A DNA stretch of 64,000 nucleotides from an uncultured Lachnospiraceae bacterium (lineage in GTDB: Bacteria; Bacillota; Clostridia; Lachnospirales; Lachnospiraceae): contig CADBFZ010000011.1 of the NCBI GenBank assembly GCA_902794095.1, forward strand, positions 58,655 through 122,654, in the 5' to 3' direction. A model generated the notes under the pieces. The model was not told the DNA's origin, did no database searches, and worked only from the letters and a program-made list of their open reading frames with translations. Below, in pieces: positions 1-64,000 of this stretch. Every line of letters starts with the position of its first letter. The first letter of the stretch is position 1. A program made the translations under genes and the position numbers.

Positions 1-186
1 GTAATGGCTGACAGAAAGATGAGCCTTAATGAACTCTCCGAAAAGGTCGGAGTATCCAATGTAAATCTGTCGAAAATAAAGACAGGCAAGATAAGTGCAA
101 TACGTTTCTCCACTCTCGAATCTATATGCGAAGTTCTCCAGTGCCAGCCCGGAGACATACTCGAATACGATTCGGATGCACAGTAA
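1..186 (+). CDS. Cro/CI-type HTH regulator, 5' end outside window
   Basis: This is the C-terminal part of a small helix-turn-helix transcription factor of the YozG-like, XRE-related type. The visible residues (SLNELSEKVGVSNVNLSKIK, then IRFSTLESICEVLQCQPGDI) are the recognition helices and the conserved end of that family. The reading frame is open to base 1, and known members carry a few more residues before the DRKMSLNEL stretch, so the ATG at position 4 is probably internal and the gene starts upstream. The family usually represses its own promoter or a neighbour's; the target cannot be seen here. A perfect bidirectional terminator follows at once. Confidence 0.85.
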   Translation, partial: VMADRKMSLNELSEKVGVSNVNLSKIKTGKISAIRFSTLESICEVLQCQPGDILEYDSDAQ

Positions 187-189
187 ATT

Positions 190-218
190 AAAAGAGGTCC
201 CGCAAGGGACCTCTTTTA
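190..218. terminator. Bidirectional intrinsic terminator
   Basis: A perfect 11-bp stem (191-201 with 206-216) and a GCAA loop, flanked by A and T runs. It lies between the convergent HTH gene and the DUF3021 gene and can serve both strands. Confidence 0.9.
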
Positions 219-228
219 TTGCTTTAGT

Positions 229-651
229 TTATTTCATTGAACTGATCTTCTTATTCATTTCATCGGCTTCTTTTCTGTAATATCTCATAAAGCAGAACCA
301 GATGACAAATGCAACTGCTATCTGAATACATGCGATAAGAATTCCCTGAGTTACGGATGCGGAGCCTCCGATCCAGCCTACGGAAAAAGCTACTATGGTG
401 TAGATTACACATCCGATTCCCATATGGACAAGTACTTTAACGGGCATGGGAAGCTTATCGCTTCTGTAAACCATTGTGGGCACTCCAAATCCCAAACCTA
501 CGATCACGGATGCGATGACCATCTTGGTGTATCTGTAACCTTCGAGAGTGTATACGCCGCCTCCCATGATATCAAAGATAATTCCTACTATGCTGAAAAT
601 GGCAAGTGCCATACCGATACTGATAACGATACTTTTAAGTAAATCCTTCAT
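229..651 (-). CDS. DUF3021 family membrane protein
   Basis: A 140-residue integral membrane protein with four hydrophobic segments (about 8-30, 40-60, 72-92 and 100-120) and a charged C-terminal tail. Size, topology and position 11 bp downstream of a LytTR regulator match DUF3021, a family nearly always paired with LytTR regulators. In such pairs the membrane protein is thought to modulate the regulator and its own expression; that role is inferred. A strong AGGAGG precedes the ATG. The operon ends at the terminator near 190-218. Confidence 0.8.
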   Translation of the reverse strand: MKDLLKSIVISIGMALAIFSIVGIIFDIMGGGVYTLEGYRYTKMVIASVIVGLGFGVPTMVYRSDKLPMPVKVLVHMGIGCVIYTIVAFSVGWIGGSASVTQGILIACIQIAVAFVIWFCFMRYYRKEADEMNKKISSMK

Positions 652-662
652 ATGATTTCCTC

Positions 663-1100
663 CTATAAACCGAGATATTTTTTGAATTCGCGCAGATAAG
701 TTCTGGATACATAATCTTTACTTCCGTTCTTCAATTTGAGAAGAAGCGTTCCGCTGAATCCGGGCTCGATATGATCCATGTATGACAGATTAATGAGCGT
801 GGTCTTGGATATCTGCATAAAACCTTTGCCGAGCTGAGATGCGAGTTCATACAATCTTTTACGGGAGCGGTATGTATTCTTTTCACCGTAAATGATGGTG
901 TCACCGTTCTCAACCCTGACCATGTATATGTCAGTGGGTCTGAGGATGATGATATCCTCTTCATTTTGTAATGCGGTTATGGGAGTTTCACTCGCGCCGA
1001 AGGCATCGATCATACGCTGTATTTCCTCCGTAACCGCGTCGGTGTGAATTACGGCATAAGGCTCTTTGTATTCGGGTGAGATGTCAACTCTTACTTTCAT
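663..1100 (-). CDS. LytTR family DNA-binding regulator
   Basis: A 145-residue protein whose C-terminal two thirds (about 40-145) form a LytTR DNA-binding domain; the run GKGFMQISKTTLINLSYMDH and the closing SRTYLREFKKYLGL are typical. There is no N-terminal receiver domain, so it is a stand-alone LytTR regulator, the class paired with DUF3021 membrane proteins. AAGGAGG sits 8 bp before the ATG. It is co-transcribed with the DUF3021 gene and probably controls its own operon. The signal it answers is not visible. Confidence 0.88.
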   Translation of the reverse strand: MKVRVDISPEYKEPYAVIHTDAVTEEIQRMIDAFGASETPITALQNEEDIIILRPTDIYMVRVENGDTIIYGEKNTYRSRKRLYELASQLGKGFMQISKTTLINLSYMDHIEPGFSGTLLLKLKNGSKDYVSRTYLREFKKYLGL

Positions 1101-1185
1101 TTAAGTTGCCTCCTTTCTTCTATCTGAGGCAATAATACTATCTCGGTTTCTTTTTGTATCGCGATATGCGATGAGTGGCAAGAAA

Positions 1186-1215
1186 TTGAAGGTGAAATGC
1201 ATTTTTTAGTATAAA
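1186..1215 (+). promoter_or_regulatory. Possible sigma-A promoter
   Basis: TTGAAG, 18 bp, then TATAAA, upstream of the gene at 1311, giving a leader of about 90 bases. A 15-bp near-identical direct repeat (1210-1224 and 1255-1269, one mismatch, 45 bp apart) begins at the -10 region. Confidence 0.4.
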
Positions 1216-1310
1216 ACATTAATAAAAATCCGAAAATAATTATTATTTCCGTGATATAAAACGTTAATAGGTGTTACAATGCTTTATGTTTATTAATTAG
1301 GAGAAATCAA

Positions 1311-2102
1311 ATGGGAACATTACGTGAAGATACAAATGAACAGATCAAAACAATGAAGGACAGATCCTTCAAGGATAAATTCGAATACTTCTGGGAGTAC
1401 TACAAATTCCATGCTCTCGGAATCATCGTTGGAGTTGCGGTTATCATAGCAATTATCCGCTCCATCGTTTCATACAGGGAATATGCCATAAGCATTATCA
1501 TGGTAAATCCCGATAACATTGTCACGGAAGAGCTTGCACCCGAATGGGAAAGTGACCTTGCAGAGATACTTCAGATCAACACCGGGAAGGAACAGATCTA
1601 TATCGATACTTCAATCTCGGTCGGAAATAATACACCTCAGCAGCTCGAGTATTCGGCGCTTCAAAAGTTGGTTGCGTTCTTCACTTCAAGAACTGCGGAT
1701 GTATTTATATCTAACACGCCTCTCTTCGAAGAGTACTCACAAAACGGCAACCTAAGCGATCTCAGAAATTATTACACGGATGAGGAACTTGAAGCTCTCT
1801 CAGACATCATCTATTACACAGATGCTGCAACATTTGTAGATTATCAGGATGTTACCAATCTTGATGCCAAGGAAGATCAGGAGAAGTACACCGTAGATCA
1901 CAGAGATCCTGATTCAATGCAAGATCCCATTCCTACCGGCTTCTATATCACGGATTCATCCAGACTCGGTCAGGCAGGTGTTTACGCATACATAAACGGA
2001 TTAAACTATCAGGGACATCCTCAGGAAGGTGTAATCGGAATTCCCGTAGTTGTAACCGATGTCGAAAAGGCAAAGATAGCAGTTGAATATTTCTTGAACT
2101 AA
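1311..2102 (+). CDS. Membrane-anchored protein of unknown function
   Basis: A 263-residue protein with a charged cytoplasmic N-terminus (1-33), one transmembrane helix (about 36-56, rich in I, V and G) and an extracytoplasmic domain of about 205 residues without cysteines or an obvious catalytic motif. There is no signal-peptidase site, so it should stay anchored with the C-terminal domain outside. Parts of the outer domain (AFFTSRTADVFISNTPLFEE) loosely recall solute-binding folds, but I cannot place it in a named family. AGGAG at 1299-1303 supports the start. It is a single gene between a possible promoter and a strong terminator. Confidence 0.75.
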   Translation: MGTLREDTNEQIKTMKDRSFKDKFEYFWEYYKFHALGIIVGVAVIIAIIRSIVSYREYAISIIMVNPDNIVTEELAPEWESDLAEILQINTGKEQIYIDTSISVGNNTPQQLEYSALQKLVAFFTSRTADVFISNTPLFEEYSQNGNLSDLRNYYTDEELEALSDIIYYTDAATFVDYQDVTNLDAKEDQEKYTVDHRDPDSMQDPIPTGFYITDSSRLGQAGVYAYINGLNYQGHPQEGVIGIPVVVTDVEKAKIAVEYFLN

Positions 2103-2114
2103 AAAAATGCACGC

Positions 2115-2142
2115 AAAAGCCCTCCCGCATGGGAGGGCTTTT
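2115..2142. terminator. Bidirectional intrinsic terminator
   Basis: A perfect 12-bp stem (2115-2126 with 2131-2142), GCAT loop, A and T flanks, between the gene ending at 2102 and the convergent rubrerythrin gene. Confidence 0.92.
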
Positions 2143-2154
2143 ATAATTCCTGAT

Positions 2155-2817
2155 TTAGAAATTGTCTTCGTGAACTTCGAAGAAACTCTGAGGATGCTTA
2201 CAAACAGGGCAAACCTCGGGTGCTTCGGTTCCGACAACGATGTGTCCGCAGTTACGGCACTCCCAAACGGTTACGCCGGACTTCTTGAACACTTCCATAG
2301 CCTTAACGTTCTGAAGGAGCTTGCGATAACGCTCTTCGTGCATCTTCTCGATTGCAGCAACTCCTCTGAACTGCTCAGCAAGCTCGTGGAATCCTTCCTC
2401 GTCAGCTTCTTTAGCCATACGATCGTACATATCGGTCCACTCGAAATTCTCTCCTGCTGCTGCAGCAAGAAGGTTCTCTTCGGTGGTTCCGAGTTCGCCG
2501 AGAGCTTTGAACCAAAGCTTTGCGTGCTCTTTCTCGTTCTCTGCGGTCTTAAGGAACAAAGCTGCGATCTGCTCATATCCGTTCTTTTTTGCAACGGATG
2601 CAAAATAGGTATATTTATTTCTGGCCTGGGACTCACCTGCGAATGCTTCGCGAAGGTTCTGTTCGGTCTTGGTTCCTGCATAAGGATTCTTGGACTCTTT
2701 TTCGATCTTCTCGAAATCAGATGCGGGATGATTGCATCTGGGGCAAGTAAAATCGTCGGGAAGGGTCTCTCCCTCGTACTCATATCCGCATACCTTACAC
2801 TTCCATACTGTAGCCAT
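2155..2817 (-). CDS. Rubrerythrin with rubredoxin domains at both ends
   Basis: A 220-residue cytoplasmic non-haem iron protein, expected to reduce hydrogen peroxide in this anaerobe. Domain order: N-terminal rubredoxin knuckles (CKVCGYEY and CPRCNHPA, about 7-35), a ferritin-like di-iron core with the two E-x-x-H ligand runs (ENEKEH and EKMHEERY), and a C-terminal rubredoxin (CRNCGH and CPVCKHP). Classical rubrerythrins have only the C-terminal rubredoxin and reverse rubrerythrins only the N-terminal one; this protein has both. The ATG at 2817 is chosen because AAGGAGG lies 7 bases upstream; a longer frame to 2865 has no ribosome site and would run into the predicted operator. Confidence 0.93.
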
Positions 2818-2858
2818 AATTGCCTCCTTAAGGTTGTTGTTAGCCTGTACATTACGAT

Positions 2859-2877
2859 CTGTCACTTAGTGTGACAG
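2859..2877. promoter_or_regulatory. Palindromic operator candidate before rubrerythrin
   Basis: Perfect 7-bp arms CTGTCAC and GTGACAG around a 5-bp spacer, just downstream of the predicted transcription start. It does not resemble the PerR box. A repressor is expected but not identified. Confidence 0.5.
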
Positions 2878-2886
2878 TACTCTTTG

Positions 2887-2915
2887 ATTATATCCGAAAG
2901 TGTTCGCGTTTCCAA
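2887..2915 (-). promoter_or_regulatory. Sigma-A promoter of the rubrerythrin gene
   Basis: On the minus strand TTGGAA, 17 bp, TATAAT; the start point would fall near 2880, directly before the dyad at 2859-2877. Confidence 0.7.
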
Positions 2916-2966
2916 CAAAATAAAACACTCCGGAGTCTTAAATTTCAATAAAACTTAGAGTTTACG

Positions 2967-5282
2967 TTAACTAACGATGCTTTCCAGTGCATCTTTCATA
3001 GCCAGGTATTCTTCCGCAAATTTCGGATGGTTTCCGGTGACATATTCTTCATCCCCTGCCTTCGAAGCTTTCTCAAGTTCAAGTGCAAGGTCCGAAAGTC
3101 CCATGGCACCTATGGTCTTGGACGAACTCTTAAGTGAATGGATAAGCGTCTCGTAGTTCTTCAGATCCTTTGATTCGAAATACAAATTCAGGTTCTCGCT
3201 CTTACCCTTATAGGATGAGATAAATTCTCGGATCATCTCAACATAGAAATCCTTGTCACCACCGCAATATCCCAGTCCGGATTTAACATCCATTCCTTCA
3301 AGTGCAAGTCTTGCAAGGATATAATCGGTATTTTCGGAAGAATTTGAATCAGCACCGCCGGGGGTGAATTCCATGATTTCATCATTCGCACCTGAATCCG
3401 AAGCGGTCTCATCACCGGGTGCTGCATTCCTTGTTTCGGTAAGTTCGAGAGGAAGGTATTTTTCAAGTTGCTCCTCCAGCTCAACTATCTCAATAGGCTT
3501 GGACAGATAATCATCAAATCCCGCGTCGAGATAAGTCTCCTTAGCACCTACAACGGCATTTGCGGTAAGAGCTATGATAACGGTACCCTCAGGTATCATA
3601 TCCTTCTCTTTAAGGATTTTAAGCGTATCTATACCGTCCATCTTGGGCATCATATGATCCAGGAATACGATGTGATAGAACTTGTCCTTCATCTTATCGA
3701 TGCATTCCTGACCGGAAAATGCAAAGTCGGGCACGATGCCGTTTTGTTTTAACAGATTCTTGGCAACCTTGCAGTTCATTTCGTTATCATCGACTACAAG
3801 TACGCCGGCCTTGGGTGCATAGATAAACTCACGCACGGTCTCCTGTCTTACGGTCTTTGCAAATCTCTCGGTGTATTTACCCACGGGTGAATCATCAACT
3901 ATTTCCTGACGCAGGGTAAAAGAAAACGAAGACCCTATTCCGTACTCACTACTTACGTGAAGCTCACTGTCCATCATCTCAAGAAGCTTGGTGACAATGG
4001 CCATTCCAAGACCAGTGCCTTCGATACCGCGGTTTCTTTTCTCATCGAGACGTCCGAAGGATTCGAAGAGCTTGTCCATATCTTCCTGTCTGATTCCGAT
4101 ACCGGTATCCGATACATCCACATCAATGAAGATGTTCTTGCCTTCTCTGGACGCTTCTTTGAGAGTAAGGGATATACTTCCCTCTTCAGTATACTTAACT
4201 GCGTTTGTGAGCAGATTCATGACGACCTGGGATACTCTTAGATCGTCACCATACATAGTTACGGGAAGATTAGGATCCACATCGACTTTGAATTCAAGAT
4301 TCTTAGCCTTGGCCCTTGCAGCAACGGAATTTATGAGATTGTTTACGACGGATGCAAAATCATATTCCGCAGGTGCAATCTCCATCTTGCCGTCTTCGAT
4401 CTTGGAAAAGTCCAGAATGGTATTGATAATGGACAGAAGATTCTTGCCCGCAACCTGAATGTCGCCGGCATAATCCCTGATATTCGGATCCGTAGACTCT
4501 CTTAAGATCATCTCGTTCATACCAAGTACGGCATTGATGGGAGTTCTGATCTCATGGGACATCTGGGCCAGGAATCTGCTCTTTGCTTTATCCGCAGCGA
4601 TTGCGGCATCTGCAGCTTCCTGAAGTTTCATCTCATATTCAAGTGCGTTGATGGTAGAGATCTGATAGCTGCTTACGGTGATTAATACAACGAATGCATC
4701 AACAAAATAAAGAACAGGAAATCTGTTCATGAAAGTTACGCTATAGTACTGAGCCATTCTTTCTCTCAAAGGAGTATAGAACATTATGATAAGGAGAAAC
4801 TCATAATAGAAGGACAGAAATATTCCGTATTTGGCGCCCACAAGGAAGCTTACCGCTATGGGAACTATTACTGTCCAAAGAATTGCGAAGCCGTCATTAA
4901 CGCCCATGAGACCATAGTAGGTAAATATCCCAAGGCCGATGATCATGACTGCATATATAACACCCTTTCGGTTATGTCTCACTTTGATCTCAAAGACCAT
5001 GAACAAACCGATAAGGGCAATTGCTGCTGTGGTATAAGTTACAAACCCTTTGTGCTGAATGATGTTTAATACGGTCATTATGAAACCGCCGATGGAAACG
5101 ATGATTCCAAGCATTGAAAGGGTTCTTTCATTTCTTTTTAAACGTGCACCGACGAATATATCCGTATTCATGTAACGGCTATATTCCTTCGAAAAAAGAG
5201 GTATTACATTGGAATTTTCTTTTACCGGTTCTGACATTCCGTTTTCCAAAAATTCAGGATATCGTCTCGTTTCGATGCGCAT
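2967..5282 (-). CDS. Hybrid sensor histidine kinase with receiver and HPt domains
   Basis: A 771-residue membrane phosphorelay protein. About six hydrophobic helices span residues 55-205, followed by a short coiled linker, a HisKA domain with the phospho-acceptor H243 (MSHEIRTPIN), a HATPase domain with N360 and the boxes DTGIGI and GTGLGM, a receiver domain with D542 (FLDHMMPKMDG) and a C-terminal HPt domain with H715 (LIHSLKSSSKTIGA). The relay would be H243 to D542 to H715 to an unlinked response regulator; none is adjacent. There is no periplasmic ligand domain, so the membrane bundle is the likely sensor. The start is uncertain: the Met at 5237 would reduce overlap with the upstream gene from 61 to 16 bp, and neither has a strong ribosome site. 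Confidence 0.9.
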   Translation of the reverse strand: MRIETRRYPEFLENGMSEPVKENSNVIPLFSKEYSRYMNTDIFVGARLKRNERTLSMLGIIVSIGGFIMTVLNIIQHKGFVTYTTAAIALIGLFMVFEIKVRHNRKGVIYAVMIIGLGIFTYYGLMGVNDGFAILWTVIVPIAVSFLVGAKYGIFLSFYYEFLLIIMFYTPLRERMAQYYSVTFMNRFPVLYFVDAFVVLITVSSYQISTINALEYEMKLQEAADAAIAADKAKSRFLAQMSHEIRTPINAVLGMNEMILRESTDPNIRDYAGDIQVAGKNLLSIINTILDFSKIEDGKMEIAPAEYDFASVVNNLINSVAARAKAKNLEFKVDVDPNLPVTMYGDDLRVSQVVMNLLTNAVKYTEEGSISLTLKEASREGKNIFIDVDVSDTGIGIRQEDMDKLFESFGRLDEKRNRGIEGTGLGMAIVTKLLEMMDSELHVSSEYGIGSSFSFTLRQEIVDDSPVGKYTERFAKTVRQETVREFIYAPKAGVLVVDDNEMNCKVAKNLLKQNGIVPDFAFSGQECIDKMKDKFYHIVFLDHMMPKMDGIDTLKILKEKDMIPEGTVIIALTANAVVGAKETYLDAGFDDYLSKPIEIVELEEQLEKYLPLELTETRNAAPGDETASDSGANDEIMEFTPGGADSNSSENTDYILARLALEGMDVKSGLGYCGGDKDFYVEMIREFISSYKGKSENLNLYFESKDLKNYETLIHSLKSSSKTIGAMGLSDLALELEKASKAGDEEYVTGNHPKFAEEYLAMKDALESIVS

Positions 5283-6424
5283 CTTCCCTGTATCATCTCA
5301 GGGCTTCCTCCTCCCCTTGCGGAGAGTTTATCCTTCATCATCTCGCCAAGTTTACGGGCATCAAGTCCTGCACCGCCTGCGTAATACACATATCCGTTTT
5401 CATCGCTTCCGCTGAAAACTCCCGTGTATCCTTTGCTTACCTGAACGAGCTCGTTGAATATATTTTTCAAATCCGCCGGTGATAATTCAAAATCGGTTAC
5501 CACAGGTCCTTCATGTTCACCGCTTCTTACGCTCTCCAAGATGCTCTTCTGCACTGATGCGGAGAGTTTTTCCCTTAAAGACCTGTTGTCATCGCGGAGC
5601 TTATCAACAAGTCCGGGAACATTTTCGGCATTCGTTGAAAAAGAATCCGAAAGCGATTTGAGAAGTTCGAGATTATGATCAATATATTCAAAGGCTCTTC
5701 TGCCACATAAGAAACTAAGCTGAGTTCCGCCCTTTACGGATGCGGATGAAATGATCTTGATGATTCCAACAGATCCCGTATATGAAACGTGAGGTGCACA
5801 GCATGCACATACATCAAGAGGTTCTGCTTCATCACCGATGATAATAAGTCTGACCTGTCCCGCGATATCGATCTTACTTCTGTATGAAAGATCTTCGAGT
5901 TCTTCTTTTGCCGGATAGGAATCAGTAATGGATATATTTTCGCGAACGGCTTCGTTTGCTCTTCTCTCAAGGATATTTATCTGCTCCTTGGTGAGCTTTC
6001 CATCGCAAACTAAAGATACCGGTTCATCATCACTAAGATGAAATCCGATATTGTTATATCCGAACATGCTGAAAATAAGTCCTGACAGAATATGCTCACC
6101 GCTGTGGTTCTCCATTCTGTCCAGACGCTTTGCCCAATCAAGTATGCAATAAACCTCAGTGCCCGCTTCAATGGGCGCATCCACTTCATATCTGATATCC
6201 GTTTCACATTCGGATGCATTTCCTATCAGTTCGCCGTTAAGTATGCGTACTGTTTTTCCTGCATACTCAAGCTTTCCCGTATCGGCGTATTGTCCGCCTT
6301 CTTCCGGGAAAAAGATAGTGGATTTAAGCTGTATGTAATTCTTACCGTTATCCGTAAAACTGTCCGTAACAGTTGTACTTAGTTCCTTCAGATAACTTCT
6401 TCTTTCGTAAATCTTATCAGTCAT
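5222..6424 (-). CDS. AlaX-type alanyl-tRNA editing protein with DHHA1 domain
   Basis: A free-standing homologue of the alanyl-tRNA synthetase editing domain that should hydrolyse mischarged Ser- or Gly-tRNA(Ala). The N-terminal part has FFPEEGGQYADTG (38-50), the HSGEH zinc/catalytic motif at 107-111 and the second zinc site CACCAPH (206-212). The C-terminal 90 residues carry the glycine-rich DHHA1 signature GGGSPEMIQGR. At 400 residues it is the long AlaX form. I place the start at 6424, one base after the stop of the pilin-like gene; the longer frame to 6478 would lie inside that gene. It is probably translated by coupling. Confidence 0.88.
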   Translation of the reverse strand: MTDKIYERRSYLKELSTTVTDSFTDNGKNYIQLKSTIFFPEEGGQYADTGKLEYAGKTVRILNGELIGNASECETDIRYEVDAPIEAGTEVYCILDWAKRLDRMENHSGEHILSGLIFSMFGYNNIGFHLSDDEPVSLVCDGKLTKEQINILERRANEAVRENISITDSYPAKEELEDLSYRSKIDIAGQVRLIIIGDEAEPLDVCACCAPHVSYTGSVGIIKIISSASVKGGTQLSFLCGRRAFEYIDHNLELLKSLSDSFSTNAENVPGLVDKLRDDNRSLREKLSASVQKSILESVRSGEHEGPVVTDFELSPADLKNIFNELVQVSKGYTGVFSGSDENGYVYYAGGAGLDARKLGEMMKDKLSARGGGSPEMIQGRCASKRDDILNFWKTECQNR

Positions 6425-6425
6425 A

Positions 6426-7097
6426 TTATTCCATGTTCTTAAGCCAGGTCCAGAAAGCTGAATTTTTAACGGTATCATTCTTATATGCGTTTCCGTGATA
6501 TGCGATCAGATAATACTGTATTCTTTTGCCGGCAAGGGGTCCTGATACAAATACGTTGCCGGAATCCATGATGGTACTGGAATCGTGGAATCTGGGATTC
6601 TTGGTAGTCCACTCACCGTTATAGAAATACCAGGGTTTGGAATTCTCATCTTCCATGTAGAAAGCATAGAATACGGTGTATTTATCCTCTTCGGTAACGG
6701 TATACGCATGGGATCCTGACTTTGCATTCGCATTGGATCCGACAGCGACCATGAAACAATAGGGTTTATCACTTGGAAGTCCGGCAAGTCTGAGAAGATC
6801 CTGGGCAAATTTTGTATTACTGATATCCTGATCTTCATTTCCGGAGGTTGAAGCTACTCTTGCTCCGCTAACAACGGGAGTACCTACAGGAGTTTCACCG
6901 TTTAATCCGTATTGTCCGGAGAACATTGCCTGAGCGGCATCAAGACAGGACTTTGCATTGGGCAGATACTTCTTGGCTCTTGCCTGTTCGATATAACCCA
7001 TAAGTCCCGGAATCAAAAGTGCAGCAAGTAAAGCGAGAATGATCAATACAACAACAAGTTCGACAAGAGTAAAACCTTTGTTGGATGACTTTTTCAT
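6426..7097 (-). CDS. Type IV pilin-like prepilin
   Basis: A 223-residue protein with a class III signal: short basic leader ending in G, then FTLVELVVVLIILALLAALL as the hydrophobic N-terminal helix. The G^F cut site and Glu at +5 are those cut by prepilin peptidase. The remaining 180 residues are a soluble pilin-like domain (LDAAQAMFSGQYG, later WYFYNGEWTTKNP). No assembly ATPase, platform protein, secretin or peptidase is nearby, so it either joins a pilus or pseudopilus machine encoded elsewhere or works alone. It overlaps no gene and is directly followed by the AlaX gene. Confidence 0.88.
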   Translation of the reverse strand: MKKSSNKGFTLVELVVVLIILALLAALLIPGLMGYIEQARAKKYLPNAKSCLDAAQAMFSGQYGLNGETPVGTPVVSGARVASTSGNEDQDISNTKFAQDLLRLAGLPSDKPYCFMVAVGSNANAKSGSHAYTVTEEDKYTVFYAFYMEDENSKPWYFYNGEWTTKNPRFHDSSTIMDSGNVFVSGPLAGKRIQYYLIAYHGNAYKNDTVKNSAFWTWLKNME

Positions 7098-7171
7098 TTT
7101 CCTATTCTTCTCCCCATCTCTAGATTATTAAAAAATTATAAACTGTAATGATTATAGCACATAGATTCAGG

Positions 7172-7205
7172 CAAAAAAAGAACCTCACAGCATAGCTGTG
7201 AGGCT
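7172..7205 (-). terminator. Intrinsic terminator after the sugar-binding gene
   Basis: A stem of 8 bp (7183-7190 with 7196-7203) followed on the minus strand by TTCTTTTTTT. Confidence 0.85.
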
Positions 7206-7231
7206 CTTCATCGTAATTATTTATGGGATAA

Positions 7232-8233
7232 TCATTTAAATGAATTAACATTACTGCTATCAACAGGAACATAAGGAACCCAGACATAAAGTCCGTCATC
7301 ACTAAGTCCCTCAACTCCTGCAGCAGATCCGTGTTTTGCAAGTGCAATAGATAATTCAATTGCCGCAGCACCCTGGCCTACCGCAGATTGATAAACCGTA
7401 AACTGCATGCCGCCTTCACGTATCGAATCACAACCGGCATCTGTTGCATCGACACCGACTACGGGAATCTTCGCAGTATCAAACCCCTTTTCATTCATGG
7501 CACGCACAACTCCGATTGCCATGGAATCATTGTTACAGATAACTGCATCAAAGGGCTGGTTCGTTTTAAGAAAGATCAGAAACTCTTCATATGCCTTGGT
7601 CTCATCCCAATATGCAGTGTCGTTGAAAACATAGGTAACATTTACGTTGTTTTGCTTAAAGTAGTCCCTGACGCCGGCAGTTCTCCCTATTGCTGCGGGA
7701 TGTCCGGGCTGACCTTGAAAAACAACTATGTTCATAGAAGAGGGATTTCCAAGTTCTTTCCACACATATTCAGCCTGGAAGGATGCTGCATCATTCTCGT
7801 TACTGCCGACATACATGTATCTATTAGGCTCAAGCTTATCCTCTTCAGGCTGAGAATTAATGAAAACAACGGGGCAGTCCCCGGCTGCGATCTCAAGCTG
7901 AAGCGCTGTTTCACTGTCTACAGGATTACATATGATTACATCGTAACTCGATGAAGCGGCTTCACGGATCTGTTTAACCTGTTCGTCCACACTCGCACAC
8001 TCATCTCCAATCGTAACGGTAGCACCGTACTTAGAACCGGAATCTTTGATGGCATTTAACAATAATCCCTTAAAATCATCCAATACCGGTGTTGTACAGA
8101 AAATCTTTACGCCGGATCCTGAGACAGAGCCGCCTGCCCCTGCGCTTCCCGAACAACCCGCCAAAGACATAAGTATCATAGTACATGTCAGAATACTGAT
8201 GACAATTTTTCTTATATTCATATTGCTGATCAT
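7232..8233 (-). CDS. Sugar-type ABC solute-binding lipoprotein
   Basis: A 333-residue periplasmic-binding-protein type 1 (RbsB/MglB-like) receptor. It has a lipoprotein signal peptide with the lipobox LAGC, then a Gly/Ser linker, and the two-lobed sugar-binding fold (VIICNPVDSETALQLEIAAG, VICNNDSMAIGVVRAMNEKG, VVGVDATDAG). It should be tethered outside and bind a monosaccharide or similar polyol. No permease or ATPase gene is adjacent; instead it directly follows a chemoreceptor gene, which suggests a sensing role. The ATG at 8233 is chosen because GAGGAGG lies 8 bp upstream; a longer frame lacks a ribosome site. Confidence 0.9.
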   Translation of the reverse strand: MISNMNIRKIVISILTCTMILMSLAGCSGSAGAGGSVSGSGVKIFCTTPVLDDFKGLLLNAIKDSGSKYGATVTIGDECASVDEQVKQIREAASSSYDVIICNPVDSETALQLEIAAGDCPVVFINSQPEEDKLEPNRYMYVGSNENDAASFQAEYVWKELGNPSSMNIVVFQGQPGHPAAIGRTAGVRDYFKQNNVNVTYVFNDTAYWDETKAYEEFLIFLKTNQPFDAVICNNDSMAIGVVRAMNEKGFDTAKIPVVGVDATDAGCDSIREGGMQFTVYQSAVGQGAAAIELSIALAKHGSAAGVEGLSDDGLYVWVPYVPVDSSNVNSFK

Positions 8234-8246
8234 ATCCCCGGCCTCC

Positions 8247-10226
8247 TCAAATCTTAAACTTCTGAACATAGGATGTAAGTGTCTGGCTTGTCTGAGCCAG
8301 TTCGTGAGAGTTGTCCGCTACATCCTGACTGCTCTTCGTTATGTTGTTAGCCATTTCAACCATGTTTTGAGAGGTTGCAAGTATCTCGTCCGCGCTTGCT
8401 GCCTGTTCCTCGGAAATAGCAGCTACATTCGTTGATACATCCTCAACCTTCTCAATATCCGTGATCATGGATTCGATAAGAACATTGCTGTCCTGAATGT
8501 TCGAGTATATCTGGTCAAAAGTATTAACCGCAACACCGATAAGTTCGCTGTTGTGTTTAATATTTTCGCTACTAGCGTTAGCCTGATCTACGGCGTCGCC
8601 GATAAGTTTTCGAATTTCTTCTATCAGGTGGGAAATATTACCTGCGCTTTCAGATGAAGTCTGAGCCAGTTTCGCAATCTGCGTTGCAACAACTGCAAAG
8701 CCACGACCTGCTTCACCTGCTCTTGCTGCTTCAATACTTGCATTAAGTGACAGAAGGTTTGTTTCCTCCGCAATGTCACTGATCATTCCAACTATTTTGG
8801 TAATCTCTTCAGATGCAGTGCCAACTTTTTTGATAGCTTCAACAAGCCTTTCGTTTGCCGATGATATTCCTCCCATGGCAACACTGACCTGTTCCATATC
8901 CTCACGGCCTTTTTGAGAGATCTCAACAGTCTCTTTCATGCTGTCGTGAGCCTTATCCGAATTTTCTCTTGTAGCTGCAACAACATTGGCAAGAACCGTT
9001 GCATTCTCTGCAATGTCATTAACAGCCAGTGCAAGCTGGTCTACAGTATCATTAAGTTGCTGCATTGCATCCGACTGAGATTGTGAAGCATCGAACATAG
9101 TCTTAGAAACTCTGTCCGAATTATCGGATTCTTCTTTAAGCTTTTCGGATTCTTCGCTGATACTGGCGAGCATGCTCCTCATACTGACGACAAATTCCGA
9201 AACCTTTGATCCCATAAGACCGATCTCATCGTTACTTGATGAATCCACTTCGATGGTAAAATCTCCATCAGACATGGCTGAAATATTGTCAGAAATATGA
9301 GTGAGAGGAGCAATTACACGTCTTACAACCAAAAGGATAAGTACAACTATGAGTGCAATGGCAACTGCACCGACTATGAACAAAAGTATTCCCATCTGTG
9401 ATACTGACTTCAGTATTATGCTTGTCGGTATGTAAGAAACAAGCACCCAGTCCGTTCCGGATACTGCGGAAAAAGCTACCATATTACCCGAAATCTCCCT
9501 GCTGGAAAGATCGTTATTCATGATTGCGCCGGCCGCACCTGCAAGAAGCGCATCGCTTGCCGACTCAGAGAGCTTAGTGCCGATCAGACTTACATCTCTG
9601 TGAGCAAGAATCTGGTAATCATTGGTATCTACCAGGAATGAACTTGCACCGCTCATTTTTACACCGGAATTTACGATGATGCTGATCTTATCAAGGGTAA
9701 CATCCGCACCCAATACTTTTATAATATCGCTTCCGTCATTATAAATACCCGTAGCACTGATAACGGTATCTCCAAGCTCATTCTTATAAGCCGTACCGTA
9801 ACCAATCCTGATGCGAGTCAAACCCTGTTTGTACCATGTACTGCCGGTGACATTGTCATTGCTCATGGTAGATTCACTTGCCTTGTAAAACTTTCCGTCG
9901 GCAGTACCAATGTAGAATCCATTGGGGGAATTGGAGTTGAAACCGTAATACATATCAAGGAAAGATACAATCTCATCCTCATCCGGATTCTGAGCCTCCA
10001 TGGTATGTTTAACTGTATTAAAATACTCAAGATTCTCATCAAGCCAGGCTTCAATATTATCAGCCTGGTTAGCAATTGAAGACTCGAGGGTTTCTTTGGC
10101 CATTTCCGTCATTCGATTCTTGGAAATAGAAGCAGCTATGATAACAAGTGCAAGAACCGTAAGAACTACTACCGGAATGATAAAGGTAAGCAGTTTGGAA
10201 CTGATTTTTCTGGTCTTTCTTCTCAT
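8247..10226 (-). CDS. Methyl-accepting chemotaxis protein, Cache sensor
   Basis: A 659-residue transmembrane chemoreceptor. TM1 is at about 12-35, a Cache-type extracytoplasmic ligand domain at about 40-280 ([22 protein letters not shown]), TM2 at 285-305, HAMP at about 306-360, and the long cytoplasmic signalling coil ends at 659. The hairpin tip [20 protein letters not shown] matches the CheA/CheW-contacting region of MCPs. The sugar-binding lipoprotein gene follows by 13 bp, so the two are likely co-transcribed and the binding protein may hand its ligand signal to this receptor. That link is inferred; the Cache domain could bind a ligand itself. Confidence 0.93.
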
Positions 10227-10330
10227 ATCTGTATCTCCCTGTCAAATAGGAACAAAAACTAAAAAAATACCGAACTACATTTATTATAACCCTAATTATA
10301 AATCTATTAAATATACTTTCCGTATTTACA

Positions 10331-10363
10331 CAAAAAAACAGGGAGTCCGTATTGGACTCCCTG
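10331..10363 (-). terminator. Intrinsic terminator of ppdK
   Basis: A 10-bp perfect stem (10339-10348 with 10354-10363), then a run of seven T on the minus strand. Confidence 0.92.
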
Positions 10364-10383
10364 CAATATGTTCTGACTTATGA

Positions 10384-13032
10384 TTATCTGTCAGCGATAG
10401 CTGCCTGAGCTGCTGCAAGTCTCGCGATGGGTACGCGGAAAGGTGAGCAGGATACATAGTCAAGTCCGATCTTGTGGCAGAACTCAACGGATGAAGGATC
10501 TCCGCCGTGCTCACCGCAGATACCGTAGTGAATGTTCTTGTTAACAGGCTTGGAAAGGCTGATAGCAGTCTTCATGAGGCTACCTACACCTACCTGGTCA
10601 AGCTTAACGAAGGGGTTAGCCTCGAGAATCTTGCGGTCGAAGTAAGCAGGCATGAACTTAGATGCATCGTCTCTTGAGAAGCCGTAGGTCATCTGAGTAA
10701 GGTCGTTGGTACCGAAGCAGAAGAAATCAGCCTCTGCAGCGATCTCGTCAGCAGTAACTGCTGCTCTGGGGATCTCAATCATGGTTCCTACCTTGTACTC
10801 AAGCTGAGCACCTGCTGCTGCGATTTCCTCGTCAGCGGTCTTAACAACGATGTCCTTAACGTACTTGAGCTCCTTAACTTCGCAGGTAAGAGGGATCATG
10901 ATTTCAGGCATAACCTTCCAACCGGGATGCTTCTTCTGAGTATTGATAGCTGCACGGATAACAGCCTTGGTCTGCATTCTGGCGATGCCGGGATAAGTAA
11001 CATCGAGACGGCATCCTCTGTGACCCATCATAGGGTTGATCTCCTTAAGGCCGGAGATGATAGCCTTGATCTGCTGAACGGTCTTGCCCATTGCATCAGC
11101 AACTGCCTTGATTTCGTCCTCGGTGTTGGGAACGAACTCGTGAAGAGGGGGATCAAGGAATCTGATGGTAACGGGATGTCCCTCAAGAGCATCGTAGAGA
11201 TCCTCGAAATCCTGCTGCTGATAAGGAAGGATCTTAGCAAGAGCCTTCTCTCTCTCTTCATCAGTGTCGGAGCAGATCATCTCACGGAATGCCTCGATAC
11301 GGCCTTCCTGGAAGAACATGTGCTCGGTACGGCAAAGTCCGATACCTTCTGCGCCAAGCTCGAATGCTCTTCTAGCATCTTCAGGGTTATCAGCGTTGGT
11401 ACGAACCTTGAGCTTACGATACTTGTCAGCCCAAGCCATAACTCTTCCGAACTCGCCTGCGATGGTAGCATCAACAGTGGGGATTTCTCCCTCGTATACA
11501 TTACCGGTAGATCCGTCGATTGAAACCCAATCTCCTTCTTTGAAGGTCTTTCCGCCGAGAGTGAACTGCTTGTTCTCCTCGTCCATAACGATAGCGCCAC
11601 ATCCGGTAACGCAGCACTCACCCATTCCTCTTGCAACAACTGCTGCGTGAGAAGTCATACCACCACGAACGGTGAGGATTCCCTCTGCAGCCTTCATGCC
11701 CATGATGTCTTCGGGTGAAGTCTCAAGTCTAACGAGAACAACCTTCTCGCCTTTCTCTGCCCAAACAACTGCATCGTCAGCGTTGAATACAACCTTACCG
11801 GCTGCAGCTCCGGGAGATGCTCCCATACCCTTTCCAAGAGGGGTAGCAGCCTTGAGTGCCTTAGCATCGAACTGAGGATGAAGAAGGGTGTCAAGGTTTC
11901 TGGGATCGATCATAGCAACAGCTTCCTGCTCGGTTCTCATGCCCTCATCAACGAGGTCACAAGCGATCTTAAGAGCAGCCTGTGCGGTTCTCTTACCATT
12001 TCTGGTCTGAAGCATATAGAGCTTTCCGTGCTCAACGGTGAACTCCATATCCTGCATGTCTCTGTAGTGCTTCTCGAGGGTAGCGCAAACGTCCTTGAAC
12101 TGTGCGAATGCCTCGGGGAACTTCTCTTCCATTTCGGAGATGTGCATAGGAGTTCTTACACCTGCAACAACGTCCTCGCCCTGTGCGTTGGTAAGGAACT
12201 CACCGAAGAGGCCCTTAGCGCCGGTAGCGGGATCACGGGTGAAAGCAACACCGGTACCGCAATCATCACCCATGTTACCAAATGCCATGGACTGAACGTT
12301 AACTGCGGTTCCCCAAGAATAAGGGATATCATTGTCACGGCGGTATACGTTAGCACGAGGGTTGTCCCATGAACGGAATACAGCCTTGATTGCGCCGTAG
12401 AGCTGCTCCTTGGGATCGGTGGGGAAGTCCTTGCCGATCTTGTTCTTGTACTCTTCCTTGAACTGGTTAGCAAGAGTCTTAAGATCATCAGCATCAAGCT
12501 CAACGTCCTGGGTTACACCCTTCTTAGCCTTGAGCTGATCGATAAGCTCCTCGAAATATTTCTTTCCGACTTCCATAACAACGTCGGAATACATCTGAAT
12601 GAATCTTCTGTAGCAGTCCCAAGCCCAACGGGGATTTCCTGACTTGGTAGCGATGGTGTTAACAACCTCCTCGTTAAGTCCGAGGTTAAGGATGGTATCC
12701 ATCATACCGGGCATGGAAGCTCTAGCTCCTGAACGAACGGATACGAGAAGGGGATTCTCCTTGTCTCCGAACTTCTTGCCGGTGATCTCTTCAAGCTTAA
12801 CAATGTACTCTTCGATCTGACCCATGATCTCATCGTTGATCTCACGGCCATCCTCATAATACTGAGTGCAAGCTTCGGTGGTGATGGTAAAGCCCTGAGG
12901 AACGGGGAAAGACTCACCTGATCCGTCAAGCTTAATGTTTGACATCTCAGCAAGGTTAGCTCCCTTACCTCCGAGGAGTTCACGCATGTTTGCGTTACCC
13001 TCTGTGAACAGATAGACCCATTTCTTACTCAT
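10384..13032 (-). CDS. ppdK: Pyruvate, phosphate dikinase
   Basis: An 882-residue enzyme interconverting pyruvate + ATP + Pi and phosphoenolpyruvate + AMP + PPi. The ATP-grasp nucleotide domain opens with LLGGKGANLAEMSN; the swivelling phospho-histidine domain has GGMTSHAAVVARGMG (His near 455); the PEP/pyruvate barrel follows with LCRTEHMFF, RGCRLDVTYP and the closing GICGEHGGDPSSVEFC loop holding the catalytic Cys. Length and all motifs fit the bacterial enzyme. With the PPi-dependent phosphofructokinase encoded 4 kb away it fits PPi-linked glycolysis. It is monocistronic with its own terminator, and its codon use looks strongly biased, as expected for high expression. Confidence 0.98.
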   Translation of the reverse strand: MSKKWVYLFTEGNANMRELLGGKGANLAEMSNIKLDGSGESFPVPQGFTITTEACTQYYEDGREINDEIMGQIEEYIVKLEEITGKKFGDKENPLLVSVRSGARASMPGMMDTILNLGLNEEVVNTIATKSGNPRWAWDCYRRFIQMYSDVVMEVGKKYFEELIDQLKAKKGVTQDVELDADDLKTLANQFKEEYKNKIGKDFPTDPKEQLYGAIKAVFRSWDNPRANVYRRDNDIPYSWGTAVNVQSMAFGNMGDDCGTGVAFTRDPATGAKGLFGEFLTNAQGEDVVAGVRTPMHISEMEEKFPEAFAQFKDVCATLEKHYRDMQDMEFTVEHGKLYMLQTRNGKRTAQAALKIACDLVDEGMRTEQEAVAMIDPRNLDTLLHPQFDAKALKAATPLGKGMGASPGAAAGKVVFNADDAVVWAEKGEKVVLVRLETSPEDIMGMKAAEGILTVRGGMTSHAAVVARGMGECCVTGCGAIVMDEENKQFTLGGKTFKEGDWVSIDGSTGNVYEGEIPTVDATIAGEFGRVMAWADKYRKLKVRTNADNPEDARRAFELGAEGIGLCRTEHMFFQEGRIEAFREMICSDTDEEREKALAKILPYQQQDFEDLYDALEGHPVTIRFLDPPLHEFVPNTEDEIKAVADAMGKTVQQIKAIISGLKEINPMMGHRGCRLDVTYPGIARMQTKAVIRAAINTQKKHPGWKVMPEIMIPLTCEVKELKYVKDIVVKTADEEIAAAGAQLEYKVGTMIEIPRAAVTADEIAAEADFFCFGTNDLTQMTYGFSRDDASKFMPAYFDRKILEANPFVKLDQVGVGSLMKTAISLSKPVNKNIHYGICGEHGGDPSSVEFCHKIGLDYVSCSPFRVPIARLAAAQAAIADR

Positions 13033-13204
13033 GTTCTCTTCTTTCCTTTCTTCTACAAAAAACCTTCAAAACTAATGATGCGCTTCAAAAAAATCGAATC
13101 GTCATCAAAATTTGCAAAAAGACAGCTTGTATATTATAACAAAAGACTTTTTCTATTGCACCTGTTTTTTTCAGAAAAGCAAAAAATTATTAAAAAAACG
13201 CAAT

Positions 13205-13798
13205 TTACCTGTTCCAAAGCTTCTCATCCATGAACCTGGACCACTTCGACCTGCCGTCAATACGGACTGTTTTACCTGCAAGTTCCATGTATCTGACCAA
13301 TTCGTTCCAGCCTCTGTACATGTTGTCGGTAAAGGAAACCTTGGAATTTTCCCCATAATAAATGACCGCTTTATTAAAATGCTCCGTATGATATCTGGAA
13401 TGGACCGTGAGACCGGTTATGACTTCACACTTATATACCTGATTAAGGTTGATTGCTTCCTGAAAAATAAAGAAATTCCTGATAACTATTCCGCGACCCG
13501 AGACCACGATCTCTTTTCCGGCATTCCAAAAAAGCAGAACCAATCCCAGAAAGAATATCAGGACCATAAAGAACGTAAATATATTCTTGGCCGTGGTATA
13601 CCCTACGGCATCAAGCGCATACAGCATGGGCCAGGCAACATAATATGCCACGGGCGGGATTATGAGGATAACAACATTTGCAATCAGTCTCCAAGGAATG
13701 ATCCTGACCCTGATCGCAGCATTTTTAATCTCCTCTTCGGCAAAAAAGTACGTTTCGCCGTCATGAGCAAAATTGTCTCCACCCTCAAAATTGTTCAT
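13205..13798 (-). CDS. Membrane protein with PH-like domain, function unknown
   Basis: A 197-residue protein with two transmembrane helices (about 35-58 and 70-95) and a C-terminal cytosolic domain whose pattern (KEIVVSGRGIVIRNFF, then KCEVITGLTVHSRYH) resembles bacterial PH-like domains. I do not recognise a precise family; DUF6560-like is possible. The start overlaps the stop of the PHP gene by one base (TAATG), so translation is coupled to that gene. It is the last gene of the ABC-F-PHP operon. Confidence 0.75.
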   Translation of the reverse strand: MNNFEGGDNFAHDGETYFFAEEEIKNAAIRVRIIPWRLIANVVILIIPPVAYYVAWPMLYALDAVGYTTAKNIFTFFMVLIFFLGLVLLFWNAGKEIVVSGRGIVIRNFFIFQEAINLNQVYKCEVITGLTVHSRYHTEHFNKAVIYYGENSKVSFTDNMYRGWNELVRYMELAGKTVRIDGRSKWSRFMDEKLWNR

Positions 13799-14658
13799 TA
13801 TTTTGCCTTCTCAAGTTCAAACCATACTTCATCGGGAATGTTAAGATTGCCAGAACCGGTTCCGAGCTCGATACCGGGTTTATTGTTTCCGTGGAAATCA
13901 CTTCCTCCGGATATAAGAAGTCCCATGTCCGCAGCAAGGTCTCTTATGTATTTCTCATCTTCTTCGGAGTGAGTGCTGTACATTGCTTCGATTCCCACAA
14001 GTCCCGCTTCCTTCATCATGGTGATGAGTTCGCGAAGCTTTTCATCTCCGAACTTATAGATCATGGGATGGGCGAGAACGGGGATTCCGCCTGCCTCAAG
14101 TGTCATATTAACGGCCTGCACCGGCGTTATCTTTTCCCTGGGAACATAACAGGGTGCGTCGGGACCGAGGTATCTTTCGAATGCTTCATGAGTACTCTTA
14201 ACGTATCCGTACTCATAAAGGTACTTGGCAAAGTGGGCTCTGGTAAGTACGCAATCAGGGAACATCTTGCAGAGTCCTTCGTAGGAAATACCGATTCCGA
14301 CTTCTTTGAGCTTGTCCGCCATCTTGCGGTTTCTTCCCTCTCTCGAATCAAGGAATGCATCGAGTTTGGAAGTAAATGACTTGTTGTTATGATCGATGGA
14401 AAGTCCGACTACGTGAACATCCCGGCCGTTCCATTCTGTAGAAAATTCTATTCCGGGAATGATCTTGGGAGCCTTTGCAGTCAAAGAAGGGTCCGAATTG
14501 ATATCTCGGGCCCTGTCCATTGCTTCCTGAATTCCCTCTATCGTATCGTGATCGGTTATGGCAAGAATGGTGATTCCTTTTTCCGTTGCCAGATCTACGA
14601 TCTGAGTGGGAGTCAGTGTTCCGTCTGATTTATTTGTATGTGAGTGAAGGTCGATCAA
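13798..14658 (-). CDS. PHP-domain phosphoesterase (YciV/TrpH-like)
   Basis: A 286-residue metal-dependent phosphoesterase of the polymerase and histidinol phosphatase fold. The N-terminus IDLHSHTNKSDG, the TDHDT motif near 38, GIEFSTEW near 70 and the final GSDFHG near 255 supply the trinuclear metal ligands. Homologues release 5' nucleotides from short RNA or from 3',5'-bisphosphonucleotides. The start is a TTG overlapping the TGA of the ABC-F gene; AAGGAAG lies about 10 bp upstream. Coupled to both neighbours. Confidence 0.9.
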   Translation of the reverse strand: MIDLHSHTNKSDGTLTPTQIVDLATEKGITILAITDHDTIEGIQEAMDRARDINSDPSLTAKAPKIIPGIEFSTEWNGRDVHVVGLSIDHNNKSFTSKLDAFLDSREGRNRKMADKLKEVGIGISYEGLCKMFPDCVLTRAHFAKYLYEYGYVKSTHEAFERYLGPDAPCYVPREKITPVQAVNMTLEAGGIPVLAHPMIYKFGDEKLRELITMMKEAGLVGIEAMYSTHSEEDEKYIRDLAADMGLLISGGSDFHGNNKPGIELGTGSGNLNIPDEVWFELEKAK

Positions 14659-16292
14659 TCTTCGTCGTCTTCCTTATCTGCAGTGAATACGGTTCTCTTT
14701 CTTGCAGTCTCATCACTTGCAAGGTACTCATCATAGGTGGTGATCTTATCAATCATCTTACCGCCGGGAAGAAGCTCGATGATTCTGTTGGCGGTAGTTT
14801 CTGTGAGCTGATGGTCACGGCATGAGAAAAGGATGGTTCCGGGGAACTTCATCATACCGGTATTGAGTGCGGTGATTGATTCCATGTCGAGATGGTTAGT
14901 GGGCTCGTCGAAAACAAGACAGTTAGCGCCGCTGATCATCATCTTGGAAAGAAGGCATCTTACCTTCTCACCTCCGGAAAGAACTTTTACTTTCTTAACG
15001 CCGTCCTCACCGGGGAAGAGCATTCTTCCGAGGTAGCCTCTTACGTAGGTTGCATCCTTAACGGGTGAATAACCGGTAAGCCAATCGGTGATGGTAAGAT
15101 CGTTATCAAACTCAGAGGTATAGTCTCTGGGGAAGTAAGCCTGTGAAGTGGTAACACCCCACTTGAAAGATCCGCTGTCGGGCTCGATCTCTCCAATAAG
15201 AATTCTGAAGAGCGCGGTCTTAGCTTTCTCACATCCGCCTACGAATGCGATCTTATCTTCATGATTCATTATGAAAGAAACATTATCGAGAAGGGTCTCG
15301 CCATTTTCTGAATAGCAGATATTCTCAACGGTAAGAACTTCGTTACCGATCTCTCTTTCAGGCTTGAAATCGATGTAAGGATACTTTCTTGATGAAGGCT
15401 TGATGGTATCAAGCTCGATCTTCTCGAGTGCTCTCTTTCTGGAAGTAGCCTGCTTGGACTTGGAAGCGTTAGCGGAGAATCTGGAGATGAATTCCTGCAA
15501 CTCCTTGATCTTCTCTTCTTTCTTTTTATTAGCTTCCTTCATCTGGCGGATCATGAGCTGTGAAGACTCATACCAGAAATCGTAGTTACCTGCATAGAGC
15601 TGGATCTTACCGTAGTCGATATCGGCGATCTGGGTACAAACCTTATTAAGGAAGTATCTGTCGTGGGATACGACAATAACGGTGTTGTTGAAGTTTATGA
15701 GAAACTCTTCAAGCCAGCCGATAGCTTCAAGGTCGAGGTGGTTGGTAGGCTCGTCGAGAAGGAGGATATCGGGATCACCGAAAAGTGCCTTCGCAAGGAG
15801 AACCTTGACCTTCTTGGAACCGTCGAGGTCAGCCATCTGTGAGTAGTGATCTTCTGTTCCGATTCCGAGACCGTTAAGGAGCATAGCCGCATTGGACTCT
15901 GCTTCGTATCCGTTCATCTCTGCAAACTCGGACTCGAGCTCACCTGCTCTGATACCATCCTCATCGGAGAAATCCTCCTTCATATAGATGGCATCTTTTT
16001 CTTTCATGATGTCATAGAGGTGCTTATTACCCATGATTACGGTATCCATTACAGAATACTCATCATATTTGAAGTGGTCCTGTTCGAGGACTGAAAGACG
16101 CTCGCCGGGAGTGATTACGATGTCACCCTTTGTGGTGTCGAGTTCGCCGGAAAGGATTTTAAGGAAGGTGGATTTACCTGCTCCGTTTGCACCGATGAGG
16201 CCGTAGCAGTTGCCTTCCGTGAATTTAATGTTTACATCTTCGAAAAGAGCTTTCTTTCCTACTCTGTATGTTACGTTTACAGCTGAGATCAT
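14655..16292 (-). CDS. ABC-F ATPase, YbiT-like
   Basis: A 545-residue soluble protein with two ABC ATPase domains and no membrane segment, the ABC-F layout of ribosome-binding translation factors. The first domain has GANGAGKST near 35-43 and ILLLDEPTNHLDLEA; the second has a diverged Walker A (FVGGCEKAKTALF) and a good VFDEPTNHLDMES. The inter-domain linker (about 245-310, KKKEEKIKELQEFISRF) is the P-site tRNA-interaction segment. The degenerate second Walker A may alter the ATPase cycle. AGGAGG precedes the ATG. No drug-resistance context is seen, so a housekeeping role is more likely. Confidence 0.92.
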   Translation of the reverse strand: MISAVNVTYRVGKKALFEDVNIKFTEGNCYGLIGANGAGKSTFLKILSGELDTTKGDIVITPGERLSVLEQDHFKYDEYSVMDTVIMGNKHLYDIMKEKDAIYMKEDFSDEDGIRAGELESEFAEMNGYEAESNAAMLLNGLGIGTEDHYSQMADLDGSKKVKVLLAKALFGDPDILLLDEPTNHLDLEAIGWLEEFLINFNNTVIVVSHDRYFLNKVCTQIADIDYGKIQLYAGNYDFWYESSQLMIRQMKEANKKKEEKIKELQEFISRFSANASKSKQATSRKRALEKIELDTIKPSSRKYPYIDFKPEREIGNEVLTVENICYSENGETLLDNVSFIMNHEDKIAFVGGCEKAKTALFRILIGEIEPDSGSFKWGVTTSQAYFPRDYTSEFDNDLTITDWLTGYSPVKDATYVRGYLGRMLFPGEDGVKKVKVLSGGEKVRCLLSKMMISGANCLVFDEPTNHLDMESITALNTGMMKFPGTILFSCRDHQLTETTANRIIELLPGGKMIDKITTYDEYLASDETARKRTVFTADKEDDED

Positions 16293-16308
16293 TTCATCCT
16301 CCTAAAAA

Positions 16309-16355
16309 CCATCGCGAAGCGATATTCGTTTATGACAAGAAAGCGAAGCTTTCTT
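16309..16355 (-). promoter_or_regulatory. Tandem small hairpins in the ABC-F leader, possible attenuator
   Basis: Two perfect hairpins with a TTC loop on the mRNA strand: 8-bp arms (16337-16344 with 16348-16355) and 5-bp arms (16311-16315 with 16319-16323). The second is followed by GGTTTTT directly before the AGGAGG, so it could terminate transcription or hide the ribosome site. Confidence 0.4.
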
Positions 16356-16444
16356 TTAGTCTCCATTAAAATAAAACACATATGCCTACAAAACCCTAAT
16401 ATTATAACTGTCGATATTGATTCGCGCAAGGGGATAGAAACAGG

Positions 16445-16746
16445 GGGACGGTTCTGTCGTTCCAGAAAGATCATAAATGCGAGGCATGAATATGCCTGAT
16501 GTTTTTATGCTCATGATCACTTCGTTAAGCTGTTCTAATGAGCACGTATATATCAATGCTCCATCCGGCGTCGCTCACATTCGACTTCCATGTCTCATGT
16601 TCGCTGATTTTTCCGTCCTGGAAAAATCCCGCCTGATTATTTAAGTGCTCATAAGAACAGCTAAACTCGTTCAAATGTCGCATAAAAACATCAGGCATAT
16701 CCACACCCCGCAGCCGGAGTTTTAGTCGGAACGACAGAACCGTCCC
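16445..16746 (-). repeat. Structured palindromic element, copy A1 (inverted)
   Basis: About 300 bp bounded by a perfect 19-bp inverted repeat (16445-16463 with 16728-16746). Nested inside are a perfect 21-bp inverted repeat (16490-16510 with 16680-16700), a longer stem around AGCTGTTCT, and at the centre two hairpins: a 9-bp one (16606-16614 with 16620-16628) and one with core GACTTCCATGTC (16583-16594) flanked by TTC and TCAT. It carries no plausible gene. It is the reverse-oriented partner of copy A2. Confidence 0.88.
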
Positions 16747-16768
16747 ACTGCGACTAATCAGAAATGAC

Positions 16769-16998
16769 GTCTGAAAGGCATGGACATATGTATTTTTCGG
16801 GCGATTTTGAACAAGTTTAGCTGTTCTTAGGGATGTATCCACGTAAGCACAATTTCACCCGGATGGTGAAATTAGCAGGCATGAGACATGGATGTCGAAC
16901 GCCTGCGGTGCGTAGTCATCGGAGTATATACATCCCTTAGAACAGCTTAACGAAGTGATCATGAGCCCGAAAAAATACATATGTGCGTGCCTTCAGAC
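16769..16998 (+). repeat. Structured palindromic element, copy A2
   Basis: About 230 bp enclosed by a near-perfect 34-bp inverted repeat (16769-16802 with 16965-16998). Inside are a stem containing TTCTTAGGGATGTAT, hairpin 1 (16851-16859 with 16865-16873, loop CGGAT) and hairpin 2: GCAGGC, ATGA, GACAT, GG, ATGTC, GAAC, GCCTGC (16875-16906), then GGTGC. The same architecture recurs in A1, B1 and B2. Confidence 0.9.
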
Positions 16999-17035
16999 GG
17001 AAGAGATATCAATCGGCAGGGGGATATTCGGTGGG

Positions 17036-17068
17036 ACATAAAAAGGCCTCCGCGTATGCGGAGGCCTT
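17036..17068 (-). terminator. Intrinsic terminator of the PPi-PFK gene
   Basis: A perfect 11-bp stem (17043-17053 with 17058-17068), loop ATAC on the minus strand, followed by a T run. Confidence 0.92.
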
Positions 17069-17086
17069 GAGTTATTGAGTGTGATA

Positions 17087-18346
17087 TTAAAGGAGTTCCT
17101 GGAAGCCCTTGACGTAAAGGTGTCTGGGAATACCGTCTACCATGATGGGAGAAACATCACCCTGGATAAGAGGTCTTACATAGGTTACGAACTCGCTGGT
17201 AACGTATGTGCCTTCCTTGGTGATCCACTCTCTGGGAACAAGTCTCTCATCGTTAGCGATCTTGTGAACGTCCTTAACTTCGGTACCAGCCTGATAAGGA
17301 TCGTCGGAAAGTCTCTTGAAGACTACCATCTTTCCTGAATCGCCTTCGTCAGCTGCCTTCATTGCGGCACCGCCTACCTCGTATGCTTCGAGGATATCGA
17401 TTCTGGATGCGCAGTGAGAAGCTGCTCTCTGGAGAGTTGAAAGCTCGATAGCTCTGGTCTTGCAACCGATTTCTTTTGCAACAACAGTTGAAAGATAGGT
17501 TGCGGTTCCGGTGAGCTGCTTGTGTCCGAATGCATCGACATACTCAACGCCGTCGGTCATCTCTGATACGTACTTACCCTCTGCGGTACGGATACCTTCG
17601 GATACGCACATAACGATGGACTGCTTGGTCTTAAGGAGTTCCTTACATTTATCAACGAATGCCTTAATGTCGAAAGGAATCTCGGGAAGGTAGATAGCGT
17701 CGGGTCCGTCACAGTCCTCGCCTTTAGCAAGAACGGAAGCACCGGTAAGCCATCCTGCGTTACGTCCCATGATTTCAACGATGACAACCTGGCCGTGTGC
17801 GGTCTCAAGGCTCCATCCGTCGCGAATGATTTCTTTTACGGAAGTACCGATGTACTTAGCTGCTGAGCCGTAGCCGGGAGTATGGTCGGTAAGAGCAAGG
17901 TCGTTATCAATGGTCTTGGGGCATCCGACGAAACGAATCTCGGAGCCGGAAATTATAGCGTAATCGGAAAGCTTCTTGATGGTATCCATCGAGTCATTTC
18001 CGCCGATGTAGATAAAGCAATCGATCTCAAGTTCATCGAGCATCTTGAAGATCTTCTCGTAAAGCTCTTTGTCCTCATTGATGTTGGGGAGCTTGTAACG
18101 ACATGAACCCAAGTAAGCAGAAGGAGTTCTCTTAAGGAGCTCGGCATCGAGTCCGGACTGAATGTGCTCGGAAAGGTCAACGTATCTGCCTTCCATGAAG
18201 CCCTGGATACCGTGTATCATACCGTAGACCTTGGCATATCCTCTATCCTTTGCGGTACGGAACACACCTGCAAGAGAGGAATTGATTGCGGCGGTAGGTC
18301 CGCCAGACTGACCAACAATGACATTTCGTTTCTTAGTTTTACCCAT
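17087..18346 (-). CDS. pfp: PPi-dependent 6-phosphofructokinase
   Basis: A 419-residue phosphofructokinase that phosphorylates fructose 6-phosphate reversibly with pyrophosphate. GQSGGPTAAIN starts the fold. The nucleotide-site motif reads GGNDS (115-119), where ATP-dependent enzymes have GGDGS, and the active-site run is PKTIDND (143-149) with a Lys; both changes are known markers of PPi use. I chose the ATG at 18346 because AAGGA lies 7-8 bp upstream; the ATG at 18352 is almost inside that site. Together with ppdK it supports a PPi-based glycolysis. Confidence 0.93.
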   Translation of the reverse strand: MGKTKKRNVIVGQSGGPTAAINSSLAGVFRTAKDRGYAKVYGMIHGIQGFMEGRYVDLSEHIQSGLDAELLKRTPSAYLGSCRYKLPNINEDKELYEKIFKMLDELEIDCFIYIGGNDSMDTIKKLSDYAIISGSEIRFVGCPKTIDNDLALTDHTPGYGSAAKYIGTSVKEIIRDGWSLETAHGQVVIVEIMGRNAGWLTGASVLAKGEDCDGPDAIYLPEIPFDIKAFVDKCKELLKTKQSIVMCVSEGIRTAEGKYVSEMTDGVEYVDAFGHKQLTGTATYLSTVVAKEIGCKTRAIELSTLQRAASHCASRIDILEAYEVGGAAMKAADEGDSGKMVVFKRLSDDPYQAGTEVKDVHKIANDERLVPREWITKEGTYVTSEFVTYVRPLIQGDVSPIMVDGIPRHLYVKGFQELL

Positions 18347-18453
18347 TTTCATTTCCTTTCTGCGAACTTGATATTTTTGGGAATATACACCCCATGTGCA
18401 ACATTATACAGAATACGACTGCAAAAATCACGAAATATTCTGAATATTTCCGC

Positions 18454-18488
18454 ACAAAAAAAGAGAGCATTTTCTGTGCGAAAATGCC
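18454..18488 (-). terminator. Intrinsic terminator of the Gln-rich protein gene
   Basis: An 8-bp stem (18467-18474 with 18480-18487) extended by G/C mispairs, then a long T run on the minus strand. Confidence 0.88.
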
Positions 18489-18520
18489 CCCTTTTAAAGG
18501 TCATATTTAAATACCGGAAA

Positions 18521-18883
18521 TTACATGTATGCGAGTGATGCTAAAGCTCCGGTAGCTGCAAGAATGATAAAGAGAACAACTATGATTATTAAAAGACAGA
18601 AATATGATCTTGCGAAGTTCTTAACATTCTTATTGGCAGGCGCAAATGACATAACGATAAGAAGGATAAAACCGATAAAGGGAATCGCAAACAAAAGCTC
18701 GTATCCGAAATATCCCCACATAGAGATGGGCTTGTACTCCTCAGGAATCTGAGGTGTCTGATAGAAATTGTTGTACGCAGGCTGCTGCTGATACTGAGCC
18801 TGCTGCTGATAAGGCTGCTGCTGATAAGGCTGCTGCTGATAAGGCTGCTGATAGTTCTGATTGTTCATGTTGTTAGAATCCAT
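18521..18883 (-). CDS. Small membrane protein with Gln/Tyr repeat head
   Basis: A 120-residue protein. The first 45 residues are a disordered, low-complexity head of YQQQP repeats; the rest has two hydrophobic segments (about 58-80 and 92-116) with a short charged turn (APANKNVKNFARSY) between. The topology resembles small DUF4870/CD225-like proteins, but I cannot assign a family or function. It is monocistronic between the PPi-PFK and glycosylase genes, with its own terminator. Confidence 0.75.
   Translation of the reverse strand: MDSNNMNNQNYQQPYQQQPYQQQPYQQQAQYQQQPAYNNFYQTPQIPEEYKPISMWGYFGYELLFAIPFIGFILLIVMSFAPANKNVKNFARSYFCLLIIIVVLFIILAATGALASLAYM
18798..18853 (-). repeat. 15-bp in-frame tandem repeat in the Gln-rich head
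   Basis: The unit aaggctgctgctgat is repeated at 18811-18825 and 18826-18840 with partial copies on both sides; each unit encodes PYQQQ, so copy number changes keep the frame. Confidence 0.85.
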
Positions 18884-18978
18884 TTATAATTCTCCTCTCC
18901 AGAATCATATTCGGGATATCCCCGTAAATAAAATAAAACGCTGCATATAAAATGTAAAGTGAATGCCATATTTGGCAA

Positions 18979-19815
18979 TTACAATTTACCTCTGTATGCA
19001 AAAATATACTGCTGCATTATACCATTGTAAGGGTGGTATTTTGCAAGCGGAAATTTACCATTATAATGCGTTTCCAGCGCGCGCTGTATCCATACGTCTA
19101 TCGGGAAAAGATCGAGTCTGTGATATCCAAAAAGTGCAGTGCAATTTGCCACTTTTACCCCCACACCCTTAAGAGACATGAGTGTATTTATAAGCGACTC
19201 ATCATCAAGGGTATTTAAGTACTCGAGATCCAATACTCCTCTTGCAAAGTTTTCAGCACACTCATGTATGTAAGGAGCCCTGTATCCAAGGCCGCATGCT
19301 GAAAGTTCATCGGCGCTAAGTTTCATCAGTTCATCCGGTGTAGGAAAATCATACACATCGGTTCCGGGTATCCTACGTCCCACTGTTTCGCATATTCTCT
19401 CAACGCTTGTCTTTATGGCGGGAATGCTTTTTCTCTGAGAGATGATAAATGTGATAAGAGTCTCAAAGGGCTCCTGATATATGATCCTTATGCCCTCTCC
19501 GGTCTTTGCGGCTTCGGTCAAGAACTTATCTTTCTTATCAGGCATATTTCGGATCTTGGAATAATCAAGTAAGGCATCAAAATACTTCGCCCAGATTTCT
19601 GAGATGTCGCTTGCGGATGTTTTCTTTTTCGAAGAGGAAATAACTTCAAGGTCGATGCCGCCTGCGCTTTCTGTAACGCGTGCGAGCATGCCGAAAGCGG
19701 GGATCAAAAAGCCCTCCCCGTCCGGTATCCATCTGAAGCACTGTCCCGACCTTTCTGTTTTATCCAGGTCTATTCCGCCCTTCAGTTCAATATGAATTTT
19801 GTCGGATGATTTCAT
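18979..19815 (-). CDS. 8-oxoguanine DNA glycosylase, Ogg1-like
   Basis: A 278-residue base-excision repair enzyme of the helix-hairpin-helix superfamily. The hairpin and catalytic Lys lie in LKGVGVKVANC (K221), and the activating Asp in FPIDVWI (D240). The first 110 residues (QCFRWIPDGEGF) form the N-terminal Ogg domain that contacts the flipped base; QRKSI near 127 is another conserved strand. Expected role: excision of 8-oxoguanine with AP-lyase activity. It starts 6 bp after the lipase-like gene and is probably co-transcribed with it. Confidence 0.88.
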   Translation of the reverse strand: MKSSDKIHIELKGGIDLDKTERSGQCFRWIPDGEGFLIPAFGMLARVTESAGGIDLEVISSSKKKTSASDISEIWAKYFDALLDYSKIRNMPDKKDKFLTEAAKTGEGIRIIYQEPFETLITFIISQRKSIPAIKTSVERICETVGRRIPGTDVYDFPTPDELMKLSADELSACGLGYRAPYIHECAENFARGVLDLEYLNTLDDESLINTLMSLKGVGVKVANCTALFGYHRLDLFPIDVWIQRALETHYNGKFPLAKYHPYNGIMQQYIFAYRGKL

Positions 19816-19820
19816 TGGAA

Positions 19821-21182
19821 TCAGAATCCTTTTTTCTTGAGATCAGCAACGAGCTGAACATAGAATTCCCTGACATCGTAGCCGGGAATATTTTCACGAT
19901 TAAGATCGATCACATCGCCGTGTGAAATTCCTCTTTTGCCGGGAGCGGTTATGAGATGGAAGTCGCTTCCCCAGGAGAATGAACCTTCACCAACAAGTCC
20001 GTCGTTTCCGCCGTCAAATGCGTTAACGAGTCCGTATGTCATATTAAGAGGGAACTGGCCCCCGCGATGATTCTTAAGAAGCGATCCGTAGCTCTGGATG
20101 TAGACGCCTTCGGGATCTTTAACCTTCTCATTAAACTCTGCGCAAAAAGAATGCGTAAGGTTCTGACACGCCACAATAAAGTCAGGATTGTAATCTCCGA
20201 GTTTGGAAAGTGCTTTGTTATATGCCTTGGCAACAACCTGCTGAGGCTTCTCGGGAATCTTGCCGAGTAAGTAATCCGCAAATTCACATCCTCTGTGAGG
20301 AGTGTTGATGGTAGTAAGGGATGCAACTCTCTTTGCAATCTCGGGATCCGTCATTGCGCTTCTTGCATCAAGGCCGCCCTTGGAATGAGCGATGATATTA
20401 ACCTTCTCACATCCTGTGGTTTCTGTGATCTCTTTTATCTTACGCGCTACTTCAAGACCGCAGGATTCAACGGATGCCGCAGACTGCTGCTCACCGTAAT
20501 AATATGTGCAGCCGTTTGCAAAGAGCTCTCCGGGAATTCTTCCCCAGTAATCGAAATATTTAAAGTCCCTGAAAAAGACACCGTGCAGGAGAAGTACGGG
20601 ATACTTGGTTGCACAGATTCTGTCTGCCTTTCTCTGCTCGTTGAGAATTGCTTTATCATTCTCAAACATAACTTCATCTAAAGTAATACGGATCATGATT
20701 CCGAGAACTATAAGATTTAACGGGAAAATAAGACCGCAGAGAATTCCTATAACTCTCATCTTGATGCCGAGCTGAACGCTGGTCAGATAGATACGGATAA
20801 TTCCGATCCAGAAAGTTATGGATAAGAATACGGATGCAATAACGATATGGGAAGTGATCTTTCCCCAGCCCCGGTCTGTTATATTTTTGAACACAAAAAG
20901 TTCGAGCACCGTATAGATGATCGTAATAACCAAAGCTTCAAGAAAGATTCTCAGCTGAATATTGCCGAACCAGAGCTGTTTGACCCTGCCGTCTCTTACG
21001 TCCTTCGTGCATGCTCCCGGCCACAGCCAGAAGAAAAAGCACATGCCGATTGCAAGTATCATGACGATAGAATCATAAGCCCCTGAGGCAAGCAGAAATA
21101 CAGAGTTTGATGCCAATAGGAGCACAAACAGAATCAACAGATGATATATGATTCTGATAATTGTATGAATAGTATTTTTCAC
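19821..21182 (-). CDS. Membrane-anchored alpha/beta hydrolase (lipase-like)
   Basis: A 453-residue protein with four to five transmembrane helices in the first 180 residues and a C-terminal alpha/beta hydrolase. The oxyanion region is VLLLHGVFFRD, the nucleophile elbow AHSKGG, and TINTPHRGCEFAD follows as in triacylglycerol lipases and LipA-type esterases. The late GISHGD supplies the likely catalytic His. A membrane-bound lipase facing either side is possible; the substrate is unknown. It is the second gene of a three-gene cluster (PGDYG-like protein, lipase, glycosylase). Confidence 0.85.
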   Translation of the reverse strand: MKNTIHTIIRIIYHLLILFVLLLASNSVFLLASGAYDSIVMILAIGMCFFFWLWPGACTKDVRDGRVKQLWFGNIQLRIFLEALVITIIYTVLELFVFKNITDRGWGKITSHIVIASVFLSITFWIGIIRIYLTSVQLGIKMRVIGILCGLIFPLNLIVLGIMIRITLDEVMFENDKAILNEQRKADRICATKYPVLLLHGVFFRDFKYFDYWGRIPGELFANGCTYYYGEQQSAASVESCGLEVARKIKEITETTGCEKVNIIAHSKGGLDARSAMTDPEIAKRVASLTTINTPHRGCEFADYLLGKIPEKPQQVVAKAYNKALSKLGDYNPDFIVACQNLTHSFCAEFNEKVKDPEGVYIQSYGSLLKNHRGGQFPLNMTYGLVNAFDGGNDGLVGEGSFSWGSDFHLITAPGKRGISHGDVIDLNRENIPGYDVREFYVQLVADLKKKGF

Positions 21183-21188
21183 TTCTTT

Positions 21189-21479
21189 TTACTTCACTTC
21201 TTCGTAACGAGAGAAGATCTTATCTTCGCCGCAGACATGCTTGGTGCCGTCGGAATCAATAATGATATAGTCTCCTTCGTTGATAAAAGTCTTTCCCCTT
21301 CTGTGAGATACATAAGGGCAAACAATTGAACCGTCGGGGCGTGTAATCTGAATAAGATTACTGGATGCTATCCAAGTCTTGGTAATAACATCGCTGTAGA
21401 GCTCGAATCCGTCTTCAAGTCCCTTTCCCAACTCAAACTTAAAAACATCAGCTTCAAGAGGCACTCTTCTGCACTTCAT
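21189..21479 (-). CDS. Small protein resembling PGDYG domain
   Basis: A 96-residue soluble protein. Its C-terminal half (INEGDYIIIDSDGTKHV, then DKIFSRYEEV) follows the pattern of the PGDYG domain, found in small bacterial proteins of unknown function. The N-terminal half has no motif I recognise. A clear stop-start spacing of 6 bp to the lipase gene suggests one transcript. Confidence 0.7.
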   Translation of the reverse strand: MKCRRVPLEADVFKFELGKGLEDGFELYSDVITKTWIASSNLIQITRPDGSIVCPYVSHRRGKTFINEGDYIIIDSDGTKHVCGEDKIFSRYEEVK

Positions 21480-21549
21480 GTTTTGCTCCTTTCAGAGTCT
21501 GTTTGCGGGGAACAACTGCCTTATTAGATTATATCTGTTATTTACAGGA

Positions 21550-21576
21550 GTGACAAGTGGGCGTACCCTCTGTCAC
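21550..21576. repeat. GTGACA hairpin
   Basis: Arms GTGACA(A)GTGGG and CCCTCTGTCAC around CGTA, between the PGDYG-like gene and the end of the esterase gene. No T run is seen on the minus strand, so termination is uncertain. It shares arms and centre with the hairpin at 33093-33128. Confidence 0.55.
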
Positions 21577-21580
21577 CAAC

Positions 21581-22684
21581 CTAGAATAGTACCTCGAAAA
21601 ACTTACCCACTTCGATCCATGCCTTCTTGGATTCGGGAATTGCGGTGTATGCCATCTGGAAAACATGGAACATACCCTGATAGACATGGTATCTTACCTT
21701 AACGCCCTCGTCGCGTGCCTTGGCGGCTACGGTTTCGGAATCGGATAAAAGCATCTCATTGGAACCGACCTGTATGAGCATGGGAGGGAAATCCTTGAAA
21801 CTTCCGAATGCAGGTGAGATGTAAGGGTCCTTCTTATCATGATCTCCGGGATATGCGTTGATGTAGATCAGACTCTCCCTTGTCCCTCCGTAGAGAGGAT
21901 CCTTGTCGTAATTATCATCATATGATGCACCGGATGCCGTAAGATCCGTCCAGGGACTCATGGCAATAAGTCCTCCGGGCATAGGCAGTCCGTTATCTCT
22001 TAAATACATGCAAAGGGCCATGGCAAGTCCGCCGCCTGCGCTGTCTCCCGCAACGACGATGTTCTCCGCCTTATAGCCTCTGGTAAGAAGCCATTTGTAA
22101 GATGCCACGGCATCTTCAAGTGCAGCGGGATAAGGATTTTCGGGAGCAACTCTGTAATCGGGGCAAAGCACGTTCATACCCTTACTTACTTCGTTGTACA
22201 GGCCTGCAAATACATAGTAAGCATTTCTGATGGCGCCCATGTATCCGCCGCCGTGAAGCTGTAAAATAACGTGGTCAAGATCGGGGTCTTCTTTGGACGA
22301 AAGCATCTTCATTGTAAAGCCGTCCATCTCAAAACTCGTTACATTAAAAGGCTCAGGCACTGTCCATGCGGGCTCTTTCATCTTCTTCCTGAGTTCACCC
22401 GTCTTAAGGCTCTTGCCCATCAGGGACTCGTTGGAGATATAAGATATCATCCTTGAGAGAACCTTGCCGCGCTGTGATACGCCTGCTGCCTCGCTCTCGG
22501 ACTCAGGCGCTGCCTCAGCTTCCGCTTCAGCTCCCGGCTCCGTCTCATCCTCAAACTCAAAGTCATCCGCAGCTTCTGTCTCATCTCCTGCAATAACTAT
22601 GCTCTCGGGCTCATCATCACTAAGGGGAAGCTCCCTGTATTGATGTTCAAATTTTTTAATCCAGTGGTTTGAAAATAAAGCCAT
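21581..22684 (-). CDS. Alpha/beta hydrolase, HSL-like esterase
   Basis: A 367-residue esterase of the hormone-sensitive-lipase family: oxyanion motif HGGGYMG, nucleophile elbow GDSAGGG, a DPYISPAFG strand with the catalytic Asp region and His in YHVYQGMFHVF. Residues 20-70 form an unusual Glu/Ala/Asp-rich acidic insert. The start overlaps the stop of the DUF6320 gene by one base (TGATG), so it is coupled. It closes an acyltransferase-DUF6320-esterase module, hinting that it removes or trims an acyl ester made by the partner. Confidence 0.9.
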   Translation of the reverse strand: MALFSNHWIKKFEHQYRELPLSDDEPESIVIAGDETEAADDFEFEDETEPGAEAEAEAAPESESEAAGVSQRGKVLSRMISYISNESLMGKSLKTGELRKKMKEPAWTVPEPFNVTSFEMDGFTMKMLSSKEDPDLDHVILQLHGGGYMGAIRNAYYVFAGLYNEVSKGMNVLCPDYRVAPENPYPAALEDAVASYKWLLTRGYKAENIVVAGDSAGGGLAMALCMYLRDNGLPMPGGLIAMSPWTDLTASGASYDDNYDKDPLYGGTRESLIYINAYPGDHDKKDPYISPAFGSFKDFPPMLIQVGSNEMLLSDSETVAAKARDEGVKVRYHVYQGMFHVFQMAYTAIPESKKAWIEVGKFFEVLF

Positions 22685-23349
22685 CAGATAAAGAATCTCC
22701 TCTTAAGCTCTTCGGATGCTCTCTTGCCTCCGAATATAACCGTTCCCGCAAAAAGAATACCGGATGCAGCCATGGCGATAAGCACAAGAACCGGAACTCT
22801 TATTACATCCAGTCTCAAAAGAATGAACAGTACTATGCTCCATGCAATGTTAAAAAGCTGAAGGGATATATAGCTCTGCCAGTTTCTGTGATTGATGATC
22901 ATAAGGCCGATACAACTTACGTTCAGGAATATGACAGATGAAGGAAGGGTATAGTCCAGTGACCATCTGTTGTATCCCGTAAAGTAATCGATACCGATCA
23001 GGATGAGTACGACAGAGATCGTAAGGAACAGTGTCTTAAACATGTATCCTATCTTATCCGTAATGGACATATAGATCGTAACGTTCACATACAAAAGGAT
23101 CAGCCCGACTACGATGGTCCAGTTAAAGATATCCGCTCCCATGTACAGAGCTATAAGCATTCCCGCCATCGCACATATGGATAGGAAGAGCACGATCCTT
23201 CTGATGGTTCTCCATACCTTAACGGTTGCTTCGGGATCAGGGTAGAGGTTCTCTCCTTTTACTCCGTCATCTTCCAATACGCATCTGCAAAAAGGACATC
23301 TGTCCGTATCGTCCGTAATATGCACTTTGCATTTCTTACACTCAGCCAT
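22684..23349 (-). CDS. DUF6320-type zinc-ribbon membrane protein
   Basis: A 221-residue protein with an N-terminal zinc ribbon (CKKCKVH and CPFCRC, residues 4-22) and six hydrophobic helices from about 45 to 205. This arrangement beside a condensation-type acyltransferase corresponds to DUF6320 as I know it. The ribbon should be cytosolic. It overlaps the acyltransferase gene by 8 bp upstream and the esterase gene by one base downstream, so the three proteins are made together. Confidence 0.8.
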   Translation of the reverse strand: MAECKKCKVHITDDTDRCPFCRCVLEDDGVKGENLYPDPEATVKVWRTIRRIVLFLSICAMAGMLIALYMGADIFNWTIVVGLILLYVNVTIYMSITDKIGYMFKTLFLTISVVLILIGIDYFTGYNRWSLDYTLPSSVIFLNVSCIGLMIINHRNWQSYISLQLFNIAWSIVLFILLRLDVIRVPVLVLIAMAASGILFAGTVIFGGKRASEELKRRFFI

Positions 23350-24607
23350 AAAATACTCCGTTCGTGGTTACGCTAACCTTGATTCCGTCCTCTGCGAGCT
23401 GCTTAACCAGAGTTCTTTCGATGGAAGTATCTTCCAGTATCGTAGAGACGGTATATACGAAATCATCGCCGTATGAAAGCACGGTACCCTTGATCTCCTG
23501 TCCGATGCTCATGGCGATATTTGCGGTAAAGCCCTTAACGTACTTTTTGTACTCATCAAGGATCTTGATATTACCGATGTTGGTAACGGTAGTGGTATTA
23601 GCCGTAGCAGATTTGGTATATACAAATCTGATGGCAAGATTCTTGATTCCCAAAGGCACTGCCCTTAAGAATGGATTCATCTGGTTTGATACGGAATAGC
23701 TGAAGAGATCCTCAAGGTGCTCCTTATTGATCTGCTCCCTGAGAGTTGTCTTACATATATCCAGTATCTGCGCAAAAGAATACTCTTCTTCCACGTCCGC
23801 AATTTCTGCTGAAACTACCGCAAAGAAGTTCTTGGTTGTATAGGAATCAAAGTAAGGCCTTAAGTTAACGGGAACCGCAACTCTGATTGGTCTTCCTTTA
23901 CTTCTTCCCCTGAAGCCGTTCATATAGATCGCATAGGCGGTAAGAGCGACCATATACTCATTTATGGATACTCCGTATTCGTGAGTAACCTTCTTAAGCT
24001 CCTGAACGGACATGGTAAGGTGCATGAGTCCGAACTCACCGTCCGGGAGATGTTTTCCTTTTACAAGATATGCTTTCTTCGCAACAAATCCGTTGGGCTT
24101 GGCGGACTTATAGTTTCTTACGAAGCTGTCCTCTTTATTAAGTGAGGTATCGGAACTTAATCCGTCGCCTTCAAACTCATCGGGATGTGCAAGTCTAAGG
24201 TACTGGTAAGCAAGTTCCCTGATGAAGTTAATTCCGCCCATTCCGTCGGTAAGTGCGTGGAATACCTCAAGGTTGATCCTGCACTTGTAATAAGTAACCC
24301 TGAAAAGATATGAGTGGTTTCTGTTGGGTCTTATGAATCTGCAGGGAAAACCTGCCTCCTCCACAACTCTGGGAGCGGGCTTTCCGTTCTCCTCAAAATA
24401 GAACCAAAAGAAACCCTTCCTGAGTCTTACATTAAATCCGTCGATCTTAGGAAGAAGTATATCCAGTGCTTTCTGTAGGGTTGCTTTATCTATTTCCTCT
24501 GTCAGGATGATGGAGATCCTGTAAGTGCTGGTCATATTTTCACCGGCAATCGAAGGAAAAAGATATCCCGTATTATCCAATCTGTCCCATCTGATACGTT
24601 TTTCCAA
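23342..24607 (-). CDS. Condensation-type acyltransferase (alcohol acetyltransferase-like)
   Basis: A 421-residue CoA-dependent acyltransferase-fold protein. The catalytic motif appears as FHALTDGMGG, the HxxxDG form seen in alcohol acetyltransferase/condensation domains; later VPVNLRPYF matches the conserved second-subdomain strand. It probably transfers an acyl group to an unknown hydroxyl acceptor. The start is taken as the TTG at 24607: GAAGGA lies 7 bp upstream and it begins four bases after the upstream stop. The ATG at 24661 would overlap the upstream gene by 50 bp. Confidence 0.85.
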   Translation of the reverse strand: MEKRIRWDRLDNTGYLFPSIAGENMTSTYRISIILTEEIDKATLQKALDILLPKIDGFNVRLRKGFFWFYFEENGKPAPRVVEEAGFPCRFIRPNRNHSYLFRVTYYKCRINLEVFHALTDGMGGINFIRELAYQYLRLAHPDEFEGDGLSSDTSLNKEDSFVRNYKSAKPNGFVAKKAYLVKGKHLPDGEFGLMHLTMSVQELKKVTHEYGVSINEYMVALTAYAIYMNGFRGRSKGRPIRVAVPVNLRPYFDSYTTKNFFAVVSAEIADVEEEYSFAQILDICKTTLREQINKEHLEDLFSYSVSNQMNPFLRAVPLGIKNLAIRFVYTKSATANTTTVTNIGNIKILDEYKKYVKGFTANIAMSIGQEIKGTVLSYGDDFVYTVSTILEDTSIERTLVKQLAEDGIKVSVTTNGVFYG

Positions 24608-24611
24608 GTTA

Positions 24612-24875
24612 TTATCCTTCCACGATGAGGTATCTTCCGTCTCCGATCTCAAAAACCTCATCTGCGCTTAATATATCCCCTGCTTCGGGGCTCTCAAGGT
24701 CCACACCTTCTTCTTCGAAGTACTCTTTAACTTCGTCAGCGGAATTTACGACCTGAGCCATAAGTTCCTCAAGAAAGTCCCTTGCTTCTTCTTTGGTTGT
24801 TGCAACTTCCTCATCAAAAAGCTGCTTCTGATTCTTTAAGAAAACTTCAAGAACCTTGTCATCATACATATCCAT
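24612..24875 (-). CDS. Small acidic protein, unknown function
   Basis: An 87-residue, strongly acidic, mostly helical protein (DEEVATTKEEARDFLEELM) ending in a short beta-like GDGRYLIVEG. No cysteine, signal or membrane segment. GGGGAG stands 8 bp before the ATG, a strong ribosome site. It lies 16 bp after the dus gene and 4 bp before the acyltransferase start, so it belongs to the maf-dus-acyltransferase operon. I do not recognise it. Confidence 0.75.
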   Translation of the reverse strand: MDMYDDKVLEVFLKNQKQLFDEEVATTKEEARDFLEELMAQVVNSADEVKEYFEEEGVDLESPEAGDILSADEVFEIGDGRYLIVEG

Positions 24876-24891
24876 ATAATTCTCCCCTTTA

Positions 24892-25860
24892 TTACAGCAA
24901 CTGTGAATTGCGTATAAACTGTCTCATGCACACTCTGTAGCTTTCTACGGTATCTGCCTTGCTCATTTCCTTGAATCCTTTTTCATTTCCGGAAAAAGCC
25001 GGCTTTGCAAGATTCCACAGATCCTTCATCTTCGCCAGAATATGCTTATCGTTATTAAGAGTAGCGGCATATCCGTTAAGGAGTGCTTCCATGTAGTTTA
25101 AGTACTCCTCATTATCTACGCACTTTCCGCCTTTGATCCTCCTTGCAAGTGAAGGATCCGCAAGGAGTCCTCTTCCTATCATCACGGCATCAAGCTTAGG
25201 GTATGCCTTGGTTATTGCTTCATAGTCTTCCGGTGTTTTTATATCACCGTTATATACGACACCGATTCCTGCCTCGGTAAGCGCATCATACATGTAGGAA
25301 AATGCATCAAGGTTTGTGCTTCCCTCATACATCCTTACGCGGCTTCTGGGATGGATTATGACCTGTTTTACGGGATGGGCAAGTATGAGATCCGTTAACT
25401 GCCTATGCTCATCTTCCGAGTAAAATCCTATTCTGGTCTTAATGGAGATGTCGGGTACCGGGCGGTTCTCTATTTCATACAGAAGTGAAAAGAGTTCGTC
25501 CATGTACTCTTTAAGGAACTGCTTATCCTTGAGCATTCCGGATCCTTTGTTCTTGGAAACAACGGTACCGGAAGGACACCCCATATTGATATTGATCTCT
25601 TTGTATCCGTATTTACCTGCTATATTAAAAATATAACCGGCGCTCTGCTCTGCGGAATTTGAGATGATCTGCGGAACAAGGTTAAGGCCTTCGTTGAGAG
25701 CCGGATCTATATCCTTCTTCTCTTTCTGGTTAAGGCTGTAGTTTTCATTGGTCGAGATAAAAGGAGTAAAGTATTTATCGCATCCGCCGAAAAACTCGTT
25801 GTGAAGAGTTCTGAGTAGCGGCGGTGTCATTCCTTCCATCGGGGCAAAATATATATCCAT
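24892..25860 (-). CDS. dus: tRNA-dihydrouridine synthase
   Basis: A 322-residue FMN enzyme that reduces uridine in the tRNA D-loop. It opens with the barrel strand FAPMEGMT, has the catalytic cysteine at 95 in NINMGCPSG, then IKTRIG, IIHPRSR and VVYNGDI, and the FMN phosphate loop MIGRGLLADP. The ATG at 25860 overlaps the maf stop by one base (TGATG); a TTG one codon upstream is less likely. Confidence 0.94.
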   Translation of the reverse strand: MDIYFAPMEGMTPPLLRTLHNEFFGGCDKYFTPFISTNENYSLNQKEKKDIDPALNEGLNLVPQIISNSAEQSAGYIFNIAGKYGYKEININMGCPSGTVVSKNKGSGMLKDKQFLKEYMDELFSLLYEIENRPVPDISIKTRIGFYSEDEHRQLTDLILAHPVKQVIIHPRSRVRMYEGSTNLDAFSYMYDALTEAGIGVVYNGDIKTPEDYEAITKAYPKLDAVMIGRGLLADPSLARRIKGGKCVDNEEYLNYMEALLNGYAATLNNDKHILAKMKDLWNLAKPAFSGNEKGFKEMSKADTVESYRVCMRQFIRNSQLL

Positions 25861-26474
25861 CAAACAATCCCCAGTGATTTTAATTCTTTATAAAGGTGTG
25901 ATGCGGGAAGTCCTACTACGTTTAAATAGTCGCCCTCTATTCCGTCGATATATCTTGCGCAGAATCCCTGGATTCCGTAAGCTCCTGCTTTATCCATGGG
26001 GTCGCCTGTTTTGATATATTCGAGAATTTCTTCATTGCTCATTTCGGAGAAGTGTACTGCGGTTCTTTCCCAAAAGCTTCTCTTAACGGGAGTTTTGAGT
26101 CCGCTTACAAGTACGGTAACTCCTGAATATACTTCGTGTACTCCTCCCTGAAGTGCTGAGAGCATTTCAAAAGCTTCAGCTTCGGTATGGGGCTTTCCGA
26201 GTATTCCGTTACCTTTCTCCTGATATACGAGGGTGTCACATCCGATTACGCAAAAGCTTTCTGTTTCGGGGTCTGCATCAAGTCCTGACTTTCCGCTCTC
26301 AAGTGCTTTAAGGACTGCCATTGCTTTGCGCTCGGAAAGGAGCATTACAAGTTTCTTGGGATCTTTTTCTATCGAGTGCTCATCGACTTCGCTGACGCAA
26401 ACATCGTATTTAATTCCAATCTGATCAAGGATCTCCCTTCTTCTGGGAGATGCTGATGCCAAAACAATTCTCAT
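25860..26474 (-). CDS. maf: Maf-type nucleoside triphosphate pyrophosphatase
   Basis: A 204-residue house-cleaning pyrophosphatase. Family motifs in order: LASASPRRREIL at the start, SEVDEHS, the catalytic GCDTLV, LGKPHTEAEAFEML, and DKAGAYGIQG plus DGIEGDYLNVVGLP at the end. It hydrolyses non-canonical or methylated nucleoside triphosphates (dTTP/UTP or m5UTP class). First gene of an operon that continues with dus; repeat pair B lies directly upstream. Confidence 0.95.
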   Translation of the reverse strand: MRIVLASASPRRREILDQIGIKYDVCVSEVDEHSIEKDPKKLVMLLSERKAMAVLKALESGKSGLDADPETESFCVIGCDTLVYQEKGNGILGKPHTEAEAFEMLSALQGGVHEVYSGVTVLVSGLKTPVKRSFWERTAVHFSEMSNEEILEYIKTGDPMDKAGAYGIQGFCARYIDGIEGDYLNVVGLPASHLYKELKSLGIV

Positions 26475-26494
26475 AATTATCCTTATACTTCTGC

Positions 26495-26704
26495 GTGAGC
26501 TTTATATTTCTTTCTGCTCATGCAGATCTCGCTAAGATGTTCTATAGGTACGCATGTACTGCGATGACTCCGCACCGTGAACGTTCGGCATCCATGCCTC
26601 ATGTTCACTAATTTCGCCATCCGGGCGAAATTGTGCTCACTTAAATGCGTACCTAAGAACATCTAAGCTTGATCTAAAATCGCAGAAATAAACATAAAGC
26701 TCAC
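26495..26704 (-). repeat. Structured palindromic element, copy B1 (inverted)
   Basis: About 210 bp bounded by an 11-bp inverted repeat (26495-26505 with 26694-26704). A broken stem pairs 26535-26543 with 26656-26664 and 26546-26555 with 26645-26654. The centre has hairpin 1 (26610-26618 with 26624-26632) and hairpin 2, which on the minus strand reads GTGAAC, ATGA, GGCAT, GG, ATGCC, GAAC, GTTCAC, then GGTGC. It lies directly upstream of maf. Confidence 0.9.
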
Positions 26705-26733
26705 ACAGAGCTATACATATAAATTTTTTATGT

Positions 26734-27016
26734 GGGACTCGCCTGCCCCAGACCGTAAAATGGTTTATTCATAGCTGATTAAGTGATTATGTTTTTATCG
26801 GTGATTTTTTTCTGAGCTTAGCGGTTACAGAAATGCGTTCTTCAGCGGAACGGGTTTGCCCGGATGGCAAACCCAGCTCGCATGAGACATGGATGTCGAA
26901 CGCGAGCGGTGCAGCGTCCGGAACATTGTATAGGCTATAAAAAGCATTTCATAGAAATGTATGGCGCAGGACGCATGAGCAGAAAATAATCATAACCGTG
27001 CAAGTATGCGCGTCCC
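26734..27016 (+). repeat. Structured palindromic element, copy B2
   Basis: About 280 bp whose ends are GGGACTCGC (26734-26742) and GCGCGTCCC (27008-27016), eight of nine pairs. The outer stem is poorer than in the other copies. The core is intact: hairpin 1 (26852-26860 with 26866-26874, loop CGGAT), hairpin 2 GCTCGC, ATGA, GACAT, GG, ATGTC, GAAC, GCGAGC (26876-26907), then GGTGC. The element stops two bases before the ppk1 stop codon. Confidence 0.88.
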
Positions 27017-27018
27017 CT

Positions 27019-29163
27019 TTACTTTGCGGGTTTGGTCTTGGGTATGTAGACTCTGCTTTCGGAGGTCTTCTTGGGCGTTGCCGCCTTTGCCATATCAACG
27101 GCTTCCTTAACTGCGATGAGCTGTGAATCAACTGCCTTCTTCTGACGTGCGCCTTCTTTTACGTAGTCGCATCCAAGAGGCTGCAGTATCGTAGCTCTTC
27201 TGTTGTCCTTCAGCTCAGTATCAAGCACATGCCAAAGTCTTGCCTTGAGTGCTTCGTCGGTAATGGGAAATACTATCTCTACACGGCGATCCAGGTTTCT
27301 GGGCATCCAGTCCGCACTTCCGCAATATACTTCCGAATTCTCGTCATTCTTAAACCAAAAGATTCTTGCGTGCTCCAGGAAGTTACCGGTGATGGATCTA
27401 ACAGAGATGTTTTCACTTACTCCCTTGATTCCTGTTTTAAGACAGCATATTCCTCTTACGATAAGTTCGATCTTAACGCCTGCTGCCGAGGCCTTGTAGA
27501 GAGCTTCAATGATGTCGGGATCAGAGAGCGAATTCATCTTCGCAACGATCCTTCCTTCTTTTCCGCTGGATGCGATCTTAGCCTCCCTCTCTATCAGATA
27601 GAGGAATCTTTCCTTCAGCCACAAAGGCGCAAGAATAAGTCTGTTCCAGGCCTTGGGCTCCGAGTATCCGCTGAGCATGTTAAAGACAGCGGTTGCATCT
27701 TCACCTATCTCCTCATTACAGGTAAGAAGACCAACGTCCGTGTAGATACGTGCGGTGGCATCGTTATAGTTACCTGTTCCCAGATGTACATATCTTCTAA
27801 TGCCGTCGTTTTCGTGACGGACAACAAGAGTGATCTTCGAGTGAGTCTTAAGCCCTACAAGACCATAGATAACATGGCATCCTGCTTTCTCAAGCATCTT
27901 AGCCCATACGATATTGTGCTCTTCATCAAAACGAGCTTTAAGCTCTACCAGTACCGTAACCTGCTTTCCGTTCTCCGCAGCCTGTGCAAGTGCTGCAATG
28001 ATGGGAGAATTTCCGCTTACTCTGTAGAGAGTCTGCTTGATTGCAAGGACGTCGGGATCCGTTGCCGCCTTCCTTACGAAATCAACAACGGGTTCGAAGG
28101 TCTGGTAAGGATGGAACAGCATGATATCTTTCTTACGAATCTGTGAAAAGATATCGCATCCTGCGGGAAGTTCCGGAACGGGCGCAGGGTTAAAGGGCGG
28201 GTTCTTTAAGTTATCAAATCCCGGAAGAGAAATGATCTTAAAGAGCGCCGTAAGATCAAGAGGTCCGTCTATTGCGTATATTTCCGAATCATCTATGCTG
28301 AGTTCCTTTTTGAGGAACGCAACAAGTCTTTTATCTGCTTTGTGTTCTATTTCGAGACGAAGTGCCTGTCCTCTTTTACGTGCTTTGACAGACTTTTCGA
28401 TTTCTTTTAACAGGTCTTCTGCATCATCTTCATCGATGGACATATCGCCGTTTCGGGTGATCCTGTAAGGATGTGAGCAGACGATATCGTAATTTAAAAA
28501 GAGTGACTTCATATTCCTCTCGATGATCTCTTCGAGAAGGATAACTCTCTTAAGGCTTGAAGTTCCGGGTAGAACTACAACTCTGGGAAGAACGGAAGGA
28601 ACCTGAACGGTTGCAAATACCAGTTCTTTGCTGCCCTCTTTCTTCCTGACAAGTGCACCGATGTTAAGGGACTTATTCAAGATGAGAGGGAAAGGTCTTG
28701 ATGAGTCAACGGCCATGGGAGTAAGAACGGGATATACAAGAGTGCGGAAGTATTCATCCGCAAATTTACACTCGGCAGCCGTCATGTTTTCATGTGCTCT
28801 TACAAGTTCGAGACCGTTTGATTTAAGTTCAGGGAGCAGCTTTGTTCTAAATGCCTTGTACTGATCATAGACAAGTTCATGAATGCTCTTTGATACAGCT
28901 TCAAGCTGGGACACCGGAGTTAAGCCTGCGATGTCGGGCTTATCGTATCCCGCCTGCTTCATGTCATAAAGGGAGCCCACTCTTACCATTACGAATTCAT
29001 CAAGGTTTGATGAAACGATGGCAAGGAATTTAAGCCTCTCAAAAAGAGGTGTTGTGGGATCCACCGCTTCGGATAAGATTCGTCTGTCGAATTCTACCCA
29101 GCTGAGTTCTCTGTTCGTATAAAACTTAGGATCTCTGAAATTGACGGTTTTCTTAGCTGCCAT
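27019..29163 (-). CDS. ppk1: Polyphosphate kinase 1
   Basis: A 714-residue enzyme that polymerises the ATP gamma-phosphate into polyphosphate, reversibly. The N-terminal domain has FYTNRELSWVEFDRRIL and SSNLDEFVMVRVG; the catalytic phospholipase-D-like domains hold the autophosphorylated His in YGLVGLKTHSKI and the second motif near HARIFWF. Length and order match Ppk1. The last 40 residues are basic and low in complexity. It is the third gene after pheA and ppx, 10 bp from ppx. Confidence 0.96.
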   Translation of the reverse strand: MAAKKTVNFRDPKFYTNRELSWVEFDRRILSEAVDPTTPLFERLKFLAIVSSNLDEFVMVRVGSLYDMKQAGYDKPDIAGLTPVSQLEAVSKSIHELVYDQYKAFRTKLLPELKSNGLELVRAHENMTAAECKFADEYFRTLVYPVLTPMAVDSSRPFPLILNKSLNIGALVRKKEGSKELVFATVQVPSVLPRVVVLPGTSSLKRVILLEEIIERNMKSLFLNYDIVCSHPYRITRNGDMSIDEDDAEDLLKEIEKSVKARKRGQALRLEIEHKADKRLVAFLKKELSIDDSEIYAIDGPLDLTALFKIISLPGFDNLKNPPFNPAPVPELPAGCDIFSQIRKKDIMLFHPYQTFEPVVDFVRKAATDPDVLAIKQTLYRVSGNSPIIAALAQAAENGKQVTVLVELKARFDEEHNIVWAKMLEKAGCHVIYGLVGLKTHSKITLVVRHENDGIRRYVHLGTGNYNDATARIYTDVGLLTCNEEIGEDATAVFNMLSGYSEPKAWNRLILAPLWLKERFLYLIEREAKIASSGKEGRIVAKMNSLSDPDIIEALYKASAAGVKIELIVRGICCLKTGIKGVSENISVRSITGNFLEHARIFWFKNDENSEVYCGSADWMPRNLDRRVEIVFPITDEALKARLWHVLDTELKDNRRATILQPLGCDYVKEGARQKKAVDSQLIAVKEAVDMAKAATPKKTSESRVYIPKTKPAK

Positions 29164-29173
29164 GTTTTATCCC

Positions 29174-30703
29174 TTATTCTCTGATGATCACAGGTCTAAT
29201 GGAATATATCTCTTCAAAAAAGTCCGCTGCTTCCGGGAAGAATGCTTCCTCAAGAAGGAATGTCTGAGGTGTGTTAACTCTAAGTGATAATTCGCCTTCC
29301 GAAAGAGTTGCTTTAACTTCCTTCATCTTCTGCTTATGGCTTCTGTCCAAGCTGTTTGCAAGTCTTAGGATTGCGGTGAGCTTTGCAATCTTTATATATC
29401 CTTCTTTTCCAAGGTCCGCATCAATGCTGTGTTCAAATACCGAATACTCAAAATCGGAATGATTGAATCTGACAATGTTTGCGATGATCTCTCTTTCGTA
29501 ATGTGAAAGTCCGATGATCTCGGTTGCCATTACAATGTCGTAGGATCTTTCTCCGATATCCGTCATTGCGATGTACTTACCGCAGTCGTGAAGGATGGAT
29601 GCAATATCAAGATATAACCTGTCTCTTTTGCTCAGTCCGCTTATCTTCTTAATCGAATCAAAAATAGTACCGGAAATCTGCCTTAAGGTCTCAGCTCTTG
29701 ACCGGGAACCTTTGTATCTTCTGCTTATGTTAAGAGCACAGGCCGTGATATCTTTCTCGAAATCATGCTCGGGTTTGATGATCTTGTTGTCCTCTGCAAA
29801 TTCGTATGCGATACCGTCCGATAAGGTAACGCCGGGAGCGTAGATTGTTTCGCTCTTTAAGATATTGCAAAGGCACTTAACAAGAAGACCTGAGATTCTC
29901 ATCAGTGGAACCTTCTCTTCAGGAACTCCGAATGCCTGAGCAGTTTCAAATGTTCCGCCATTGGAAAGTTCTTCGAGAAGTGCATCGTATTCTTTTCTCG
30001 AAAGGACTCCATCGTCATTCTTCCTGCTACCACGTCTGAAACAGCAACTGATGTAATCATCCATGACGATGAGGTTCTTAACGGTGCCGGAAAGGAACAA
30101 CTTTTTATATGTGTTTAGTGATGCGTCTATAAGCTCTTCTTCGAGAAGACGCATTCTGTAAGGATCTGCTCCGAGGCTCTCAACTCTTTCACGGATTCTG
30201 AGAACGCCCAGCTTAAGATTCTGAGTGCTTACAAGTGAATCTTCGTCGAAAAGAGAGATCTGGATGCTTCCCCCTCCGATATCAAGGATTGCTGCACTTC
30301 CCTGGATCGCGTTGTAGAAAATATCACCTGCACCCGCGATAGCCTTGTAGTCCAAGTATCTTTGCTCGGAGTTTGAAAGGGTTTCGATCTTGATCCCTGT
30401 TCTTGTCTCAATAAGGTCCAAGAGAATATCCGAGTTGATGGTTTCTCTTATGGCGCTGGTTCCGTATGCCTTATAGCTCTCGACTTTGTAAGAGCGCATA
30501 ACGGATGAAAAATGCTGGAGGACTCTGCAAAGCTCGTCTACCTTCTCCTGAGAGATCTTGCCGGTGGCATAAGTATCCGCGCCGAGGGAAAGACCCGTAA
30601 CAAGAGAGTCAATCTCCTTCATGGGCTTTCTTCCGCCGTATTCAAAGATCTTCATTGTAAGTTCAAAGCTTCCGACATCTATGGCAGCAAAAGTGTGTAC
30701 CAT
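29174..30703 (-). CDS. ppx: Exopolyphosphatase/GppA-type phosphatase with HD domain
   Basis: A 509-residue protein of the actin-like ASKHA fold (AAIDVGSFELTMKIFEYGG, AILDIGGGSIQI) followed by a C-terminal HD-type helical domain from about 320 (SILHDCGKYI, FNHSDFEYS). It should hydrolyse polyphosphate ends and/or pppGpp. Placed directly before ppk1, it pairs synthesis with breakdown of polyphosphate. The three-gene transcript pheA-ppx-ppk1 has gaps of 19 and 10 bp. Confidence 0.92.
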   Translation of the reverse strand: MVHTFAAIDVGSFELTMKIFEYGGRKPMKEIDSLVTGLSLGADTYATGKISQEKVDELCRVLQHFSSVMRSYKVESYKAYGTSAIRETINSDILLDLIETRTGIKIETLSNSEQRYLDYKAIAGAGDIFYNAIQGSAAILDIGGGSIQISLFDEDSLVSTQNLKLGVLRIRERVESLGADPYRMRLLEEELIDASLNTYKKLFLSGTVKNLIVMDDYISCCFRRGSRKNDDGVLSRKEYDALLEELSNGGTFETAQAFGVPEEKVPLMRISGLLVKCLCNILKSETIYAPGVTLSDGIAYEFAEDNKIIKPEHDFEKDITACALNISRRYKGSRSRAETLRQISGTIFDSIKKISGLSKRDRLYLDIASILHDCGKYIAMTDIGERSYDIVMATEIIGLSHYEREIIANIVRFNHSDFEYSVFEHSIDADLGKEGYIKIAKLTAILRLANSLDRSHKQKMKEVKATLSEGELSLRVNTPQTFLLEEAFFPEAADFFEEIYSIRPVIIRE

Positions 30704-30722
30704 TTCATCCTCCGAAAGATGA

Positions 30723-31847
30723 TCAATAGTTACCGAGAACTCTTAAATACTTTGCTTCTTCCCTAAGTCCCGTGAGGGCACATCTTACGCTGGGGTCAGA
30801 GAGATTTCCGTCAAAGTCTAAGAAGAATCTGTACTCCCAGGTGCGTCCTTCGATTGGACGGGATTCGATCTTGGTAATGTTAAGTCCGTTAAATATAAAA
30901 TGTCCGAGGCAGTTATAAAGCGATCCGCTCTCGTGGGTTACTTCAAAGCAGATGCTTATCTTGTCTGCATTTTCTCTGTAAACTTTCTGACCGGTGATGA
31001 TGATAAATCTGGTGGAATTATTTTCCGCAGAGTTAACACCCTTTTCCAGAATATCCAGTCCGTAAACGGATGCTGCAAGTTCACTTGCTATGGCTGCCTG
31101 ACTCTTGTCGCCTTCTTTTGCAACCTTATTTGCTGCGAAGGCATTGTTGGGCATTGAGATCTGTTTCCAGTCGCGCTCGTCAAGATATCTTGCGGACTGC
31201 ATAAGGGACTGGGGATGTGAGAAGACGGTTTTGATATCTTCGATCTTTGCTCCCTTAACGCCCATGAGGCAGTGTTCTATTTTCAGGACCTGCTCACCTA
31301 CGATGTAGTTCTCGTACTCGGCAAGAAGGTCATAAATTTCGCTTACGATGCCTGCGGTTGAATTCTCGATGGGAAGAACGGCGTAATCTGCGCTTCCCTC
31401 TGAGATGGCACACATGGCCGCACGGAAGGTGGGTACGTGGATTGAATCAACATCGTCACCGAAAAACTTCTTCATGGCAAGCTGGGAATAAGCTCCCTCA
31501 TCTCCCTGAAATACGACTCTGGGTGAACCCTTTCTGATATCATCAATGGGAATGAAGGGGATGTTGATATGTCTTCCGCTTTCAAGGAGCTTTTTGTACT
31601 GGAGCTTTCTGCTCATGCTCATAAGAAGCTTGAACATCTCCTTTGCTCCGCCCTCGAACTCTTTATTTTCGACGCTTGCGGCGACTGATGCGAGCTTAAC
31701 CTTCTCTCTGTCCTTATCAAGAACGGCCTTGCCGGATTCGAGTTTGGTCTTTGCAACCTCCTCGGCAAGGTTCATTCTTTTCTCGTAGAGTTTAACCAGC
31801 TCTTTGTCGCATTCATCAAGCTGTAATCTGATTTCCGATAAATCCAT
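30723..31847 (-). CDS. pheA: Bifunctional chorismate mutase/prephenate dehydratase
   Basis: A 374-residue P-protein. The N-terminal AroQ-type chorismate mutase (1-90, EIRLQLDECDKELVKLYEKR) is followed by prephenate dehydratase (about 110-285, VFQGDEGAYSQLA, LPIENSTAGIV, NSTRFIII) and an ACT regulatory domain (about 295-370) whose ESRPIEGRTWEYRFFLDF is the Phe-binding ESRP motif. It converts chorismate to phenylpyruvate and is likely inhibited by phenylalanine. First gene of the pheA-ppx-ppk1 operon. Confidence 0.96.
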   Translation of the reverse strand: MDLSEIRLQLDECDKELVKLYEKRMNLAEEVAKTKLESGKAVLDKDREKVKLASVAASVENKEFEGGAKEMFKLLMSMSRKLQYKKLLESGRHINIPFIPIDDIRKGSPRVVFQGDEGAYSQLAMKKFFGDDVDSIHVPTFRAAMCAISEGSADYAVLPIENSTAGIVSEIYDLLAEYENYIVGEQVLKIEHCLMGVKGAKIEDIKTVFSHPQSLMQSARYLDERDWKQISMPNNAFAANKVAKEGDKSQAAIASELAASVYGLDILEKGVNSAENNSTRFIIITGQKVYRENADKISICFEVTHESGSLYNCLGHFIFNGLNITKIESRPIEGRTWEYRFFLDFDGNLSDPSVRCALTGLREEAKYLRVLGNY

Positions 31848-31946
31848 TTTTGTAATTCTCCAAACACTTATCCCGATGATATAACTAACTAAAATATTTT
31901 ACTCCGAAAATACGGAATTTACAATGTTTTGAAGGGGCTCCAAGTC

Positions 31947-31976
31947 TTGATTTACCCCCTTATGCGGGGGTAAAAT
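31947..31976 (+). promoter_or_regulatory. Promoter with a perfect palindrome in its spacer
   Basis: TTGATT, 18 bp, TAAAAT for the gene at 32013. The spacer holds a palindrome with 9-bp arms TTTACCCCC (31951-31959) and GGGGGTAAA (31966-31974). A repressor or MerR-like activator site is plausible. Confidence 0.55.
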
Positions 31977-32012
31977 AAATTTAAAGAATTATGCATTTCG
32001 AAGGGAGAAAAT

Positions 32013-33086
32013 ATGGCGACCAAAATGAAGGCTAAGGATAAGAAAAATCTTATAATCGCCTCCTCCGTAATAGTATCCCTGATCGTGGTACTGGCTATTG
32101 TAGCCATCTTTTCCAGAAGAGGCGAAAAGGTTCCCCCGAACCCGGAAGGAACCATTGGAAATCTCGCGGGAAATCTCAATAACGGCGGTCTGGTGTGTGA
32201 ATCGGACGGCAAGATCTATTTTTCCAATCCCTATGACGGCGGCGCTTTATATGTCATGAACTCGGATGAAACGGACTGCAGAAAGCTTTCAACCGCTGTT
32301 GCAACATCCATCAACGTAACCGGCGATTTCATCTACTACTTCCAGTCAGGAAGTTCAGGTGCCGCAGGCCTTGGAGGAGTAAGAATTCCTCTCTCCTACA
32401 TCAGAATGCATGTGGACGGCAAGAGAGGTTATACGATGACAAGAAACGTTGTCGTAAGAGCACAGGTTGTAGTCGACTGGGTCTACATGGAAGGAACCGC
32501 GGATAAAGACCACAACGCTCCTTACCTGATCAGAATGGACACAAACGGTGAAAACACCGAGACCGTTGCAAACTTTGCTTTAAACCCTGCATGTGCGGTG
32601 GGTGACATTATCTATTACAACAACGTTCTTGAAAACCACAACCTTATGGCTCTGGACACCAAGACGGGAAGATCTTCACTTGTACTTGAGGGAAATATCT
32701 GGAATCCCATTTACGACGGCGGATACATCTACTACATGGCTCCCGCAGACGGGTACCAGCTCAGAAGATATTCACTTTCAGACGGAACTATTGAGATCCT
32801 TACGGATGAAAAGGTAGAAAGTTATAACGTCTACAGAGGTTATATCTATTATCAGACATTCGGAGACAGCGCATATCTTGCTTTTATGAATACGGACGGA
32901 AGCGGCAAAACAATTCTTGCATTCGGTAATTTCAATTCCATCTCAATGACCAACGGATATGTGTATTTCAAGGATTACTGGAACGAGACATCGCTCTACC
33001 ACACATTCCCCGGAAGTTCATATTACGAGCCCGTAAATGCGGCGCTTGAAGCTGCGGTTGCAGAGATAGAAAAACAGAATAAATAA
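32013..33086 (+). CDS. DUF5050-type membrane-anchored beta-propeller protein
   Basis: A 357-residue protein with one N-terminal transmembrane helix (about 13-34) and an extracytoplasmic domain built from repeats such as GKIYFSNPYDGGALYVMNSD, FIYYFQSG, IYYMAPADGYQLRRYS. These strands, typical of DUF5050, suggest a beta-propeller. No enzymatic motif; the role is unknown, perhaps binding at the cell surface. AAGGGAG precedes the ATG by 6 bp. A bidirectional terminator follows. Confidence 0.85.
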   Translation: MATKMKAKDKKNLIIASSVIVSLIVVLAIVAIFSRRGEKVPPNPEGTIGNLAGNLNNGGLVCESDGKIYFSNPYDGGALYVMNSDETDCRKLSTAVATSINVTGDFIYYFQSGSSGAAGLGGVRIPLSYIRMHVDGKRGYTMTRNVVVRAQVVVDWVYMEGTADKDHNAPYLIRMDTNGENTETVANFALNPACAVGDIIYYNNVLENHNLMALDTKTGRSSLVLEGNIWNPIYDGGYIYYMAPADGYQLRRYSLSDGTIEILTDEKVESYNVYRGYIYYQTFGDSAYLAFMNTDGSGKTILAFGNFNSISMTNGYVYFKDYWNETSLYHTFPGSSYYEPVNAALEAAVAEIEKQNK

Positions 33087-33092
33087 GCAAAG

Positions 33093-33128
33093 AAAATGTG
33101 ACAAAGGTACGACCCCTTGTCACATTTT
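33093..33128. terminator. Bidirectional terminator of the GTGACA hairpin type
   Basis: A 12-bp perfect stem (33093-33104 with 33117-33128) with a loop containing GGTACGACC, ending in TTTTTT. It separates the convergent genes at 32013 and 33133. Confidence 0.9.
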
Positions 33129-33132
33129 TTAT

Positions 33133-33744
33133 TTAATCGATACGGTTATCGTACATGAAAATATACGAATGATATATCTGGCTGTAATAGATTTCGAAGC
33201 CCGCATTTCTCAGTTCAGCGAAATCTCTTTGTCTGGTACGCTCGCAACTGCCCGGAAACAGCTCGTAGTATTCTTTTTTCAGATCATACAGAATATCCGA
33301 TATATCCGGGACATGCAGGAAGATGAAATACTTGTAATCCGCAATGTCTTCTTCGGTAATATCCGGATCATCTTTCGAATCTTCCACAAACTCATTATAT
33401 TCCCTCATGGCCATTTCATACTTGTCCAGATCTTCCGAGCTTGTCTTTGATAATTTGTGGACAAGTGTTCCCAATCTGTAGAGCCTTAGCAGGTGACTCC
33501 TGTGGCGGCCTTCGGCGCTTTCGTCAAACTTGCATTCTTTTTTCTCGTACCTTTTACCGGTTTTCTTATACTTCAGATCAATAAGTCCGCAGTCCCTCAG
33601 GTCTATCAGATCGCGCTGAAGCGTTCTGCGAGGTATACCAAGTGCTTTCACGATATCATCCGGACCGAAAACACCCCCGGTGATGACATAATCGTAAAGC
33701 ACTATCTGTCTTGCTATTCTTGAAGAATAATTACCTTTCACCAT
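33133..33744 (-). CDS. Transcription factor with two winged-helix segments
   Basis: A 203-residue protein. The N-terminal DeoR/WYL-type helix-turn-helix reads VKALGIPRRTLQRDLIDLRD; a second, similar helix near the C-terminus reads CERTRQRDFAELRNAGFEIY. Between them is an acidic helical region. It lacks the usual WYL domain. It lies 10 bp downstream of the AAA+ gene, so it is likely a regulator of, or a partner in, that operon. The ligand is unknown. Confidence 0.75.
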   Translation of the reverse strand: MVKGNYSSRIARQIVLYDYVITGGVFGPDDIVKALGIPRRTLQRDLIDLRDCGLIDLKYKKTGKRYEKKECKFDESAEGRHRSHLLRLYRLGTLVHKLSKTSSEDLDKYEMAMREYNEFVEDSKDDPDITEEDIADYKYFIFLHVPDISDILYDLKKEYYELFPGSCERTRQRDFAELRNAGFEIYYSQIYHSYIFMYDNRID

Positions 33745-33754
33745 AGATAAACCC

Positions 33755-35818
33755 TTAAACCACGAATCCGATAGGTGAACGCTGAGTCTTTACTTTCTCC
33801 GCGATATTAACCTCAAAGTCTTCACACTTTAAAGTCCTGAGCGCCTTAGAGCCGATCTTTTTATCCTTGTATTCGGTAACCAGTCTGCGGGACTGGGCCA
33901 TCTGAGCCTGTTCAAAGAGATTCCTTGCAAATCTTCCATTTCCGAAATCTTCCATGAGGCACGCAGATTCAAATATACCGTGGCATTTTTCCAGAGCCTT
34001 ACCACCGATATGATATCCCTGTTTATCTATCATAAACTTAAGAATATCCGTCATCTCATCCGGATTGTAATCGGGAAAATCCAGATGAAAAGCAATTCGG
34101 CTTCTGAGGCCCTCATTCTTATCAAGGAATTCGGACATCTTACCGGGATAGCCGGCTAATATAACTATAACATCATCCCTCTGATTTTCCATCTCCTGAA
34201 CGATGGTGTTTATTGCCTCATCAGCAAAGGATCTGGTGTCATCCACGAGAGAATATGCTTCGTCTATAAAAAGAATACCACCCTTAGCCTCCCTAAACTT
34301 TGCTCTTACCTGCTTGGCTGTCCAGCCAACGTATCTTGCAATAAGATCTGCTCTTCCGCATTCTACGAATTTACCGCCGTCGATAATGTTTTCTTTTCTC
34401 AAGATCTGAGCAAGAAGTCTTGCAACGCTGGTTTTGGCACTACCGGGATTTCCGGTAAACACCATGTGCATCGAAGCTCTTTGATAGGATAGCCCGCAAC
34501 CCTGTTTCAGTTTACCGATCTTACCCGCATCGATGATCTCATCAACGAGCTTTTTGATATTTGCAAGCCCTATCATCTGCTGCAGTTCCTCATAAGGTTT
34601 ACAATTATCTTTCTTTTCTTCTAAAACGCACTCAAAATTGCTGTACGCCTTATAGATATGTTTGCTCAAACCGTTTTTATACCACGAATCATGTATCAGA
34701 TATACATCTTCAACGCTGTACATAGATTTCTTGGAGAGCTCCTCTTCCATTTCCTCATCAGTCGGAGTATATATCTCAGGATCCGCGAGGCGGAGAAGGT
34801 ACTGTTTAGCCTGTTCTCTGTCACCATATCCTTCATTGATGATAACAATTCTGATATCCTCCTGAAGTTTGGAGACCATTTGAGCAGAAAATCCCGGACG
34901 TTTACTGCATTCAACAAAAATACAAAGTGTGTTTAACTGATATTTAGTTATCACCTTGTAAAAGAATTCGATTACCCTGTGATATGAAGACGCAAAATTC
35001 CCATGGTCCTCATCGGTTCCGCACATCTCAATTATCACGGCGTTTCCCTGAGAGGATCTGAACAGATTCTCAAGTTCGGATTCATCATAGCAACCCTCGT
35101 TTATGTTAAATACTCTTACTATTCTTTTGCCGTAAAGCCGTTTATTCTCGATAAGAGCAGGAACCAGAATATTTACAATATCCATGGCCGCTTTGGTACT
35201 TGATGCGGAGATTTTATAGTGCACCGGATTTCCGTAAAAGCCTTTTACATTATCGTCGGAATAGATTCGATCAAGCTCCTCACGAAAGGACTTATCCGCC
35301 ATGATAAGTTCGGCTGCTTTCGTAGCATCTTCAAGTGATTCATATCTGTTTTCGGAAAGTTTCTCTTCAACTGAAAACTGATTATTTTTAAAATAATCTA
35401 TCCCGATAGCGCTCTGATCCATGTGCCATCTTCTTACGTATCCGTTATCATCCGCTTTTTCGAGTAAGAATTGAAATTTAGTTGCCGATAATTCCTGACT
35501 TTCCGAAAAAGTCATATCCTTAACCGAATAGTTTTCTTCAATAACCTTCCTGATCGAATCATAGCAATACTCGATGTTTATATTTTTAGCCGGATAAGCG
35601 ATCACCGCATCAAAACACCCTTCCTTTGCATCACAGATATAGGCAGATATTTTATTATCCGGATCAAAACACAACCCGAGCCTTCCGTTCAGTTCCTTGA
35701 TATGATTCACCCACATCATTCCCGGGTTATTCGCGTTTTCAGGAAATGTGAGATGTTTTAATCCCGGATCATCTGTTTCTTTGTCCTTATATTTGATCTG
35801 CGTTTCGCAAAAAATCAT
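33755..35818 (-). CDS. CbbX-like AAA+ ATPase with long N-terminal region
   Basis: A 687-residue cytosolic protein. Residues about 410-680 form a CbbX/CfxQ-type AAA+ module: Walker A GNPGSAKTS (456-463), Walker B ILFIDEAYSLV (515-525), sensor region VIVILAGYPGKM and Arg finger region GLRSRIAFHLDFPDY. Residues about 200-390 look like a second, degenerate nucleotide-binding fold without a Walker A. The first 200 residues match nothing I know. CbbX relatives remodel Rubisco, but similar ATPases occur in ESX loci, sporulation and accessory islands. Here it follows two small unknown genes and precedes a winged-helix regulator. Confidence 0.85.
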   Translation of the reverse strand: MIFCETQIKYKDKETDDPGLKHLTFPENANNPGMMWVNHIKELNGRLGLCFDPDNKISAYICDAKEGCFDAVIAYPAKNINIEYCYDSIRKVIEENYSVKDMTFSESQELSATKFQFLLEKADDNGYVRRWHMDQSAIGIDYFKNNQFSVEEKLSENRYESLEDATKAAELIMADKSFREELDRIYSDDNVKGFYGNPVHYKISASSTKAAMDIVNILVPALIENKRLYGKRIVRVFNINEGCYDESELENLFRSSQGNAVIIEMCGTDEDHGNFASSYHRVIEFFYKVITKYQLNTLCIFVECSKRPGFSAQMVSKLQEDIRIVIINEGYGDREQAKQYLLRLADPEIYTPTDEEMEEELSKKSMYSVEDVYLIHDSWYKNGLSKHIYKAYSNFECVLEEKKDNCKPYEELQQMIGLANIKKLVDEIIDAGKIGKLKQGCGLSYQRASMHMVFTGNPGSAKTSVARLLAQILRKENIIDGGKFVECGRADLIARYVGWTAKQVRAKFREAKGGILFIDEAYSLVDDTRSFADEAINTIVQEMENQRDDVIVILAGYPGKMSEFLDKNEGLRSRIAFHLDFPDYNPDEMTDILKFMIDKQGYHIGGKALEKCHGIFESACLMEDFGNGRFARNLFEQAQMAQSRRLVTEYKDKKIGSKALRTLKCEDFEVNIAEKVKTQRSPIGFVV

Positions 35819-35838
35819 GCGACCACCTCCGATTAAAT

Positions 35839-36267
35839 TTATAATTTCTCTATTTTTCCGTCCGAAAGATACCTTTGTATCCTTATATTCCTCAGCCAGG
35901 CCGATAATCTGAAATCCATTACGCCTTCCTTATCGTAGAGCTTGGGATTCCAACATTCCGGATTCCCCTCGGAATAAAACTCATCGGTCACAAAAATGGT
36001 TTTACTCAGATAGTAAAGCGGAACTGCTTCAACGATCTGACCTTCATCATCCAGTTTCAGTTCTATTTTCATAAGAGGATCCATGAATAATTCACCCAAA
36101 TATTCCGATGTCGAGCTCATCTCAATTGTCAGTTTGTTATCCTCTCGTGATGAATAATAAATTCTAAGATCCCACTCCGATCTTGTCCGGAGCCTTGCAC
36201 TCTCCGGACCGATCTTTTTAAGTATCCTTGCTATCTTTCTTCCGTTTTCCTCTCTTAAATTCTTCAT
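35839..36267 (-). CDS. Uncharacterised protein of the AAA+ operon
   Basis: A 142-residue soluble protein, basic at the N-terminus (REENGRKIARILKKIG) then mixed alpha/beta with several aromatic strands (EWDLRIYYSSRE, LSAWLRNIRIQRYLS). No motif recognised. Its start overlaps the stop of the 66-residue gene by four bases and it ends 20 bp before the AAA+ gene, so it is part of the same transcript and may act with the ATPase. Confidence 0.7.
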   Translation of the reverse strand: MKNLREENGRKIARILKKIGPESARLRTRSEWDLRIYYSSREDNKLTIEMSSTSEYLGELFMDPLMKIELKLDDEGQIVEAVPLYYLSKTIFVTDEFYSEGNPECWNPKLYDKEGVMDFRLSAWLRNIRIQRYLSDGKIEKL

Positions 36268-36464
36268 GCTGCACTCCTTCTCTTAAAATATCTGTTCTCA
36301 TCTATGAGTATCTGCTCTTCCGATACCTTTCTGCCTTTTGAATCGATTCTTACCAGGGTGTACATCTCCATTTTCGGTATGTACTTTTCGATGTGTTTCG
36401 TTCTTTTCTCCGACCTGAGAATCTTAAGTAATGCCTTGCCTTTTTCAGTCAGTTTAATCTTCAT
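36264..36464 (-). CDS. Small basic protein heading the AAA+ operon
   Basis: A 66-residue basic protein (KLTEKGKALLKILRSEKRTK) whose first part looks like a winged-helix fragment; function unknown. The start at 36464 is preferred because GGAGGG lies 7 bp upstream; a frame extended to 36503 lacks a ribosome site. First gene of a four-gene minus-strand operon ending at 33133. Confidence 0.65.
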   Translation of the reverse strand: MKIKLTEKGKALLKILRSEKRTKHIEKYIPKMEMYTLVRIDSKGRKVSEEQILIDENRYFKRRSAA

Positions 36465-36696
36465 ACTCACGCCCTCCATATCCGCATTTTCACTGTGTTC
36501 CATATTCGATTTTTGCTTTTGTGTGCAGAGTATAGCATTTGGGATTTTTATAAATGGCCAATATAATGGCGGATGCTATCAAATGCTGCATTTATACGGG
36601 GAGTGAATAGATTGAAAGCACATACGCCAAATACATGTCGTTTTTAGAAAGACAGATGTGGTACTCTTTTCATATAAGCCATAAGGAGGAATGCAT

Positions 36697-36939
36697 ATGA
36701 GTACAGCAAAGCCTGCAGGAAGCCCATGGGAAAGTAAGTATGAGCTTATGCTCAAAGAAGTTCCAAAGAATGAAAAAGAACGCAAAGCTGCTGAAATGCT
36801 TCACGATGGCGGGAGCCTGATTGAAAGCATGCTTAAAAGTGGCCTGACTCACGAAGAATTCAATGATCTTTATAAAAGATTAGGGGATTGGGAGAATGAG
36901 TATTTGGTAAAGATTAATAAGACAAACAGTGACGGTTAG
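36697..36939 (+). CDS. Small hypothetical protein
   Basis: An 80-residue soluble protein, helical and charged (NEKERKAAEMLHDGG, HEEFNDLYKRLGDWENEYL). I do not recognise it. AAGGAGG lies 7 bp before the ATG at 36697; an ATG at 36691 would sit on top of the ribosome site. It is divergent from the AAA+ operon and 240 bp upstream of the nuclease-like gene, from which a hairpin separates it. Confidence 0.65.
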   Translation: MSTAKPAGSPWESKYELMLKEVPKNEKERKAAEMLHDGGSLIESMLKSGLTHEEFNDLYKRLGDWENEYLVKINKTNSDG

Positions 36940-37021
36940 AAAGATACAACATTTTCAGAGCAAGAGTATTGGTCAGACGTGATATAAACGGCAAATTATA
37001 TCTGTATGATGTTGTGACAAT

Positions 37022-37090
37022 AAAAAAAGAAACGAGCAAGCCGCTTGAGCCATAGACTGTACGGTAGTAAACTTCGTTTCTTTATTTGCA
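37022..37090 (+). terminator. Long-arm hairpin, probable terminator
   Basis: Arms AAAGAAACGA (37026-37035) and TCGTTTCTTT (37074-37083) enclose 38 bases that hold a smaller CAAGC/GCTTG hairpin; TTTATTTG follows. It probably ends the 36697 transcript. The remaining bases between 36940 and 37177 show nothing else I can name. Confidence 0.5.
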
Positions 37091-37177
37091 TGCTACTTCA
37101 TAATCTTTATAATGTCAATATAAAAAAGAATTATTGTGGCTATCGAATAATCATGACAAACAATAAGGAGAACAAAT

Positions 37178-38020
37178 ATGGCTGAAAGAATATGTGACTT
37201 AATCAAGGGCAGTTTTATAAACGATTACTGGACCGCGGGTTATAAAGCTGAAGTATCTTTTGATACTCTCCTTACCCCGGTTATTGAAGAGATTATTCAA
37301 ACCAAGTTCCCGACTGCGAAATATGTCACAAAAGAATTTCCAATCTTGAGAAAATCATTCAATGACAAAGTGAAATCAGGATTTGATTCTATAAATGTCG
37401 ATTACGTTTTAAGCGATAAAGATAAAGTGTATTTTGTGGAGCTTAAAACAACTATGGACAGCATTGATAAGATACAAATTACGAATTATGAAAACATCTT
37501 AAAAAATACTTTTGACCAATACGTGGATGATTTTATAAGACTTTTAAATCACAACTCTGCATCCGGCATCGGAGACGATGCTTTCCAGAAACAATATAAT
37601 GATTTATTGGAAGAAGATGATCTGCTCAAGCTGTTTAAGACTATATGCATGATCAAAGAGATTCCCGATGAAACTGACACAGAAAACACCAAAGATTTTT
37701 ATAGGACAACAGCTGTAGATTATCTAAAAAATCGAAGAAATCAAATAACCAAAGATAAAAAATCTGAATTATCAGGCAAGAATAAAACACTGTTTCAGGC
37801 CGGTCAAATCCTGGATTATTGCATCTCAAACAGTCAAAATACAGATTGCCTCAGGAACAAAAAAATACAGATTGTTTACTTACTGCCCTCGAATCCGGAA
37901 AATAATAAACTGCCTAAAGAATTCAGATATGTAAATATTGTAGAAGCTCTCAAAGAACTCGAAGGAACAAACCCATATTGTAAATTCCTATGGGATATTG
38001 CTAGCGAAATATTTAATTAA
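37178..38020 (+). CDS. PD-(D/E)XK nuclease-like protein
   Basis: A 280-residue soluble protein. The stretch NVDYVLSDKDKVYFVELKTT gives D75, E88 and K90 in the spacing of the PD-(D/E)XK nuclease core, with candidate upstream Glu residues at 37-38. The remaining part is helical and Lys/Glu-rich. No named restriction enzyme family is recognised. Base use is more AT-rich than in the flanking genes, consistent with acquisition by transfer. It is 13 bp upstream of a beta-CASP-like hydrolase gene, so the two form one unit. Confidence 0.75.
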   Translation: MAERICDLIKGSFINDYWTAGYKAEVSFDTLLTPVIEEIIQTKFPTAKYVTKEFPILRKSFNDKVKSGFDSINVDYVLSDKDKVYFVELKTTMDSIDKIQITNYENILKNTFDQYVDDFIRLLNHNSASGIGDDAFQKQYNDLLEEDDLLKLFKTICMIKEIPDETDTENTKDFYRTTAVDYLKNRRNQITKDKKSELSGKNKTLFQAGQILDYCISNSQNTDCLRNKKIQIVYLLPSNPENNKLPKEFRYVNIVEALKELEGTNPYCKFLWDIASEIFN

Positions 38021-38033
38021 AGGAGCAGGCTAA

Positions 38034-39353
38034 GTGATAAAAATCAAAATCCACCGAGGCACCGACATGATCGGTGGCAGCATCACAGAAATCTATACCG
38101 AAAACACTCATCTGTTCATAGATTTCGGTTCGGAATTAAACCCTGACCCGAATAAATCTACTGATTCTAAGATGATTGAAATGATTAACAAGTCTGAGTG
38201 CGATGCTGTTCTCTTTTCACACTATCATGGTGATCATATAGGTCTGATGGGAAGCATACCCGAGACTGATATCCGCGGACGCAAGATCATGCTCGGAATG
38301 GGACTGGAAGCAAGAAAAGTTTTGATCAGAATCCATAAAACTCTTTCAAGTGACTTCGGTGGCAGTAACAATAATGCCGGTGAGCACATAAAGCTTCTTG
38401 AGTTGTTAAAGAACCGTTCCAGATGGATTGACTTTTTCAACAAGCAAACATTTACTATTGGTGATTTCACCATTACAACAGTACGTGTAGACCACTCTGC
38501 TTTTGATGCGTACATGTTCATAATTCAGGCAGAGGGCAAGACCATCGTCCATACCGGTGATTACCGCACCCACGGACGAATGGGAGAAAGATTATTCCCC
38601 GACCTCAAGGAAGTTCTTGATACTGTAATGGACGGAAAGCAGCCCGATATCCTTATCACCGAAGGCACGATGCTGGAAAGAACAACAGAAAAGGTCATGA
38701 ACGAAGTAGAGCTCGAGACTGAAGCAGAACGCATTCTGTCGCTTCCCGAAAATAAATACGCCTTCCTGCTCTGCTCTTCGACCAATGTTGAGAGTCTGGC
38801 GTCTTTCTGCAATGCAGCCAAGTCCTTAAAGCGTCCTTTTATAGTCAATTCTTATGTTTTCAGTCAGATTAAAGCATACAGAAAAGTTGCTGTCAGAGAA
38901 AAACTCAAAGGGCTTGAATTCAAAAAGGTCTATCCCTTTGAAAATATGGATACTCCTAACGAAAAGCTCGACGGACTCACCCAGCCGGAGTATATGAAAA
39001 AACACGGTTTTGTCATGATGGTAGGAACATCCAATGACTATATACCTCGTATGGAGTATTTCCGAGACGGAGATCCTCTGCTGATATATTCAATGTGGCA
39101 TGGATATATAGACAAAAAGAATCATCCCGACACGTACAACGAGGCGTATGGAAAGTTGTATGAATCATGGAGACATATCGGATTGCACACCAGCGGACAT
39201 GCAACCGTGGAAGATATAGAAAAGATGATCTCGGTAGTCTGCGCAAAGAAGATTATTCCCATACACACGACCAAAAAGAATGATTTTGAAGGCCTTAACA
39301 CAGGAAACTCCGCCATCGAGATACTCAATGACGGAGATGTGTTGGAAGTTTAA
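38034..39353 (+). CDS. Metallo-beta-lactamase fold hydrolase, RNase J/beta-CASP-like
   Basis: A 439-residue enzyme-like protein. The metal ligands are present: HYHGDH at 63-68, H154 (VDHSAFDAY), D176 in HTGDYR, and HTSGHA plus IPIHT near the C-terminus. The insertion between the lactamase halves and the late HxSGHA/PxH motifs are those of beta-CASP nucleases such as RNase J. It should cleave RNA or another phosphodiester. The start is GTG with AGGAG 9 bp upstream. Coupled to the PD-(D/E)XK-like gene; its stop touches that of the convergent ArsR gene. Confidence 0.85.
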   Translation: MIKIKIHRGTDMIGGSITEIYTENTHLFIDFGSELNPDPNKSTDSKMIEMINKSECDAVLFSHYHGDHIGLMGSIPETDIRGRKIMLGMGLEARKVLIRIHKTLSSDFGGSNNNAGEHIKLLELLKNRSRWIDFFNKQTFTIGDFTITTVRVDHSAFDAYMFIIQAEGKTIVHTGDYRTHGRMGERLFPDLKEVLDTVMDGKQPDILITEGTMLERTTEKVMNEVELETEAERILSLPENKYAFLLCSSTNVESLASFCNAAKSLKRPFIVNSYVFSQIKAYRKVAVREKLKGLEFKKVYPFENMDTPNEKLDGLTQPEYMKKHGFVMMVGTSNDYIPRMEYFRDGDPLLIYSMWHGYIDKKNHPDTYNEAYGKLYESWRHIGLHTSGHATVEDIEKMISVVCAKKIIPIHTTKKNDFEGLNTGNSAIEILNDGDVLEV

Positions 39354-39674
39354 TTATTCTTCTATGTGATCTATTCCGGTTGAAAGGATTGTTGCGATGT
39401 GGTCATCGGCGAGGGAATAGAAAATTGTCTTGCCGTCGCGTCTGGCCTTAACAAGGTCCTGCTGCTTTAAGACTTTGAGCTGATGGGAAATTGCTGACTG
39501 TGTCATGGAAAGTGCTTCTGCGATATCCATTACGCAGAGCTCGCTCTGCTGCAGGGCAAGCATTATCTTAAGTCTCGTATTATCTCCGAACATCTTGAAG
39601 AAGTCCGCAACGGAATCAAGTTCTTCATCGGGCGGAGTCGCATCATTAATCTTATTCAGGATCTCTTTATCCAT
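39354..39674 (-). CDS. ArsR/SmtB family repressor
   Basis: A 106-residue winged-helix repressor. LFGDNTRLKIMLAL-like opening (MFGDNTRLKIMLALQQSELC), the recognition region LSMTQSAISHQLKVLKQQDL and the wing ARRDGKTIFYSL are typical. ELCVMDIA has a Cys in the position used for metal binding in ArsR/CadC proteins, but the full ligand set is not obvious. It lies 10 bp downstream of apbE... on the same strand order it follows the ApbE gene, so it may be co-transcribed with it. Confidence 0.9.
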   Translation of the reverse strand: MDKEILNKINDATPPDEELDSVADFFKMFGDNTRLKIMLALQQSELCVMDIAEALSMTQSAISHQLKVLKQQDLVKARRDGKTIFYSLADDHIATILSTGIDHIEE

Positions 39675-39684
39675 CTTATTCCCC

Positions 39685-40680
39685 TTACTTAAGACTGAAT
39701 GTCAGTCTGCTGTCGTTCTCAGTTATTATACCATCCGAAGTGATTACAGTGCCATCATTCATGATATAAATAACTTCTGCGCTATACTGCGCAGCAAGTT
39801 TCAATCCCTCATCAGGTCCCAAAACAAAACAGGCAGTAGAAAGCGCATCCGAGGTAAATCCGTCACAGGCAATAATCGTTACAGATACAGGGCATGTACT
39901 TTCTTCGTGAGCCCAAGCAGGATATCCGGTTCCGGGATCAAGAATGTGATGGTATCTTACACCGTCTAAATCGATGTATCTTTCATAGCTTCCGGAAGTA
40001 GAAATGAAATATCCGCCACTTATCTTAATAATGCCAAATGTTCCTGAAGCGTCTTCTCCAAAGGGATCTTTAATCCCCACTTTAAAAGGTACTCCATCCG
40101 GCTTTGCACCATATACGAGTATGCTTCCGCCCGCGTTTATCACTGCACCGCTTACATTCTTCTCATCAAGTACAGTCTTTACTTCATCCAGATAGATTCC
40201 TTTACCGACAGCGCCAAGATCTATAATGTCTCTGCTTTCAAGAGCTGTTTCGATATCACTAACAGAAGGGATAACAAATTCAGTCTCCCCCTTTGCAGCA
40301 CCGTCTATATCCCAAAGATCTGAAAGCGCACCGAGTCTTACATCAAATGCTCCCGATGATACACTGTTTATCTCATCGCATCGACCGACAAGCGCAGCCA
40401 CCTCTTCAGATAAGTTGCCACTGTTATACTCACTTACAAGGGAACCTTCAGAAAATCTGGACAAAACATTCGCATCAAGATCTTTGCCTATCTCCAACAG
40501 TTCCGAAGGTTTTACCTCATCCCCATACACGGTCACGGTAAACACCGTATCCATTACAAGGTCCGATGCGGTCTGAGGAGTTACACTTCCGCATCCTGTC
40601 AGTAAAGTCGCAACAGATGCCGCACAGCAAACCCCAGCAAAATATTTTTTCAATTGTTTAAACCGGGATAAATGTATCAT
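39685..40680 (-). CDS. apbE: FAD:protein FMN transferase lipoprotein
   Basis: A 331-residue ApbE. After a lipoprotein signal (lipobox LTGC) comes the flavin transferase domain: MDTVFTVTVYG, the metal/FAD region DLGAVGKGIYLDEV, INAGGSILVYG, and the terminal HHILDPGTGYPA plus DALSTACFVLG. It attaches FMN covalently to Thr in extracytoplasmic flavoproteins. It is divergent from a NusG-II/Gx transporter gene pair, a grouping seen in Firmicutes with flavin-based electron transfer; no FMN-binding acceptor is in the window. Confidence 0.93.
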   Translation of the reverse strand: MIHLSRFKQLKKYFAGVCCAASVATLLTGCGSVTPQTASDLVMDTVFTVTVYGDEVKPSELLEIGKDLDANVLSRFSEGSLVSEYNSGNLSEEVAALVGRCDEINSVSSGAFDVRLGALSDLWDIDGAAKGETEFVIPSVSDIETALESRDIIDLGAVGKGIYLDEVKTVLDEKNVSGAVINAGGSILVYGAKPDGVPFKVGIKDPFGEDASGTFGIIKISGGYFISTSGSYERYIDLDGVRYHHILDPGTGYPAWAHEESTCPVSVTIIACDGFTSDALSTACFVLGPDEGLKLAAQYSAEVIYIMNDGTVITSDGIITENDSRLTFSLK

Positions 40681-40707
40681 TCGTCTAAACGTGATAAAAT
40701 AAGGGTT

Positions 40708-41157
40708 ATGTCGAATAAAAAATCCGCAAGTAAATACGCTCCGATTATCATGACCGCACTGCTCGCTCTTATCGCAATCGCATCGGTCATTTGGATCGTG
40801 CTTGTTAAAAATACAAAAGGTGAAACCGTAAGCATTGTTTCAAACGGGATCACTCTTAAAACCATCGACTTAAATACTGCCACCGGTGAGCTTCTTTTCA
40901 CTGTCATTAATGACCCTTCGGATGAAACCGCTCCTTACATCGTGGACGGAAACAAACCTTTGGGAACACATTACAATGTAATCAGGATCACACGAGAAGG
41001 CGCCGAGATAATCGATTCCGACTGCACGACTCACATCTGCATTCACGAGGGAATCACTGATTCACCTGCAAAGCCCATAGTGTGCCTTCCCAACAGACTA
41101 TTGATAACGGTAACAGGCGAAAAATCCGAAACAGATACAGACGCCGTAACATATTAA
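40708..41157 (+). CDS. NusG domain II-containing membrane-anchored protein
   Basis: A 149-residue protein with one N-terminal membrane helix (about 10-30) and an extracytoplasmic NusG_II-type domain. The closing CTTHICIHEGI and IVCLPNRLLITV are the signature, with two or three Cys that may bind metal or form a disulfide. The ATG at 40708 follows AAGGG closely. It is divergent from apbE and 2 bp upstream of the Gx transporter gene. Confidence 0.88.
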   Translation: MSNKKSASKYAPIIMTALLALIAIASVIWIVLVKNTKGETVSIVSNGITLKTIDLNTATGELLFTVINDPSDETAPYIVDGNKPLGTHYNVIRITREGAEIIDSDCTTHICIHEGITDSPAKPIVCLPNRLLITVTGEKSETDTDAVTY

Positions 41158-41159
41158 GC

Positions 41160-41660
41160 ATGAGAAAAGACACCCGTAAAATCGTAACATTGGGACTGCT
41201 GGCTGCGCTTTCGCTTGCAATATATGCATTCGAAAGTGTACTTCCTCCGCTTCTTCCCATTCCCGGAATGAAGCCCGGTCTTTCCAACATCATAATTCTC
41301 TATACACTAAAGAGATTCGGAAAAAAAGAAGCAGGATCTGTACTGCTGGTCAGACTGCTTCTTTCTGCGATCCTATTCGGTAATGCAATATCTCTTATCT
41401 ATTCTGCGGCAGGAGGATTCCTGGCGCTTCTGATTGAGATTCTCTGCGATAAGATCCTATCGGGTAAGAATCTTCAGATCACCGGTGCTTTCGGTGGCCT
41501 CTTCCACAACATCGCACAGCTCATTATCGCTATGCTTATCATGCAGACGGGCGCCGTATTTTCCTACGCTCCGTATCTTTTCATCGCAGGTATCGTAACG
41601 GGACTCTTTACGGGATTTGCATCCCACTTCCTGCTGAAGATTAAGATTCCCGAAACCTGA
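41160..41660 (+). CDS. Gx transporter family protein
   Basis: A 166-residue integral membrane protein with five or so helices, formerly annotated heptaprenyl diphosphate synthase component I. The conserved LPIPGMKPGLSNIIILY near 35-52 is the family signature. It resembles ECF-type substrate-binding subunits. The start is the ATG at 41160, two bases after the NusG-II stop; it has no ribosome site of its own, so it depends on coupling. Genes of this kind cluster with apbE and NusG_II in Firmicutes. Confidence 0.88.
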   Translation: MRKDTRKIVTLGLLAALSLAIYAFESVLPPLLPIPGMKPGLSNIIILYTLKRFGKKEAGSVLLVRLLLSAILFGNAISLIYSAAGGFLALLIEILCDKILSGKNLQITGAFGGLFHNIAQLIIAMLIMQTGAVFSYAPYLFIAGIVTGLFTGFASHFLLKIKIPET

Positions 41661-42512
41661 TCAGTTTTCTTTTTCACGAAGTTCGTTCAAAAGTTGCAAA
41701 ACTGTTTTGTTATAAACGGGGTGAATGTAACCCGGTTCTATTTCGCATATGGGCTCGAGAACGAAGCTTCTGTTCTGCATGTCTACGTGCGGAATATGAA
41801 GTGCCGAATCGCCGTAAACAAGATCATCGTAGAAAACAATATCGATATCGAGAGTTCTGGGACCCCAATGAACCTCGCGGACTCTATTATGTTTTGCTTC
41901 GATTCCCTGAAGGTAAACAAGGAGATCTGAGGGTTCAAGAAGAGTTGAAACCGAAACAGCACAGTTGATGAACTTAGCCTGATCGGTGTATCCGTAAGGT
42001 TCTGTTTCAAACATGCCGGATGCCTTGATGACATTGGTAGAAGGGTCATCTTCAAGTTCAGCGATGGCATCCCTGATATGCTTTTCCCTGTCTTCCATGT
42101 TGGATCCGAGACTGAGAACAGCTTTATGTCTGCTGAGTTTTCTGACTACCGAAACATAATCGAATGGATGTCCGATAGGTGCTTCGGGCTTTTTGATCTC
42201 AACAACAACGCTGTAGATAAGCGAATACTTCAAAAGAAGACTTTTGCTAAGTTCTTCCGCAGCAGTCTCTATGAGCTTGTAAGTATTCTCCGTAAGGAAC
42301 TTGACGATAAAATCGCACATGTCCGCATAGTTGGTGGTGAGCATAAGTTCATCCATGCTCGCTGCGGGCACGATGTTCTGGTATGCGTCAACGCATACAT
42401 AGAAATTCTGTCCGGAGTCGGTTTCTTCCTGGAATACACCGTGATGACCGAATACTTTCAGATCCTTGATCCTTATGAGCGAATAATCTCTTTCACTTCT
42501 CTCCTGTGCCAT
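41661..42512 (-). CDS. folBK: Dihydroneopterin aldolase/HPPK fusion
   Basis: A 283-residue bifunctional folate enzyme. Residues 8-125 form FolB (RIKDLKVFGHHGVFQEE, TNYADM); from about 130 FolK follows (AVLSLGSNMEDREKHI, FETEPYG, GPRTLDIDIVFYDDLVY, PHVDMQNRSFVLEPICEI). It converts dihydroneopterin to 6-hydroxymethyl-dihydropterin and then pyrophosphorylates it. Overlaps folP by 20 bp, with GAAGGA 7 bp before its ATG. Last gene of a PH-folE-folP-folBK operon. Confidence 0.96.
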   Translation of the reverse strand: MAQERSERDYSLIRIKDLKVFGHHGVFQEETDSGQNFYVCVDAYQNIVPAASMDELMLTTNYADMCDFIVKFLTENTYKLIETAAEELSKSLLLKYSLIYSVVVEIKKPEAPIGHPFDYVSVVRKLSRHKAVLSLGSNMEDREKHIRDAIAELEDDPSTNVIKASGMFETEPYGYTDQAKFINCAVSVSTLLEPSDLLVYLQGIEAKHNRVREVHWGPRTLDIDIVFYDDLVYGDSALHIPHVDMQNRSFVLEPICEIEPGYIHPVYNKTVLQLLNELREKEN

Positions 42513-43305
42513 ACATTATTCCTTCCGTCATACGAATGGCCATTGCGTTCATCTTAACATTGTGTACTCTTACAAATCTTGCTCCTGCCTGTGCGGACAT
42601 TACAGATATCGCACATGTTGCGGGATCTCCCTCAGCGGGAGTAATGCCTAAGGTCTTGAAAATAACCGACTTTCTGCTCGCTCCCACAAGTAACGGATAA
42701 CCCATGTTGGTAAAATCGGAAAGATGTCTTATAACCTCAAGATTCTGTTCAAGAGTCTTACCGAAACCGATACCGGGATCGAGGATAATACGATCACGTC
42801 TTACACCTGCTTCAAGTGCTATTCTTACGGATTCGCCGAGTTCTCTTGCAACGTCAGCAATAAGATCTCCGTAATAAGTATCGTCACTGTTGTGCATCAG
42901 TACGCAAAGTGCACCGTACTCTGCAGCAACCTTGGCCATCTGAGGATCCTGTCTGAATCCCCAGATATCATTGATGATATCGGCGCCTGCATCGAGAGCT
43001 TTCTTTGCAACCGATGCTTTGTAAGTGTCAACTGAAATGGGGATGTTGAGATACTTTCTGATCTCTTTTACGACGGGAATAACTCTGTCGGCCTCTTCGT
43101 CCGCATCAACCGGAGTATATCCGGGTCTGGTGGATTCACCGCCTATATCGATGATGTCCACTCCTTCGGAAACCATCTCCTCTGCTCTTCTGAGAGCACT
43201 GCTTATATCAGTGTAGCTGCCTCCGTCGGAAAAAGAATCCGGGGTGACATTAAGGATTCCCATTATATATGTCTTATGGGGATCTCCGAAATTTGAAATA
43301 TCCAT
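42493..43305 (-). CDS. folP: Dihydropteroate synthase
   Basis: A 270-residue TIM-barrel enzyme joining p-aminobenzoate to hydroxymethyl-dihydropterin pyrophosphate, the sulfonamide target. Motifs: GILNVTPDSFSDGG, IIDIGGESTRPGY, DIINDIWG, ILDPGIGFGKT, and the closing RVHNVKM. It starts 3 bp after folE and overlaps folBK. Confidence 0.97.
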   Translation of the reverse strand: MDISNFGDPHKTYIMGILNVTPDSFSDGGSYTDISSALRRAEEMVSEGVDIIDIGGESTRPGYTPVDADEEADRVIPVVKEIRKYLNIPISVDTYKASVAKKALDAGADIINDIWGFRQDPQMAKVAAEYGALCVLMHNSDDTYYGDLIADVARELGESVRIALEAGVRRDRIILDPGIGFGKTLEQNLEVIRHLSDFTNMGYPLLVGASRKSVIFKTLGITPAEGDPATCAISVMSAQAGARFVRVHNVKMNAMAIRMTEGIMYGTGEK

Positions 43306-43308
43306 TTT

Positions 43309-43875
43309 TTAATTACCGCCCTGTGTCATTAATGCAATATATCTGTCCGTAAGTGCGTTGTCCTCGGCAAATACACCACGTGTTGCCATGGTGATTGTAC
43401 GGCTTCCGGGCTTTTTGATGCCTCTCATGGTCATGCATGTATGCTCGGCATCAAGTACTACGAGAACGCCCTTAGGATCGAGAGCTTTTTCGATGGCATC
43501 TGCGATCTGCATAGTCATGTGCTCCTGGATCTGAAGGCGTCTTGCATAGATTTCAACGCATCTTGCGAGCTTACTGATTCCTACAACTTTGCCGTTGGGA
43601 ATATAAGCGATATGAGCCTTACCAAAGAAAGGAAGCATATGGTGCTCACACATGGAATAAAAGGTTATGTCTTTTTCGATAACCGGTGAGTCTTCCTCAA
43701 CGGTGAAAAATGTATTGAGAACATCTTCGGGCTTCTGAGCATAGCCTGCCATGATCTCTTCATACATGCGTCCGATCCTGTCGGGAGTAGCCTGAAGGCC
43801 TTCTCTATCCGGATCTTCACCGATTGCTTCTATGATAAGTTTTGCTGCCTGTTTTATTTTTTCCTGATCGATCAT
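43309..43875 (-). CDS. folE: GTP cyclohydrolase I
   Basis: A 188-residue enzyme making dihydroneopterin triphosphate from GTP. The zinc and active-site run [20 protein letters not shown], the loop VVGISKLAR and [12 protein letters not shown] are diagnostic; the Cys and His zinc ligands are present. It supplies the first step for the downstream folP and folBK. It is preceded by the PH-domain gene by 14 bp. Confidence 0.97.
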
Positions 43876-43889
43876 TTTTTGCCTAAGGA

Positions 43890-44288
43890 TTACTGAAGAT
43901 CAATATCGTTAACATCTCCGACATCGCCTGATCCGATATCGAGCATGTTGACGGTACGTCTCTTGATCCTTGCCTCCTCGGAAGTCTTAAGGAGGTAATT
44001 TTTTATCTCCTCGGAATTCTTAATATGCTTTAATACAAGCTCTTTGTCGGTAGTATCACCGGTATAGCAGGTGATGGTGCCGAGTCCGCAAATTCTCTCC
44101 ATGAAAGTCTGGGTGAGCTTTACGTCAACGATCTTGTACATGTAACAGTCATTCTGAACGAGTTTGAAAAAGCCGCTCTTTACGTTAAGCATGTCTTCTT
44201 TCATGCGGTAAATGGTGAATGTCCAGGGAAGTCCGAGGAACAAAAGGCGCTTTCTCTCTACGTGATCATATCCTTCAGTCTGTTTCAT
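43890..44288 (-). CDS. PH domain-containing protein
   Basis: A 132-residue protein with a bacterial PH (YdbT/bPH2-type) fold: a short hydrophobic segment ([15 protein letters not shown]), then [18 protein letters not shown] and [13 protein letters not shown], the core strands. There is no clear membrane helix. It heads the folate operon on the same strand; a functional link to folate is not evident. Confidence 0.8.
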
Positions 44289-44397
44289 AATAATCCTCCA
44301 TACCGTAAAAATAATACGTACCGCTATATTTTATCATTTTACGTATATTTTTCCAATTTATTTATATAGGTGCCAAGTCGTTCCGCGGGGTGACGTG

Positions 44398-44464
44398 GAC
44401 ATGCAAGTACATCCATGTACTTGCAATCATGTCTTTCAGACTTCCTGTCTGCGAATGCATGAGC
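44398..44464. repeat. Palindromic element C
   Basis: A perfect 11-bp hairpin, TGCAAGTACAT (44402-44412) and ATGTACTTGCA (44415-44425) around CC, nested in GACATG/CATGTC, followed by CAGAC/GTCTG (44437-44451) and GCATGAGC (44457-44464). The last motif and the ACAT-CC-ATGT tip resemble the A/B elements in reverse, so it may be a distant or decayed copy. It occupies the 250-bp gap between divergent genes. Confidence 0.6.
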
Positions 44465-44539
44465 TGACGACCCTTCGCCTTCTTTTCAGAATGGGGAATT
44501 TGGAGTAAAATTATAATATATGTCGGAGGCAGACTAACC

Positions 44540-45463
44540 ATGATACATGTAATCATTAACTCTTCATCGGGCTCCGAAAAAGGTTCGGTGATTGAAAAAG
44601 TCGTTAAGCCCTATCTCTCACAGGCAGGCAAGCAGTTCGAGATCCACTATTCCGAAAAGCCCGGCGACATCGCAAGGATCGGCGCCGAGATCACCAAAGG
44701 AGCTACCTCCAAGGTCAGAATTCTGCTCATCGGCGGTGACGGCTCCATCAACGAGCTCTTATCGGGCGTAGAGGATACCTCAAATATCATCTTAAGTCTC
44801 ATTCCCACGGGCTCCGGCAACGATTTTGCAAGATCCGTAGGCATTCCCTCTGACATCAGACTCGCTCTTGATATCGCGGTCAAAAGAGGACGAACCAGCA
44901 TCATCGACCTGGGCCAGATAACATACAGCGACGGATCCACACGTAAATTCATCATCAGTGCCGGAATAGGTTTCGACGCGGCGGTTTGCGAAGAAGCCAT
45001 GCACTCCAAGATAAAAAAGGCACTTAATAAAGTAGGCCTCGGAAAACTCTCCTACGGCCTCATCGCAGTTAAGCAAATATTTAATGCGGAAAAGCCCGAC
45101 GGAACAATTTCTTACGACGGAGGCGAGGAAATACCTTTTAAGAAGATCCTCTTTACCGCATTCATGAACGAGCCTTTCGAAGGCGGAGGATTTAAATTCG
45201 GTCCCACCGCTTCTCACTCCGACGGAAAGCTGGACATCTGTACCGCAAGCAACATCTCAAGCGGAAAAGTATTTTTCGTCCTTCCTTTCGCAACCGGCGG
45301 AAAACATTTTATGTTCAAGGAGATCCACGGCAAGAAAGCTTCCAAGATCCATGTAAAGCTCACCGCTCCCGTTTGGGTTCACACCGACGGTGAGGTTACC
45401 AGACAGGCCGACGAACTTACGGTTAAGGTGCTGAGATCCGCCATCAACATAACCCTTCCTTAA
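44540..45463 (+). CDS. Diacylglycerol kinase family lipid kinase
   Basis: A 307-residue soluble lipid kinase of the YegS/DgkB type. IINSSSGS at the start, the nucleotide loop LLIGGDGSINELL, and LIPTGSGNDFARSVGIP are the family motifs; the C-terminal domain has DGKLDICTAS and VWVHTDGEV. It should phosphorylate diacylglycerol or a related lipid at the membrane. A terminator follows and a PAP2 protein gene comes next on the same strand. Confidence 0.93.
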   Translation: MIHVIINSSSGSEKGSVIEKVVKPYLSQAGKQFEIHYSEKPGDIARIGAEITKGATSKVRILLIGGDGSINELLSGVEDTSNIILSLIPTGSGNDFARSVGIPSDIRLALDIAVKRGRTSIIDLGQITYSDGSTRKFIISAGIGFDAAVCEEAMHSKIKKALNKVGLGKLSYGLIAVKQIFNAEKPDGTISYDGGEEIPFKKILFTAFMNEPFEGGGFKFGPTASHSDGKLDICTASNISSGKVFFVLPFATGGKHFMFKEIHGKKASKIHVKLTAPVWVHTDGEVTRQADELTVKVLRSAINITLP

Positions 45464-45479
45464 CAGTCTTAAATTACTT

Positions 45480-45511
45480 AACCGATGACTAAAAATCATC
45501 GGTTTTTAATT
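45480..45511 (+). terminator. Intrinsic terminator of the lipid kinase gene
   Basis: An 8-9 bp stem (45480-45488 with 45496-45504), A-rich loop, then TTTTTAATTTT. Confidence 0.9.
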
Positions 45512-45639
45512 TTCTACAAGTATCTTAAACAAAAAATAAAGAAAATTAATGAATCTGCCTATTGAAGTTTGTAACTATTACGTTATACTAAACTTCGTCG
45601 GCTGTAATGAACACTATAAACAGCCACAAGGGCAGAGAA

Positions 45640-46353
45640 ATGAAATTTCTTAAGAACATTTATTTTAAAGTGAATGATTTCGTGCATGCACACAAGGAGG
45701 GTATTCCTTTTCTTGTGTATACTGCGTTTTATCTTACATGGTTCTCAATCCTCGAAAACAACGTTAAGATTCCACAGTTTGTAATTCATATCGAAGCCGA
45801 CAATCACATTCCTTTCCTGCCGGCATTCATCATTCCTTATGAATTATGGTTCTTGTATGTACTCGGAACCGTCCTGTATTTCCTCTTTACCAGCAAGAAT
45901 GATTATTGGAAGCTCTTCGTATTCCTCGTAACAGGAATGACACTCTTCCTTCTGATCTCAACCATCTGGCCCAACGGTCAGGACTTAAGACCTAACCTCA
46001 GAGGAACCGAAGGATTCTTTGAAAGCTTGGTACTGCAGTTGTACAGAACAGACACACCCACAAATATTTGTCCAAGCATTCACGTATATAACTCTCTCGG
46101 CGTCGAATTTGCGATTGCCAGAAGCGAGAAGATGAAAAAGCATAAATGGATTCAGATTTCAAGCTTTGTACTCTGCGTTCTGATCATCCTCTCCACCATG
46201 TTCCTCAAGCAGCACTCCGTATTTGATGTAGCAACCGCTCTCGTACTCGGAATTCTTATGTACTACCTGGTCTACTATCTTGATGTTGTTCAGGCATTCA
46301 GGGAATCGAGAGCCAAGAAGCGTGTTGAAAAAGAATACGTAAGAAAAAACTAA
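45640..46353 (+). CDS. PAP2-superfamily membrane phosphatase
   Basis: A 237-residue protein with about six membrane helices. The PAP2 signature is reduced: a first-motif-like RPNLRG near 133, CPSIHVYNS near 158 (the PSxH motif) and KQHSVFDV near 205 (the HxxxD motif). It should dephosphorylate a lipid or polyprenyl phosphate at the outer face. AAGGG lies 7 bp before the ATG at 45640; the upstream ATG at 45607 lacks a site. Proximity to the lipid kinase suggests phospholipid turnover. Confidence 0.85.
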   Translation: MKFLKNIYFKVNDFVHAHKEGIPFLVYTAFYLTWFSILENNVKIPQFVIHIEADNHIPFLPAFIIPYELWFLYVLGTVLYFLFTSKNDYWKLFVFLVTGMTLFLLISTIWPNGQDLRPNLRGTEGFFESLVLQLYRTDTPTNICPSIHVYNSLGVEFAIARSEKMKKHKWIQISSFVLCVLIILSTMFLKQHSVFDVATALVLGILMYYLVYYLDVVQAFRESRAKKRVEKEYVRKN

Positions 46354-46363
46354 AGCATATAAA

Positions 46364-46398
46364 AATTCCTCCCTTGTAAAAGGGAGGAATTATTTTTT
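46364..46398. terminator. Bidirectional intrinsic terminator
   Basis: A perfect 10-bp stem (46364-46373 with 46382-46391), followed by ATTTTTTT; between convergent genes. Confidence 0.92.
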
Positions 46399-47258
46399 TA
46401 CCAGATCTGTCCGTTGTCGGCTCCGGAACTTCCGCCGCCTTCTTCGGATCCGCCTTCGCCTTCATCTTCACTGCCGAATCCGTAATAGTTCTCAAAGAAC
46501 TGCTGGTCCTCTGCTCTTTCTTCCTGAGCTTCTTCCTTCTGATCCTGGATGTGATTCATGACCTCATCTTCTCTGGATGACTGATTATTTCCGCCTTCGT
46601 TTTCGTCGTCACTATCGTCATCCTGGTCATCGTTGTTCTCATCCTGATCTTCATCTTCGTCTTCGTCGTCTTCTTCCTCGTCCTTGTTCAGAAGCTCGTC
46701 GATTTCATCCTTGAGGATCTGGGCCTGTTCGTTATGACCGTCTTCATCATCCTCATGAGCACATCCGTCCTCGATAAGAATGCTTCTTGCGGTAATAAGG
46801 GTCTTCTCAACATTTCTGGCCTGTGCATCCATCTCTGCGGATGTCTCGGCATCAAGGAATGCATCCCACTCTTCTTCACTGAGCTCATTAATCATTGCAA
46901 GAGCAAGATTTACTTTGACCTCACATTCCTTCTCATAAGGAATTCCGCAATCAATGGCTCTGTAATAACAATCAACTGCCTCTTCGTAATCACCCTCCTG
47001 GTAATAATAATTTCCCAGGTTGTACCAGACTATATATCCGTCCGGAAAGTTTAACTGAGTCAGTCTCTCTTCAATCTCGGGATGGTAGTGACCTTTCTCG
47101 GCTTCCGATACATAGTAAGCGTTCATGCACCATCTTACGATCAAAAAGACTGCGCACACGAGTGCTGCGATGGCTGAGACAAGGATCGAATACCATAACC
47201 ATCTCGGGATGGTAGGTTTGTTTTTCTTTTTATTGTTTCTTTTCGGATTTTTTGCCAT
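46398..47258 (-). CDS. Membrane-anchored TPR protein with acidic tail (Bat-like)
   Basis: A 286-residue protein: basic N-terminus, one membrane helix (about 18-45), a TPR region (about 70-110, WYNLGNYYYQEGDYEEAVDC), then a very long Asp/Glu tail (about 190-230) and a Gly/Ser end. Its position at the end of a MoxR-DUF58-VWA-VWA operon corresponds to BatC/BatE in Bat loci, which likewise hold TPRs. The start ATG at 47258 lies within the end of the VWA gene. The acidic tail might bind cations or partner proteins. Confidence 0.82.
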   Translation of the reverse strand: MAKNPKRNNKKKNKPTIPRWLWYSILVSAIAALVCAVFLIVRWCMNAYYVSEAEKGHYHPEIEERLTQLNFPDGYIVWYNLGNYYYQEGDYEEAVDCYYRAIDCGIPYEKECEVKVNLALAMINELSEEEWDAFLDAETSAEMDAQARNVEKTLITARSILIEDGCAHEDDEDGHNEQAQILKDEIDELLNKDEEEDDEDEDEDQDENNDDQDDDSDDENEGGNNQSSREDEVMNHIQDQKEEAQEERAEDQQFFENYYGFGSEDEGEGGSEEGGGSSGADNGQIW

Positions 47259-48228
47259 GTTTTTCACGTACTTTTGCGTTCTCTCTGATCCTTATGAACA
47301 GCTCCAATGCAAGGAGCGTGGCAAGATAGGGAACATATTTATAGTAGGTATCGTAGTAAGTAATATAACCGTATCTTCTCTCGGTTACCGTTCCGCTTGA
47401 TGCCTTTATCTCGGTGATAAGCGGTGTAAGGATCGTGTTCCTTCGTCTGTGAATATAATCGATTCCCAAGCCATCTGCGATATCCTGAAGATTATCTTCA
47501 TCGATATACGAGATGGCTTCCTCATAGGTCTGGGTGTTATATACAACACCGTATTCGTCTCTGATCGTTCCGCCTTCTTCGGTTCCGTATCCGATGACCG
47601 CACCGCCGTCTACAAGTTCACTTAAGACTTCGTAGTCAAAAGGTGTATCGCTCGGATGAGTAACTTCTCCGTCGGAGAAAAAGAAAACGATCGTCTGCCT
47701 GTTTTCTTTTCTGTCGGAGGAGATAAGAAGGTTCTCAAGATCGTAGTAAGGAGTATCCATGCGGCTTCCGTTGAGGTAATACCTGTTGGGAGTCTGGATG
47801 GTCTTTAACAGTCCGAGAACGGTTTCTTCATCCTGAGTGAAAGGTGCAAGAACAACTGCTTTGTTCTGGAAGGTGATCAGTCCGAAGTTTGCTCCGGAAA
47901 GTTCATCCATTATCTCTTCGATATCTTTCGTCGCAGCTTTGAATCTGGTTCCGCCGGGACCGTCGTCAGCCCACATACTAAGCGTTGTATCAAGTACGAA
48001 CAAAACGTCTAAGTTGCTGAGTTGAACTTCCGCGCCATGCTCTTCTCTCATAGGTCTGAGAGCGATAACAAATGCAAGAGCCGCAATGGCAAGACGTCTG
48101 AAAAATCCGAATGTACTTTTTAATCTGCTTTCCCTACTCCTGATCCATACAAAAAGCATTAACAAAACAGCTATGGCAAATGCCGTGATGAGAGCAGGTA
48201 TAGGAATGATCGGGTTTAAATTCCTCAT
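47230..48228 (-). CDS. VWA-domain membrane protein, BatB-like
   Basis: A 332-residue protein with two N-terminal helices (about 8-28 and 40-60), a von Willebrand A domain (about 70-260) with the MIDAS-like DTTLSMW, and a C-terminal helix near 300. The MIDAS is DTTLS, with T in place of the usual xS at the second position. It is the second of two adjacent VWA proteins in a Bat-like operon. Starts one base after the preceding VWA gene. Confidence 0.88.
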   Translation of the reverse strand: MRNLNPIIPIPALITAFAIAVLLMLFVWIRSRESRLKSTFGFFRRLAIAALAFVIALRPMREEHGAEVQLSNLDVLFVLDTTLSMWADDGPGGTRFKAATKDIEEIMDELSGANFGLITFQNKAVVLAPFTQDEETVLGLLKTIQTPNRYYLNGSRMDTPYYDLENLLISSDRKENRQTIVFFFSDGEVTHPSDTPFDYEVLSELVDGGAVIGYGTEEGGTIRDEYGVVYNTQTYEEAISYIDEDNLQDIADGLGIDYIHRRRNTILTPLITEIKASSGTVTERRYGYITYYDTYYKYVPYLATLLALELFIRIRENAKVREKHGKKSEKKQ

Positions 48229-48229
48229 C

Positions 48230-49357
48230 TTATTTTCCCTTTAAGAAAGCCACGCAGACAGTAGAACCCGCAAGACTTATAAGTAAAGCAATGATGCCGG
48301 GCACGGGGAGATCTGTTTTCTGCTCCGTTACGATATCGTCAACGGCCATGGCTTCATGAGATCTTATCTCTTCAACTATCTCTGATACGGTATCTTCCGC
48401 ACTCTGGATATAGAATTCTCCGCCGGTGTTTTCTACGGCAGCTTTAAGCTCTCTTTCGAATACTTCGTAATCCGCATCGGTATATTCATAATAGTGCGCA
48501 TCTTCACTGGGGAAGATTGCAAATACCGTTACTTCGTTTTTCTTACAAAGATCGCTTGCTTCATCAAGTTCGGGAATCTCCTTGACCATGGAGTTGTTTG
48601 CATTATCGGTAGCAAAGATAACAACTCTGGTTCTGGATGAATCGCCGATTGAAGGGAAGCTGTAAAGACAGGATGCAAGTCCTTCACCGATGAGTGAACT
48701 TCCTCTGGTTGAATTGTTTACGAGGGTTCCGGCTTCGAAGTAATCAAGTCTTGCATTGATATCGTAGTATCTTTCCTGCTCTTCTTCGGTCTCATAATGG
48801 ATATAGCCGTAATCATCGACGAACTCAAAGTACTCTTTTTGCAGAGTGAAATACTGTTTAAGTTCTTCAAGTCGCATTACGACATAATCGTAGTCATCGG
48901 TCATGGGAACATATACAACCGATGAAGTGTTAAAGATCGTGATTCCGAATCTGTCACCCTTAAGCTCGGTTACAACCTGCTCAAGATAATCTGTGAGTTC
49001 GTAGTTAAGCTCATAAAGTGAATACGATACGTCAAGGCACAGGAAAATATCTCTCTTCTGCACTCCGGTCTTAACGGTCTGAACCTTGTAAGGTCTTGCG
49101 ATAAGAAAAAGCGAGGAGACGATGGCAGCGATGACAAAGACCTCGTTGATGTATGTGACTATCTTCTTCCTAAGAAGAATCTGATTGTATATGGGAAGGG
49201 ATTTTACTATGGCAGCGGCACCTGTTCTGAGACCGCCCATGTACTCTTTCTTAGCAAGTGCGGGAAGCAGATGGAGTATCACACACACAAGTATGAGTAC
49301 GGGAATCCCTATCTTAATGACTGAAGGATACATTAACTCCATGTTTTCACCATCCAT
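48230..49357 (-). CDS. VWA-domain membrane protein, BatA-like
   Basis: A 375-residue protein with hydrophobic helices at about 10-32 and 72-88, a VWA domain (about 95-320) whose MIDAS reads DVSYS, and a C-terminal helix (about 350-370). This is the BatA layout. AGAAGG precedes the ATG at 49357, which overlaps the upstream gene by 25 bp. It is probably assembled with the BatB-like and TPR proteins at the membrane under MoxR ATPase control. Confidence 0.9.
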   Translation of the reverse strand: MDGENMELMYPSVIKIGIPVLILVCVILHLLPALAKKEYMGGLRTGAAAIVKSLPIYNQILLRKKIVTYINEVFVIAAIVSSLFLIARPYKVQTVKTGVQKRDIFLCLDVSYSLYELNYELTDYLEQVVTELKGDRFGITIFNTSSVVYVPMTDDYDYVVMRLEELKQYFTLQKEYFEFVDDYGYIHYETEEEQERYYDINARLDYFEAGTLVNNSTRGSSLIGEGLASCLYSFPSIGDSSRTRVVIFATDNANNSMVKEIPELDEASDLCKKNEVTVFAIFPSEDAHYYEYTDADYEVFERELKAAVENTGGEFYIQSAEDTVSEIVEEIRSHEAMAVDDIVTEQKTDLPVPGIIALLISLAGSTVCVAFLKGK

Positions 49358-49806
49358 TTTGCCTTCTCGGCATCTGCTTTAAAATCTGCCTGCGTCTTGA
49401 GTGCAAACTCGGGAGCATAGCAGTTTTCGATAAGTCCTGCCAAAGATCCGAGGCCCATTTTCTTCAGTTCGGAAAGAGTAAGAGTCGTGAAATTTCTTCC
49501 GGTCATATCGGAAACAAATTCCCTCATGATAAAGCTGAGTCTCTGATAACTCTCTCTTGTATCGATTCCGGATCTGTTCAGTTCCATTACAGCTTTGTCT
49601 ATGGAGAACAGAGCCTTCTGTCTGATATAGAAATCCTGAGGCTTTGAAACAGGCTTTTCTCTCTTAGGTTTTATTTTCTTCGGAGCTTTCTTATAAACAC
49701 AGATGAGAACGAATAAGATCACGGAAACAAGTAAGACTACGATTCCGAGGATTATCCATACAGTGTTCATCATTTGCTCCGGCTGCATTTTAACCGAAAA
49801 TTCCAC
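49333..49806 (-). CDS. DUF4381-like membrane protein of the Bat operon
   Basis: A 157-residue protein with one N-terminal helix (about 14-38), a basic linker (KKAPKKIKPKREKP) and a cytosolic helical domain (SYQRLSFIMREFVSDMTGR). Position between DUF58 and BatA and general layout fit the DUF4381-type component of Bat operons; sequence identity to that family is not certain. I choose a GTG start at 49806 because GAGAGGGG lies 5 bp upstream; the longer frame begins with TTG. Confidence 0.7.
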   Translation of the reverse strand: MEFSVKMQPEQMMNTVWIILGIVVLLVSVILFVLICVYKKAPKKIKPKREKPVSKPQDFYIRQKALFSIDKAVMELNRSGIDTRESYQRLSFIMREFVSDMTGRNFTTLTLSELKKMGLGSLAGLIENCYAPEFALKTQADFKADAEKAKWMVKTWS

Positions 49807-50674
49807 TGCGACCCCTCTCAAACAAATTCAGCACCGTATCAACTACTGCCGACTCGGTCGATACTCTTTCGAGCACGACGCGATTTCTCAGTGCATCAAG
49901 TTTAAAGCGATTCAATATTTTATTTCTCTCTTCTTCCTCGGCCTTCTTAAGTGAACGGCTTCCGGCGAGAAATCTGTCGATGTACTCTTCACCGATCCTG
50001 TCATAAACTCTGGGACCTGTAACGGGAGCATCATCGATACAGATGAAGTAGACGTCATTTTTCTCCGTCATTCTCGAAAGGGTCACGTTGTTAACTGCCT
50101 TGAGACCCGCAATATCCGTAATTACGAATATGATCATGCGGCGTGTCGGGAAGGACTGAAGTATGTCCATGATGAGACTGTTCATATCCGCGGGATGGTC
50201 CTGGAAAATAGAACCGCCATAGGTACGAAGCAACTCTTCAACGCATATTCCGCCCGATTTAAAGGGTGTGGTCGTGATTCCTTTTTCACCGGTGCATGCA
50301 AATCCTACATCGGATCCCTGTCTTCCGAGGAGATATCCTATAACTCCCATGGACATAAGTGCGATGTCTGCTTTGTAATCGCCTGTGGGAGTATCGGCAT
50401 CCATTTTGGAACCGGTATCTCCGATGACGAGGACGCTATGCTTTTTTTCTGCAATGTATCTTCTGACCAGAATGGTATCGGTTTTCGAGGATGATTTCCA
50501 ATCGATGGAGGTGATGTCATCTCCAAGCGAATACTCCTTGAAATCATAGAATTCAAGGCTCTTGCCGCGGTAAACCGAATTATACCCCCCGTCAAGTATA
50601 TTGGTCGTCTTGCGAGAGGTATAAAGAACTGCGTCTTTACTTATCCTGGCCAAATATTCGTAATCAAGTTCCAT
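49790..50674 (-). CDS. DUF58 domain-containing protein
   Basis: A 294-residue cytosolic protein. The DUF58 core NSVYRGKSLEFYDFKEYSLG, DITSIDWKSSSKTD and VRRYIAEKKHSVLVIGD is clear; the last part reads as a diverged VWA fold (DTGSKMD in place of the DxSxS MIDAS). These proteins accompany MoxR ATPases. The ATG at 50674 begins one base after the moxR stop, so it is coupled. Confidence 0.92.
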   Translation of the reverse strand: MELDYEYLARISKDAVLYTSRKTTNILDGGYNSVYRGKSLEFYDFKEYSLGDDITSIDWKSSSKTDTILVRRYIAEKKHSVLVIGDTGSKMDADTPTGDYKADIALMSMGVIGYLLGRQGSDVGFACTGEKGITTTPFKSGGICVEELLRTYGGSIFQDHPADMNSLIMDILQSFPTRRMIIFVITDIAGLKAVNNVTLSRMTEKNDVYFICIDDAPVTGPRVYDRIGEEYIDRFLAGSRSLKKAEEEERNKILNRFKLDALRNRVVLERVSTESAVVDTVLNLFERGRSGIFG

Positions 50675-50675
50675 A

Positions 50676-51677
50676 TCAGGGTGTCTTAAGTGTCGATGTA
50701 ATAGCATCGATGATATTTTCAACGCTTACCTTATCTGCGATTGCGGAATAGTTAAGCGCAATACGGTGACGAAGTACGAGGTGGGCCATCTGCTTAACAT
50801 CATCGGGAACAACATAGGTTCTTCCGTTGAGAAGTGCCGTAGCCTTTGCAGTACGCATGAATGCGATTGATGCTCTGGGGCTGGCTCCCATCTTGACGTA
50901 TCCGCCCATCTGAGGTCCGAGGAGTCTGTCGGGAGTTCTGGTTGCGGTTACGATTGAAGAGATATACCACTTAATGCTCTCGTCTACGTAAACCTTCTCG
51001 GTGATCTCCTGAAGCTTATCGATATCCTTGATGGTCATTACCGGAGGTTTCTTTTCAAATGCATGATTTTCGATTCTGTTAAGAACCTCAACCTCATCTG
51101 CGGCAATGGGATAAGAGATGACTTCTTTAATCATGAAACGGTCGGTCTGTGCCTCTGAAAGAGGATAGGTTCCTTCCTGCTCGATAGGGTTCTGAGTTGC
51201 GATTACGATGAAAACATCCTCAGGCATGTTGTAGCTTTCGGTACCGATGGTAACCTGATGCTCCTGCATGGCCTCGAGCATTGCGGACTGAGTCTTTGCA
51301 GAGGATCTGTTAACCTCATCCAGAAGGACGAAATTAGCGAAAACAGGACCAAAGACAGTATCGAATTTCGAAGTCTGTCTGTTGTAGATCTGTGTTCCGA
51401 TAATATCGCTGGGAAGAAGGTCGGGTGTGCACTGAATTCTGGAGAATTTGCCGTCAACCGCTTCTGCAATAGCCTTTGCTGCAGTGGTCTTGGCAAGTCC
51501 GGGAACGGACTCAATGAGGATATGGCCGTCAGCTAAGATGGCCGTAAGAAGTGATGCCTCCAGATTCTTCTGACCGACAACCACGCTCTCGAAGTATTGG
51601 GATAACTTCCCGATCATCTCGCGGCTGTACTCGAACTCTTCCTGGGACACCTTGGACTGATTTGTATCGTAAGACAT
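50676..51677 (-). CDS. MoxR family AAA+ ATPase
   Basis: A 333-residue chaperone-like ATPase. The Walker A is unusual but typical for MoxR (ESVPGLAKTTAAKAI), followed by IQCTPDLLPSDIIG, the Walker B FVLLDEVNRSSAKTQSAML, and the sensor VIATQNPIEQEGTYPLSEAQ. It heads the six-gene operon with DUF58, DUF4381-like, two VWA and one TPR protein and probably drives metal insertion or assembly of the VWA proteins. Confidence 0.95.
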   Translation of the reverse strand: MSYDTNQSKVSQEEFEYSREMIGKLSQYFESVVVGQKNLEASLLTAILADGHILIESVPGLAKTTAAKAIAEAVDGKFSRIQCTPDLLPSDIIGTQIYNRQTSKFDTVFGPVFANFVLLDEVNRSSAKTQSAMLEAMQEHQVTIGTESYNMPEDVFIVIATQNPIEQEGTYPLSEAQTDRFMIKEVISYPIAADEVEVLNRIENHAFEKKPPVMTIKDIDKLQEITEKVYVDESIKWYISSIVTATRTPDRLLGPQMGGYVKMGASPRASIAFMRTAKATALLNGRTYVVPDDVKQMAHLVLRHRIALNYSAIADKVSVENIIDAITSTLKTP

Positions 51678-51780
51678 TTTCGTTTCCCCTTTAGAAAAAT
51701 TAATAACGGGTCTATTTTACTACAAAATGCAGCATTCTGAAAGATATGACGGAATATACGTACTCTTAGTCACGAAATAA

Positions 51781-51842
51781 TAAAAAGGACCGGCCCCGCC
51801 TGTCACACCCAAGGTGTTACAGAGGGTACGGTCCTTAGTCAC
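51781..51842 (-). terminator. Terminator hairpin of the GntR-ABC operon
   Basis: Arms AAGGACCG (51785-51792) and CGGTCCTT (51829-51836), enclosing a second hairpin TGTCACACC/GGTGTTACA, with TTTTTATTATTT after it on the minus strand. Confidence 0.8.
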
Positions 51843-51852
51843 TTTATAAAGA

Positions 51853-52518
51853 TCAGAATTCTTTCTTCTGCATGATCCTTATGCTGCATATCAGCGATAT
51901 CGATACAACAACCACACAAACGGCATATAAGACAAATATCACGGTTATCGGGGATATGGTGTTAAGGCCTGCTGCCATGGCTTCGAAATTGATTCCGAAT
52001 CTGCTGCCTATATACCCGAGTGCTCCCTTTCCCGCGATCATTATAAGAATGACGATGCCGCAGAGTACAAAAAGAACAATCTTACTTTTCTCGGAAGAGA
52101 ATTTGAATTCCACAGGTATCATGATCGAAATGATCAGGAAAAATACAGGCAATATCATGAAATCATCCATGAACACTTCCGGACCGTTAAAGGGGGTTTT
52201 CTGTATGAAAAAAGAGATAAACTGAAGCACCACGGCAAATGCCCAGGTCAGGAACAATCCGATGACCGCGAAGATATACTTGGCAACCGCATAATCCCCG
52301 GGGCGGACGGGCATTGTCATAAGAAAGCCCATTCCGTTATCGTGATTATCATATGAGATCGTGGATATGATCAGCATCAGTCCTATCATCGGAAAATAGG
52401 ACACTATAAAGCCTGAATCCATTGCGAAACTGAGCATGACGGATACAAAAAAGTACAGAATGAGAAGCTTTTTTTGAACCAGTATGATTCTGAAATCTTT
52501 AGTCAGCAAACCTTTCAT
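51853..52518 (-). CDS. ABC transporter permease (ABC-2 type)
   Basis: A 221-residue integral membrane protein with six hydrophobic helices and a cytosolic N-terminus (MKGLLTKDFRIILVQKK). Its size and position after a YtrB-like ATPase under GntR control match the permease of YtrA-type transporters. The substrate is unknown; related systems respond to cell-envelope stress or peptide antibiotics. ATGA overlap with the ATPase gene shows coupling. Confidence 0.88.
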   Translation of the reverse strand: MKGLLTKDFRIILVQKKLLILYFFVSVMLSFAMDSGFIVSYFPMIGLMLIISTISYDNHDNGMGFLMTMPVRPGDYAVAKYIFAVIGLFLTWAFAVVLQFISFFIQKTPFNGPEVFMDDFMILPVFFLIISIMIPVEFKFSSEKSKIVLFVLCGIVILIMIAGKGALGYIGSRFGINFEAMAAGLNTISPITVIFVLYAVCVVVVSISLICSIRIMQKKEF

Positions 52519-53366
52519 TTATTCCCACCTCCCAGCATCAGGACGATAATGTCATCGATATGAGCGTTTTCAACAACCGCTTTCGGATAATTCTCGACAT
52601 AGAACTGTTTCTCCGAAGTAAGGCAGGTATAGCTGTAGCTGTCTTTCTGAGAAGCTAAGATGTACTTCTTATCGAGTGATCCGTACTCTTCTTCTCCGAC
52701 CTTTACAAGACCGTAATTTCCGAGAAGCACATCCGTATCTTCATGAAGGATTATCTTACCGTTATCGATCATGTAAATATCATCGCAAAGCCCTTCCAGA
52801 TCGGATGATATATGTGAACTGATGATCACACTTCTGTCCGGATCCTCGCCCAGATAATCCCTTATCATCTGAAGGACATCGTTTCTTGCAAGAACATCAA
52901 GACCCGCCGTGGGCTCATCGAGAATAAGAACGGATGCCTTATGACTCATTGCGGTAATGACTCTCAGTTTTGCTTTCATACCGCTTGAAAAATCCTTTAT
53001 CGCTTTGTCAAAAGGAAGACTCTGCGCCTTGCATTTTTCCATGAAATCCTTCTCATCAAAATCCTCATAAAATCCCTTGAGAATGCTGATGACATCCCTG
53101 ATCGTTAGGATCATGGGAAAGCCCGCATCGGACAGGGCTACACCGAATTGTTTCTTGTCCTCTCCGGTAAAATCCTTGGGATTTTTTCCGAATACTTCTA
53201 TCTCACCGCCATCGGTCTTTATCAGGCCGAGGATGGCTTTTATCGTCGTAGTCTTTCCCGCACCGTTCTTACCAATCAAACCGGTAACTCTTCCGTCGGG
53301 AACTTCCATCGAAACGTCCAGTTTAAAATCCTTATAATCTTTACGAAGATTATTTAGTCTGATCAT
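52515..53366 (-). CDS. ABC transporter ATP-binding protein
   Basis: A 283-residue ATPase: Walker A GLIGKNGAGKTTTIKA, ABC signature FSSGMKAKLRV (a variant of LSGGQ), Walker B VLILDEPTAGLD and H-loop ISSHIS. The C-terminal 70 residues are an extra domain, as in YtrB-like exporters. It works with the six-helix permease encoded next and lies 42 bp after the GntR gene. Confidence 0.95.
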   Translation of the reverse strand: MIRLNNLRKDYKDFKLDVSMEVPDGRVTGLIGKNGAGKTTTIKAILGLIKTDGGEIEVFGKNPKDFTGEDKKQFGVALSDAGFPMILTIRDVISILKGFYEDFDEKDFMEKCKAQSLPFDKAIKDFSSGMKAKLRVITAMSHKASVLILDEPTAGLDVLARNDVLQMIRDYLGEDPDRSVIISSHISSDLEGLCDDIYMIDNGKIILHEDTDVLLGNYGLVKVGEEEYGSLDKKYILASQKDSYSYTCLTSEKQFYVENYPKAVVENAHIDDIIVLMLGGGNK

Positions 53367-53408
53367 TTGATTACCTTTCTGCCTGAAAAGGCATGAGCGT
53401 TAGTCCGG

Positions 53409-53786
53409 TCACTGAGGGTCTTCGAGTATGATCTCGATCATTTCCCTGATGTCGTCATCGGTCAGGCCAACGAATCTTGCTTTGCTTACCGAAGCCGCAA
53501 GCTCATCCTCGACAGCTTTCTTTCTGGCTTCGATAGCAAGCTGTCTGTCGGTCTCTGCCACATAACTTCCTTTTCCGTGGACCGTTACAGTGAACCCTTC
53601 CTCTTCAAGTTTGTCATATGCCTTCTTGACGGTAAGGGCACTGATCTTTAATTCTCCGGCGAGATTTCTTACCGAGGGGAGCGCTTCCCCCTCTTTAAGG
53701 CCGCCGTCTATGATCTCCTGCTTGATCTGATCCATGAGCTGCTCGTAAACAGGAACCATTGAAGTGTTGTTAATGATGATCTTCAT
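53409..53786 (-). CDS. GntR family regulator, YtrA type
   Basis: A 125-residue repressor. The N-terminal GntR winged helix (PVYEQLMDQIKQEIIDGGLK, LPSVRNLAGELKISALTVKK, TVHGKGSYVAE) is followed by a short C-terminal helical tail without a large ligand domain, the YtrA subfamily form. It likely represses its own operon with the ABC genes through the 21-bp inverted repeat upstream, and is released by an envelope-related signal. Confidence 0.94.
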   Translation of the reverse strand: MKIIINNTSMVPVYEQLMDQIKQEIIDGGLKEGEALPSVRNLAGELKISALTVKKAYDKLEEEGFTVTVHGKGSYVAETDRQLAIEARKKAVEDELAASVSKARFVGLTDDDIREMIEIILEDPQ

Positions 53787-53802
53787 TATGTATCTCCTTC
53801 AC

Positions 53803-53857
53803 GATAAACAGCATATAACAGTTTATGACTGTTGTCAACTGTTATATGCTGTTTATC
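53803..53857. promoter_or_regulatory. 21-bp inverted repeat operator over the gntR promoter
   Basis: A perfect 21-bp inverted repeat (53803-53823 with 53837-53857) with a 13-bp spacer. A promoter TTGACA (53838-53833), 17 bp, TATGCT (53815-53810) on the minus strand is wholly inside it, so a bound dimer would block the -35 and -10. Confidence 0.85.
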
Positions 53858-53858
53858 A

Positions 53859-54464
53859 TCAGTAATAATTCTTATCTGCTTTGATACCGATATTTCCGAG
53901 GAGCGTCACACCCATGTTGTACATCATCTTGATAGCCTTGTCTTTAGGCATCCTGTAGTTGTCAAATATCATCATGAGTGCGAGGCCGTGAGTGTAAATA
54001 ACCGTATCACGCACGGCTTCTCCCAGAAGTTTCGGGGATACATCGTATTCTTTTGACAGGAGCTTGAAAACATCTTCGTCAAACTGGAACTCGAATATGC
54101 TCCTGCCTTCCGCCACATCATCTCCTATGGTCTCCATCAGGTCGTCCACGTTCAGAAACCTGAATACATGGGGATGATCGCAGGCATTGGACAGATATAT
54201 CTTACCGGATATAAAAAACGCCTCGATTGCTTCCTTGCCCTTTATGGCTTCCGTCATGGGACCATAAAGCTTACTTCCGCTGTAGAAATAAAGTTCCTTT
54301 TTCAGGTCTGTCATGCTTCCGAAGAGCCATGAGACCGGCTGCGTGGAGCATCCGAGTTTGGACGCTATGGATTTGATTCCCACAGCACCGATGCCGTTTT
54401 CATCCAGAAGCTCATATGCGGCTTCCAGAACCATTTCTTTTGTTATCTGAGCTTTTCTTCCCAT
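53859..54464 (-). CDS. TetR family regulator
   Basis: A 201-residue repressor with a TetR N-terminal domain (TKEMVLEAAYELLDENGIGA, IKSIASKLGCSTQPVSWLFG) and a helical ligand-binding C-terminal part of no recognised type. It is the third gene of an operon with two flavodoxin-like proteins and probably controls the 38-bp palindrome ahead of that operon. Its stop is two bases from the GntR operator. Confidence 0.9.
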   Translation of the reverse strand: MGRKAQITKEMVLEAAYELLDENGIGAVGIKSIASKLGCSTQPVSWLFGSMTDLKKELYFYSGSKLYGPMTEAIKGKEAIEAFFISGKIYLSNACDHPHVFRFLNVDDLMETIGDDVAEGRSIFEFQFDEDVFKLLSKEYDVSPKLLGEAVRDTVIYTHGLALMMIFDNYRMPKDKAIKMMYNMGVTLLGNIGIKADKNYY

Positions 54465-54474
54465 TTTTCACCCT

Positions 54475-55125
54475 TTATGAATAAGGTTTGTAATCAAGAG
54501 GCCTGGTGCCTCCCATGCTTTCCGCATCTTTCATGAAGCCTTTTTTAACCGCTGTCTTGAAAAAGAAACCGACCAGCAATCTTACAGGCTTAGGAAAAAC
54601 TTCAGGTCCCGTAAATGCCTTGCACTTCTCGGAATTGAAATTTCCGTTCTTAGAAAACTCTCTTCCCATCTCTGCATAAGGCTGAGTCGCCTGATTTTTC
54701 TTCTCACTGTCTAAGAATCTTATCTCAAAATTTCCGCCCTTTACAAGAGTTCCGCCGTATTCACAGCCGAGATACCCTGCAAGCTTTTCAAGATATGCTT
54801 CTCCGCATCTTAACTGAATACCTTCCGCAAATCCGCTTTGCAGGATAAAGGACATCTTGGCATTACCGGTCTTGGGGGATAATGTCTCAAGAAATTCCAT
54901 GAGAAGTCCGGGAATACACTCTACATAAAGGGGTAAAGCTATGAGTATATTATCATTTTCGTCATAGGCCTTGCGGATAGTATCCCATGAATTCTTATCT
55001 GAAATCTCGTACTGTTCAAAGGTGTCACCGTTTTCGCACATACCTTCGGTAAACTTCGAAAGGATCATATCGGTATTACTGAACTTCTTTATTCTGGGGC
55101 TTCCGTTAATTATCAGAACATGCAT
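54475..55125 (-). CDS. Flavodoxin-like NAD(P)H-dependent oxidoreductase
   Basis: A 216-residue protein with a flavodoxin fold: VLIINGSPRIKKFSNTD is the FMN phosphate loop and ILIALPLYVECIPGLLMEFL the second conserved loop. The final 60 residues extend beyond the core with a hydrophobic helix. Expected to bind FMN and reduce quinone, aromatic or iron substrates. Overlaps the preceding flavodoxin-like gene by 13 bp. Confidence 0.85.
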   Translation of the reverse strand: MHVLIINGSPRIKKFSNTDMILSKFTEGMCENGDTFEQYEISDKNSWDTIRKAYDENDNILIALPLYVECIPGLLMEFLETLSPKTGNAKMSFILQSGFAEGIQLRCGEAYLEKLAGYLGCEYGGTLVKGGNFEIRFLDSEKKNQATQPYAEMGREFSKNGNFNSEKCKAFTGPEVFPKPVRLLVGFFFKTAVKKGFMKDAESMGGTRPLDYKPYS

Positions 55126-55619
55126 GATACCGCCTCCTTTATCTCATCTTTGCCAAATACTCCCAGAGACTTACTCTCGAGATTAAGGGCCGCTCTTTCG
55201 GTCCATCTCTCCAGATATTCCCTGTCGGCATCACCGCTGATGATAAGTCCCACATCGGCATTCTTACCGTATCTGGATACATGTCTCATCTGGTCTCCCA
55301 CAAAATGAAGATTCATGGTCAGGATGGGGAGTATACGGTCGAATACGTTCTTTCCCTTATGGTCTATATTGCCAAGGGCAGTATCAGATATTACCCAGTA
55401 CTGATCCGCATGAATAAGCTTCTTTAAGATGATCTCATAATCATCCTTTACTGCACACTCTCCCGGTGTCTTAAGCCAGCAGTAATTACAACCTATACAA
55501 TGACTGATCTTAAGATTCGCAGCTTCTACAATATCGATATCAAGCGATTTATCCGCTGCCTGTTTTCTAATCTCTTCGGTTATTGATGTATCCGAAGTTG
55601 TATTAACTACAAGGATCAT
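55113..55619 (-). CDS. Flavodoxin-fold FMN reductase-like protein
   Basis: A 168-residue protein resembling NADPH-dependent FMN reductases. The N-terminus (ILVVNTTSDTSI) is a weak FMN loop; CIGCNYCWLKTPGECAVKDD is the Cys-containing segment typical of this iron-sulfur-flavoprotein-like family. The VISDTALGNIDHKGKNVFDR run is the flavin-contact loop. First gene of the TetR operon. Confidence 0.82.
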   Translation of the reverse strand: MILVVNTTSDTSITEEIRKQAADKSLDIDIVEAANLKISHCIGCNYCWLKTPGECAVKDDYEIILKKLIHADQYWVISDTALGNIDHKGKNVFDRILPILTMNLHFVGDQMRHVSRYGKNADVGLIISGDADREYLERWTERAALNLESKSLGVFGKDEIKEAVSCMF

Positions 55620-55652
55620 TGCTTTCCTCCATACTAGTTGAATAAATGCATA

Positions 55653-55690
55653 ATAATATAAACCTGTTTATATAAACACGTTTATATTAT
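55653..55690. promoter_or_regulatory. 38-bp palindromic operator of the TetR operon
   Basis: An outer pair (55653-55663 with 55680-55690) and a perfect inner palindrome TGTTTATATAAACA (55665-55678) share one centre; only 55664/55679 fail to pair. TTGACA on the minus strand (55712-55707) lies 15-17 bp before TATAAT/TAATAT at the edge of the palindrome. Confidence 0.85.
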
Positions 55691-55733
55691 ATCGAACCTG
55701 TTTAGTTGTCAACTACAGAGGTAAAGTTTGTCC

Positions 55734-56945
55734 TCAGATCTTCTCTGCGCCTGTATTGGAATATGAAAAATAAAACGAAGAAAAGAAGTCCCCGATCAGT
55801 GGATCTTTAATGAATTCTTCTGCGGATATATCACCACTTGAAGTCTTCAGTTTTCCAACTGTTTCATTTAAATGAGTTATGAAAAGTGATGCGGGAATAG
55901 CAACGAATGTGCATTCCTCGAGGTCATCTTTAACCGGTTTTACGAACTCTTCTACGCTTCCGTGCAGTGCATGGCGCAAGCTTCCCTGCCATGCATTATG
56001 TACATTGGTCTTATCGACAGAAGTTATCCCCAGTTCTGCGGCCGTACATTCATAAGGCAAAGGTCCCGCACCGTGTCTTGTTACATAGCTTCTCGTTACA
56101 TAGACTGCTTCGGTAAGTTTAAGTCCGTACTTTGAACATATTTTACAGGGATTATAAAGACCTGTTCTGGATGCGGTAACGTGAGGTGCGAATTCCTGAT
56201 TTTCGGAATCAAGTAAAAGTCCCTGTCCGGATTCGAAGACTATCATGTCACGGCTCTTTAAAAACCCTTCGCTATCCTCACATACGGTCACGTACTTTTC
56301 GGCATTTCGTTTCATTTCATCCACCGCATTTTCTATAACGGTCTTAGAAGAAAGTGCTTCGAAAAGTTCTGTCATCTCAGATGCCTGTGCTGACTGCATG
56401 TTCAGACCAAGCTCCGACAATCTCCGCACGCCGTATCCGTTTCGTATATCCTCTATCTTCTTCACAACATCTTCCGGTGATGAAGTAATAATGTCTTTAA
56501 CCGTAATCCCAAATCCTGCTTTGGTCCTTAAGTCACACTCATTGATTCCCATTCCGCAGCTGCCGTGTCTTCCGTCACCGCGGGAAAGTTCCAGCAGCAT
56601 GTTGATAAGAACATCATCAATAAGAGTTACATGTGTCTTAGCATCGCAATATATCTTCGGGCAGATGCCGCTGACGCTTCGAAACTCTTCAATCTCTTCT
56701 CCCAGCTTATACAGATCGGGATAATATGTGTCCGCCCAGAAAGTATCCGCATTACGAAAAGAGCCCGCCGACAACTGATGAAAAACAAACCTTTTATCGT
56801 CCGTTTCAACAGTATGCCCGGCCTGGGCTCCACCGTTATGTTTTATTACAAGGGCGTTTGAAGACTTGCTGCAGAAGTAATCCGTAGCAAGCCCCTTTCC
56901 CTCATCTCCGAATCCTTTTCCGATTACGGTTAGGATATTTTGCAT
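55734..56945 (-). CDS. Divergent adenylosuccinate-synthetase (PurA) homologue
   Basis: A 403-residue member of the PurA/PurZ fold. Retained: P-loop with GDEGKG (13-18), the NGGAQAGHT segment with the phosphate-site His (44), ESGQG (238-242), SYVTRHGAGP (286-295). Lost: the GRRRRTGW loop that binds aspartate and IMP in PurA is replaced by DKTNVHNAWQ (311-320), and the guanine-recognising TKLD is THLN (357-360); the C-terminus is shorter. It should activate an oxo group with an NTP, but the substrates probably differ from IMP, Asp and GTP. It starts 2 bp after a VWA gene; no other pur gene is near. Confidence 0.88.
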   Translation of the reverse strand: MQNILTVIGKGFGDEGKGLATDYFCSKSSNALVIKHNGGAQAGHTVETDDKRFVFHQLSAGSFRNADTFWADTYYPDLYKLGEEIEEFRSVSGICPKIYCDAKTHVTLIDDVLINMLLELSRGDGRHGSCGMGINECDLRTKAGFGITVKDIITSSPEDVVKKIEDIRNGYGVRRLSELGLNMQSAQASEMTELFEALSSKTVIENAVDEMKRNAEKYVTVCEDSEGFLKSRDMIVFESGQGLLLDSENQEFAPHVTASRTGLYNPCKICSKYGLKLTEAVYVTRSYVTRHGAGPLPYECTAAELGITSVDKTNVHNAWQGSLRHALHGSVEEFVKPVKDDLEECTFVAIPASLFITHLNETVGKLKTSSGDISAEEFIKDPLIGDFFSSFYFSYSNTGAEKI

Positions 56946-56947
56946 GA

Positions 56948-57850
56948 TCAGAAGAATAATCCCTTCTTTTTACTCTTAATGGTAAGTTCGCTGAGCGCTC
57001 TCTTAATGACGGGGAGCTTTTCGGTAGGCCACTGCTTGAGAGTCTCTTCAAGATCCATTCCGCCTGTCATCTGAATGGTGCTGATAATAATCTCAGGAAT
57101 GCAATCGATCTCATCTGTTCTGATAACCATGGTGTGTCCGGGAAGAAGATTTACTATATTGTTAGCCTTCTTAAAATCGTTATCAAGGAAGAGGTGGAAC
57201 ATTTCAAACTTCTCGCCGGCATCCTTTACAATGTCTTTAACTTTCTTATTAACGTTCTCTCCGAATACTCTGTTATAAAGAGCGGGAAGATTTCCATACT
57301 CTCCTTCAACTCTGCAGTCCGCACAATCACCGATGGTGAAAATAAAACCTTTCTTCTTTCTCTTTTCATAGTTATCAAGAGAAGTATGATTAGCCGCAAA
57401 GTACCACAGAAGGTTGGGAACAACTCTTCCGTTTCCTGCATTCTCAAGCCAAAGGTCAAGGAGCTGCTCTGCGATTCTGATATCTGATTCAAACTGTGTT
57501 ACCTGAAGAGGTGAAGCATCCTCGATATCACCGTATGCCGCAAACATAAGAGCGGGATCTTTAACAGCGTTAGTTGAGTAAAGCTTCATCATGGTCTCGT
57601 TGAGAGATTCCTGCGCAACCTGCTTGGCAAGATATCCCATGGAGCCCGTTACATCAAGTCCTATGATAATGGGAAGTGACTCGGGATGATCGTCGGAGTC
57701 CCTTGCTTCTCTTGTCTGTATAAACTTGGGATCGAATCTCTGATCGCAGGAAGTGCTCTTGAATATCTCGGTCTCACTTGCTGCATGAGCAATGTTTCTG
57801 CTGTTCTTCAGTCTATTCCAATCCGCTGCGGTATAACTTCCTCTTCCCAT
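56948..57850 (-). CDS. VWA-domain protein
   Basis: A 300-residue cytosolic protein with a von Willebrand A domain (about 58-280) whose MIDAS DVTGS is at 66-70. The N-terminal 55 residues are soluble and charged; FIFTIGDCADCRVEGEYG has a Cys pair. AAGGAGG lies 6 bp before its ATG. It is the middle gene of an operon with a zinc-ribbon pseudokinase-like protein and a PurA-like enzyme, a layout reminiscent of but different from TerY-type VWA-kinase sets. Confidence 0.87.
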   Translation of the reverse strand: MGRGSYTAADWNRLKNSRNIAHAASETEIFKSTSCDQRFDPKFIQTREARDSDDHPESLPIIIGLDVTGSMGYLAKQVAQESLNETMMKLYSTNAVKDPALMFAAYGDIEDASPLQVTQFESDIRIAEQLLDLWLENAGNGRVVPNLLWYFAANHTSLDNYEKRKKKGFIFTIGDCADCRVEGEYGNLPALYNRVFGENVNKKVKDIVKDAGEKFEMFHLFLDNDFKKANNIVNLLPGHTMVIRTDEIDCIPEIIISTIQMTGGMDLEETLKQWPTEKLPVIKRALSELTIKSKKKGLFF

Positions 57851-57869
57851 CTTGTCCTCCTTAAATCAA

Positions 57870-58784
57870 TCAAAAGTTCACGTTCATCTGTGCAAAACGT
57901 CTTCCGCCGAATCCGTCCTCAATTACTTTGTCCCATTTTTCAAAATCAGAAAATGCATCGTTAGGCATTTTTTCTTCCAGAAATTTGATCATCTCCTTGG
58001 GCGCTTCTTCCTTGTGCATTCCGAGGATCTTGGTCGCTGTAGATCTGAGTCCCTTAAGATCCGGATTTCCGAATGCTTTATTTGCAATGCCCTGCTTCGA
58101 AGCAGTCCACCAGTGTCCCATTAAAACGGCGTGGTGGTTAAAAGGATTGATCCAAACCGCATCTTCGTTTATTCCGCCGTGTACCAGATCGCTGTACTGT
58201 AATACGCAGCAAATATTTTCAAGTCTTGAGACGATCCATGCAACATGTTCGGGCTTTAAACTTCCGAACATGGGCAGAGGAAACAAATTGTCGGTTCTTG
58301 CAAATGCATGCATCACTCCGCCGTCTTTAAGATCATAGCTGCCATTTAATCTGGGGAAGCACTCATTAAGTCCCTTCATATCCGCAGGCGGAAAAGAAAG
58401 CATTCCGATTCCGGATATCATCTTATCTGCAAGGTGCTTCTCAGCCGCGCCGAAAATAAAGAGCGCATTGTTTTTAGTCAGATAAACCTTGGCAGCTCCG
58501 TCATCATACGAATACAGATATCTGATGGTTACGGTCTCGCCGTCCGCAGTTTCAACCTGAGCTTCCTCAGCGCTGTCCCAGAGGTAATCTTCAGTCTTCT
58601 TACCTTCCGCTTTTTCATCATGGATTCCGCGAAGGTAGTTCAGCATCTGCTTTCTGAATTCTTTATATCCGGAAAGCTCCTTATCGTCGAAATATGTCCT
58701 TCCGCCGCAGTATTCACATACAAGTGCACCGCTGCTGTCAACGGACATCTCACCGCCGCAGTTTTTGCATTTGAAACTGATCAT
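57870..58784 (-). CDS. Zinc-ribbon protein with pseudokinase-like region
   Basis: A 304-residue protein. The N-terminus is a zinc ribbon (C6, C9, C23, C26). From about 90 to 260 the pattern resembles a protein kinase: LKPEHVAWIVSRLENICCVL like the alphaE region and HGGINEDAVWINP (202-214) like the HxDxxxxN catalytic loop, but the catalytic Asp is G and no DFG is found, so activity is unlikely. It may be a scaffold or sensor. GGAGGC lies 9 bp before the ATG and TATAAT at 58815-58810 marks a likely promoter. First gene of the VWA/PurA-like operon. Confidence 0.72.
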   Translation of the reverse strand: MISFKCKNCGGEMSVDSSGALVCEYCGGRTYFDDKELSGYKEFRKQMLNYLRGIHDEKAEGKKTEDYLWDSAEEAQVETADGETVTIRYLYSYDDGAAKVYLTKNNALFIFGAAEKHLADKMISGIGMLSFPPADMKGLNECFPRLNGSYDLKDGGVMHAFARTDNLFPLPMFGSLKPEHVAWIVSRLENICCVLQYSDLVHGGINEDAVWINPFNHHAVLMGHWWTASKQGIANKAFGNPDLKGLRSTATKILGMHKEEAPKEMIKFLEEKMPNDAFSDFEKWDKVIEDGFGGRRFAQMNVNF

Positions 58785-58836
58785 GATATTATGCCTCCAT
58801 ACATAAAAGATTATATCATGATGACAGGAGGGACGC

Positions 58837-59982
58837 TTAATAAACTATATATGCTCTTTCATCCAGCTTGCGGTCATCTCTGTAATCAAGCTCTCTGCCC
58901 TTGTACTTGGCCGGATTAATATATTCAAACTCCCAAACCGAGTAAGAGGTAAGTCTGCCGGCCTGATAATGCTCACACCTGACCTTATCCCCATCCTCGT
59001 CGTAGAAATATACTGTCATGCACTCGGTGAGAACGGCATCGGAACCGTCTCCGTATGCTTCCTGAGAAATATTCTTTTCCGTGATTTCGGTTTTTTTGTA
59101 TAGATAACCTTCATCCGCATATTCATATAAAATTTCGGTAGAATCCATGAAATCATAAATCTCATGGATCACACGTCCTTCTTCATCGTAAACATATTCT
59201 TCATGGGACAGTAGCCTGTCATCGTCATAAGATACATATGTTGTCGAGCTGAGAAGATTACCGTTATCGTCATAATCTTCTTCGGTCCGATACAGCTGTT
59301 CACCGTCTTTGCCGATTTCAATAACCGTACGGTGATTTCCGTCGGTCTCAAACACCGTCTGACTCGCAACGTAAGTGCTGTCGGCAGCGTAAGAAGTGCC
59401 GTCAGCTTCGGTAATAATCCGGTTTATTGTATTCCCTTCGGAATCGATCGTATCTTCATATGAAAACTCTATATTATCGTTTTCATCATAATCTTCTTCG
59501 TACCTTTTGCTCAGTTTTCCTTCGTCATCATATTCATATCTGATGATATAGTGGGAATGCGAAAAAGATTCTTTGTATATAATATTTCCGTCTTTGTTGT
59601 ATTCGCAGTATGTGTCTACATCGCCCTTGTAATTGTAAGTTGTTTCTTTAGTAAGATTTCCTTCTTCATCGAACTCTCTGTATGTCTGAAGCTTGTCTCC
59701 GCGTCCGTAAACGGATTCGTCCGCTATGATACCCGAACTGCTGTAAGTTCTTTCGGTTGTTTCATAGAGGTTTCCGCATGAATAGTAACACTCTTTGACA
59801 ATATTCCCTGACTTGTCGAACTCATAATAATATTCACCGTAAGCACTCAGACCACCGTCGGAATAATACTGGAGAAATACGGAAGGCAATTTAACATCCC
59901 CTGCCGATGATCCGGAAGACCCGCAGGCGGTGAGACTTACCGTTAAAAGTGCCGTCATTAATGCAGATATTATCTTTTTCAT
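58837..59982 (-). CDS. Lipoprotein with YD-like repeats
   Basis: A 381-residue surface lipoprotein (lipobox LTAC after an 18-residue signal). The body consists of about a dozen 20-24-residue repeats of the form YxYDxxGNLxxE (FDEEGNLTKETTYN, YDENDNIEFSYE, YDEEGRVIHEIYD), as in RHS/YD-type beta repeats but without a toxin end. It is acidic and rich in Tyr. Expected to be tethered at the outer face of the membrane. No partner gene is evident; function unknown. Confidence 0.85.
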   Translation of the reverse strand: MKKIISALMTALLTVSLTACGSSGSSAGDVKLPSVFLQYYSDGGLSAYGEYYYEFDKSGNIVKECYYSCGNLYETTERTYSSSGIIADESVYGRGDKLQTYREFDEEGNLTKETTYNYKGDVDTYCEYNKDGNIIYKESFSHSHYIIRYEYDDEGKLSKRYEEDYDENDNIEFSYEDTIDSEGNTINRIITEADGTSYAADSTYVASQTVFETDGNHRTVIEIGKDGEQLYRTEEDYDDNGNLLSSTTYVSYDDDRLLSHEEYVYDEEGRVIHEIYDFMDSTEILYEYADEGYLYKKTEITEKNISQEAYGDGSDAVLTECMTVYFYDEDGDKVRCEHYQAGRLTSYSVWEFEYINPAKYKGRELDYRDDRKLDERAYIVY

Positions 59983-60049
59983 AATTCACCCCTTTTAAAA
60001 CCATAACAGCCTGTACATCTGTATAGACGGAATATTTGTCCGAAGGGTC

Positions 60050-60081
60050 ACAGTAAAAAGGACGACTCAAAAGAGCCGTCC
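60050..60081 (-). terminator. Intrinsic terminator of the glycosyltransferase gene
   Basis: A 9-bp stem with one mismatch (60060-60068 with 60073-60081), then TTTTTACTG on the minus strand. Confidence 0.8.
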
Positions 60082-60089
60082 CTCACGCC

Positions 60090-61118
60090 TTAGTTGAATT
60101 TAAATATCTTTTGCGCTATCTTATAGCACTCTACGGAAACCTTACGTCCGCCCTTGCCGGGAAGATTCATGGCATTTCCGGGAAGACCGCCTCTTAAATA
60201 AGCCCACAGATGCTTATCGCGGCCTTTGATATATGTCCACAGCTTCTGCTTTTCCTGAAGGCTGTCCTCGGTATTTTTCTTGATGAGAAGTATAGAGGAG
60301 ATCGTGGTAATGATCTCAAGGTAATTTCTCATATACTTATATCTCTTCTTGTCCTTGAGAGCCATGGCTTTATTATCAACGAGATAATCGATCATCAGAT
60401 AATTAACCCTGAGCTGCTGATCGATCCTGGAAATCATGATCTCTTCATTTACGGACTGATCCTCACGTCCGATGTAATATCTGTAGAAATTAACATCCAG
60501 ATAATACATCTTCTCAACATGGAGAAGAGGTTCGTAAACATAGAGATTATCCACATAGAATGTATGCTCGGGAAGAACCATTCCGGAATCTCTGAGGATC
60601 TGAGTCCTGTAGATTGCGGAATGCATCAGGATATAATGTCCCTTTGAAAAATGATGGCAATCACTCCAGGTAAAGATCTGATCCTGAGGAAGCATTCTGT
60701 GGAAATGAATTACTTTCTTTCTCTTCTCGCCGTCTTTCTCATAGACATAGTTGCTGATGAGAAGATCAAGCTTCTCGCCGCACATGACCAGCTCTTTGAG
60801 TTTCCCGAGGATCTTGGCATAGGCACTTTTCTTAACCCAGTCATCCGAATCAACGACCTTGAAAAACAGGCCTGTCGCATTCTGAATGCCGGTATTTACC
60901 GCGCCGCCATGTCCCTTGTTGGGCTGATCAATGGCACGGACTATTCCGGGATACTTCGCCTCATATTCTTTGGCAATATCAAGTGTATTGTCCTTGGTAG
61001 ATCCGTCATTTACTACCAGGATCTCGACATCATCCCCTCCGGGCAGGAGTGACTCTATCGCCCTTCTCATATAAGCTGCTGAATTATAACAGGGAATGGT
61101 GATCGTCAAAAGCTTCAT
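60090..61118 (-). CDS. Family 2 glycosyltransferase
   Basis: A 342-residue GT-A fold transferase. ITIPCYNSAAYMRRAIESLL opens the domain, VVNDGSTKDNT holds the nucleotide-binding Asp, and VVDSDDWVKK the DxD metal site. The C-terminal 100 residues are basic and helical without membrane segments. It should add a sugar to a surface glycan or lipid; no other glycan gene is nearby. Its own terminator and the 100-bp upstream gap suggest a single-gene unit. Confidence 0.92.
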   Translation of the reverse strand: MKLLTITIPCYNSAAYMRRAIESLLPGGDDVEILVVNDGSTKDNTLDIAKEYEAKYPGIVRAIDQPNKGHGGAVNTGIQNATGLFFKVVDSDDWVKKSAYAKILGKLKELVMCGEKLDLLISNYVYEKDGEKRKKVIHFHRMLPQDQIFTWSDCHHFSKGHYILMHSAIYRTQILRDSGMVLPEHTFYVDNLYVYEPLLHVEKMYYLDVNFYRYYIGREDQSVNEEIMISRIDQQLRVNYLMIDYLVDNKAMALKDKKRYKYMRNYLEIITTISSILLIKKNTEDSLQEKQKLWTYIKGRDKHLWAYLRGGLPGNAMNLPGKGGRKVSVECYKIAQKIFKFN

Positions 61119-61220
61119 ATTCGTATATTCGGCCGCATTGGCCGTCTCCTTAAATATTAATTGCGCAAAAACGATTTTAAATCCTAATCCGGAAAATGTA
61201 CAGAAAAAGGTTCAGTACAG

Positions 61221-62132
61221 CTAAGGATCCGCTCCTAATTTTCCTCCCTTATAAGGTACTCTTGCGGAAGGAACTTCTTCGGATGCAGGGTCCGTATGAA
61301 CGGACTGATCGTCAAAAAAGATCTGTGCACCAAATGCCTTGAGTATCTCTTTCTTCTCGACCCCTCCGAGGAAAAATGCCTCGTCGAGTCTGACATTCCA
61401 GCTTCTGAGAGTCTTGATGACTCTTTCGTGGGCAGGTGCACTTCTTGCGGTAACAAGAGCAGTACGGATGGGACACTCCTCACCGTAGGTTTCACGGATC
61501 TGGGTAAGCTTCTTCAGGAAGCTTGCGAAAGGTCCTTCGTTGAGGGGATTGTCCGCATTGATCTCTTCGTTTTCTTCGAATGCCTTAAGCCCCTTCTCTT
61601 TGTAGATCACTTCGGATGCATCATCGAAAAGTACGGCATCTCCGTCAAATGCGATCCTGATGGATCCGTCGGTGGCACCGGGATAGGAATGATCGGTGAT
61701 TATCATGCCGGCTGCGATACCGCTGTTGATCGCATTCTGTACATCATCCTCATATGCCGAGAGGAACAGATCCGTTTTAAACGCCTTCAGATAGGGTGAA
61801 AGCGATGATCCGCTGGCAAGTACCGCACGGGTGATCTTAAGTCCGTAATGCTTGATGGAATTAAAAACCCTGAGCGATGTGTTCGTGGAATTTCTCGACA
61901 TGATGATAACCTCTACGAGAGGGTTATCGGGATCTTTGTCATTAAGTGAAAGAAGGCTCTTGATAAGCGAAAAACCGGGTCCGGGCTCGAGAATATCCTT
62001 CTCATGCTCGAACTGGTAAGACTGATACGCATCAAGTCCTTCTCTTTCAAATATTTCGTTTTCTTTGGTCAGATCAAAAAGAGCTCTTGATGAAACTCCT
62101 ATGACCATTTTATCTTCAAGTGCGTATGCCAT
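61221..62132 (-). CDS. Cytosolic 5'-nucleotidase (NT5C1-like)
   Basis: A 303-residue protein like eukaryotic cytosolic 5'-nucleotidase I, a HAD-related phosphatase. LVEVIIMSRNSTNTSLRVFN, SGSSLSPYLKAFKTDLFLSA, IRIAFDGDAVLFDDASEV (nucleophile region DGDAVLF) and FLGGVEKKEIL, IFFDDQ are the recognised runs. It would dephosphorylate nucleoside monophosphates. AAGGAGG is 5 bp upstream of the ATG at 62132, which starts after the DUF1653 gene's end overlap region; a longer frame has no site. Confidence 0.85.
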   Translation of the reverse strand: MAYALEDKMVIGVSSRALFDLTKENEIFEREGLDAYQSYQFEHEKDILEPGPGFSLIKSLLSLNDKDPDNPLVEVIIMSRNSTNTSLRVFNSIKHYGLKITRAVLASGSSLSPYLKAFKTDLFLSAYEDDVQNAINSGIAAGMIITDHSYPGATDGSIRIAFDGDAVLFDDASEVIYKEKGLKAFEENEEINADNPLNEGPFASFLKKLTQIRETYGEECPIRTALVTARSAPAHERVIKTLRSWNVRLDEAFFLGGVEKKEILKAFGAQIFFDDQSVHTDPASEEVPSARVPYKGGKLGADP

Positions 62133-62161
62133 AAGCCCTCCTTGGGGCCGTACAGTGTTCG

Positions 62162-62698
62162 TCACTTTCTGAGTCGTTCACCCTCGTATTTGCCGAGAAT
62201 AATAAGTGATTCGCGAAGGGACTGGTACTTGGTTCGGATATCTCCTTCGGGAAGTTCGACGTCACATGCGGTAGCCATTGTAATAAGCATCTCATCGGTA
62301 AGTCTGTGATTAAGGGATGCAAGTATGTGAAGTCTGTCCGCGGAGCTCTTGGCATCAAGGAAATCTTCAACCTCGGGATCAAGTCCTTCCGTTCCTGAAG
62401 CCTGTACCTTGGCTGCAGGTTCCGCCTGAGGTGCGGGCTGAGAAGGCTGTACTGCCTTGCTCTCCTGTCCGGGTACCACTAATTCGAATCTCATATCCTG
62501 TGTAGCATCGGGATATTTAACCTTATCTACGGGAGAGAGGAAATTGACCACGGGTCTGGCCCATACCTTGGACGGATCCTCTTCGGATCTGTAGATCACA
62601 AGTCCCTCTGAAGTCTCGGTGTGTTGTGCAATGGTGACGATCCTGTACAAACCGCCTTTAAAATGTCTGTAAAGTTCTCCTTCAACGGGCTGAGCCAT
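62162..62698 (-). CDS. DUF1653 domain-containing protein
   Basis: A 178-residue soluble protein. The N-terminal DUF1653 (LYRHFKGGLYRIVTIAQHTE, VIYRSEEDPSKVWARPVVNF) is followed by a Pro/Ala/Gln-rich linker (about 80-105) and a C-terminal helical domain (DRLHILASLNHRLTDEMLI). Function is unknown. It precedes the 5'-nucleotidase gene by 29 bp and is probably co-transcribed. Confidence 0.88.
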   Translation of the reverse strand: MAQPVEGELYRHFKGGLYRIVTIAQHTETSEGLVIYRSEEDPSKVWARPVVNFLSPVDKVKYPDATQDMRFELVVPGQESKAVQPSQPAPQAEPAAKVQASGTEGLDPEVEDFLDAKSSADRLHILASLNHRLTDEMLITMATACDVELPEGDIRTKYQSLRESLIILGKYEGERLRK

Positions 62699-62776
62699 AT
62701 TGTCTCCTTATACTAAATTCTTATTTGGATTGTCTGTAAAACAGACACTAACAGTATAACCCATCCGCCGCTAAAA

Positions 62777-63166
62777 TTAAATAATCTTGATACCTGTGGT
62801 GCATCTCGGATCCGAGAAAGAAAGTCCTTCGAGAGCCTCTTTGATCTCCTCTATCTTTTCATCGGAAGCATATTCGAATCTGCTGTTGTGAACGCTTAAG
62901 GTGTAGGTTCTCATTCCGTTCTCATCGGTGGTGTGGTTAAGCATCACTCCGGAATTTACATAACCCTTTTCGTTCAGATACTCCCTTGCGCTGCTTACGT
63001 ATTCATCCTCGAGAATCTCGAAGTATTCGTTAAGTGCTTCGCTGTCGTTTCTCTCAAGACCTTTTACCGTCAGTGAGAAAAGAAAGAAAGCACCGGCAAT
63101 GAGAAGCACTGTTAAAAGTCCCAGATACATGTATTCTTTTTTAAAAATGTTTTTTACTGTATTCAT
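62777..63166 (-). CDS. Small membrane-anchored protein, unknown
   Basis: A 129-residue protein with a basic start (MNTVKNIFKKEYMY), one membrane helix (about 14-34) and an outer helical plus beta domain (NEYFEILEDEYVSSAREYLN, then RTYTLSVHNSRFEYA). No family recognised. The ATG at 63166 follows AAAGGCAGG; the frame extends upstream to a TTG that lacks a site. Confidence 0.7.
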   Translation of the reverse strand: MNTVKNIFKKEYMYLGLLTVLLIAGAFFLFSLTVKGLERNDSEALNEYFEILEDEYVSSAREYLNEKGYVNSGVMLNHTTDENGMRTYTLSVHNSRFEYASDEKIEEIKEALEGLSFSDPRCTTGIKII

Positions 63167-63260
63167 AATGAACCTGCCTTTCATAATAAACCGTTTCAAA
63201 CGGGTTCTTCGCCCTTACAAGACAGATTCTAAAACATGGGATGTGTAAAATTTTCCACAT

Positions 63261-63301
63261 AAAAAAGATGACAGAGGAACTGTCCCTCTGTCATCTTTTT
63301 T
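63261..63301. terminator. Bidirectional terminator of the GACAGAGG type
   Basis: A perfect 17-bp stem (63261-63277 with 63285-63301) with loop AACTGTC, A and T ends; it ends the GGDEF gene. Confidence 0.93.
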
Positions 63302-63314
63302 ATATTTATTATCT

Positions 63315-64000
63315 TTATTCTCTAACCGGTTCGGGCATCAGGTAAGCCGTAACCCTGTTTCTTCCGCCCTCTTTCGAAGCATACACACCTGCATCGGCGT
63401 ACTTGAATGCATCTGAGAAGGATGTGGGGAATGTGGAGCTTACGATACCGCAGCTGAAGGTAACGTTTCTGTCGGTGAATTTGTAATGGATCTTTCCGAA
63501 CTTCTCTCTTAGGTCATCCATATACTCGATGTGCTCGTGGAAGTCACCTCCGTCGAATACAAAGATGAATTCCTCTCCGCCGTAACGTCCGACCACCAGG
63601 TTGTCCTTCATGTTCTTATTAACCGTATCACCGAACTTCCAGAGAACCACGTCTCCGTTTTTATGTCCGTATGTATCGTTGATGCTCTTGAAGAAGTCAA
63701 GGTCAACAACCGCAAGTGAAACGGGATGTTCGGGTGATGCGTTAAGAAGGAATATATCTGCTTTCTCCTGGGCATAGGGCCTTGTGTGGAGATAAGTAAG
63801 CTGATCGATCTCAAGTCTCTGACGGTAGCTCTCCTGCTTCTCGTTAGCGGCATAGACGATATTTTGCATCTCCTTGTTATAGAGGATGATGGTTCTTGAA
63901 ACAATCGCACCGCAGGCAAGAACGAACATTACAACCAGCATGCTCTGAAGGAAGTACGAATACTCATCGGGATACATAAGCATCTGGAAGAATGCGCTCA
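63315..64000 (-). CDS. GGDEF-domain diguanylate cyclase, 5' end outside window
   Basis: The C-terminal part of a membrane-bound diguanylate cyclase. After a hydrophobic helix (about 10-32 of the visible part) and a coiled segment, the GGDEF domain spans about 75-215 with VDLDFFKSINDTYGH and the active loop GRYGGEEF, a normal variant. No RxxD inhibitory site precedes GGEEF. The frame stays open to base 64000, so more membrane helices or a sensor probably lie upstream. Product: c-di-GMP. Confidence 0.92.
   Translation of the reverse strand, partial: SAFFQMLMYPDEYSYFLQSMLVVMFVLACGAIVSRTIILYNKEMQNIVYAANEKQESYRQRLEIDQLTYLHTRPYAQEKADIFLLNASPEHPVSLAVVDLDFFKSINDTYGHKNGDVVLWKFGDTVNKNMKDNLVVGRYGGEEFIFVFDGGDFHEHIEYMDDLREKFGKIHYKFTDRNVTFSCGIVSSTFPTSFSDAFKYADAGVYASKEGGRNRVTAYLMPEPVRE

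Follow-up and report, generated by a model that had tools for sequence, protein, structure and literature searches.

Sequence comparisons suggest that TwoAYGGAY is a decoy for CsrA inside small jumping DNA palindromes

The CsrA-sequestering small RNAs CsrB/CsrC and RsmX/Y/Z present GGA in hairpin loops of the form C[A(N)GGAX]G. According to the passages cited, the high-affinity site of RsmE is a stem capped by the hexaloop ANGGAX, with lower affinity if N is absent (PMC4005645), SELEX gave the CsrA consensus RUACARGGAUGU (PMC7652899), and the joint action of FliW and sRNAs on CsrA was, for any species, still to be determined at the time of a 2020 review (PMC7652899). The family TwoAYGGAY was reported by Weinberg et al. 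2010, from human gut, γ-Proteobacteria and Clostridiales, as probably an RNA and as a candidate without function, and was scored 'n' for cis-regulation in the part of that work that deals with it (PMC2864571). Gardner and Eldai, in the section concerned, matched it to the CsrA-binding motif and proposed as a hypothesis that Clostridia have CsrA-binding sRNAs (PMC4333381); extra covarying pairs are given for it in the relevant passages of the Rfam 15 and CaCoFold papers (PMC11701678, PMC7657543). The literature searched contained no experimental test of CsrA binding by TwoAYGGAY. Bacterial MITEs, such as Correia elements and QMITE1, are short, palindromic and intergenic, and the functions listed for them in the review passages cited are IHF sites, RNase cleavage, sRNAs and, conceivably, riboswitches or terminators (PMC10969869). 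In the portions of the literature that were searched, MITE and CsrA are mentioned together in Rfam 12.0 only, in unrelated passages. Both the family and the CsrA idea are, then, already known; what is new here is the dispersal of the elements, a strand-symmetry test, the co-occurrence with CsrA and a constraint that falls on the hairpins over the arms.

The DNA analysed here, called the window, is a 64,000-nucleotide stretch from an uncultured Lachnospiraceae bacterium. Pair A consists of two inverted palindromes in the gap between an ABC-F and a phosphofructokinase gene, and the head-to-head arrangement described in the sequence-only reading was borne out: the pair is divergent, with the 5' ends facing each other, 128 bp separating the bounds of the RF01731 model and some 20 bp left between the extended palindromes A1 and A2. 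A second divergent pair, B, lies 10 kb from pair A, between a Maf-like gene and the gene for polyphosphate kinase (PPK), and the window's genome has five TwoAYGGAY copies. The features are as follows.

14655-16292, minus strand: ABC-F ATPase gene, flanking pair A
16445..16746, minus strand: element A1, full palindrome (from the fold)
16514..16676, minus strand: TwoAYGGAY (RF01731) match of A1, 73.9 bits
16573..16604, minus strand: A1 hairpin 2, loop C[ATGGAA]G, GGA at 16587-16589 on the minus strand (from sequence and alignment)
16606..16628, minus strand: A1 hairpin 1, loop C[AGGAC]G, GGA at 16616-16618 on the minus strand (from sequence and alignment)
16766..17000, plus strand: element A2, full palindrome (from the fold)
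16805..16961, plus strand: TwoAYGGAY match of A2, 69.6 bits
16851..16873, plus strand: A2 hairpin 1, loop C[CGGAT]G, GGA at 16861-16863
16875..16906, plus strand: A2 hairpin 2, loop C[ATGGAT]G, GGA at 16890-16892, with a G-A internal loop
17087-18352, minus strand: phosphofructokinase gene, PPi-dependent kind, flanking pair A on the other side
26521..26678, minus strand: TwoAYGGAY match of B1, 68.4 bits
26805..26976, plus strand: TwoAYGGAY match of B2, 39.5 bits, below the gathering score of 43

The genes beside these elements are housekeeping genes, and the nearest named relatives of the flanking phosphofructokinase come from uncultured Lachnospiraceae at 97-98% identity, one of them labelled water-buffalo rumen. 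That both elements of pair A fold, as had been predicted, is plain from comparison with shuffled sequences: A1 reaches -153.5 kcal/mol (z -14.3; 0/100 shuffles as good) and A2 -115.8 kcal/mol (z -12.1; 0/200 shuffles as good). The outermost 19-bp arms of A1, GGGACGGTTCTGTCGTTCC, have no third match within the window when up to 3 mismatches are allowed. These outer arms (GGGACGGTTCT.., 16445-16463 and 16728-16746) resemble a small palindrome in the Maf-PPK gap of the relative G597 (L438, about 9375-9410), which is possibly an independent REP-like repeat. Two further window ORFs, 19821-21182 (453 aa) and 23342-24661 (439 aa), are conserved in members of the genus and have no NCBIfam match at E 1e-10.

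The sequence-only reading recognised no Rfam family for pair A, and this was wrong. A1, A2 and B1 all exceed the RF01731 gathering score, the covariance model matched over all 168 positions with both hairpins included, and the membership of the window elements in TwoAYGGAY is settled. The model match and both hairpins are those of the family of Weinberg et al. 2010, whereas dispersal, terminal repeats and duplications are not described in the passages on it there (PMC2864571). We built our own covariance model from 35 Rfam matches, in which 19/21 predicted pairs are preserved through a change on both sides in one sequence or more. This model was aligned to 127 + 46 = 173 matches, some partial or weak and one, in L188, misplaced. 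A separate set, also of 173 elements, comes from 140 fetched stretches, the window and L004, with 29 placed from the genome-set searches; the 140 stretches were drawn from among the matches listed, more matches exist, and copies inside one genome are not independent.

In the model alignment the window copies have two hairpins with GGA loops, and this holds widely in the family: GGA stands in both loops of 148/173 aligned matches (108/127 and 40/46) and in at least one loop of 168/173 (122/127 and 46/46, one of the 46 being the misplaced L188 match). The strict form C[A(N)GGAX]G is found in both loops of 104/173 matches and in at least one loop of 163/173, and the distance from GGA to GGA has a median of 26 nt (5-95% range 24-27, 148 matches). 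By their sequence, the TwoAYGGAY loops are of the published high-affinity CsrA/RsmE site form. Hairpin 2 has the strict six-base loop in all four window copies, and hairpin 1 a five-base loop, likewise in 4/4, with A as its first base in A1 and C in A2, B1 and B2. The hairpin arms quoted in the sequence-only reading are correct for A2, B1 and B2; those of hairpin 2 are imperfect in A1, which also lacks the trailing GGTGC and does not fit the features that had been given as constant. Of the matches without a GGA loop, five in all, four belong to G006, which has six, and the other is the sole match of G090; both genomes encode CsrA. CGA takes the place of GGA in loops of the G006 and G090 matches, possibly a natural series with altered CsrA binding.

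Beyond the loops, two of which are found in each TwoAYGGAY element, the likeness to the CsrB/CsrC and RsmX/Y/Z systems extends to classification, since the Rfam clan CL00106 is common to TwoAYGGAY and E. coli CsrB, and to the host, since the window's genome, like those with CsrA-sequestering sRNAs, encodes CsrA. What the clan and motif names mean beyond the passages cited is presumably as we take it here. The differences are equally clear: (i) TwoAYGGAY has two sites per element, in one to more than 20 dispersed copies; (ii) sequence scans make no promoter or terminator visible; and (iii) the window host has FliW.

In the window's genome the genes for FliW (133.3 bits) and CsrA (88.9 bits) are adjacent, and there is one csrA. 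In the family set, 125/250 genomes have CsrA, 123 of them over the cut-off, and it is encoded in 37/38 TwoAYGGAY carriers vs 88/212 non-carriers (Fisher p 1.4e-11); in the class set, with family f1 left out, it is encoded in 22/27 carriers vs 81/300 non-carriers (p 3e-8). Carriers were identified by scoring at most 10 candidates per genome in the family set and at most 8 in the class set. Both sets together give CsrA in 59/65 carrier genomes, and the six carriers without a CsrA match (G159, G412, G450, G485, G502 and G542) are listed as 80-98% complete. CsrA, FliW and flagella tend to occur together, and the p values ignore phylogeny; the co-occurrence therefore cannot single out CsrA. Several family-set genomes have extra, mostly longer, CsrA copies, and G037 has a second CsrA gene (57.7 bits) immediately next to one for flagellin (L082, 2792-4764), about 1.2 kb from a TwoAYGGAY copy (L082, 5976-6141).

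At the level of the family, the elements behave as MITEs do, being dispersed homologous copies with sharp ends in G165, G281, G116, G037 and G450, where the block that the copies share ends 60-90 nt beyond the Rfam bounds; in other genomes homology ends at or inside those bounds. Some copies in G060 (L112-L117) share about 670 bp, far longer than elsewhere, perhaps a larger parent element. G165 has 22 copies of full length that share 87-96% identity with the query copy, and their terminal repeat, GATTCGGGTGTCAAAAGGT, has 41 + 45 matches on the two strands vs 2 + 0 for the reversed pattern. An exact 7-bp duplication flanks 9/26 rows, or 8/24 distinct copies (L243/L247 and L248/L250 being two copies counted twice), vs 30/650 mismatched pairings, and exact duplications at every other length from 3 to 10 were found in 0/26 rows. 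The same genome also has core-less short copies with the same two arms, and at seven places the arm ends are at 93 and 282 of the query. L246, a 203-bp copy that lacks the core, has an exact 7-bp duplication, so that the hairpins are not needed for spread. Ten stretches of G165 around incomplete matches to the terminal repeat were inspected by eye, and no transposase was recognised among their ORFs.

G281 is a single-contig genome of another family, with 11 near-full copies and six more of at least 200 nt. Its terminal repeat, CTGCAATTCGTAATAT, differs from that of G165, and exact duplications of 7-11 bp flank 7/11 copies vs 0/110 mismatched pairings. The 300-bp copies of these two unrelated genomes have different terminal repeats and different duplication lengths; one core is carried in at least two kinds of mobile palindrome. 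One G309 copy likewise has a terminal repeat and a target duplication. Over the 173 elements scanned, duplications of at least 7 bp were found in 15/173 vs 10/322 controls, and of at least 8 bp in 9/173 vs 2/322, so that only G165, G281 and G309 carry weight. That scan gave nothing convincing by way of terminal repeat or duplication in the window copies or in most other genomes, and many genomes show no sign of recent transposition. Two candidate duplications in the window were discarded: ACATATG at A2, the sole window match of the scan, falls inside the palindrome arms, and the 8-bp direct repeat CAGGGGGA that brackets pair A (16441-16448 and 17017-17024) is of low complexity, with no matching terminal repeat seen. 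Thus TwoAYGGAY resembles the bacterial MITEs in size, symmetry and intergenic position and, in G165 and G281, in its terminal repeats and duplications, and differs from them in its cargo, a core of two hairpins of the CsrA-site type whose conservation exceeds that of the arms.

The reading that we favour, and hold to be somewhat probable, is that TwoAYGGAY is a CsrA-binding two-hairpin RNA module and the cargo of MITE-like intergenic palindromes. The core, two GGA-tipped hairpins with about 26 nt between the GGA triplets, would be transcribed and would bind the flagellar post-transcriptional regulator CsrA, one site for each subunit of the dimer; its effect could go in either direction, by acting as a decoy or by giving CsrA a landing site on whichever transcript carries the core. 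The palindromes that carry it would be, or would once have been, mobile elements moved by a transposase, and in some genomes terminal inverted repeats and target-site duplications, at least two kinds in all, are still in place. In the window's genus they would have been inserted, often as divergent pairs, at particular intergenic sites and then kept, the window copies presumably included.

An unlikely alternative is that the element acts purely at the level of DNA, its hairpins being recognised in folded DNA by a transposase of the REP/IS200 type and its CsrA resemblance and co-occurrence being incidental. The arms bear on this directly. A functional RNA helix tolerates G.U but not A.C, and the TwoAYGGAY arms have 309 G-T and 302 A-C mismatches, that is, a strand-symmetric pattern, vs 50 and 6 in SRP RNA, the control (23 sequences from related genomes). 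As far as their sequence tells, the arms form a palindrome at the level of DNA, perhaps kept perfect through template switching, and have no RNA signature. This, the dispersal with target duplications, the random orientation to genes and the want of promoter or terminator signals all agree with a DNA-level element. Against it, the core hairpins have G-T:A-C ratios of 62:26 and 79:34 (in stretches that include unpaired bases, from copies that are not independent), and with a G-T excess in the hairpins and none in the arms the core looks more RNA-like than the arms, although G.U is rare in the fixed columns of hairpin 1 (11 G-T, 3 A-C, 1403 Watson-Crick, 77 other). Divergence among copies is also uneven: π in the 22 copies of G165 is 0.105 in the arms, 0.125 in the terminal repeat, 0.068 in the inner stem and 0.027 and 0.033 in the hairpins, and in the 11 copies of G281 it is 0.096 in the arms, 0.026 in the core and 0.000 in the GGA bases, so that the arms have diverged 3-4 times as much as the hairpins or core. 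The GGA triplets are not the best conserved sites in G165, where their six bases have a π of 0.060, above the hairpin mean. That the hairpins of G165 are better kept than its terminal repeat, that one core is found inside terminal repeats that differ from genome to genome, as do the lengths of the duplications, that carriers tend to have CsrA and that core-less short copies exist, whether as deletions or as forms that never had a core, all go against this alternative, and the last of these weakens the idea that the hairpins serve only to be bound by a transposase.

The claim that compensatory changes indicate selection on a fold has to be divided: in the long outer arms, with their strand-symmetric mismatches, covariation does not speak for an RNA fold, and an RNA-like excess of G-T is seen in the two core hairpins only, with mixed compensation among orthologues. 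A MITE with no fold beyond its terminal repeat, which the sequence-only reading had named as counter-evidence, fits the arms and does not fit the core. Of the three possibilities that had been offered, a mobile element, a structured RNA or both, the evidence favours both, with the dispersal and duplications on one side and the RNA-like core on the other.

The compensatory changes could also be mechanical, produced by template switching between palindrome arms in replication or by conversion between copies, with no selection on the fold, which we regard as improbable. The arms do look like this, since in G136, G032 and other genomes they are near-perfect yet unrelated between many copies, and their mismatches are strand-symmetric. 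Orthologous copies give a mixed picture. In G619, hairpin 1 of A2 has two adjacent base pairs changed on both sides; its inner seven pairs are those of the B2 copy of G619 itself, and conversion is thus possible. Summed over three relatives, compensated vs broken pairs number 42 vs 26 in B1 and 9 vs 37 in B2, the latter in keeping with a mechanical origin. What a mechanical origin does not account for is that the hairpins and core stay similar while the arms drift, and that the core hairpins have their G-T excess.

A further alternative, quite unlikely in our view, is an independent CsrB-type small RNA with a divergent promoter region, inherited vertically in the window's lineage with no mobile element there, and captured by MITEs elsewhere. 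The pairs lend it some credit: among the 173 elements, 20 pairs lie closer than 700 bp, 17 of them divergent, 3 tandem and 0 convergent; pair A occupies the orthologous site in both G619 and G592, pair B its own in G620 and G587, and G619 also has one or more of the B copies; and the window copies are without target duplications. Orthologous A1/A2 cores are 0.949-0.994 identical vs 0.67-0.78 at four-fold sites of the flanking genes, in a setting where the intergenic DNA flanking pair A is also conserved (0.88-0.97). For pair B the figures are 0.60-0.80 for the B1 core, 0.49-0.91 for the B2 core, 0.37-0.52 for the spacer and 0.34-0.55 for the four-fold sites of Maf and PPK. However, pair A is absent from the orthologous site in L321, L322 and L323, pair B from that in G597 and G621, and 14/31 genus members have no match, several of these genomes being incomplete. 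Synteny with the window was also sought for the elements of G110 and rejected: those in L189, L279 and L280 have no homologues of the window's flanking genes next to them, and around the remaining copy (L447) no match to a window protein passes >45% identity and E 1e-15. In the orthologous PFK/ABC-F gap, L322 (2070-2250) and L323 (2015-2140) have a different repeat, with CGCCTGGCC.GAACGAAGTGA..GGCCTGCGGCAT in common; the gap may be an insertion hot spot.

Signals of transcription also fail to support an independent small RNA. Sigma-70-type promoters (≥10/12) are not enriched upstream, with 13/140 in sense and 17/140 in antisense, nor are sigma-28-type promoters (5/140 and 6/140), and a terminator-like site follows in sense in only 3/140. 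A scan for promoter-like sites found none around pair A and one weak site around pair B; shuffles give 1.8 and 1.4. Single copies are oriented at random to genes (upstream same/opposite 57/46, downstream 47/61), so that nothing in their surroundings shows the core to be transcribed. The absent enrichment of promoters and terminators is the weakest point of the RNA reading, and we do not claim membership among the CsrB-type sRNAs because the signs of a discrete transcription unit were sought and not found. That the element is a cis-regulatory leader of the downstream gene is hardly credible: the Rfam type label 'Cis-reg' speaks for it, but 85/144 downstream genes in the family set lie on the opposite strand, gene orientation does not support a leader or riboswitch, the window neighbours are housekeeping genes and the family was scored 'n' in the cited part of Weinberg et al. 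2010 (PMC2864571).

If TwoAYGGAY is the CsrA-binding cargo of MITE-like palindromes that we favour, an RNA family without function since 2010 gains a testable identity and would exemplify the spread of a regulatory RNA as transposon cargo; the arms, for their part, are a warning that covariation in long palindromes can mimic RNA structure. A bolder version, possible but one that we hold only tentatively, makes TwoAYGGAY a CsrA decoy that is mobile: MITE families of Clostridia that are unrelated to one another would each have acquired this portable RNA module, since to titrate or recruit CsrA, with the consequences for flagellin and carbon control, would be of advantage to the element or its host. 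FliW, CsrA and the candidate RNA are all encoded in the window's genome, which makes the question of joint action by FliW and sRNAs directly testable there. Were the bolder version true, the elements would seed the genome with CsrA sites, adding an RNA arm beside the protein antagonist FliW.
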